A stretch of DNA of 35,905 nucleotides from Nanobdellota archaeon (lineage in GTDB: Archaea; Nanobdellota; Nanobdellia; SCGC-AAA011-G17; GW2011-AR17), in contig JAHJRD010000073.1 in NCBI GenBank assembly GCA_018830945.1, positions 1 to 35,905 on the forward strand, given 5' to 3'. Both the position numbers and the translations under genes were made by a program. The notes beneath the pieces were generated by a model. That model was not told where the DNA came from. It did no database searches and saw only the letters and a list, made by a program, of their open reading frames with translations. This document shows, piece by piece, positions 1 through 35,905 of the stretch; position 1 is the stretch's first letter; each line of letters begins with the position of its first letter.

Positions 1-77
1 CTGAAGGCGAAAGTTATATAAAGAAATAGCTCTTTCCGAACCAAAGAGGCAATAAATGCTTCTATTAGGAGGTAAAA

Positions 78-635
78 ATGAAACCAATAACAATTGCAGC
101 AGTCGCGGTTGCCGGCTTGGCAGCATTAACTTTAGGGTGCAAGGATACGCCAGAAAAAAATGAAAAGGAATTCAGAGGTATATTGCAGGCAAATGCTCCT
201 GCTTGCGAGAATTCTCCTTATGTCGGGATGAATGAGCAAAATCTTCAGATTCAGTGTGGTGGCTATTCATCAGCATGTTATATGATGCCTGAAGATAAAA
301 AAACTACATGCTATTCATTTTGGATGATTCGGATGCCGGATGGTGCAGGCAATACATTTCTTCAATGTCATTTAGTAGAAGAGGTTGGCGTTTGGCAGGA
401 AACATACGATTCATATCACTTCCAAGATATGCATTGTGACGGCAATCTTGAAGAGTATTTTCATGCAAGACTAAGGAACGTGTCCGGTACCGAAGAGGAG
501 ATTGGCAGTGTGGTCTCGTCCTTTGAGCTGCCGCCAATAGATGCCGCTGTTATTGAAAGATACAATAGGGATTTAGAGGCCATCGGCGAGAATCAAATCA
601 AAGCCATGTGGCAGGAAAGGTTTGGGCAGCAATAA
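78..635 (+). CDS. Small secreted/lipoprotein-like protein of unknown function, paralog of the 11071-12661 cluster
   Basis: Signal peptide with lipobox-like LTLGC; SD AGGAGGT at 67-73; TATA-like AGTTATATAAA upstream; motifs ACENSPYV..(L/I)QIQCGGY, MHCDGNLEEY and IGENQIKAMWQ shared with the cluster. Confidence 0.8.
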   Translation: MKPITIAAVAVAGLAALTLGCKDTPEKNEKEFRGILQANAPACENSPYVGMNEQNLQIQCGGYSSACYMMPEDKKTTCYSFWMIRMPDGAGNTFLQCHLVEEVGVWQETYDSYHFQDMHCDGNLEEYFHARLRNVSGTEEEIGSVVSSFELPPIDAAVIERYNRDLEAIGENQIKAMWQERFGQQ

Positions 636-772
636 GAAACAATAATCTTCCAAGCCTCCTTTTTTATTTTGTTTTTTCTCCCTAATTTTTATTTTTTCAC
701 GCCGAAAGCTTTATAAACAACCCAAATCTACTATTTTGAAGCATATTAATAGACATTTAGGAGGAATTCAAT

Positions 773-2053
773 ATGGCAAAAGCAAAACCACACATAAATA
801 TCGTGTTTGTAGGACACGTAGACCACGGAAAGTCAACATCAGTAGGAAGGCTGATGTATGATTCAGGAAACATTGATGAGCAGGCCATGAGAAAGCTGAA
901 AGAGCAGGCCGGAGCCTTGGGAAAGGCCGGGTTTGAGTTCGCTTTCGTTATGGACAACCTGAAGGAAGAGCAGGAAAGGGGCGTTACAATTGACCTTTCA
1001 CACAAGAAATTCCTTACAGACAAGTTTGAATACACAATAATCGACGCACCTGGCCACAGGGACTTTATCAAGAACATGATTACAGGCGCGTCACAGGCAG
1101 ATGTTGCATTCCTTGTTGTTGCTGCATCAGACGGAATTATGGCGCAGACAAAGGAGCACGTATTTCTCTGCAGGACACAGGGTGTTAAGCAGATTGGCGT
1201 TCTTGTCAACAAGATGGATGTTGTTAAATGGGACCAGAAGGTTTATGACAAGGTAAAGACAGATGTCGGCAACCTATTAAAACAGGTTGGCTACAAGGTT
1301 GATGAAGTGCCTTTCATACCAATCAGCGCTTACCAGGGCGACAATGTTGTAAAGAAGTCAGCAAACATGGCATGGTACACAGGCCCTACTGTCAGGGAAC
1401 AGCTTGACAAGTTCAAGGAGCCTGAAAAACCGACAAACCTTCCATTAAGGCTGCCAATACAGGATGTCTATAACATCACAGGAATTGGCGTTGTCCCGGT
1501 GGGAAGAGTCGAGACAGGCGTTATGAAAGTCAATGACAAGGTTATTGTAGTTCCTGCAAGGGAAGGAACAGGCGTTACAGGCGAGGTTAAGAGCATAGAG
1601 ATGCACCATGAATCATTACAGCAGGCAGAGCCTGGCGACAATATTGGATTCAGCGTAAGGGGCATTGGCAAGAAGGACATTGCAAGGGGCGATGTGCTTG
1701 GCCATGTCAGCAACCCGCCGACAGTTGCTTCAGAGTTCACTGCGCAGATATTCGTGCTGAACCACCCAAGCGTTATTGCAGTTGGCTACACACCTGTATT
1801 CCACATACACACAGCCCAGGTTGCATGCCAGTTTGTCGAGCTTGTGAAAAAGCTTGACCCGGCAACAGGCGCGGTGCTTCAAGAAAAGCCTGACTTTATC
1901 AAGACAGGCGATACAGCAATTGTCAAGCTAAAGCCGACAAAGCCATTGGTTATTGAAAAGCAGTCTGAGATACCTGAGCTTGCAAGCTTTGCAATCAGGG
2001 ATGCAGGCATAACAGTGGCTGCAGGCAGGTGCATAGACATAGTGAAGAAGTAA
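773..2053 (+). CDS. tuf: Translation elongation factor EF-1 alpha
   Basis: [24 protein letters not shown] and NKMD GTPase motifs; archaeal EF-1A length and C-terminus; SD AGGAGG at 759-764. Confidence 0.98.
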
Positions 2054-2094
2054 AACTTCTTCTTTTTTTATTATTTTCATTATGAGGATAAAAC

Positions 2095-2403
2095 ATGCAA
2101 AAAGCAAGGCTAAAAATCTCAAGCACAGACATTGGCAGGATTAATGAGATATTAGATTCTATCATAGACATTGCAAAAAAAAGCAAGGTAAAGATTTTTG
2201 GCCCGATTCCATTCCCAACGCAGAAGCTTAAATTGACAACAAGGAAAGCGCCTGACGGAGAAGGAAAAGCCTCTTTTGACAATTTTGAGATGAGAATCCA
2301 TAAAAGGGTAATTGATTTGGGCGTTGATGAAAAGGCATTAAGGCTTGTGATGAGGGTTCATATCCCTGAAAGGGTTAACCTTTCAATAGAAATTCTAGAG
2401 TAA
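2095..2403 (+). CDS. rpsJ: 30S ribosomal protein S10
   Basis: IFGPIPFPTQKLKLTTRKAPDGEG....FEMRIHKRVIDL; directly follows EF-1A as in archaeal str operons. Confidence 0.95.
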   Translation: MQKARLKISSTDIGRINEILDSIIDIAKKSKVKIFGPIPFPTQKLKLTTRKAPDGEGKASFDNFEMRIHKRVIDLGVDEKALRLVMRVHIPERVNLSIEILE

Positions 2404-2434
2404 GCTTTAATAATCCATTTTAACACATATTATT

Positions 2435-3220
2435 ATGCTTCCAAAGGCAATTCCAAAGCTAAAATCAATATATGATTCAAAGCTGCATCATTTCTACAGA
2501 TTATTTCACAAGAAAAAAAGCGCAATGTCAATGAAAAGTTCATTGCAAAGGCTTAGGATGTCTGTGAACAGGCAGATAAGGGTGCTGAAGGCTATTGAAA
2601 AGCATTTAATTAAAAAATTCCCAGCGCTTGCTAAGAATGCATCCCCTGCATTAAAGCAAGTTATAAATGTGCTTGAGCAGGAAAAAACTATTTTATCTGC
2701 CACAAAACTCAAGAAAAATTATGATGAGGTATTGCTGCCTGTTGAGGAAAAGCTGTTAAACCTTCTTCACAAGGAAATAAGGCTTTTGGAAAAGCTTGAG
2801 AAGTCGCTTCCTGGAAATAAAGCAAAACAAAAGAAGGAATTAAAGCTTTTGAAGCAGGTAAATGAAAACATAAGAAAACTAAGAACTGCAATTGGCAATA
2901 AAAAAGAGGTTCAGAAAGCCGGAAGAATGCTTTTGAAGCATCTTGCAAGGCTGCAGCATACTGAGATGTATGAGTTCATCAAAAGCGATGCATTGAAAGT
3001 GAAAAAAGAAGTAAAATACGTAATGGAATATCCAAGGGAAACACGACTGAAGCAGGTGTTTGCAGGCATTTACCTTGTTGCCCCTTTCACATTTGACGCA
3101 ACAGGCGCGCTTGTTTTATTAAGATATGTTATCAAATACAGTATTGGGAAAAGCAGGAAAGTTGCTTTAACAATTAAAGCGTCTGCTGACAAAAGAAAAA
3201 GGCATATTAAAGTATTCTAG
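2435..3220 (+). CDS. Conserved hypothetical lysine-rich coiled-coil protein with C-terminal hydrophobic segment
   Basis: Long ORF co-directional with S10; helical/charged composition, hydrophobic GIYLVAPFTFDATGALVLLRYVI. Confidence 0.7.
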   Translation: MLPKAIPKLKSIYDSKLHHFYRLFHKKKSAMSMKSSLQRLRMSVNRQIRVLKAIEKHLIKKFPALAKNASPALKQVINVLEQEKTILSATKLKKNYDEVLLPVEEKLLNLLHKEIRLLEKLEKSLPGNKAKQKKELKLLKQVNENIRKLRTAIGNKKEVQKAGRMLLKHLARLQHTEMYEFIKSDALKVKKEVKYVMEYPRETRLKQVFAGIYLVAPFTFDATGALVLLRYVIKYSIGKSRKVALTIKASADKRKRHIKVF

Positions 3221-3681
3221 ATTATTGACTTAACAAGCTCTTTTGGCTTTTTCAAAGAAGTTTCCATAATCAGAATTTTATGCCCTGCTGCTTCTGTTAA
3301 GCAGACATCAAATATCTCTGCGTCCATGTTTTCCCTTACTTTTTCCTTTGAGTAGCCTTTCTTCTCTAATCTTTTCTTAAGAGCTTTCAAATTGCATTTC
3401 GTCACAATGCACAAATCAACATATTTAGCAGGCAAACACTGCGACATGTGCGAATCAATAACTAGATTGCCGCCTTTTTTTACTAAGTTGATTAACGCCT
3501 TTGAAAGCTTTTTTTCATCAACAACATTTGTTTTTCTCTTTTTGTCATAGCTCTCAATAAGATGGGTTGCCTTTATCACTTTATTAACATCAATATGCTT
3601 GTATCGAAGCCTTTTGGCAAGCTCTTTGGCTAAAGTTGTCTTGCCTGTTGAGGGCGTTCCAGTCACAATGATTACAGCCAT
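3217..3681 (-). CDS. AK6/Fap7-like adenylate kinase family NTPase
   Basis: P-loop GTPSTGKTTLA, short kinase with VIDSHMSQ and KKRLEKKGYSKEKVRENMDAEIFDVCLTEA typical of archaeal AK6-like kinases. Confidence 0.85.
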   Translation of the reverse strand: MAVIIVTGTPSTGKTTLAKELAKRLRYKHIDVNKVIKATHLIESYDKKRKTNVVDEKKLSKALINLVKKGGNLVIDSHMSQCLPAKYVDLCIVTKCNLKALKKRLEKKGYSKEKVRENMDAEIFDVCLTEAAGHKILIMETSLKKPKELVKSII

Positions 3682-3755
3682 GATTATACTTTGTTAATAA
3701 CCATTTATAAGCATTTCAGCCAAGGTTTATAAACTACAAGCCCGCTTCTACTATT

Positions 3756-4139
3756 ATGGCGCGCAAAAAGCCGCTGGAACAGAGGATGCCTGATGCAACT
3801 GACTTATTTTGCGCCTTAGACACAATTGTTAATCCAGATCCGGCATGTTATAATGAGTCTATAATTGCATATCCTGATAATGATCCGCGTGAAGACCACA
3901 GCGAAAGCGAAATATGGATGTATTTTGTGCACCTTACGCCTGATGAGCAAAAAATGGCAAAAAAGGAGATAAGGCGTTTTTCAAGAATAACAGGCAAGGA
4001 ATTCATGATATTAGCCCCAACCTACTGCAGTGAGAAAGGCTGTACAGGGCATTTTAAGGATCCCAAGGCACACATCCATTGCTTTCCAGGTGATCTTAAC
4101 AATTGTTATCTATACATTTCAAAAGCTAGCAGGCATTAA
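3756..4139 (+). CDS. Hypothetical protein with candidate Cys/His metal site
   Basis: ORF preceded by TATA-like GGTTTATAAACTA; CSEKGCTGHFKDPKAHIHC motif. Confidence 0.6.
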   Translation: MARKKPLEQRMPDATDLFCALDTIVNPDPACYNESIIAYPDNDPREDHSESEIWMYFVHLTPDEQKMAKKEIRRFSRITGKEFMILAPTYCSEKGCTGHFKDPKAHIHCFPGDLNNCYLYISKASRH

Positions 4140-5331
4140 CGCCTTTTTCTTCAAGAAGCTTGTTGTTTACATATATAGGGCTGTCAAATCTTGCTCCAAT
4201 TGCAACAGCATCGCTTGGCTTTGCATCCACGCTTAGCAGTTTCCCTTCCTTTAATGCAAAAAGCCTGCCTGTAAAGTATCCTGCCTCATAGCCGTCAATT
4301 GCAACGCCAATAATGTCAATCCCAAATGAGTCAAATACTGCCGCTGCTGTGTCATGCGCATTAGGCCTGCCAAGCACTTTCTTGTATATGCCGCCTGCTA
4401 TTGAGTTTGCCTGCTCAAATGTAGTCACAGCAGGTATTGCAGTGCAGTTTACTTTGATGAATATGTTGCTGCCTGAGACAATTACATCAGCTGATGAATA
4501 TTCCTTGAGATTAACACCTAGCTCTGAAAGCAGCGCATGCTGCTTTTTTGTGGCTTCAACAGGGATGAGGGCATTATATTCTTCTTTTATGCTTTCAACG
4601 CTTTCAATGCTTACAGCTTCCAAGGCTTCCTGCAGTGTTGCAACCTCCTTGATAGGCACACCCATTGCACTCCCTTCAAGCAGGGGCATGTATGTTATTT
4701 CGCAGTAATCGCCTGTGCATGACTCTTTTCTTGTCTGCTCAAGAACACCGCCTTGCCCTGCAGGGACAATAAGAACAGATATATTCGCCTGCTTTGCAGC
4801 TTCTGCCTTCTTGTCGACAAGCCCGACAGGCATTATCTTGCCATCATTGTCAACAGCGCCGGTCATTGCAGCTTCTTTGCTTATTTCCTTGTTTTCAAGC
4901 ATTGCCATGACAAGAACAGCCATTGCCGCGCTTGCAGAGCCTCCGTCAATAACTCCTGCGTCTGTCTTCATTGAAAAGCTGACATCATAACCCTGCATTA
5001 CAGTGCCTGTTGCATTGCCTGCAGCATGCACTGCATTCCTTGCAAACACCTGCAGCTCATACCCTGCAATCACATCATTGACATTTACCAAAACCTGGCC
5101 ATTGCCTGGCTTGAGCATTGCTGTGAGCTCTGTCATTACTCCTTCTCCCTGCTGGTTCACGCCGGGGACATTGATGCTTGCTGTTTTTTCTTCACCCCTA
5201 ATATAAACAATCTCTTTTATTTTTTCAGGAAAAGCTTTTGTGCCGATAAGAATGCCCATGCCAAAAATGATTAATATTCCAACAACAAACGCAACATCAG
5301 CAATAATCCTTGCTGTATCCTTCTTTTTCAT
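4126..5331 (-). CDS. Membrane-anchored Lon-like serine protease (S16, COG1750-type) fused to a C-terminal DUF151/bifunctional-nuclease-like domain
   Basis: Start at MKKKDTARII rather than the upstream ORF start 5454; N-terminal TM; Lon-like GGSASAAMAV...TGAVDNDGKIMPVGLVDKKAEAAKQANISVLIVPAGQ; C-terminal LFALKEGKLLSVDAKPSDAVAIGARFDSPIYVNNKLLEEKGV matches DUF151 pattern. Confidence 0.82.
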   Translation of the reverse strand: MKKKDTARIIADVAFVVGILIIFGMGILIGTKAFPEKIKEIVYIRGEEKTASINVPGVNQQGEGVMTELTAMLKPGNGQVLVNVNDVIAGYELQVFARNAVHAAGNATGTVMQGYDVSFSMKTDAGVIDGGSASAAMAVLVMAMLENKEISKEAAMTGAVDNDGKIMPVGLVDKKAEAAKQANISVLIVPAGQGGVLEQTRKESCTGDYCEITYMPLLEGSAMGVPIKEVATLQEALEAVSIESVESIKEEYNALIPVEATKKQHALLSELGVNLKEYSSADVIVSGSNIFIKVNCTAIPAVTTFEQANSIAGGIYKKVLGRPNAHDTAAAVFDSFGIDIIGVAIDGYEAGYFTGRLFALKEGKLLSVDAKPSDAVAIGARFDSPIYVNNKLLEEKGVNAC

Positions 5332-5410
5332 AAGGTTAAAAGAGGGCTGATAGGATATAAATGTTTTGGGGATACAAGGATATATAAACACCTTAATTCT
5401 TCTAATCATA

Positions 5411-5665
5411 ATGGAACTAATTAGCTTGGTAGGGCTAATGGCTGCGTTTTGCACAACTGCCTCATTTATTCCGCAGGCAGTAAAAACAATAAGAACAAAG
5501 CAGACAAACGGCCTTTCACTTGGGATGTATTTAATTTTGACAATGGGATTGTCTTTATGGCTGACTTATGGAATTTTTATAAAAGATTTGCCCATCATCC
5601 TTGCAAACAGCATAACCCTTGCTTTTAGCATCATAATCCTTGTCCTGATAATGAAATACAGATAA
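5411..5665 (+). CDS. SemiSWEET/MtN3-like sugar transporter family membrane protein
   Basis: MELISLVGLMAAFCTTASFIPQAVKTIRTKQTNGLSLGMYLILTMGLSLWLTYGI: three-TM MtN3 repeat; ATG at 5411 favoured over ORF start 5366. Confidence 0.88.
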   Translation: MELISLVGLMAAFCTTASFIPQAVKTIRTKQTNGLSLGMYLILTMGLSLWLTYGIFIKDLPIILANSITLAFSIIILVLIMKYR

Positions 5666-5692
5666 TTATCCTCTCAATCTTCTGATACTTGC

Positions 5693-6112
5693 TTATTTGC
5701 TTTTTGTCAAGCCAATAAAATACTTGAAATCATCATTTGGGTCTATTCCAAGCTCGGCGCACATTTCAAAGTATTCAGCCCATCCTGCGCTTCTGCTGTC
5801 CAGGGTTATTGGCTCTCTTATCTTAATGCCTTGCTCATCTAAGAGGGTTATTTTATCTCCTTCTTTACACTCTACGTGCGCAGCATACCCTTCTTTTCTT
5901 TCATCCCAAATTACCCATACGGCCCTTTCCAGGCCGGTTTCAAAATGGCTTGTAAGCCTGCCCAGCGCATCAAAACCCTGTGCTCCCATAATATCCTTGT
6001 ATAATTTTTCCAATGCCTGTTTTTTTGCCTTGCTAGCCCGATAATCGGCCAGGCATTCCAAAAGATAATTGTTTTCTTTCGTTGAAAGGCCGCCTATCTT
6101 ATGTTTACCCAT
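5693..6112 (-). CDS. Hypothetical protein
   Basis: 139-aa ORF in good genomic context. Confidence 0.6.
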   Translation of the reverse strand: MGKHKIGGLSTKENNYLLECLADYRASKAKKQALEKLYKDIMGAQGFDALGRLTSHFETGLERAVWVIWDERKEGYAAHVECKEGDKITLLDEQGIKIREPITLDSRSAGWAEYFEMCAELGIDPNDDFKYFIGLTKSK

Positions 6113-6148
6113 GCGAAGAATAATGTAACTGAAATTTATAAAGTTTTA

Positions 6149-6796
6149 CTATCTCTTTCCCGTATTCCTCATCCTTCCAATAGCCCTAACCCTGTCTTTT
6201 GCTTTGAAAATATAGCTTCCTGCAACAACAATATCAGCGCCTGCTGCAAAAGCCGCCTTTGCTGTTTTCGCGTTTATCCCGCCGTCAGCAGAGAATATGG
6301 CTTTTCTTGCTGAAGGGAACATCTTTTCAATATATCTTCTTGATGAAATCTTCCCAAGCGGCTCTTCAATAAATCTCTGCCCACCCTTGCCTGGGTTTAC
6401 AGTCATTATCTGCATATAATCCGTAAGCGCCTCTGTAATATGCGTCTCAGGGTTGTATGCAATGCCAAGATTGATGCCATATTTTCCTGCCTCTTCCATC
6501 ATCTGAATCCTTTCAATCGCGTTTCTCATTATTTCATAATGCACAATAACCCTTTCCACGCCTTCATTTACTAATTCCTCAAAATGCTGTTCAGGATTAT
6601 GCATCATCAAATGAACTTCAATCGGCTTTCTTGTTCTCAGCCAGGTTTTTTTAACAACAGAAATATCGTAATAGTTTTCAGGAACAAACAATCCATCCAT
6701 GAAGTCAATGTGAAACCCGTCAACAAACGGCTCAACAGAATCTATTTCTTTTTCAAGATTGTTTTTGTCAGCAGCCAGCAAGGAAGCGTATATCAT
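6149..6796 (-). CDS. rpe: Ribulose-phosphate 3-epimerase
   Basis: SLLAADKNNLEKEIDSV....FHIDFMDGLFVPE, VHLMMHNPEQ, MTVNPGKGGQRFIEE, FSADGGINAKTAKAAFAAGADIVVAGSYIF. Confidence 0.95.
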   Translation of the reverse strand: MIYASLLAADKNNLEKEIDSVEPFVDGFHIDFMDGLFVPENYYDISVVKKTWLRTRKPIEVHLMMHNPEQHFEELVNEGVERVIVHYEIMRNAIERIQMMEEAGKYGINLGIAYNPETHITEALTDYMQIMTVNPGKGGQRFIEEPLGKISSRRYIEKMFPSARKAIFSADGGINAKTAKAAFAAGADIVVAGSYIFKAKDRVRAIGRMRNTGKR

Positions 6797-7818
6797 TTTA
6801 CCATTGCCGCAACATAGATATTATTCTTGCTCTCAAGGATTTTTACCCTTGCTCTTTTTCCAATCGCTGTCTTGCAGTTATTAATGCTGATGCACCTTTC
6901 TTTTGCAACGCCAATCATCTGGCCTTTTATCCAGCCAGGGCATTTTACAAGAACCTGCGCCTTATCTCCTTTCTCAAACATACTTGGCAGTCGTTTTGCC
7001 TTGTGTATGCTAAAATCAGCAGCAGTCATCACAAGCTTCATGCCATATTCTTTTTCCAAAGCTTTTAACTGCTGGTAAAACTTCCAAAAGTTCACTTGCT
7101 TTGCCCCTTTTACCTTCCTGCTGTACCTGTATATCTCATACTTTTGTATGCCTATTTTTGCATTAAGCTGCTTTGCAAGCTGGATCAATCTAGGCATTTC
7201 AGCGTCATTTATCTTTGGAATCCAGACAGGAGCTATCAAAAGCTCAATGCTTGAGTCAGAGATGATTTTTGCAAGCTGAAGTATATGTTCCAGGCTGTAA
7301 TGCGGAATCCCGCTTAAGTCTACTGCCTGAAACTGGTTCAAGGAGCTTATTGAAAGGTTAATCTGGTTCATTCCTGCTTTTTGCAATGCATAAACCTTGT
7401 CCCCTTCCAATAAAACCCCGTTTGTCTGCATTGAAACCCTTTTAACGCCTTTAATTGCTTTTAATCCTTTTACAAGCTCAATTAAATGCGGGTATGTTGT
7501 AACTTCGCCAACAGAATCAATGTTTATTTCGCATTCTGTTTGTTCGCTGCTGCTCTCAACTTCACTTCGCTCCGCTCGCGAAGTTTCCTTGAATCTTACA
7601 ACCTTTTCAATCTCCTCAAGAAGATAGCTTACATCAACGCTAAAGCATGTAGGGTGTATGTCAGGGTTGTTTGCGCTTACTGAGCAGAACCTGCATTTCA
7701 GGTTGCACCCTGACACAGGCCTTACTTGAAGCAGGTCAGTTCCCCTGTCTATAATGCCGAATGCAATGCACCCTATTAATGGGATTCCTGATTCTTTTGT
7801 AATATGTATTAATTCCAT
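6793..7818 (-). CDS. Archaeal radical SAM protein with C-terminal TRAM-like region
   Basis: RPVSGCNLKCRFCSV CxxxCxxC cluster motif; TNGVLL; C-terminal KAQVLVKCPGWIKGQMIGVAKERCISINN. Confidence 0.85.
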   Translation of the reverse strand: MELIHITKESGIPLIGCIAFGIIDRGTDLLQVRPVSGCNLKCRFCSVSANNPDIHPTCFSVDVSYLLEEIEKVVRFKETSRAERSEVESSSEQTECEINIDSVGEVTTYPHLIELVKGLKAIKGVKRVSMQTNGVLLEGDKVYALQKAGMNQINLSISSLNQFQAVDLSGIPHYSLEHILQLAKIISDSSIELLIAPVWIPKINDAEMPRLIQLAKQLNAKIGIQKYEIYRYSRKVKGAKQVNFWKFYQQLKALEKEYGMKLVMTAADFSIHKAKRLPSMFEKGDKAQVLVKCPGWIKGQMIGVAKERCISINNCKTAIGKRARVKILESKNNIYVAAMVK

Positions 7819-7899
7819 GGGTTTGAGTGTAGAAATAAGGGTTTATAATGGTTGCTGTTAATGGGCAGATATATAAGCTTATTTGCCTTGTAGGGTCAT

Positions 7900-8493
7900 A
7901 TGGGCAGGCATCTTAAGCTTGAGCAGATGGCGCAGGAATCAATGGATTTTCTTATACCCTTCTTCTCTGAATTCTATTCAATTTCAATAAGAAGGCCGCT
8001 TCTAAGGGCTCCTGTCTGGAAAAAGGAGAGGGATTTTTCAGGGCAGTTTTGTCTCGAAGGCAGAAATGGGCTTATAGAACTGAACAAGGCGCATTGCAAT
8101 ATTGAGAAAGGCTATGGCGGCGTTGTTGCGCACGAGCTCGGGCATGCGGCAACATACCAGCATCATTCAAAATATTTTACACGAACAGGAGACAAGGCAA
8201 AAGATTGTTTGTATGATGCGCTAAGTGAGGGCATTGCAATGGAATTTGAGAAAACAGGGCTTGAGGCTTTGCTTGAGGCAGAATACATCACAAAGCGGGG
8301 ATTTGACACTGAAATGCATTCATATCATAGCGGATTATCCTATAGCCCGTTATTTGCGCTTGGCTGGACCTTGCTTGGCTTTCTGCAGCAAAGGGCAGCA
8401 ATGAGGGAAATCATATGTTCGCCTGAAAAGCATTTTAGTGCAGTAATGTCAAGATACGGGAAAGAAATAGAATCTTTATCAGGGGAAGTATAA
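7900..8493 (+). CDS. Predicted zinc metalloprotease-like protein (HExxH)
   Basis: GGVVAHELGHAATYQHH followed by LSEGIAMEFE. Confidence 0.65.
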   Translation: MGRHLKLEQMAQESMDFLIPFFSEFYSISIRRPLLRAPVWKKERDFSGQFCLEGRNGLIELNKAHCNIEKGYGGVVAHELGHAATYQHHSKYFTRTGDKAKDCLYDALSEGIAMEFEKTGLEALLEAEYITKRGFDTEMHSYHSGLSYSPLFALGWTLLGFLQQRAAMREIICSPEKHFSAVMSRYGKEIESLSGEV

Positions 8494-9177
8494 TTCTTTT
8501 GCCTCTAACAGGAGCTCCAGCCCTTTTTCAGCGTCTTTAACTGATTTTGTCCCAAGCCCGCAAGGCAGCGTAATCAGGTCATCCCTCTTGAAATCCCTGA
8601 CGTCTTCCGGCTTTGAAATGCCCCATGCAATCTTCCCGCCTCTTTGCCTGAATTCATTGTAGTGCGGGTAAGAAGTGATGTTGCATTGCGATGCGTCAAA
8701 GCTGATGATATCAATGTTTGCCCGGAACATCCTGTCCCAGTCCATGGTGCCGCAGACATGCGCGCCTTTTATCGCAGTGCCTTCAATTTTAATAGAGCTG
8801 AATATTGCATCCCATAATGGGGAGTAATCAAACCCCGCATGCCCTAATGCCGGCTCATCAAGGAAAATATATGTGAACCATGAGTTAAGCCCTTCGCAAA
8901 TTGGTGTTAAATGCGAGCATATTCTTGAAACAGCATCATCTTCCCCGTAGCCGCTCTGGATTAATGTTGCAGGTCCGACACACTGCACTTTTTTTACAGG
9001 ATAAATAATTTCCTTGAATTTTTCAAGGCAGCTCATCTTTCCGGGATGTTTTATGTAATCGAGCATTGAATCCCCAAGCTTTGGAAGCTCTGGGAGAAAA
9101 GGGATGTCGTGCTTTAAAGAATAGGCAACTGCTTTCTCAACAGAATCATAAGGCAGTGAGCCGATTTGCGTTATCAT
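8479..9177 (-). CDS. Methionine synthase (MetE C-terminal)/UROD-like TIM-barrel protein
   Basis: MITQIGSLPYDSVEKAVAYSLKHDIPFLPELPK, FLDEPALGH, HVCGTMDW, IAWGISKPEDV, CGLGTKSV; Met at 9177 is the likely start. Confidence 0.78.
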   Translation of the reverse strand: MITQIGSLPYDSVEKAVAYSLKHDIPFLPELPKLGDSMLDYIKHPGKMSCLEKFKEIIYPVKKVQCVGPATLIQSGYGEDDAVSRICSHLTPICEGLNSWFTYIFLDEPALGHAGFDYSPLWDAIFSSIKIEGTAIKGAHVCGTMDWDRMFRANIDIISFDASQCNITSYPHYNEFRQRGGKIAWGISKPEDVRDFKRDDLITLPCGLGTKSVKDAEKGLELLLEAKELYFP

Positions 9178-9220
9178 ATGGGAAAAGGGCAAATGCCTCT
9201 TTAAATGCGTTATGTATGCC

Positions 9221-10120
9221 TTATATATGCAGCCCAATCTCTAATTTTATAATATCAGCCATCAACTCAGTCATCTTCCTTATCCTGTACAATAGAATAA
9301 CATCATTAATGCACGGCTTGTTCATCTTCTCAAGAGTCATTTCCCTTAGCCTGTCCCTTGTGTTAAATATGTCAGTTGCAACAGCCTTGTCATACTTGTG
9401 GAACAAGGTGGAAAACTTCCTGCTCATTCCAACAAAATCCTCAAACAATTTAATACCCCCTCTTGAAACAGGCGCATGAATCCCCTTGTAAAGCCTTGCA
9501 TACTCATCCCCTAGCTGCTCAAGAAGCGCAATGATTGTGTAATAATGCATTGTCTTCTGAAAATCCCTGTATCCTTTCCTGTTCAGGCTGCGAAGGCAGT
9601 AGTTTGTGAACTTGTTTATTGCCTCGTCTGTTTTTGATATCACAATCAATGATTTAATGTCCTTTTTCTTCAAGGCCTCAAGCCCTGAATCGCCCATTGA
9701 GCCAATCAAAAGCAGTATCCGCCTGAAAAGCATGTCAAAGTCATTCTGCGTTGTTCCTGACAAATCCTTTAAAATGCAGTAATTCTTCCCCTGCTCAATA
9801 ATTGCAAACCCTAGTAAAGAATTGCACGCTCCTGTTATTACCTCAAGAAGCTCAGGGCTGTCATACCTTACTTTTATCTCATCATCGCCGCGTATATAGC
9901 AGTCTGTGATATAGACATAAGCCAGAGACTTCCTTAATCCTGAAATATCAATCTCGCTCTTTCTTGGCTTGAACTCAGCAGAAGTTGATATTAAAAGTCC
10001 CTTGTTTTCCTCGTTAAGCTCAACCTCATCGCCTGGCTTTAATCCAAATGAATTCACCCAAGCAGAAGGCAGGGAGATTGTTAAAGTATTCTCGCCCTGC
10101 TTCACAAGCTTTCTTTTCAT
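9221..10120 (-). CDS. PhoU-like regulator with N-terminal AbrB/SpoVT DNA-binding domain
   Basis: MKRKLVKQGENTLTISLPSAWVNSFGLKPGDEVEL swapped-hairpin domain, all-helical PhoU-like remainder. Confidence 0.82.
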   Translation of the reverse strand: MKRKLVKQGENTLTISLPSAWVNSFGLKPGDEVELNEENKGLLISTSAEFKPRKSEIDISGLRKSLAYVYITDCYIRGDDEIKVRYDSPELLEVITGACNSLLGFAIIEQGKNYCILKDLSGTTQNDFDMLFRRILLLIGSMGDSGLEALKKKDIKSLIVISKTDEAINKFTNYCLRSLNRKGYRDFQKTMHYYTIIALLEQLGDEYARLYKGIHAPVSRGGIKLFEDFVGMSRKFSTLFHKYDKAVATDIFNTRDRLREMTLEKMNKPCINDVILLYRIRKMTELMADIIKLEIGLHI

Positions 10121-10235
10121 ATGGCTTTAGAATTGCTGCAAGTATATAAATATTGCTAAAGTATAGTTGTATATACGTAAATATATTCTATATTGAGTAA
10201 ATATATAGCAGATAAGCCACCTTTCTAATCTTGAG

Positions 10236-11144
10236 GTGGTTGAAATGGAAACAAATGAAAAGCGCGGGCATCTGCACCTGCACACAGGCGCATCTGACGG
10301 GCTTGTGACAATAGAAGACATAGCAGAATCAGGCATTAGCTTTACTGCAATAACAGACCATGACACAATGGAAGGCATTGGAAAGTTCATGGCTTTGGAA
10401 AAGCACGGCATAGAAGTCATCCCTGGAATAGAATTGTCAGCAAGGCATATGGGAAAGAACATGCATATGCTTGTATATTATCCAAAAGCAAAGCCAGAGC
10501 TCTATGCAATGCTTGAAGAATTCAGGATGAAGAGGGTTAAAAGGGCATTGACAACAGCAGAAAAACTCGCAGAGCATGGCATAATAATGGACAGGGCCGC
10601 GATACTTGCTGAAAAAGGGCTTATTGCAAAAGGAAACATGGCAAGGATGGCTTTAGATTACCCTGCAAACAGGGCTTTGCTTGCAACGCAAGGTATTAAG
10701 GATGCGCAGGAATTCATACAGGCATACTTGAATAAAAACAAGCCAGGGCATGTAAAGCTTGGCGGCATGGAAGTGTCAGAGCTTATAAAGCTTGTTGACG
10801 GCGTGAAGGTTCTTGCCCATCCTGCGCATAACCTTGACATGGGAACACACGATTATATTGTTGAAGACTTAGCTAAAAATTACGGAATTTGGGGCATTGA
10901 GGTGTGGACAAGAAAGCACGACCCTGGCGCGCCTGAATATTATCTTAATCTTGCAAAAAAGCTTGGGCTTTACCCGATTATCTCAAACGACGTGCACGCA
11001 AAAGAGGATTTGAGTGAGAATAGAGCTCCTTATGAGATGGTTGAGGCGATAAAGAAACAAAAAACAGGTTTTAAGGCTCAGCAGGGCGCCTTGCACTGTA
11101 GGCACTCCATAATCTCGCAGCTTTTTCCTTGTCCATATCCATAA
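10236..11144 (+). CDS. PHP domain phosphoesterase
   Basis: HLHLHTGASDGLVTIEDIA, ITDHDTMEG, PGIELSA, LAHPAH, SNDVHA. Confidence 0.88.
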   Translation: MVEMETNEKRGHLHLHTGASDGLVTIEDIAESGISFTAITDHDTMEGIGKFMALEKHGIEVIPGIELSARHMGKNMHMLVYYPKAKPELYAMLEEFRMKRVKRALTTAEKLAEHGIIMDRAAILAEKGLIAKGNMARMALDYPANRALLATQGIKDAQEFIQAYLNKNKPGHVKLGGMEVSELIKLVDGVKVLAHPAHNLDMGTHDYIVEDLAKNYGIWGIEVWTRKHDPGAPEYYLNLAKKLGLYPIISNDVHAKEDLSENRAPYEMVEAIKKQKTGFKAQQGALHCRHSIISQLFPCPYP

Positions 11145-11637
11145 GGATTATTGCATATTCATTTGCAGCTTCAAAAAACCTTGCTGCATTTTCAACTATA
11201 TCTCCTTCTACCCTCATCCCCATGCCTTCAATCATCTCCACAGTTGAGAAATCAAGATAGCTCACAGAATTTCCGCTGCTTGGCTGGTACAATTCAATTA
11301 TGCCATTGCAGTCAACATCAGTCCATTTATCTGTAATCTCAGTAAGCAGTATTCTCTTTTCAAGAAATTCGCCAAAACATCCTTCCCTTCTAAGCATTGG
11401 CTTCATAAAAGTATATTCGCCGCACCATATCTGAAAGCCATATTCATCCATCACAACAACTGCTGTTTCCCCGCAAAAGCCAAGCCTTGTTGGAATTTTT
11501 TCAACTTCAACGCCTTCAGGCAATCCATACATTATCCTAAGAGTCTCGTTTTGGCTTACGATTGGCTCATAATCCCTGGAAGCAGTTGTAACAGCGCATG
11601 TTCCTGCAAGCAACGCAATCAAGGCAAGCCTTCTCAT
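11071..11637 (-). CDS. Secreted protein, member of the local paralog family (third gene of operon)
   Basis: Start MRRLALIALLAGTCA overlaps stop of upstream gene (ATGA); FCGETAVVVMDEYGFQIWCGEY, VDCNGIIELY, DKEKAARLW; 3' end overlaps convergent PHP gene by 74 bp. Confidence 0.75.
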   Translation of the reverse strand: MRRLALIALLAGTCAVTTASRDYEPIVSQNETLRIMYGLPEGVEVEKIPTRLGFCGETAVVVMDEYGFQIWCGEYTFMKPMLRREGCFGEFLEKRILLTEITDKWTDVDCNGIIELYQPSSGNSVSYLDFSTVEMIEGMGMRVEGDIVENAARFFEAANEYAIILMDMDKEKAARLWSAYSARRPAEP

Positions 11638-12131
11638 AATTTGCCTCTTGGAGGAGCATGATACCTGAATCTCCATCTTGCATCAACTTCCCTCTGCCCA
11701 ATGCCCTCAAGCGTTTGATTATACTCATCTGCCTGCTCTTGTGTGGCAGGGCTGCTTTCTTCAACAAGCTGGTAATAGCTGTAATTCGGCCTGTGCCTTA
11801 ACATCCAATGCCAATAAATGTCAATGTTTTCATCACAACCATAATCAACAACTCTCTTTCTTTCATCTTCTGCCTCATACAAAAGCCGCGCTGTGCATCC
11901 TGCATCTGTTTCCATGTATGAAAAGCTGTAACCATCGCAGTCAATTGTGTAGAATCTATCATCCATCCTTACTGTCGGATTATTATTGCACAAAGGCGCA
12001 TTATATTCAGGCGCAGGCTGGCGCCATACAGCCGGCTGATGATTTGGAGCAGGCAATGCAGCAGGCATAGAACATCCTGCAAGAATCGGAGCCAATGCCA
12101 TCAGGTTTCTTAGAATGTTGCGCTTTTCCAT
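11634..12131 (-). CDS. Lipoprotein, member of the local paralog family (second gene of operon)
   Basis: MEKRNILRNLMALAPILAGC lipobox; LCNNNPTVRMDDRFYTIDCDGYSF; IGQREVDARW. Confidence 0.75.
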   Translation of the reverse strand: MEKRNILRNLMALAPILAGCSMPAALPAPNHQPAVWRQPAPEYNAPLCNNNPTVRMDDRFYTIDCDGYSFSYMETDAGCTARLLYEAEDERKRVVDYGCDENIDIYWHWMLRHRPNYSYYQLVEESSPATQEQADEYNQTLEGIGQREVDARWRFRYHAPPRGKL

Positions 12132-12661
12132 TTTTCCCATGCTATTTCCACTTCCTCCTTTCCAATGCCTCTTCGTAAAAACCAATCATATGTTCCCTGT
12201 TCATTCTCAGACGGGGGAATCCTAGAATCCACTATGCTGACAGGGCTTTCGTTCCAGCTTGCGCCGTCCCAATAAGTCCACATTCGCCATTCATCTGCAA
12301 TCTCGTCTGTGTCTTCATCAATCCATTCCTCTTTTCCAACCAATGTCTGGCCTGAATAAGCATACCATGCCAAATTCTCGCTGCATGCGCTGTTGCATAT
12401 ATGGCGAAATTCCAAATCACCATTGCAGGAAATCACGTACTCGTTTTCCCTGAACACCACATAAGGCTGGTTGTCGCATGCAACAGCATCTTCAGCATAA
12501 ATATTTCCTGAAAATTCATTTGGCAAGACTGAATCGTCTGCTGTTTCTTGGATGTTTTGTATGCCTGTTTCCTGCTCAGGCAGGGGCATAATCACGGGGG
12601 TTTCTCTTGCGCAACTGCTTAAGGCGGCTATAACAATTGCTGTTAGCACTCTTTTCATCAT
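12110..12661 (-). CDS. Lipoprotein, member of the local paralog family (first gene of operon)
   Basis: MMKRVLTAIVIAALSSCA lipobox; ACDNQPYVVFRENEYVISCNGD; IGKEEVEIAWEKW; TATA-like TTTATAAAGG upstream. Confidence 0.78.
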   Translation of the reverse strand: MMKRVLTAIVIAALSSCARETPVIMPLPEQETGIQNIQETADDSVLPNEFSGNIYAEDAVACDNQPYVVFRENEYVISCNGDLEFRHICNSACSENLAWYAYSGQTLVGKEEWIDEDTDEIADEWRMWTYWDGASWNESPVSIVDSRIPPSENEQGTYDWFLRRGIGKEEVEIAWEKWKSATF

Positions 12662-12915
12662 ATCATCCTCGTGAAGTGTTATTTTCTGTACATTTATAAA
12701 GGTTTAGCAGGATACTGCAGCAATAGTGACTGTCAAGCCCCGTCTTGATTTTTGAATTTTTTTGGCGGTTCCCGCCACAGGAAGCGGCCTGAATTTTTGC
12801 AAGGAGATTATTTCAAAGAAAATTCCGGGATTTCTGTCTGTTCTTTCAAAATTTGCCTTATCCTTTTATAGAACTTACTATGGAAAATCCCTAAGGGGTT
12901 TATATCTCTTTAAGC

Positions 12916-13128
12916 CTATGTGCCTGCAAAAAGGTAGAATATTTTTGCAAAGAGTTGCAAAAACTCCATAAATGGAAATCTTATATTTCCGATAGTGCCA
13001 TTCCATTTTTCTCTTACTATTTTCAATTTGAGAGACAGGCTTTCATTGCACCTAAACCTTTTCTTCTCTGTCTGTTGTAATGTTGCCGAGTAGTATTGTT
13101 CTATATTGTTATTGGTCGGCGGAACCAA
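12916..13128 (-). CDS. C-terminal part of the same transposase in the -1 frame
   Basis: LVPPTNNNIEQYYSATLQQTEKKRFR: the characteristic post-catalytic TNNxIE motif; frame open back to the A6 run at about 13194-13199 (RIKSIIENIDKLTVFQDNSLVPPTNNNIEQYY). Confidence 0.8.
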   Translation of the reverse strand: MVPPTNNNIEQYYSATLQQTEKKRFRCNESLSLKLKIVREKWNGTIGNIRFPFMEFLQLFAKIFYLFAGT

Positions 13129-13178
13129 GGAATTATCCTGAAAAACTGTAAGCTTATCGATATTCTCTATAATGCTCT

Positions 13179-14330
13179 TTATTCGTTTTTGTATTTTTTG
13201 GGGAAAAGTCCGATTTCTTTCTTTAATTTTTCAAGTATTTCCATAGTTTCTGTTTTAACTCGCCTTATTAAATATTTGAGGGGATGCTTCCGCCTATATT
13301 TCTTCAAACCTTTTCTGAATTCGAAGAAATCAAAAATCAACCTCATTTCATAATCCAGGATTATTTTTGAGTCCTCTTCGTAACAACCGCACCCCTTTAG
13401 GATTTCTCTTCTCTCGGTTAGCTTATTCAATTGTTGTTTAAGAAAACTGCATTCAACCGAATGTTCAAAAAAGAGATTTAATATCATGTAAAGATTATAC
13501 ATTTCTTGTAATGGCAAAACCTTTTTGCCATAACGATTTAATTTCTTTTCACTTTCAAAATCTTTGACGACGAGCTTATTCAAATGAAATAGGCACCATT
13601 GAACTTTAACATTGGGAAAAATGTCCTTCAGCATCTGTGGATAACCCATTGCTAAATCAACTATAAATGCCTCTTTTCTATAGGGGAGTAATTTTATTTT
13701 TAGCTTAGCTTTTAATGTCTCAATCCGTTTGTCTTCAACGATTTCATCAAATATTACATTTTTTGTAACAGCATCGATGACTACAACTCTGATACAAGAC
13801 TTGCCATTTACCTTGGGATGTTGTTCGTCATAGTTAAAAATACCTGAGCTGCCAAGAACTTTTGTTTCTTGTATTCTTTCAGCAGAATCAAGGTATATTT
13901 GTCTTACCCATTCATGGCTTATCGTTTTACCAAACATTCTTTCGATATGTGCATTAATATTATCCAATGAAACCTCAAATGTGCAAAGATTGAATATCTC
14001 TGTTCTGACAAGTTCTTTATATTGTTGAACAAAAAGTTCAGCATCTTTGCACCTTGTAGTCCATGTGTGCCCGCATTTTTTGCATATAAATTTACCTCTC
14101 TTGATTACCACACCTAATTCTTTTATGAGCTTATTTTTATACAAATCATTGCCATTGTGGTCGATACGATTACAGCCACATTTTTCACAAACAGGGGAAA
14201 GTTCATGGAACTTTCCGGAAATGTTTATGGAAAATCTCTTTTCCTGCTTGATTGGGGCGGTTATTTGCGTCAATAAAGGCACTACTCTAGCACCGAAAAA
14301 GTTATTTAGTCTGGAATTATATTCTATCAT
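13179..14330 (-). CDS. Transposase, N-terminal zinc-ribbon and catalytic part (zero-frame product)
   Basis: CEKCGCNRIDHNGNDLYKNK...CKKCGHTWTT zinc ribbon; IRVVVIDAVTKNVIFDE, FIVDLAMGYPQMLKDIFPNVKVQWCLFHLNKLV typical of DDE transposases. Confidence 0.88.
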   Translation of the reverse strand: MIEYNSRLNNFFGARVVPLLTQITAPIKQEKRFSINISGKFHELSPVCEKCGCNRIDHNGNDLYKNKLIKELGVVIKRGKFICKKCGHTWTTRCKDAELFVQQYKELVRTEIFNLCTFEVSLDNINAHIERMFGKTISHEWVRQIYLDSAERIQETKVLGSSGIFNYDEQHPKVNGKSCIRVVVIDAVTKNVIFDEIVEDKRIETLKAKLKIKLLPYRKEAFIVDLAMGYPQMLKDIFPNVKVQWCLFHLNKLVVKDFESEKKLNRYGKKVLPLQEMYNLYMILNLFFEHSVECSFLKQQLNKLTERREILKGCGCYEEDSKIILDYEMRLIFDFFEFRKGLKKYRRKHPLKYLIRRVKTETMEILEKLKKEIGLFPKKYKNE

Positions 14331-14468
14331 TGGACAGCCTCCTTTTGATTTGTCTCAATACATCTTAAGAGGGGGCTTAGTTTATCAACACATTCCAGTC
14401 ACGGAGAATAGAAATGTTTATAAATAACACCCATCTCCTCTAACTGATATTTAAAGGTAAATCTTAAA

Positions 14469-14906
14469 ATGGGAAGCAAGTCAAAAGGATTATACTGCGG
14501 CAAAAAGCTAATCAGAAGAAGGAAAGCCGGCAGAAATGCTGACAGCAAATACATAAGAAAAGTTTTTCAGCTCAAGCAGAAAGCAGACCCATTAAGGGGA
14601 AGTTCTCAGGCAAAAGCAATTGTTCTTGAAAAAGTGCAGTTAGAGGCAAAGCAGCCAAACTCAGCAATGAGAAAATGCGTAAGATGCCAATTAATAAAAA
14701 ACGGAAAAAAGATAACAGCCTTTGTCCCTGGATATAATGCAATCAAGTTCATTGACGAACACGACGAGATAGTGATTGAATGCATCGGCGGAAAGATGGG
14801 CAGGGCAAAAGGAGATATTCCCTGCGTCAGATGGCAGGTAATCAAGGTAAACGACCAGAGCCTTTATGCATTGTGGAAAGGCAAGATAGAGAAGGGCAGA
14901 AGATGA
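14469..14906 (+). CDS. rps12: 30S ribosomal protein S12
   Basis: [43 protein letters not shown] archaeal S12 signature. Confidence 0.97.
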
Positions 14907-15502
14907 GCAAGATAATGCTTTTTAACAGATGGGATACATCAGAAGTTAAGGTAGATGACCCGGGGCTGCAGGGCTACATCAATCTGCGCCCAGTAATAGT
15001 GCCAAGGACAGGCGGCAGGAATGTCAAGGTTATGTTCTGGAAAACAAAAAACAATATTATTGAAAGGCTTATTAACAAGATAATGGTGCCCGGCCATAAG
15101 GGCAAGAAGCACAGGCTTTCATCAGGCCATTGCTGCGGCAAGGCAGCAGGCAAATACACTATAATAGAGAAATGCCTTGAAATCATAGAGTCAAGGGTAA
15201 AGAAAAATCCAGTTGAAGTGCTTGTAAAGGCAATTGAGAATGCAGCGCCAAGAGAGGAAATCACGACAATTGAGTACGGCGGCGCAAAATATCCAAAAGC
15301 AGTTGAGTGCTCTCCCCAAAGAAGGGTTGATTTTGTATTAAGGTATATGGTGCAGGGCGCATATGCAAAGGCGTTTAATGCAAAAAAGCATATTGAAGAA
15401 GTGCTTGCTGATGAAATCATAAAAGCATATAATCTTGACCAGAGTTCAAATGCAATTGGAAAGAAATTGGAAGTTGAAAGACAGGCAGACGCTTCAAGAT
15501 AA
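14903..15502 (+). CDS. rps7: 30S ribosomal protein S7
   Basis: [45 protein letters not shown] overlaps S12 stop. Confidence 0.97.
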
Positions 15503-15563
15503 ATTCTTAGAAAGCTTTATATATGAGCCAGATATCCCAACTTTTAGGGGGTATTACAATAAA

Positions 15564-16220
15564 ATGGCAACAACATTAACTAAAATTCTGGCTGCTTCTA
15601 TTATAGCAGGAAGTGTTTCAGCAGGCTGTATTGAAGAGGACTGCGCAGACACTTATTTTCTCAATGAGCCGCAGGTTATGGTTGAAAATGATTTGGATAG
15701 AAGGGTTGTCAGCATAGACCTTGGGTTGGCAACTGACCAGCGCCCATTTGTGCCTGCACAATACAGGGGCATTCCGGTAAGCAGCAACCTGAGCATTTAC
15801 TGCGCGCCTGTTGACAGGAACGGCAATCTGGCGAGCAGCGGATGCGTTGACGGAAAGAAGTTTGAGTTTTATGCATATTCCACAGATGAAGATGGCAATG
15901 TGCATCCGATCGCTTCTGACCATATGGCTGGGTTTGCGGCAAAAATGCTTAAGGAAATTAATGAAAATTATGCCAATAGCTGGGGCGCGGCAGAAACCTT
16001 AACATGTGTTGTGCGGACACCAAGGTGCTCCACTGCCGGATATCCTTATATTGATGAATATGGCAGGGAAAGGTTTCAGGAAACAGCATGGCGCCCGGAA
16101 ACGCTTGTCGGCACTGCAGAAGCAGAAATTGTGATAGAGCAGCTGTGCCCTGCGCCAATTCCTCCTTTCAAGCCTGTTGATGAAAGCGAATGGCGCCCGT
16201 CATCTGAAGATGAGCTTTGA
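15564..16220 (+). CDS. Secreted protein of unknown function
   Basis: Signal-peptide-like MATTLTKILAASIIAGSVSAGC; Cys-containing extracellular-type sequence; TATA-like GCTTTATATATGAG upstream; ATG at 15564 favoured over ORF start 15435, which overlaps S7. Confidence 0.7.
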   Translation: MATTLTKILAASIIAGSVSAGCIEEDCADTYFLNEPQVMVENDLDRRVVSIDLGLATDQRPFVPAQYRGIPVSSNLSIYCAPVDRNGNLASSGCVDGKKFEFYAYSTDEDGNVHPIASDHMAGFAAKMLKEINENYANSWGAAETLTCVVRTPRCSTAGYPYIDEYGRERFQETAWRPETLVGTAEAEIVIEQLCPAPIPPFKPVDESEWRPSSEDEL

Positions 16221-16361
16221 AACAACATAATATACAATTATCAGCAATAAGAGCCCTATAAGCAATCCCCAGGGCACTCTAATTTTTGGCTTTTCAGGAG
16301 GCAGCTGCGCATACCTTTCAACAGCTCCCCTGTATAAAGCAGTTCTTTGCGAAGGTTGCAT
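16200..16361 (-). CDS. Small single-TM tail-anchored-type protein (53 aa), not in supplied ORF track
   Basis: Translation MQPSQRTALYKGAVERYAQLPPEKPKIRVPWGLLIGLLLLIIVYYVVSKLIFR. Confidence 0.55.
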   Translation of the reverse strand: MQPSQRTALYRGAVERYAQLPPEKPKIRVPWGLLIGLLLLIIVYYVVSKLIFR

Positions 16362-16377
16362 GAATATTCAGTGTGAT

Positions 16378-17481
16378 TTAGGATATATAATTGTTTCTTT
16401 TTTCAAAAGCACTGAATTCTTCCGGGTATCTTGCCATTAAAGCCCTCAAAGTCATAGGCTTTCTTCCTTCCTTCATTTCAACTGCATTTAATGCATATGA
16501 AACAGCATACCTTGCAGCGCTCCTTTTTTTAGAAGAGTCATCGCATTTTTCAGACAATGCTTTTGCTTTTCCTAAATGCATTTGATGAAATGAAATTGCC
16601 TCCGGGGAAACAAGGGCATCAGCCGCCTTTCTTTTAGCGTTCTCAAAAGAAGTTTCATCGCCGTAAACAATCTTTCCTGAAAACAATGCATCTGTTACTG
16701 AAATGTCAAGCTTTGAAAGCAGGCCATTAAACATTTCATGCGAAACAGAATAAACATCAAGCCATCCTGTGAAGAATGAAGGAACAACATCAGAAACAAT
16801 GAACATGTCAATGTCAGAATAAGGCTTGCCAGAGCCGTAAGCAACTGCAAAATCAATGCTGTTAATGTCATCCTTAAACACATTTCTTACAATCTCATTT
16901 AATATTGAATTATCATAATATTTTGGGAATCTGTTTGCATACAATAAAGCATAATCCGTGTTTGATTTTGAAAACTCAATAAAATCACTGCAAAGCCTTT
17001 GCTTGTTTTCATGCATTGCATTAAACCGCTTTTCATAAGACTGCATATTATCTGTAAGCATTGAAAGATACCATTCCATCCACAATGCAACCCCTTCATA
17101 AGATGCAATGTTCCTTTTCTCCAGCTCTTCAATCTGCCTGCATGTGCTGCTCTGCCCATGAAAAGCATCAAGCTCATCCCTTGTTTGAATGCCGGCTTCT
17201 TCCTCCTCTTTTAAAAGCCGCCTTTCAAGCGAATAAAGCTCTTTTCCAGGCAGTGAATGCTCAATGTAAAGCCCGTGGCCGAAATATTCGTGGAAAACAT
17301 CAATAGGGGAATCTGCCTTAACATTGGCTGACATGTCCCTTACAAGATAAACACCGTCTGCGCCAGGGCATTGTTCTCTTGCAAAATTCTCCCATCCCTC
17401 TTCACTATGCTGTAATAATGTTGATTTTTCAGCACAAAACCCAAACCTTTCCTGCAGATAATTATTAACAGCTTCAATCAT
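16378..17481 (-). CDS. HExxH zincin-like protein fused to MNT-type nucleotidyltransferase and helical C-terminal domain
   Basis: FHEYFGHGLYIEH and YEGVALWMEWYL; AVAYGSGKPYSDIDMFIVSD Pol-beta-type NTase motif; helical tail RSAARYAVSYALNAVEM. Confidence 0.75.
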   Translation of the reverse strand: MIEAVNNYLQERFGFCAEKSTLLQHSEEGWENFAREQCPGADGVYLVRDMSANVKADSPIDVFHEYFGHGLYIEHSLPGKELYSLERRLLKEEEEAGIQTRDELDAFHGQSSTCRQIEELEKRNIASYEGVALWMEWYLSMLTDNMQSYEKRFNAMHENKQRLCSDFIEFSKSNTDYALLYANRFPKYYDNSILNEIVRNVFKDDINSIDFAVAYGSGKPYSDIDMFIVSDVVPSFFTGWLDVYSVSHEMFNGLLSKLDISVTDALFSGKIVYGDETSFENAKRKAADALVSPEAISFHQMHLGKAKALSEKCDDSSKKRSAARYAVSYALNAVEMKEGRKPMTLRALMARYPEEFSAFEKRNNYIS

Positions 17482-17483
17482 TC

Positions 17484-17948
17484 TTATACCGCATTCAACG
17501 TCACAAGAGAAGGACTTGCAAGAAAAGCCTCCCTTTTAAGCTCGTCAATTATATAGAATGTCTCCTTGTTTGTAATCTTGAACTTATGCTCAATTGTCTC
17601 AAGAAAATCCTCCATGTCCTTGATATGCTCGAAAATCATCTCAGCCATGAAGTCAAAGCCGTTGTTGACTTTCAAAAGCGTGTTCACGTGCTTGCTGATA
17701 TTTAGAAAATTCTGGAGCTTCTGCCTCTCTGTCTTGTCAACCTTGAGCATGACTTTTGCCCTTGTATTGTAGCCGAGCCTGCCGAAATCAACCAGGGCAG
17801 TGTGCTTTCTTATCAGCCCCTTGCTGTACGAGTGTATCTTCTCATGCAGGGTTGAAACAGGTATGTTTGTTTCCTTGCTCATGTCAGTCAGGCTCTTCCT
17901 GCAGTTCTGCCTTAGCGATGCGATGATTGCCAGTTCCCTTTTATCCAT
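17484..17948 (-). CDS. Lrp/AsnC-like HTH transcriptional regulator
   Basis: MDKRELAIIASLRQNCRKSLTDMSKETNIPVSTLHEKIHSY winged-HTH, RAM-like C-terminal half. Confidence 0.82.
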   Translation of the reverse strand: MDKRELAIIASLRQNCRKSLTDMSKETNIPVSTLHEKIHSYSKGLIRKHTALVDFGRLGYNTRAKVMLKVDKTERQKLQNFLNISKHVNTLLKVNNGFDFMAEMIFEHIKDMEDFLETIEHKFKITNKETFYIIDELKREAFLASPSLVTLNAV

Positions 17949-18184
17949 TTTTTTGTCCTCCTGAGTTTTGCGAAGGGAGGCTCAGAATGCAAGTCCTGAA
18001 CGTCCCCCTTGGCTTGTGTAAATCTGAACACAAAGCCGCAAATCTTTCCAGAATTCCGTAAATTGGGGCGTACTTAAAGCTAATCCATATAAATTATATA
18101 ATTTATATAATTCTGCAAAAAGCGTATTAGAACGGGGTTTTGCCCGCAGAAAGTTTATATATCATAAAACCCTAAGAATTATCA

Positions 18185-18322
18185 ATGGATGCAATAACAT
18201 TACTCATTATCATCTTGATTATTTTTATGGCTGTCATAGGTTTCTGGGCAGTATATTATTTGTGGGTAATATATAATTTCATCCGCTCCTTTGTAAGGGA
18301 CATAATAAGGAAGCTGAGATAG
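18185..18322 (+). CDS. Small transmembrane protein (45 aa), not in supplied ORF track
   Basis: Translation MDAITLLIIILIIFMAVIGFWAVYYLWVIYNFIRSFVRDIIRKLR; TATA-like GTTTATATATC just upstream; adjacent to ftsY. Confidence 0.5.
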   Translation: MDAITLLIIILIIFMAVIGFWAVYYLWVIYNFIRSFVRDIIRKLR

Positions 18323-18357
18323 CAACCTTTATTTACCCTGATTAATTCTACAAATGC

Positions 18358-19656
18358 ATGTTTAAGTTCCTAAAAGACAAGCTAAAGTCAGCTGTAAGCA
18401 GGATAAGCAAAGCAATAGAAAAGGAAGAGCCTGTTGATGTTCCATTGCCCCCTGTGATAGAGGTGGAAGAAGTTTTTACAAAGGATGAAGCAAGGCATAT
18501 AGAGGAAGTTGAAGTTCCTGCGCCGCCTGAAGAGATTGTTGAGAAACCCAAGAAAGAGGAAACGCCAAAGATAAAAGAAGAGCCAAAAAAAGCTGTTGAA
18601 AGGCCAAAGGAAATAATCAAGGAAAAGCCAAAAGAAGAGAAAAAAGAGGCTATTGAAGAAAAAAAGAAAGAAGCTCCTGAAACTCTCGAAAAAGGAACTT
18701 TTTCAGGGCACCAAAAATCCGAAAGATTTTTGAGTGTAAAAGAAGAGCCAAAAGAAACCCTGCCTCCAAAAGAAGAGAAAAAAGGAATGTTTGCAAGATT
18801 CAAGGAAGCTGTCACAACAACAAAGGTTTCTCCTGCAAGGTTTGATGAATTGTTCTGGGAATTGGAGATTGCAATGCTTGAAAACAATGTTGCGTTTGAA
18901 GTTATAGGCAAGATAAAGGCTGACTTAAGAAAAGATATTGTTGAAAAGCCTGTAAGAAGAGGCAAGGTGGAAGATGCAGTTGTTTCAAGCCTGAGAGCAA
19001 GCATTCTCAGCTTGTTTGAAGGCAATAAGCAAATTGACATGCTGAAAAACGCAAAGGAAAAAAAGCCGTATGTTATTGCATTTTTAGGCGCAAATGGCTC
19101 TGGCAAGACAACAACAATTGCAAAGCTAACAAACATGTTCCAGAGCAATGGCTTGAAATGCGTGTTGGCTGCAGGTGACACATGGAGAAGCGCCGCTATA
19201 CAGCAATTGGAAGAGCATGCAAATAAGCTAAATGTGCCTATTGTAAAGCATGATTACGGCGCAGACCCTGCTGCTATTGCGTTTGACGCGATTGAAATGG
19301 CAAAGGCAAGAAAGCTGGATGTTGTTCTTATAGACACAGCAGGAAGGCAGCACAGCAATGCGAATTTGATGGATGAGATGAAGAAAATAATAAGAGTTGC
19401 AAAGCCTGACTTGAAAATATATATCGGCGAGATGATTGCAGGCAATGACTGCATTGAGCAGATTCAGAGCTTTGATTCAGCAGTAGGCATAGACGGGGTT
19501 ATATTGTCAAAAGCAGATATTGATGAGAAAGGCGGCACAGCAATCTCAGTGACTTATGTGACTAAGAAGCCAATATTGTATTTAGGAATGGGGCAGGAGT
19601 ACAGGGATTTGGAAGTGTTTGATAAAGAGAAGATAGTGAAGGGGCTGGGATTATGA
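18358..19656 (+). CDS. ftsY: Signal recognition particle receptor FtsY
   Basis: FLGANGSGKTTTIAKLT, AAGDTWRSAAIQQLEEHA, DTAGRQHSNANLMDEM, LSKADIDEKGGTAISV; charged Lys/Glu linker. Confidence 0.97.
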   Translation: MFKFLKDKLKSAVSRISKAIEKEEPVDVPLPPVIEVEEVFTKDEARHIEEVEVPAPPEEIVEKPKKEETPKIKEEPKKAVERPKEIIKEKPKEEKKEAIEEKKKEAPETLEKGTFSGHQKSERFLSVKEEPKETLPPKEEKKGMFARFKEAVTTTKVSPARFDELFWELEIAMLENNVAFEVIGKIKADLRKDIVEKPVRRGKVEDAVVSSLRASILSLFEGNKQIDMLKNAKEKKPYVIAFLGANGSGKTTTIAKLTNMFQSNGLKCVLAAGDTWRSAAIQQLEEHANKLNVPIVKHDYGADPAAIAFDAIEMAKARKLDVVLIDTAGRQHSNANLMDEMKKIIRVAKPDLKIYIGEMIAGNDCIEQIQSFDSAVGIDGVILSKADIDEKGGTAISVTYVTKKPILYLGMGQEYRDLEVFDKEKIVKGLGL

Positions 19657-20207
19657 CTGACAAGCTTTTCATCACAGCAGACCAATTAAACATGGATTCT
19701 TTCAGGCTCGCAAAGCAAGTATATGACTCCGGCTTTAAGCCCACATTCATGGTTGCGTTATGGAGAGGCGGCACATTGGTTGGATGCCCTGTACAGGAAT
19801 TTCTTGCATACAAAGGCATAGAAGTAGACCATATTGCAATAAGAACATCACGGTACACAGGGATAGAACAAGCAGAAGATACAGTAAAAATTCACGGGCT
19901 TGATTATATTATAAAAAAAGCAAACAGCACAGACAGGTTATTAATTGTGGATGATGTCTGGGACACAGGAAAAACAATAGAGGCATTAATCCAAAAGCTG
20001 AAAGAAGAGTCAAGGGCAAATGCGCCTTCTGAAATAAAAACAGCAGCTGTTTACTACAAGCCAGCAAAAAACAAGACAGACATAACGCCTGACTTCTATA
20101 TTCACGAGACAGACAAATGGCTTATTTTCCCGCACGAGCTTGAGGGGCTCTCAATTGATGAGATAGAAGCTGGAAAAGGGAAAGATGTTGCAGAGCTGTT
20201 AAAATGA
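19653..20207 (+). CDS. Purine-type phosphoribosyltransferase
   Basis: MVALWRGGTLVG and LLIVDDVWDTGKTIE PRPP-binding loop. Confidence 0.9.
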   Translation: MTDKLFITADQLNMDSFRLAKQVYDSGFKPTFMVALWRGGTLVGCPVQEFLAYKGIEVDHIAIRTSRYTGIEQAEDTVKIHGLDYIIKKANSTDRLLIVDDVWDTGKTIEALIQKLKEESRANAPSEIKTAAVYYKPAKNKTDITPDFYIHETDKWLIFPHELEGLSIDEIEAGKGKDVAELLK

Positions 20208-20500
20208 GCTCCATAAGAAAATGCTTTGAGCATGCAAAGGCTGTTCTTGAAGGGAAAATAGAAGCGCCTTTAGAAGATGTAAAGGACATAATTAGGATTA
20301 TTGAAGAAACACTAAAGTATAAAGGCCCCTGCTATTTCCGCTGCTGCAATGAGATGGAAACAAGAGAGGGGATAACTTACATACACTGCGACTCCTCTCC
20401 TGACATGCCTTTAACTGAATTTAAGGGGTATTGCAATAACTGCGCAAAAGAAATAAGGCAGCAAATGCCCTATCTGAAAAAACAATTAAAGAAAAGCTAA
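20204..20500 (+). CDS. Hypothetical Cys-rich protein
   Basis: CYFRCC...CDSS...CNNCAKE possible zinc site; overlaps upstream stop. Confidence 0.65.
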   Translation: MSSIRKCFEHAKAVLEGKIEAPLEDVKDIIRIIEETLKYKGPCYFRCCNEMETREGITYIHCDSSPDMPLTEFKGYCNNCAKEIRQQMPYLKKQLKKS

Positions 20501-20979
20501 TCCTCGTCCTTCTCTTCTGTGATCTCGCCTTCCCTTCTGATAACCTTAACAGAATCCATCTTCAATGTAATAGGAATAGGAACAGCTGCTTCCAACAGCT
20601 CAACAATGATTTCCTCTTTCTGCTGGTCAATCCTTGTAACCTTTGCCTTTTCCCTTTTGAAAGGCCCTGATATGATTTCAACAATATCATTAATCTGGAC
20701 ATTCATCTGCACCTTTACCTGCTCAAGCATTGGCTCTACCTCATCATACCTGACTTCTTTCTCAAGAACGCCTTTTGCATAAGGGACGCCTGCGCATGCT
20801 TCAACAGCTGATGACCTGTCTTTTGCCTCAATAAATATATAGCCCCTCATCTTGTGCGGCTTTATGATTGAATATACTTCTAATCCCCTCTTGGTTACAT
20901 GAGCCTGCACAAAGTCAACTACCTGGTCTTCCCTGTTTGCAGTTGTCTTCAATGCGTACAAGTGTGCTTCTTCTTCCAT
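20497..20979 (-). CDS. spt5: Transcription elongation factor Spt5
   Basis: NGN plus KOW: LYALKTTANREDQVVDFV, GYIFIEAKD, INDIVEIISGPFKREKAKVTRID. Confidence 0.95.
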   Translation of the reverse strand: MEEEAHLYALKTTANREDQVVDFVQAHVTKRGLEVYSIIKPHKMRGYIFIEAKDRSSAVEACAGVPYAKGVLEKEVRYDEVEPMLEQVKVQMNVQINDIVEIISGPFKREKAKVTRIDQQKEEIIVELLEAAVPIPITLKMDSVKVIRREGEITEEKDED

Positions 20980-20982
20980 TTG

Positions 20983-21177
20983 TTATACCAATCCTATCAG
21001 TGTTGCTATCAGGCTTATTACAAAGCCCACAGTACCTATCAGCGCCATGCCCATTGCTGAAACCTTGACAATCATCTTGAATGTCTCCTTGTTTGGCTTT
21101 TTTGTTACTCTTACAACCCTTACACATTCAACAAAAAAGCTTTTCAGCTTAATCATAGCCTCCTGAATAGATGCCAT
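20983..21177 (-). CDS. secE: Protein translocase subunit SecE (Sec61 gamma)
   Basis: FFVECVRVVRVTKKPNKETFKMIVKVSAMGMALIGTVGFVISL, located immediately upstream of spt5. Confidence 0.92.
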   Translation of the reverse strand: MASIQEAMIKLKSFFVECVRVVRVTKKPNKETFKMIVKVSAMGMALIGTVGFVISLIATLIGLV

Positions 21178-21269
21178 ATCAAAAAGTAGAAAATAAGGGA
21201 GTTTATAAGCATTGCGGTTATCGAGGGAACCGTGATGCCAGGAACGCAGTTACTAAGGTTTTCTAATGC

Positions 21270-21749
21270 CTAAAGCCTTGAAATCAGGCTCTTCAGCTCA
21301 GCCAACTCTGACTCAAGCTTGTCCTGCGGCTGTCTTTTTGCTGGCCTTGCCGGTTCCTTTGGCAGAACTCTTGCCTGCTCAGGCGCCTTCTTCTCTTTTT
21401 TAGGAAGCTCTTCTTTCAGCTTCTCCTCTTTCTTTGCAGCAGGCTTCTTCTCAGGCAAGACAGGCTCTTCAATCGCATGCGCCTGTTTCAGCTCACCCAT
21501 TGAAAGCGGAAGCTCCTCAACATTAAGCTCCTTTGTAAGCCTTTTTATCTCATTCACATCAGCCCTTAAAAGCTTCATAAGGTCATCTTTATGCTTTTTT
21601 GTATCAATATACTCATAATACCTTTTCAAAAGGCTTATCACATCAACAGCCAGGCTAAGCACTTCTTTCCTAATACCCATCGGAGTGTCCAGCCTGACAT
21701 GTATGCTGTCATCCGGGGTTTCTGGTTTTTCTGCTTTTTTCCTGGCCAT
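21270..21749 (-). CDS. Conserved hypothetical coiled-coil/lysine-rich protein
   Basis: ORF with intact start; DSIHVRLDTPMGIRKEVLSLAVDVISLLKRYYEYIDTKK. Confidence 0.7.
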   Translation of the reverse strand: MARKKAEKPETPDDSIHVRLDTPMGIRKEVLSLAVDVISLLKRYYEYIDTKKHKDDLMKLLRADVNEIKRLTKELNVEELPLSMGELKQAHAIEEPVLPEKKPAAKKEEKLKEELPKKEKKAPEQARVLPKEPARPAKRQPQDKLESELAELKSLISRL

Positions 21750-21764
21750 TAATGCTAAACCTCT

Positions 21765-22172
21765 TTAAAGCTCAAACAGAGTCCTGTCAATGTTAACAAG
21801 CTTCTCTTTTATTGCATTCAGGTCATCCTGCCATGCAGACAATTCCCTTTCTTCCTGCTCTTTTATCTTGTTAAGCTCAACAAGCAAATCCCCTGCATCC
21901 TTGAGCTTGTTCTTTAGCTCATTAAGGGTGACCATGACTTCCCTGTATTTCTCAACCTTGACAAAGAGGGGCTTTTCTTCCTTGTCATCAGCATAGTTGG
22001 GAGCAGCCTCAGTAACAGGCGGCGGCATTGACATAGGCGCTACAGCCTGCTTGATTGCTTCTGTTTCAATTGCTGTTGGCTCATTCTCTTCCGGCGGCAG
22101 TTCAGGAAATTTTAACGGCGGCAGTTCTGTCTTGACTTCTACTTCTTTCTTCTTTTTTGAGAAAAGTCCCAT
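21765..22172 (-). CDS. Conserved hypothetical coiled-coil protein
   Basis: MGLFSKKKKEVEVK...LFVKVEKYREVMVTLNELKNKLKDAGDLLVELNKIKEQEE. Confidence 0.7.
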   Translation of the reverse strand: MGLFSKKKKEVEVKTELPPLKFPELPPEENEPTAIETEAIKQAVAPMSMPPPVTEAAPNYADDKEEKPLFVKVEKYREVMVTLNELKNKLKDAGDLLVELNKIKEQEERELSAWQDDLNAIKEKLVNIDRTLFEL

Positions 22173-22389
22173 AAGCGCACCTCCAATTTAATATAGATTG
22201 AGTGTACTTCCCTATATAAAAACATTTCGTAGTCTGGAATGTGTTATCTTTCAAAGAAAGGCCGCTGGAATAATGGCTTTAAATGCTTTTAATTGCCATG
22301 AATGCTTATATTGCAGGCTGGTTTTGTGTTTTATTGAGATTTAATAATTGCAGAAACATTTATAAGTCAAAGACTTAATCATAAACCTC

Positions 22390-22464
22390 AGCGGGATGGG
22401 GCAGCCAGGAGTGCCCGATGGGCCCATAACCCATAGGTCGGTGGTTCAAATCCACCTCCCGCTA
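22390..22464 (+). tRNA. Initiator tRNA-Met (CAT)
   Basis: AGCGGGA acceptor pairing with TCCCGCT, D-stem GGGC/GCCC, anticodon stem ATGGG/CCCAT with loop CCCATAA, T-stem GGTGG/CCACC; A1:U72 and three G:C pairs in the anticodon stem are initiator hallmarks; no encoded CCA. Confidence 0.93.
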
Positions 22465-22522
22465 TTTTTCTTTCCAATTCTTTAGCATAAAGCTTAAATA
22501 GCAGCCATAAACCAAAAAAGCC

Positions 22523-23145
22523 ATGGCATTGCTGATTGGAGTGGAGCATGAAGAGGAATTCACAAGCAGAGTAATAAGAAGGCTCAGCCATGAAAACCTC
22601 GAAGGCAAAAAAGTAATGCTTGAAACGTCTTCATATCCAGTTGGAGGGATAGCAAAAACCATAAGTCCTTCATTTGCGAACTTTTACGACGGAATTGCAG
22701 CATACGTGCTGGAGCGGAACGGGATGCTTGTATTTGGTGAAGACCCGGCTCTTCATAAAAGAGCAATTGAAAAAATGAATGAATTAGGGCGCCTCATGGC
22801 AGATCTTCGGGGAGATTATTGTCAAAGGTGGGAGGAATACAGGAAAGAACAATGGAGGTATTCCTCCTTTAAACAAGAACAGATTGAGGCGGAACTCGGG
22901 GCAGAACGGGAAAAACTTGAAAAAAAAGAAAAGCCCCTTTGGGAAAAAGTGCTTTAGCCCCGCACAAAGAAAGAGACCCGCACTTTGCCAGGGTAATTGC
23001 AACGCAAAAGCCGGATATTGTGATTTTGGGCTTCAAGCATATGCCTTACCTGATTGAACACTGCTTTCGTGATGAGAATTATTCATTAATCCGCATCCCC
23101 TCAGACAGCCTTATTGCATTTTTAAAAAAGGAAACAGGATTCTAA
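22523..23145 (+). pseudogene. TraB-like/conserved hypothetical protein split in two frames at an A8 run
   Basis: ORF 22523-22957 and ORF 22939-23145 are adjacent in different frames; junction at GAAAAAAAAG around 22920-22927; downstream half has RDPHFARVIATQKPDIVILGFKHMPYLIE. Confidence 0.55.
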
Positions 23146-23234
23146 GCGTCCTGCGGTAAATACACAGCAGGTACTCTTCTCAAAGATTATTCTCCATTAG
23201 ATTTATATACAATACAAAACTCTGAAAAAAGGAA

Positions 23235-24230
23235 ATGTCATCAGTTGAAATGTATATTAACATGAACTCAGGCAAGAACCGGAGAGGCGATCTGCGGACA
23301 CGCAAGTTCAGAAAGATTGTCGGCGACAATGGCCAGGTATTTGCAACAAAAACAGTGGACCAGCTTGAGCTGATTGTTGAGGACATGCCCAAGCGCCGCC
23401 CGAAAAGTGTTATAATAGACACAGGCGACGGCGGATTAGGCATATTCATCAGCCTTCTTGTAAAAACCTATGGGCCTAAATTAGAAGAATTGCCTTCAAT
23501 AGCAGTGTTAGGAGGCGGTTCATTCGAGTTCTTTGCAAAGCAGTGTAATGCGCCAAAGAAAAGAAAAGATGTTAAAAAATATATTGAGCAGATTATAAAA
23601 GATGAAGGAATATACAGGCAGAATATTGATTTTATGAAAATAACAGACAACAAAGGCATTGAAAGCTATGGCTTCAACTTCGGGGTTGGAGCTGTTGTCA
23701 CGCTGCTTGAGGAGATCTATAAGCATAAAACCTGGAAATGGGCAGGGGTTGCATTCGTGCTTACCAAGTTATATCTTTCAAGGAATACAAAGGGGCCTTA
23801 TTACCAAATCTTCAACCAGAAAACCCCGCTGGAAGTGGCAATAAGTTCTGGAGAAGATGTTCAAAGATTTGACGGAGATTACTTTGCGCTCATGGCGCAG
23901 ACAATAAAGTCAATAGGGCTCAGGGGCTCTGAAACATTTTACATAGCGCAGGAACGCGCAGGGTACTTCCATGCAAGGGGCGTGACAGAAGAATTGGGAG
24001 AGGTCATGAAATTAACAAACCTGGCAAAAATTTATTCAGGCTCTGTATTTGGAAAGCCTGATATGCAGGCAAACTCAATGAGCCTCCGCTCTGAAGAGCA
24101 ATTTCCTTACACAGTCAACGGAGAGCTGGAGTCCCGCACAAACGGGCACACTGTTCCTTATCTTGCGAATGAAGTTGAGGTAAAGCACGGCGTAACCCTT
24201 AAGATTATCAAGGTAAAGTCAGCTGAATAA
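23235..24230 (+). CDS. Divergent diacylglycerol/sphingosine kinase-like protein
   Basis: YINMNSGKNRRGD start, DTGDGGLGIFISLL and IAVLGGGSFEFFAKQC at positions of the GGDGT and GTGND motifs. Confidence 0.55.
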   Translation: MSSVEMYINMNSGKNRRGDLRTRKFRKIVGDNGQVFATKTVDQLELIVEDMPKRRPKSVIIDTGDGGLGIFISLLVKTYGPKLEELPSIAVLGGGSFEFFAKQCNAPKKRKDVKKYIEQIIKDEGIYRQNIDFMKITDNKGIESYGFNFGVGAVVTLLEEIYKHKTWKWAGVAFVLTKLYLSRNTKGPYYQIFNQKTPLEVAISSGEDVQRFDGDYFALMAQTIKSIGLRGSETFYIAQERAGYFHARGVTEELGEVMKLTNLAKIYSGSVFGKPDMQANSMSLRSEEQFPYTVNGELESRTNGHTVPYLANEVEVKHGVTLKIIKVKSAE

Positions 24231-24231
24231 A

Positions 24232-24702
24232 ATGAACTACAAAATCCTAAACACAAGAGAAATAAAAGCTATTCTTGAAGAATTAAAAGAGCATTTTGAA
24301 GCAAAAGCAGATATAAAAGAGGCAATGATTGAAGGCGCAGAAGGAAAAATACATCTAATCTCAAGAAAGCTTGCTGAATTGCCAATGGATAAGGTAAGAA
24401 TCAACAGCATGGGAATGTATTTCTGCAAAAAGGAAAAGGGAGGATTAAGGCCCACAATTGAAGGCTGCCAAATATTAAAGCCGACAAAGAATGTGTTTGA
24501 AATGGATGAAAAGCAGAGAGATGCATGGATGCACGGCAAGGATTTGGAAGTTGGAAAACAAGAACTTAACGGCATGGTTATTGTAAAGCATAACAATGAT
24601 TTCTACGGCGCAGGCGCATACAAGGAAGGAAGAATCCTTAACATGGTGCCTAAAGAGAGAAGGATAAGGCAAAGCAAGAGAATTCCCGAGGATAAAGAAT
24701 AA
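24232..24702 (+). CDS. PUA-like/Nip7- or rRNA methyltransferase C-terminal-like RNA-binding protein
   Basis: GLRPTIEGCQILKPTKNVFEMDEKQRDAWMHGKDLE...GMVIVKHNNDFYGAGAYKEGRILNMVPKERRI. Confidence 0.65.
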   Translation: MNYKILNTREIKAILEELKEHFEAKADIKEAMIEGAEGKIHLISRKLAELPMDKVRINSMGMYFCKKEKGGLRPTIEGCQILKPTKNVFEMDEKQRDAWMHGKDLEVGKQELNGMVIVKHNNDFYGAGAYKEGRILNMVPKERRIRQSKRIPEDKE

Positions 24703-24895
24703 AGGCGTCCGGCAAAGCTGAAAATAAGCTTAATATTAACCTCCTTTTCTGCTGTATTTTCAGAGTATTTAACAATATTTCCAATTCCAGCGGAAAAACA
24801 CACGAAATTTTTCAGCAATCTTTATAAAGGAAAGAATCGCAAACGCCTGCATGGAAACAAAAGCAGCAGAACAAACCGAAAGCTATTTATATCCA

Positions 24896-24911
24896 GTAAG
24901 ACTAGTCTTAC
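24896..24911. promoter_or_regulatory. Perfect 16-bp palindrome GTAAGACTAGTCTTAC, candidate operator of TA operon
   Basis: Located between TATA-like CTATTTATATCC (about 24882-24893) and ATG 24917. Confidence 0.65.
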
Positions 24912-24916
24912 CTAAT

Positions 24917-25183
24917 ATGGAATTTGCTATTGCAAAGCTAAGCTCTAAGGGGCAGATAGTCATACCTGAGCGTATGCGGAAAAAGCTGAAGAAAGGCGAT
25001 GAGATGGTTTTCATACAAAACAAAGACCAGATTATACTCAAGCCTGCAAAGAAGTTCAGCAAGCGGTTTCTTGAAGACCTGGAATTCGCAAGAAGGACAG
25101 AGGAAGCATATAAGAGGTATGAGAGGGGGGAATTCATAGAGATGGATTATGATGAATTCCTGAAAAAGCTTGAAAAATGGTAA
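24917..25183 (+). CDS. AbrB/MazE-like antitoxin
   Basis: MEFAIAKLSSKGQIVIPERMRKKLKKGDEMVFIQNKDQIILKP; ATG 24917 favoured over ORF start 24851 because promoter elements lie between. Confidence 0.88.
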   Translation: MEFAIAKLSSKGQIVIPERMRKKLKKGDEMVFIQNKDQIILKPAKKFSKRFLEDLEFARRTEEAYKRYERGEFIEMDYDEFLKKLEKW

Positions 25184-25425
25184 GAGCAGTATTAGACCCT
25201 AAGTTTGAAGGGAAATTCTCAAGGATAAAAGATAAGGGATTTAAGAGGAGAGTTATCAAGCATCTGGAGAAGCTAAAATCACAGCCCGAGCTCGGCAAGC
25301 CCATGATGTTTGAAAGAAAAGGCACAAGGGAGGTTTATATCGCTCCTTTTAGGCTTTCATATGTTTACCTCAAAGATGAAAATAAGATAATATTGCTGGA
25401 CTTGTATCACAAGGATGAGCAATAG
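25177..25425 (+). CDS. RelE/ParE-like toxin
   Basis: FKRRVIKHLEKLKSQPELGKPMMFERKGTREVYIAPFRLSYVYLKDENKIILLDLYHKDEQ; overlaps antitoxin. Confidence 0.88.
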   Translation: MVRAVLDPKFEGKFSRIKDKGFKRRVIKHLEKLKSQPELGKPMMFERKGTREVYIAPFRLSYVYLKDENKIILLDLYHKDEQ

Positions 25426-26087
25426 GCGCATTTCTTTCTTAAAACACAGCCTTCACAAGAAGGCTTCTTTTTACAATGCCTTTTCGCATGCTCCACAATC
25501 AGTGCATGATACTCTTTGAATAGGGAAACATCAGAAGGGAGCGCCTTTTCAAAGGCAGATTGAATCTCTTCATACTTGTCTTTCTCATTGCAAATCCTTA
25601 ACCTTGAAAATATTCTTCTTGTATAAGCATCAACAACAAATGACGGCTTTTCAAAAGCATACAACACAATAGAGTCAGCTGTCTCATTTCCAATGCCTTT
25701 CACTTTCAATAACTCTTCTCTTAACTCTTTTGCATTCTTAAGAAAAACATTCTTATTCTTTAGGAAGTACTCAGCAATAATCTTCAATCTTTCAGCTTTC
25801 TGATTATAATAGCCAGCAGGCTTAATCAAGGAAGCTATCTTCTTCACATCAGCTTTTTTTATCTTCCCAGCATCTAACAATTTCGCCTTATTCAAATTAA
25901 GAATAGCCTTCTCAACATTTAACCATGATGTATTCTGCGTGAGAACAGCCCCAACCATAATCTCAAACCTGTCTTTATCACAAGCAGGATTCCCATTATG
26001 GTGCTTTGTATACAAAAAACCTTTAGACAAAGGCCACCAACCCTGCTTTCCATACTTTTTAAGCAATGAATTGAAAATATTATCCAT
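25407..26087 (-). CDS. Endonuclease III-like HhH-GPD DNA glycosylase with FeS cluster
   Basis: VGAVLTQNTSWLNVEKAI; LLKVKGIGNETADSIVLYAFEKPSFVVDAYTRRI; terminal CKKKPSCEGCVLRKKC. Confidence 0.92.
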   Translation of the reverse strand: MDNIFNSLLKKYGKQGWWPLSKGFLYTKHHNGNPACDKDRFEIMVGAVLTQNTSWLNVEKAILNLNKAKLLDAGKIKKADVKKIASLIKPAGYYNQKAERLKIIAEYFLKNKNVFLKNAKELREELLKVKGIGNETADSIVLYAFEKPSFVVDAYTRRIFSRLRICNEKDKYEEIQSAFEKALPSDVSLFKEYHALIVEHAKRHCKKKPSCEGCVLRKKCAYCSSL

Positions 26088-26251
26088 AAGGATAGGAAAT
26101 ATTACTGCATATATAAAGATTTTCAGAAGCAAAACCTTAAAATAACCATACACCTTTACTTTATCATAAGAGGTGCATAAAAATAGTAATAATCACAAAG
26201 TCAAACAGGGAAAGAGTAAAGTTTGACCCTAGAAAGCTTCTAAACTCATTA

Positions 26252-26989
26252 ATGAGGGCTGGCGCTGAAAAAGCAACAGCAGAGACAGTAATAAAAAAAA
26301 TCACCCCTAAGCTCTATGACGGCATCTACACTGGAAAGCTTTACAGGCTTGCATTCAGGGAATTAAGAAAGCTTGACATGCCTGCGTCATCAAGGTATGA
26401 AATCAAATGGGCAATCACAAGATTGGGAAGGAATGGAGAAGGTTTTTCTTTTGAGCAGTTCACTGCAAAGGTTTTTGAAAGGCTGGGATACAGGGTAAGG
26501 CTCAACCAGACAGAAACAGGCAGAAGCGGGATAACGCATGAGATTGATTTGGTTGCTGAAAAAGGCAGTGAAAGATTGATGATAGAATGCAAGCACCACT
26601 CAAAGCAGGGCATGTGGGTTAATGTGCACACGCCATTATATGTATATGCAAGATACCTTGACTTAAAGGAAAGATTCACAGGCGCAGTAATAATAACAAA
26701 CTCCAGGTTCTCAGAGCAATCTGAGACTTATGCCAAAAGCGTTGGATTAAGGCTGATGGGATGGAACTACCCAAAAGATGGAAGCCTGCAGAATATTCTT
26801 GACAAGTATGCTGTCTATCCAATAACTGTGCTTCATTCAGTTGACAATGCAATACTGAGAAGGCTATTAGTAAAGAACATAGTGACTGTTGCTGACATTC
26901 TTTCAATGCCTGTTTCAAAGCTTTCTAACTTAATCGGAAAAAGGGCTGTTCTTGTGAGGAAAGAGGCAGAAGCAGTTGCAAAGGCGTGA
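26252..26989 (+). CDS. ATP-cone plus Mrr-like restriction endonuclease domain protein
   Basis: ATP-cone RAGAEKATAETVIKKITPKLYDGIYTGKLYRLAFRELRK; HEIDLVAEKGSERLMIECKHH (D..ECK nuclease motif); open frame and ATP-cone homology extend upstream of the ATG. Confidence 0.82.
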   Translation: MRAGAEKATAETVIKKITPKLYDGIYTGKLYRLAFRELRKLDMPASSRYEIKWAITRLGRNGEGFSFEQFTAKVFERLGYRVRLNQTETGRSGITHEIDLVAEKGSERLMIECKHHSKQGMWVNVHTPLYVYARYLDLKERFTGAVIITNSRFSEQSETYAKSVGLRLMGWNYPKDGSLQNILDKYAVYPITVLHSVDNAILRRLLVKNIVTVADILSMPVSKLSNLIGKRAVLVRKEAEAVAKA

Positions 26990-27030
26990 ATGCGAAAGTT
27001 ATATAAACCGCCAGTTTATCCCAAAGCTCA

Positions 27031-28305
27031 ATGGATTACAGCAAACACACTCTTGATAACGGCACTGAGATTTATGTTGTGCAGTCAGATATGTATACAC
27101 ATACTACCGCAAGGGTTTCCCTTTATTCAAGAAGCAGTAAAGGCAATGCGGCAAAAACCCTTGCAAGCCATCTTCTGATGGAAGGGAGCAGAAATTATCC
27201 CACAAGACAGGCAATAAGCCTTGCATCTGACAGGGAGTTTGGGGCAGCAATAGGGACGGGGGCAAAAACAGCCGGCGACCTGCATGGGGCGGCCATTGCA
27301 ATAAAAGTCCTTACAAATGAGGCATTGACCGCAGGCCATAACCCTCTGGAGAATATGGTCGGGCTTTTAGCAGAAGTTTTGAACAACCCCCTGATGGACG
27401 AGGGCAGGTTTAATGACGAATATTTTGCAAGAAAAAAACAGGAACTAGCTCTCAGCGTAAAGCAGGCCAAGCTTGATAAGGGCGAGCGCGCAAAGCAGAG
27501 GTTTCTTGAAACTGCCCTGGGCAGGGGCAACAGCTTTGTTCTGCCTGCAACAGGCGAAGAGGATGAAATTATGGTGCTTGGCAATGAAACAACAGCGGAA
27601 ACTTACAGGGATTTAATTGCTGCATGCCCGAGAAAAATATTTGTCGGCACTCATCTTGCGCCGGAATATATTCATGGTGTTTTTGCAAGGCACCTTGGAG
27701 GCATGCCAAAAGTTAAAACCGAAATTTTTATCGGCAATGCGCCTGAAAAGCAGCCCAGAACAAGGATTGAAGAGCCGTCAGAATTTGACCAGAGCATGGT
27801 TTTTGCAGGATTCCCGCTGGAAGTTCCTGCAGAAAGGCTTGAGAGGGAAGCGCTGATGCTGTTGAATGTTTATCTTGGAGGATATTTCGGATCCAGGCTT
27901 ATGACAGAGATAAGAATAAAAAGGAATATGGCTTATTATGCGGTTTCAGAACTAGCCCTGCAAACCGGGATTCTTGCCTGTAAGTCTGCAGTTGACCAGC
28001 AGAATAAGGATATTACAATAGGGCTCATGCAGGAAGAAGTAGAAAAAGCAATAAGAGGAGATATTAGCAAAGAAGGATTTGAGGAAGCCAAAAATTACGC
28101 CCTTAACTCTTTACTCAGGGGGCTGCATGCAAAAGACAGCAGGATGGATTTTGTTGCTGCAAAAGTCCTGGAAAACAAGCCAAGTGATATAGATTCCTAC
28201 GAGGAGAGGCTGAAGTCTGTGTCTTATGATGATGTAATAAGGGCAGCTGCAAGAATACATAATGAGCCTATTGTTTACTGCCAGCTGCAGGGAGAGAAAC
28301 AATGA
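27031..28305 (+). CDS. M16-family peptidase homolog, predicted catalytically inactive
   Basis: M16 fold pattern (MDYSKHTLDNGTEIYVVQSD...ASHLLMEGSRNYPTRQAISL...LNVYLGGYFGSRLMTEIRIKRNMAYYAVS) but HxxEH is replaced by SHLLMEG. Confidence 0.88.
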   Translation: MDYSKHTLDNGTEIYVVQSDMYTHTTARVSLYSRSSKGNAAKTLASHLLMEGSRNYPTRQAISLASDREFGAAIGTGAKTAGDLHGAAIAIKVLTNEALTAGHNPLENMVGLLAEVLNNPLMDEGRFNDEYFARKKQELALSVKQAKLDKGERAKQRFLETALGRGNSFVLPATGEEDEIMVLGNETTAETYRDLIAACPRKIFVGTHLAPEYIHGVFARHLGGMPKVKTEIFIGNAPEKQPRTRIEEPSEFDQSMVFAGFPLEVPAERLEREALMLLNVYLGGYFGSRLMTEIRIKRNMAYYAVSELALQTGILACKSAVDQQNKDITIGLMQEEVEKAIRGDISKEGFEEAKNYALNSLLRGLHAKDSRMDFVAAKVLENKPSDIDSYEERLKSVSYDDVIRAAARIHNEPIVYCQLQGEKQ

Positions 28306-29636
28306 GAATAGAAGTATCAAAGGATGCGCTTCTTGGCAAAGAGATGTACAGCGCACAACTGACCTCGGGCATGCCTGCCCATTTTATCCCCCTGCACAGT
28401 AGCGTGCATGTTGCAATGTACCATGTTTTCACAAGGTTTGGCAGCATTGATGCAAGGTTCAGAAACCCCGCCGGCGAAACAGTGGAAGTGGAAGACGGCA
28501 CTGCACATTTCCTGGAGCACTGCGCGTTTTACGACCAGCAGGGCAATGACGCACTGAAGTGGTTTAATTCAAAAGGCATGCTCGGCAATGCATGGACTTC
28601 CTTTGACCATACAACCTATTATTTCCACAGCACAGGGCAGGATGTAGAAAGAAACCTGGAATTCCTGCTTGGCTTTGTAACAACACCATACTTGACCGAT
28701 GAGGTTGTTAAAAAAGAGCAGGGCGTTATCAGCCAGGAGATTGCCATGTACAAGGATATGCCTGACTGGGTTTTGTCAGAAAACCTCAGGCTGGCTCTCC
28801 TAAAAGAGCATCCCTTGCGCCGTTCATTAGCAGGAGAGAAGGATACAATTATGAGAATAACAAAAGAATACCTGCAATCCGCATATGATACATTTTACCA
28901 TCCGTCTAATCTTAATCTAGTGATATTCTCCCCGTCAGCAGATGCGCTGCGTGATGCAGAATCCCATTTCAAAATTGCAGAGGATATCTGCGCAAGAAGG
29001 GGGTTCGCGCACAGGACTGCTCCTAAATACTTGTATGTTGATGAGCCGGCAGAGGCAAATCAAAAAAGAATTGTAAGCCAACATTCTGTGCCAGAGCCGC
29101 TAATTTCCATAGGCTTTAAAGGCAGCATGGGAATGGCAGGCGCTGCAGATGAGAGGCTTAAAATAGACATGGTAAACAGCCTGCTTATAGAAACTCTTTT
29201 CAGCGGTAGCTCAGAAGCAAGGTATGGCCTAGTTAAAAGAGGAATTATTAGAAGCGGTGCATTCCAAAGCTCATATGAGTCAGGCAGAGGATTCGGAGTG
29301 TTTGATATTACAGGGTCGATTGATGATGTTGACAAATTTGAGGAAGGCGTTATTGGAATGCTTAAAGAGCAGGCTAACGGTGGCCTCTCCAGAGACCTAT
29401 TTGATGTTATCAAAAGCGGGCAGAAAAGCAGCGCAGCAGGGGAATGGGAACTCGGAAATGCGCCAAAATATGCGCTGCAACAAACTGTGATTCAAAAGCT
29501 CGCATCTGGTCACAATCCAATGCATGTATTGCAGACACTGGCTAGCGTAACATACGAAGACGTGCTTGAAGCTGGAAAAAGATACCTCGACACTGACAAT
29601 TATGCTGTCTCCATTGTACTGCCGAGAAAAAGCTGA
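28302..29636 (+). CDS. M16-family zinc peptidase, active-type
   Basis: TAHFLEHCAFYDQQGNDALKWFNSKG (HxxEH) and EVVKKEQGVISQEIAMYKDMPDW; overlaps upstream M16 gene. Confidence 0.93.
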   Translation: MRIEVSKDALLGKEMYSAQLTSGMPAHFIPLHSSVHVAMYHVFTRFGSIDARFRNPAGETVEVEDGTAHFLEHCAFYDQQGNDALKWFNSKGMLGNAWTSFDHTTYYFHSTGQDVERNLEFLLGFVTTPYLTDEVVKKEQGVISQEIAMYKDMPDWVLSENLRLALLKEHPLRRSLAGEKDTIMRITKEYLQSAYDTFYHPSNLNLVIFSPSADALRDAESHFKIAEDICARRGFAHRTAPKYLYVDEPAEANQKRIVSQHSVPEPLISIGFKGSMGMAGAADERLKIDMVNSLLIETLFSGSSEARYGLVKRGIIRSGAFQSSYESGRGFGVFDITGSIDDVDKFEEGVIGMLKEQANGGLSRDLFDVIKSGQKSSAAGEWELGNAPKYALQQTVIQKLASGHNPMHVLQTLASVTYEDVLEAGKRYLDTDNYAVSIVLPRKS

Positions 29637-29690
29637 TTCTGGATTAAAGCATAGAAAAGCTTAAATATAATGCCTTTAAAAATAAGAGAG

Positions 29691-31001
29691 ATGAAAGCAG
29701 GAATAGACTCTATTGAATTATTCATCCCAAGGCCTTATCTGCATTATGTAGATTTTGCAGCTATGAGAGGGATAGACCCTGAAAAGCTTGAGAAAGGCAT
29801 TGGCGTAAAGTCAATGGCAATCCCTGATTCTGATGAAGACACTGCAACAATGGCTGCAACAGCCTGCCTAAGGCTGATGGAAAAAAACCACCTTTCTCCG
29901 GAAGACATAGGAAGGATAGACATTGCAACAGAAGGCGGCTTGGATGAGTCAAAGCCTTTGACAACATATGTTATTGGAATGCTTGAGCAGATTTGCGGCA
30001 AGGGTTCTTTCCAGCATTGCATGGGTGTTGAGTACAAGTCAGCGTGCGTTGCAGGCTCAAGGGCATTGCTTGACAGCGTTAACTGGATAAATGCAGGGGA
30101 AAACAGGACTAAAGCTTCTATTGTGATTACAAGCGACATTGCAAAATATGACATCGGCTCGCCAGGAGAATACACGCAGGGAGCAGGAGCTGTTGCAATG
30201 CTTTTAACAGAAAAGCCAAGGATTATTTCCCTTGACAAGGGAGTTGCATCATGGGTAATCCAGGATAATTATGACTTTTACAGGCCGCACAACAGGGACA
30301 CGCCGATAGTAAATGGCAAACACTCATTGGGGTGTTATGTTGAGCAGGTTGCAAAGGCATTTAAAGGATTTAAAGACAATGTCCTGCAATTAGGGGTTGC
30401 CCCGCATTATAATTTCACAAATCTAATTGATTACTTTGCATTCCACCTTCCATTTCCAAAGATGGGAAAAAAGGCGCTTGAAAAAATTCTCTTTGAAGAG
30501 TTCGCTGAAGATGCAACTGCCGTTGGTGTGCCTTTTCTGCGTTATTTAGTCGAAAGAGTTGAAGATAAAGAATCTCTAAGAAAGATTCTCGATATAAAGA
30601 AAAGCGGGGAAGTTTTCAGGCAAAAAGTTGAGCCGTCCATTGCAGGCTGCGCCGGTGTCGGCAATATCTATACAGGCTCTGTATTCCTGAGCCTTGCAAG
30701 CATTCTTGAAGCAGAACACTTTGAAAGAAAAGATATTGCAGGCAAAAGGGTAGTGTTCCTTTCATACGGCAGCGGAAGCTCTGCAGTTGTTTATAGCGGG
30801 GTTATAGGAAGTGAATATGCTTATTCTGTCGGCAACGGCATTTTAATGCCTGCGCTTGAAAACAGGCAGAGAATCACAATGGAGCAGTATGAAGCATTGC
30901 ATAGAAGCAAGGCAAGAGCGCCTGTTATTGAAAAAAGAGGCCAGTTTGTCCTCACAGGCATTGACGAGAACAGCAGAAGAACTTACAAATATATTGAATA
31001 A
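29691..31001 (+). CDS. mvaS: Hydroxymethylglutaryl-CoA synthase
   Basis: GIDSIELFIPRPYL; ATEGGLDESKPLTTYV; EYKSACVAGSRALLDSVNW (catalytic Cys); LSYGSGSSAVVYSG. Confidence 0.92.
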   Translation: MKAGIDSIELFIPRPYLHYVDFAAMRGIDPEKLEKGIGVKSMAIPDSDEDTATMAATACLRLMEKNHLSPEDIGRIDIATEGGLDESKPLTTYVIGMLEQICGKGSFQHCMGVEYKSACVAGSRALLDSVNWINAGENRTKASIVITSDIAKYDIGSPGEYTQGAGAVAMLLTEKPRIISLDKGVASWVIQDNYDFYRPHNRDTPIVNGKHSLGCYVEQVAKAFKGFKDNVLQLGVAPHYNFTNLIDYFAFHLPFPKMGKKALEKILFEEFAEDATAVGVPFLRYLVERVEDKESLRKILDIKKSGEVFRQKVEPSIAGCAGVGNIYTGSVFLSLASILEAEHFERKDIAGKRVVFLSYGSGSSAVVYSGVIGSEYAYSVGNGILMPALENRQRITMEQYEALHRSKARAPVIEKRGQFVLTGIDENSRRTYKYIE

Positions 31002-31055
31002 AGCGCCTCCAACAATTTTATAAACTTCTAAATACATTATTAAAGCAAGAAAAAG

Positions 31056-31108
31056 GAGGCATCGGAAATAACTTTCCGGGCCTCTCTTCGTTAAAACTCG
31101 AGAGGTGA
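31056..31108 (+). promoter_or_regulatory. RuBisCO 5' leader with alternative hairpins, one masking the Shine-Dalgarno
   Basis: Hairpin 1: GAGGC(31056-60)/GCCTC(31080-84) plus CGGAAA(31063-68)/TTTCCG(31073-78), loop TAAC. Hairpin 2: CCTCTC(31081-86)/GAGAGG(31100-05), overlapping SD GAGGTGA (31102-08). Confidence 0.6.
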
Positions 31109-31114
31109 TTTGAA

Positions 31115-32413
31115 ATGGCAGGATATGAAGATTTCATTGACTTAAAATACAAGCCTGACTCGCATGATGTGATTGCATCATTCAGGGTAAAGGTACCAAG
31201 GTGGAGCTCTGCAAAAAGAGCATGGGGCGCTGTTGCAGCTGAAAGCTCAGTAGGCACATGGTCTCCGTTAAAAGCAATGAATTACAAAAATGTAAAAGCA
31301 GTTGCCGCAAAGGTGTTTGAGGCAAAAGGCGAATGGATTAAGATTGCATATCCTGAAGAGCATTTTGAAGAAGGCAACATGAGCCAGATTCTTGCTTCTA
31401 TTGCAGGCAATGTGTTTGGGATGAAAGCAGTGGATGCATTAAGATTGGAAGATATTGAATTCACTAAAAAGATTGTAAAGTCATTCCCAGGGCCAAAATT
31501 CGGAAGAAAAGGCATAAGAAAGATATTTGGAATATATGACCGGCCATTAATGTTATCAGTTGCAAAGCCAAAAGTGGGATTGACAACAAAGCAGCATGTG
31601 GAAGTTGGAAGGCAGATATGGGAAGGCGGCTTGGATTTATTGAAAGACGATGAAAACCTTTCAAACCAGTCATTTAATCCGTTTGAAAAAAGAGTCAAGG
31701 AAAGCCTGAAAGTAAGGGATAAGATTGAAAAGAAAACAGGGGAGAAAAAAAGCTATTTAATCAACATAACAGGCCCTACTGTGAAAGAGATGGAAAAAAG
31801 AGCGAAATTCATAAAAGCGCAGGGCGGAGAGTATGCAATGATTGACATTATCACAACAGGATGGGCGTCTGTTGCATCAATAAGAGAAATCTGCGGCGAC
31901 TTGGGATTGGCTCTGCACGCGCACAGGGCTATGCACGGCGCAATGTCAAGAGTGCCAACGCACGGCTTTTCAATGGAATGCATTGCAAGCTGCGCAAGAT
32001 TATTAGGAGTTGACCAGCTGCATATTGGAACTGCAAATATAGGGAAACTTGTAGGCTCTGCAGCTGAAGTCATTGAACTTGAAGATGAGATTACTTCTGA
32101 CTTGAACAAGGAAAACAAGCAATTGCACTGCCTTGAGCAGGATTGGTTTGGAATAAAGCCAGTATTCCCTGTTTCTTCAGGCGGATTGCATCCCCTGCTT
32201 GTTGACAAGGTAATGGACAAATTAGGCACTGACATAATGCTGCAGATTGGCGGCGGAATACATGGGCATCCATCAGGTTCTTATGCAGGAGCAAGAGCAA
32301 TGCGGGAAGCAGTGGAAGCATACATGGCTGGTGTTGATTTGGCTGTTGCTGCTAAGAAGTGCAAGGAATTGAAAGTTGCATTGGACTACTGGGGCAGAAA
32401 AGGAACCAGATAG
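31115..32413 (+). CDS. rbcL: Ribulose-bisphosphate carboxylase, archaeal form III-like
   Basis: Catalytic motifs intact: AAESSVGTW, VAKPKVGL, GGLDLLKDDE (carbamylated Lys), LHAHRAMHGA, IGKLVG, PVSSGGLHP, LQIGGGIHGHPSG. Confidence 0.96.
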   Translation: MAGYEDFIDLKYKPDSHDVIASFRVKVPRWSSAKRAWGAVAAESSVGTWSPLKAMNYKNVKAVAAKVFEAKGEWIKIAYPEEHFEEGNMSQILASIAGNVFGMKAVDALRLEDIEFTKKIVKSFPGPKFGRKGIRKIFGIYDRPLMLSVAKPKVGLTTKQHVEVGRQIWEGGLDLLKDDENLSNQSFNPFEKRVKESLKVRDKIEKKTGEKKSYLINITGPTVKEMEKRAKFIKAQGGEYAMIDIITTGWASVASIREICGDLGLALHAHRAMHGAMSRVPTHGFSMECIASCARLLGVDQLHIGTANIGKLVGSAAEVIELEDEITSDLNKENKQLHCLEQDWFGIKPVFPVSSGGLHPLLVDKVMDKLGTDIMLQIGGGIHGHPSGSYAGARAMREAVEAYMAGVDLAVAAKKCKELKVALDYWGRKGTR

Positions 32414-32538
32414 CTTGAGAAAAATATTGCATAAATCCCGGTGTTTCTGGGGACTGAAGCAATAGCGGAAGTCGCCAAGGGGCTCAAGCGGCGTACTGCT
32501 TGCTGCGGGCAGGAAAGGAACAAGATAGCTTGAGAAAA
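32392..32538. repeat. Imperfect 32-bp direct repeat spanning the RuBisCO stop codon and repeated downstream
   Basis: GGGCAGAAAAGGAACCAGATAGCTTGAGAAAA (32392-32423) and GGGCAGGAAAGGAACAAGATAGCTTGAGAAAA (32507-32538), 30/32 identical. Confidence 0.85.
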
Positions 32539-32546
32539 GGAACACG

Positions 32547-33569
32547 CTAAATACCGTAAAGAGCCAATACAAATATTATCAGCATTATTTCAAAAGCAAA
32601 AATCAGATGCACTACATTTGATTCAGAAACCCTTCTCTTAAACTGCTGAAGAATCCTTATTGCAAGATGTTCCAAGCCATAAATCTTTTTGTATGGCGCT
32701 TCAAGGCTGCCGTCATACAGAAGCTTTGCAAAGCTTTCTTTCCTGAATCTGCCTCTTGCCTTTAAGATAAATTCAATAAAATAAGGCAAAAACAAGACAA
32801 CAGCAATCCTTTCAATATTCCCTAATATTGCAATCACTGCTATCAGCCCGCCAATGGGATAAGACAGCACATTGCCTGGAAATACGCTTGCAGGACACCG
32901 ATTATAAACATAAAATGCAAGCAGCGCAAAAACAGCGCACAAGGCAAGGACGGCAACATGGTTGCTTTTGGTAATCCATGCAAAGTATGCCAAGGCAGAA
33001 AGTATAAGCGCGCCCATGCCTGACTCAAGCCCGTTATATCCGCCTATCATGTTAAAGCCGTTTGAGGCGCCGCTTACAGCAAGAGGGATAACCACTAACG
33101 GAAACAAGATGCCAAGATCAATCCTTCCTATAATAGGAAGAGCGACCACTGTCTGCCCTGCATTTACAACAGCCAAAGGCACTGCAGCAAATAAAGCAAT
33201 AATTGGCTTCTGCCATTGCCTTAGCCCAATTTTCCAGCCAAGGATATCATCAGCAAAACCCACTATGGCTAAAATTAGAACCGTTGCAAGTCCTGCCATA
33301 ATACTAAGATCACGATGCAGGGAAGTGCTGATATCAGCATGCATTATAATAAACGTGTCAATGGCAACATAAGCCAAAGCCCCGAAAAGAAAGCCAAACA
33401 CAACAATAAGGCCGCCGAGATTTGCCACCTGCCTGCCGTCTCTTTTATGCATGTCCTTTCCAGTAAGCCCTGCAGAATGCGCCCTCCTTATCCAATAAGG
33501 CGTTATAGTAAGCACTATTAAAAAGCTTATCAAAAAGCTTATGAAAATAACAGGATAACTCAGCGCCAT
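32547..33569 (-). CDS. Glycosyltransferase family 4 (WecA/MraY/AglH-like GlcNAc-1-phosphate transferase)
   Basis: DMHKRDGRQVANLGGLIVVFGFLFG, VGFADDILGWKIGLRQWQKP, GGYNGLESGMGALIL, multi-TM. Confidence 0.93.
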   Translation of the reverse strand: MALSYPVIFISFLISFLIVLTITPYWIRRAHSAGLTGKDMHKRDGRQVANLGGLIVVFGFLFGALAYVAIDTFIIMHADISTSLHRDLSIMAGLATVLILAIVGFADDILGWKIGLRQWQKPIIALFAAVPLAVVNAGQTVVALPIIGRIDLGILFPLVVIPLAVSGASNGFNMIGGYNGLESGMGALILSALAYFAWITKSNHVAVLALCAVFALLAFYVYNRCPASVFPGNVLSYPIGGLIAVIAILGNIERIAVVLFLPYFIEFILKARGRFRKESFAKLLYDGSLEAPYKKIYGLEHLAIRILQQFKRRVSESNVVHLIFAFEIMLIIFVLALYGI

Positions 33570-33670
33570 TGTAAAAAGAATCAGAAAACAGCATATAAAA
33601 ACCTTATGGAGTTGTTTAGGCAGGAATAAAGACAGTTAGATTTATAAGCCATGCAAGACATAGAAATATC

Positions 33671-34357
33671 ATGGCTGTATACAGGACAATCGGGCTGTCG
33701 CTGGCATGGCTTTTGCGCGCATTTCTCCTGTTATCAGGATTTGCATACCTTTATGCAGGCGACGCTGTAATGCTAATCATATTCCTGCTGATGTTTGTGC
33801 TTACCCTGGTTCCAATAATGCTTGAACAGCTGTATGACATCAAGTTCCATTGGGTATTTGAGCTTGCCCTGACAATGATAGTGGCAATACACATGTTTGG
33901 CACAATGGGCGCCTATATCTGGTTTCCTATTTATGACAATCTTGCCCATATATTCAGCTCTGCAGTGCTTGCCCTGATTGGCTTCTGCCTTATATTTTCT
34001 TTAAATTATTCCGGAAAAATCAAAGTAGGAATTGGCTTCATGGGCATATTTACATTCCTCTGGACAATGGGCATAGGCGCATTTTGGGAGATAATTGAAT
34101 TTATCTGGGATAATCTTGTTATATTTTTCTGGGGAACATTGATACCAGTCACATATGAGTATGGCTTTATGCAGAACAGCTTATTTGACACAATGATTGA
34201 TTTGTCTTTGGACGGAACAGCAGCCATTCTTATTGCAATGCTGTGCATATTCATTGTTAAAAGAGCAAAGAAGAGCACGCTTGAAGGCATATTCCGGCCG
34301 TTCATAAGAATGATAGAGCATAAAAAGCCAGAATCCCCTGTTACTGCAAAAAGCTGA
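33671..34357 (+). CDS. Multi-TM membrane protein (DUF2238/YjdF-like)
   Basis: About 6 TM segments, WFPIYDNLAHIFSSAVLALIGF, GAFWEIIEFIWD, NSLFDTMIDLSLDGTAAIL. Confidence 0.8.
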   Translation: MAVYRTIGLSLAWLLRAFLLLSGFAYLYAGDAVMLIIFLLMFVLTLVPIMLEQLYDIKFHWVFELALTMIVAIHMFGTMGAYIWFPIYDNLAHIFSSAVLALIGFCLIFSLNYSGKIKVGIGFMGIFTFLWTMGIGAFWEIIEFIWDNLVIFFWGTLIPVTYEYGFMQNSLFDTMIDLSLDGTAAILIAMLCIFIVKRAKKSTLEGIFRPFIRMIEHKKPESPVTAKS

Positions 34358-34462
34358 ATCAAGTGTAATCACGCAATAAGAAGGCGGTTGGGGATGCCCC
34401 AAACCCCTTGTTTGCCTAAATGATCGTTGTGCATAAAACAAAAAATTCCGGCGGAGCCTAGC

Positions 34463-35722
34463 CTACTTCCCAGCGCCCTTTGCATACTCTTGCATTTTCT
34501 TGTATTTTACCTTTGGCCTTATCTTAAATATAAGAAGCGCTGCAAGAGCAACAACAGCAATAATAAGAATTACTGCAATCTTCAGGCTTTTCATTCTTTC
34601 TTCGTCTGTCTTTTTCTCGACTTCACTGTAATTAAAGCTAATGTTAAGGGACGCAGGAGCTTCACTAACAGTGATATTTGCCTTTTTCTTAGGCTCAACA
34701 GGCGCAGCGGGAGCCTCTACAGCCTCAAACTCCACTGACAAGCTTATAACCACTTTTGCACCCTCATCACTTTCAGCTGTTATTTCCCCATCATATTTTC
34801 CAGGAATAGCATCCTTCTGCCTGTTTATTGTTATCTGCTGCGTAAACGTTTCTCCAGACATTATCAAAGGAACATTTGCCATATTGAATTCAACTCCTGG
34901 CACGCCTGAAGCGGAAAACAACAAATTATGCAATGGAAGAGGATGCGTATTCTTGAATGAAACAGGGCCTGCGATTACAATATTCTGTTTTACCTTTCTG
35001 ATTATTGAAGACACATTGCCAACAACCTGAATAGCGTTTTCAAACCCAGGCTGCTGTATTTCATTTTGCGCAGTTTCATTAACAGGGGCAGCTTCCTTAA
35101 CAGCAACTACAGGTATTGCATAGGATATATTGCCTGCTTTCAGCATAATGCTTGCATCCTCTTCAAAATTTTTATAATCCACAAACAATGACTTTGATTC
35201 TCCAGGAGCAACTGAAATTGTCTGCCTGACAGGCTTTAATGAAGCGCTTGATGATGAGACATCAATAACAGACTCTTTGCCGTATGTATGCCTTAATTCA
35301 AGCTTGAAAGAGCCTGTTTTTGCATTAAGCCTGACAATTGCAGGAGATACAGCAAAAGCAGCGTCTGTTTTTTCAACAGAGAATGGCGCAGTTGCATTGA
35401 CAAATTTTAAAGAGCCTTCTTCAATAATCCTGTCTGACACAAAAAGCGAATAACTGCCTGCTGCAAGCGAAGGAGGGAATATGAAATATACAAAATGCTT
35501 TTCTCCATAAGGCTGTGAGAAAAAGCTTGCGCCAAGCCTGTTTCCTGAGCTTCCAAGAAGCGAAATCTTTGTGACTGAAAAATCATCCATCTGAACCTCA
35601 GCCTGCACTGTCTGCCCTAAATAGAATTTATCGCTGATTAGAGAAACACTGATATTGCCTGCTGAAACAGGCACAACAGCCGCAAGAAACATTAAGATAA
35701 CCAGCAAAAACCTCTTTTTCAT
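34463..35722 (-). CDS. Secreted/membrane-anchored protein with N-terminal signal peptide and C-terminal TM
   Basis: MKKRFLLVILMFLAAVVPVSAGNISVSLISDKF...AVILIIAVVALAALLIFKIRPKVKYKKMQEYAKGAGK; Met at 35722 favoured over ORF start 35812. Confidence 0.82.
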   Translation of the reverse strand: MKKRFLLVILMFLAAVVPVSAGNISVSLISDKFYLGQTVQAEVQMDDFSVTKISLLGSSGNRLGASFFSQPYGEKHFVYFIFPPSLAAGSYSLFVSDRIIEEGSLKFVNATAPFSVEKTDAAFAVSPAIVRLNAKTGSFKLELRHTYGKESVIDVSSSSASLKPVRQTISVAPGESKSLFVDYKNFEEDASIMLKAGNISYAIPVVAVKEAAPVNETAQNEIQQPGFENAIQVVGNVSSIIRKVKQNIVIAGPVSFKNTHPLPLHNLLFSASGVPGVEFNMANVPLIMSGETFTQQITINRQKDAIPGKYDGEITAESDEGAKVVISLSVEFEAVEAPAAPVEPKKKANITVSEAPASLNISFNYSEVEKKTDEERMKSLKIAVILIIAVVALAALLIFKIRPKVKYKKMQEYAKGAGK

Positions 35723-35803
35723 AAGAATATAGTGTTCAAGGCAAATTATAAAACTTTCCTTCTTATGGCACTGTCTGAAAAGTGAGTGATAGACCTTATA
35801 AGG

Positions 35804-35844
35804 GGAAAACACCCTATTTTAATTGCTAAAACGAGGTGTTTTCC
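35804..35844. repeat. 10-bp perfect inverted repeat with nested 5-bp arm
   Basis: GGAAAACACC (35804-35813) and GGTGTTTTCC (35835-35844), inner TTTTA/TAAAA, loop ATTGC. Confidence 0.85.
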
Positions 35845-35845
35845 A

Positions 35846-35905
35846 ATGACAGAAATACATACAACCTTTTTTAACTTTTCGGAAGTCACACTCCTAAGTG
35901 AGATA
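35846..35905 (+). CDS. 5' fragment of an ORF truncated by the window edge
   Basis: ATG at 35846, MTEIHTTFFNFSEVTLLSEI..., TATA-like CCTTATAAGG upstream. Confidence 0.35.
   Translation, partial: MTEIHTTFFNFSEVTLLSEI

Follow-up and report, generated by a model that had tools for sequence, protein, structure and literature searches.

Promoters, RNase sites and peptides are among the features known from short mobile repeats, and single-strand elements of the REP and IS200-IS605 kind combine imperfect hairpins, a short target-complementary strand and empty sites that keep no footprint. Prokaryotic MITEs (Correia, ERIC, RUP, BOX) are non-coding dispersed repeats whose transcripts are structured; their sites occur empty or filled, and direct repeats flank them (PMC2229807, PMC3049150). 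Rickettsia palindromic elements (RPE), in turn, are short palindromic repeats spread through the genome, some of them in frame within protein genes (PMC10969869). The review passages that describe MITEs, ERIC, Correia, RUP, BOX and RPE place none of them at a Shine-Dalgarno sequence (SD).

We analyzed a window of 35,905 nt (the whole stretch of DNA under study) from a Nanobdellota archaeon (genome G000), in which two competing hairpins precede the RuBisCO gene rbcL. This hairpin pair is probably a recent copy of a short dispersed palindromic element, inserted into the rbcL SD; the best reading of the family is a palindromic mobile repeat that leaves a bistable leader at SDs. The element resembles RPE as a short dispersed palindrome that also occurs as in-frame insertions (ProRS, SecF, a GatE-like ORF); however, it is archaeal, 38–57 nt long, located mainly exactly at SDs and equipped with an anti-SD strand, and the likeness drawn here is one of layout. 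It is multi-copy with orthologous empty sites, as MITEs are, whereas bacterial MITEs typically measure ~100–200 bp with terminal inverted repeats, and the flanking repeat here is the SD itself. Classical terminal inverted repeats are absent from the unit, which starts with YATCGA and ends with AAACTC inside the GGAGG repeats; the flanking GGAGG (up to AGGAGGCTA at tfs) may belong to the element itself instead of being a duplicated target. Imperfect hairpins, footprint-free empty sites and a target-complementary strand are shared with REP and IS200-IS605 elements, but no consistent Y1 transposase accompanies the element and its complementarity is plain Watson-Crick to GGAGG. Similarly, one anti-SD strand serves two alternative hairpins, as in SD-sequestering riboswitches and RNA thermometers, but we identified no conserved ligand pocket and no pathway-specific genes, and presence is sporadic. 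A known RNA family was rejected, since an Rfam search at gathering and lax thresholds returned no relevant match, and the open-access literature searched contained general work on small repeats only, with no description of such an element. As far as searched, no mobile repeat has been described that targets a ribosome-binding site, re-creates it and introduces an anti-SD hairpin.

The rbcL leader and its orthologues

The coordinates of the leader and of a second copy in the window are collected in Table 1.

Table 1 Features of the rbcL leader and of the second element copy in the window.
Feature	Position	Strand	Basis
Lrp/AsnC-like regulator downstream of second copy	17484..17948	-	HTH_24; weak, below-cut-off NCBIfam Lrp match
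Second element copy, SD 8 nt before ATG of Lrp-like regulator	17957..18007	-	R1 E=1.7e-5, R2 E=1.3e-10
TATA-like box of rbcL, archaeal, TTTTATAAAC	31016..31025	+	Aligned with 3 same-genus orthologues
Strand A, GGAGGC (original SD position and 5' strand of hairpin 1)	31055..31060	+	Orthologue alignment; fold
Insertion, 46 nt (core, anti-SD, linker, second SD)	31060..31105	+	Absent from 3 same-genus rbcL leaders
Hairpin 1 inner stem, CGGAAA-TAAC-TTTCCG, followed by unpaired G 31079	31063..31078	+	Family covariation
Strand B, GCCTCTC (anti-SD strand, used by hairpins 1 and 2)	31080..31086	+	Fold, covariation
Linker, TTCGTTAAAACTC	31087..31099	+	Conserved as TCGTAAAACTC in other-genus copies
Strand C, GAGAGGT (working SD, 3' strand of hairpin 2)	31100..31106	+	Sequence, fold, covariation
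rbcL, form III RuBisCO	31115..32413	+	TIGR03326 rubisco_III 571 bits; PF00016/PF02788

In hairpin 1, GGAGGC (31055–31060) pairs with GCCTCT (31080–31085) on the outside and CGGAAA (31063–31068) with TTTCCG (31073–31078) on the inside, closing a TAAC loop (31069–31072) and leaving AT (31061–31062) and a single G (31079) unpaired. In hairpin 2, CCTCTC (31081–31086) pairs with GAGAGG (31100–31105), with the SD inside the stem, ahead of the rbcL ATG at 31115. The two are mutually exclusive because bases 31081–31085 are common to both. A preliminary description had proposed exclusive hairpins of which the second buries the SD, and direct reading of the sequence places the stems, their overlap, the SD and the start codon where it had them. 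The TATA-like box that it had noticed before rbcL is conserved in the same-genus relatives, with ACAATTTTATAAA as the conserved part in the alignment with three orthologues, and the transcription start site would lie near 31045–31050. No intrinsic terminator was found for the gene upstream of rbcL.

RNA folding supported the structured leader of the preliminary description in one of its two hairpins. Hairpin 1 alone (31055–31085) reached -17.2 kcal/mol (z = -5.35), a value matched by none of 200 shuffles, whereas hairpin 2 alone (31080–31106; -9.6 kcal/mol, z = -1.27) was within chance and the whole leader (31045–31120) was unremarkable (z = -1.56). On the rbcL sequence alone only hairpin 1 stands out, and the support for hairpin 2 comes entirely from comparison of the family. 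Since hairpin 1 is ahead by ~7–8 kcal/mol at equilibrium, the predicted default is an SD freed from strand B; in this predicted fold, a small UUCG/CGAG helix touches the first SD bases.

Among relatives, RuBisCO was present in 89 of the 190 genomes searched. Three same-genus rbcL orthologues (87–90% identical) have leaders with the same TATA box and one SD, reading AAAAAGGAG-YGTG-...-AATGG, in which all of 31060–31105 is missing; AAAAAGGAG is common to strand A and to this single SD. The preliminary description had named a lack of conservation of either stem in close relatives as grounds for refutation, and at this gene neither hairpin is found in any of the three. The hairpin pair is therefore not a conserved RuBisCO leader, a possibility that these orthologues rule out. 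By eye, the hairpin leader was also not seen before rbcL of more distant relatives in the upstream regions examined.

At the other end of the gene, a 25-nt near-identical direct repeat (AAAGGAACMAGATAGCTTGAGAAAA) lies at the rbcL stop (32395–32424) and ~117 nt downstream (32512–32537); the stretch between is GC-rich and folds at -30.5 kcal/mol, and this arrangement was not seen after rbcL in three congeners.

Copies, target genes and empty sites

A search of the genome DNA with the rbcL leader returned similar sequences before psmA and mutS, and the pattern CTTCG-N-CTCGRGAGG occurs in five leaders of this genome, against none for the reversed pattern. A covariance model built from three leaders (R1), searched against 20 relatives, gave strong matches confined to this genus. 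A second model built from 38 leaders (R2) gave 26, 7, 9 and 11 matches at E <= 1e-3 in four genomes of the genus (~53 in total, with 26 in this genome), all genome-wide copy figures being those of covariance-model searches. Nearly all strong copies end in a GGAGG-like SD directly ahead of a start codon; for 39 of 60 first-round matches, an ATG opening a reading frame of at least 60 aa lies 2–12 nt past the element end, compared with 4.7% of random points. An exact-pattern search of GTDB genomes returned two contigs only, apparently the congeners' own, and has little bearing on spread.

The genes downstream of the copies are functionally unrelated. In this genome they encode proteasome alpha (psmA), the exosome RNase PH subunit, MutS, ribosomal P1/L12, TFS, MetK, dCTP deaminase (dcd), an Rpb4-like subunit, a nucleotide-sugar epimerase and a DsbA-like protein; in congeners, RadA, TBP, DnaG, an RFC-like clamp-loader ATPase with an intein, CobO, a band-7 protein and peptidase S49. 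The clamp-loader ATPase gene at L124 (G003, contig C60), interrupted by an intein (PF14890), has the element copy at its SD.

Two further arrangements were observed. Tandem arrays of the unit with one common GGAGG-like junction occur at L274 (G000, C55:24613), L269 (G319, C13) and L100 (G000, C90). Differently built anti-SD hairpins precede rfc (L212, C78), tbp (L213, C62) and cobO (L205, C12) of this genome; the cobO leader reads TTTTTAGGAGC ... GCTCCTAAAA ... AAAAAAGGAG before the gene, a differently built hairpin with an anti-SD strand.

We sought orthologues of 22 element-bearing genes with one concatenated query and compared their upstream DNA. Removing the unit while keeping one SD restored the orthologous sequence, as in the empty sites of psmA in G001 (AAAATC-GGAGG-TCGATAATATG) and, in G002, of a G001 lipoprotein gene (L104; AATAAC-GGAGG-ATTATACTATG). 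Alignment of the joined flanks to the empty site scored 36 for psmA, compared with at most 15.5 in shuffles, and the corresponding values were 38 vs 12 for the lipoprotein gene, 31.5 vs 15.5 for rpl12, 31 vs 13 for radA, 29 vs 11.5 for the L116 gene, 28 vs 13.5 for metK, 27.5 vs 12.5 for tfs and 23 vs 11.5 for rbcL. Scores were also clearly above shuffled controls for dnaG, the SPFH gene and the L093 gene, and a clean empty site was not shown by this comparison for lrp, mutS and rrp41. Because its removal restores the relatives' empty site, the unit acts like a dispersed element, specific to this lineage, whose insertion duplicates the SD.

Element presence at the same gene differs between sister species (G001 and G002 are sisters at 86.9% identity, other pairs having 75–81%): G000 and G002 carry the tfs and rpl12 elements, and G001 and G003 lack them. 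The orthologous copies at tfs, rpl12 and the pilin-like gene match one another best or nearly best, indicating that at least some were inherited and then cleanly lost elsewhere. The copies are diverged (~61% mean identity), so that movement is read from these patterns; with an identity of 0.612 within genomes and 0.608 between genomes, copies do not cluster more tightly within a genome, and no recent burst is visible.

Weaker matches in open frames are in-frame insertions with empty orthologues, found in ProRS (G003), SecF (G001) and a GatE-like ORF (G000); ProRS reads MAEEKDI-VAGAPGLPSRGSAGT-KGIT in G003 and MAEEKDI-KGIT in G002. These insertions add ~14–15 aa with an (I/F)VxxxPSLPS-like peptide, belong to a weak-scoring subfamily only (E from about 0.01 to above 1), and owe their assignment to the common core and layout. 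A copy abuts tRNA-His in G000, G002 and G003. Copies that involve no SD, such as those in coding DNA and beside tRNA-His, often retain the complementarity of strands A, B and C, an argument that the structure primarily serves the element. In three species, the GGCGG-ended copies L119, L134 and L100 either overlap the 3' end of tRNA-His or lie directly next to it.

An R2 search of 371 genomes of the phylum revealed sporadic clusters in further genera of this class, with 12–13 copies in G273, 4–5 in G302 and G319, and fewer elsewhere; of the 49 genomes in the G273 family, 46 gave no match at all. Most other-genus copies examined end ahead of a start codon, with layout and linker as in this genus, and covariation extends to 11 of 12 pairs. 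Such patchy bursts across genera are the pattern left by a mobile repeat.

Covariation of the two folds

The element (~38–57 nt) has the layout A (GGAGG-like), inner hairpin, B (CCTCC-like), linker UUCGUAAAACUC and C (GGAGG-like), and its core GAAACTNGCGTTTC and linker are common to unrelated sites and to different genera. In the R1 alignment, which was fitted to hairpin 1, all 12 pairs of that hairpin show two-sided changes, in 76 cells compared with 23 after shuffling; the signal collapses when the partner strand is slid, and a second alignment gave a similar result. For hairpin 2, which lies outside the model, we counted 19 two-sided cells vs 7 shuffled, and 15 vs 5 in the second alignment; these figures and those that follow are taken over related, non-independent sequences and are not formal probabilities. 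Where A and C differ, B is Watson-Crick complementary to C in 11 of 16 cells and to A in 3, a preference that partly reflects a C strand remaining canonical as A decays. Joint changes of B and C occur at rbcL, rfc, radA and the C105 gene. When halves are exchanged between copies, the native combination folds better in 67 of 70 cases for hairpin 1 and 47 of 70 for hairpin 2, and a 2-bp GU/AC closure inside the linker is modestly above shuffles. Covariation thus supports the retention of both hairpins, strongly for hairpin 1 and moderately for the SD-hiding stem; the competing hairpins of the preliminary description are borne out by compensatory changes across dozens of leaders.

Origin and possible function

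Under the mobile-repeat reading, the host SD would stay upstream as strand A upon insertion, and the right end of the element would supply the new SD (C); because C comes to lie at the old distance from the ATG, translation would survive. The transcript would fold either as hairpin 1 (A:B, SD free, the predicted default) or as hairpin 2 (B:C, SD buried), and hairpin 1 would keep the gene on by hiding anti-SD strand B, the insert thereby being tolerated. The element presumably moves as DNA, perhaps as single-stranded hairpins with the B strand recognizing GGAGG, and a single-strand mechanism in which B reads the target is attractive. Y1 transposases are encoded in G000, G002, G003 and G409, and none was found in the element-bearing G001, G273, G302, G319 and G359; beside Y1 transposase genes there was no element copy, only one weak 21-nt match. 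Absent from several element-bearing genomes and without neighboring copies, a Y1 transposase was rejected as the mover.

The covariation of both folds, the preference of B for C, the linker conserved between genera and the kept SD-ATG distance would also be expected of a cis-regulatory RNA family, in which a bistable leader places many housekeeping genes under common translational control (by temperature, ribosome or protein sensing), having spread by duplication with selection on both folds. We regard this as possible but unlikely: its targets have no common pathway, same-gene presence varies between sister species, the layout also occurs where there is no SD to control, as in coding DNA and beside tRNA-His, and the off state would need a trigger, as rbcL hairpin 1 is more stable by 7–8 kcal/mol. 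A bolder combination, which we hold to be rather unlikely, is a mobile riboregulator, a DNA element homing to SDs that installs a two-state leader and brings unrelated essential DPANN genes under shared translational control.

The core GAAACTNGCGTTTC and linker shared by unrelated sites and genera would not be supplied by quasipalindrome mutation, in which template switching at SDs generates an inverted-repeat copy of the SD and later templated correction maintains the match between the arms, neither selection nor transposition being needed. This process could account for B as the reverse complement of its target, including the A-run of the target in L096, L108 and L116, and for perfect long hairpin-2 stems such as those of L271 and L276; we nevertheless consider it improbable. 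The preliminary description had suggested an RNA switch in the RuBisCO leader that might sense a nucleotide or sugar phosphate of the pathway or a protein; in a RuBisCO-specific riboswitch, such a metabolite would shift the hairpin balance. Two folds that exclude each other and an SD buried in one of them suit such a switch at rbcL, but the element is missing from the three same-genus rbcL leaders and did not show up when the other upstream regions of rbcL examined were inspected by eye; it precedes psmA, mutS, metK and other genes, and has no Rfam match. The metabolite riboswitch is largely refuted, and we give it hardly any weight.

A mobile repeat of this kind would explain the tolerance of insertions before essential genes, and could offer evolution an easy path to translational switches. 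The case also calls for caution, since a conspicuous hairpin in the leader of one genome may be a copy of a repeat and not a dedicated riboswitch.

Elsewhere in the window, an ORF that appears radical-SAM-like by eye (6793–7818, minus strand) contains SRAERSEVESS, which resembles a palindromic coding repeat (compare PSERSEG, antisense at L122). Four small secreted lipoprotein-like ORFs (78–635, 11071–11676, 11634–12185 and 12110–12661) are alike by eye, carrying a C-N-P-x-V motif and Y-x-I-x-C-x-G, and may form a paralogous family.
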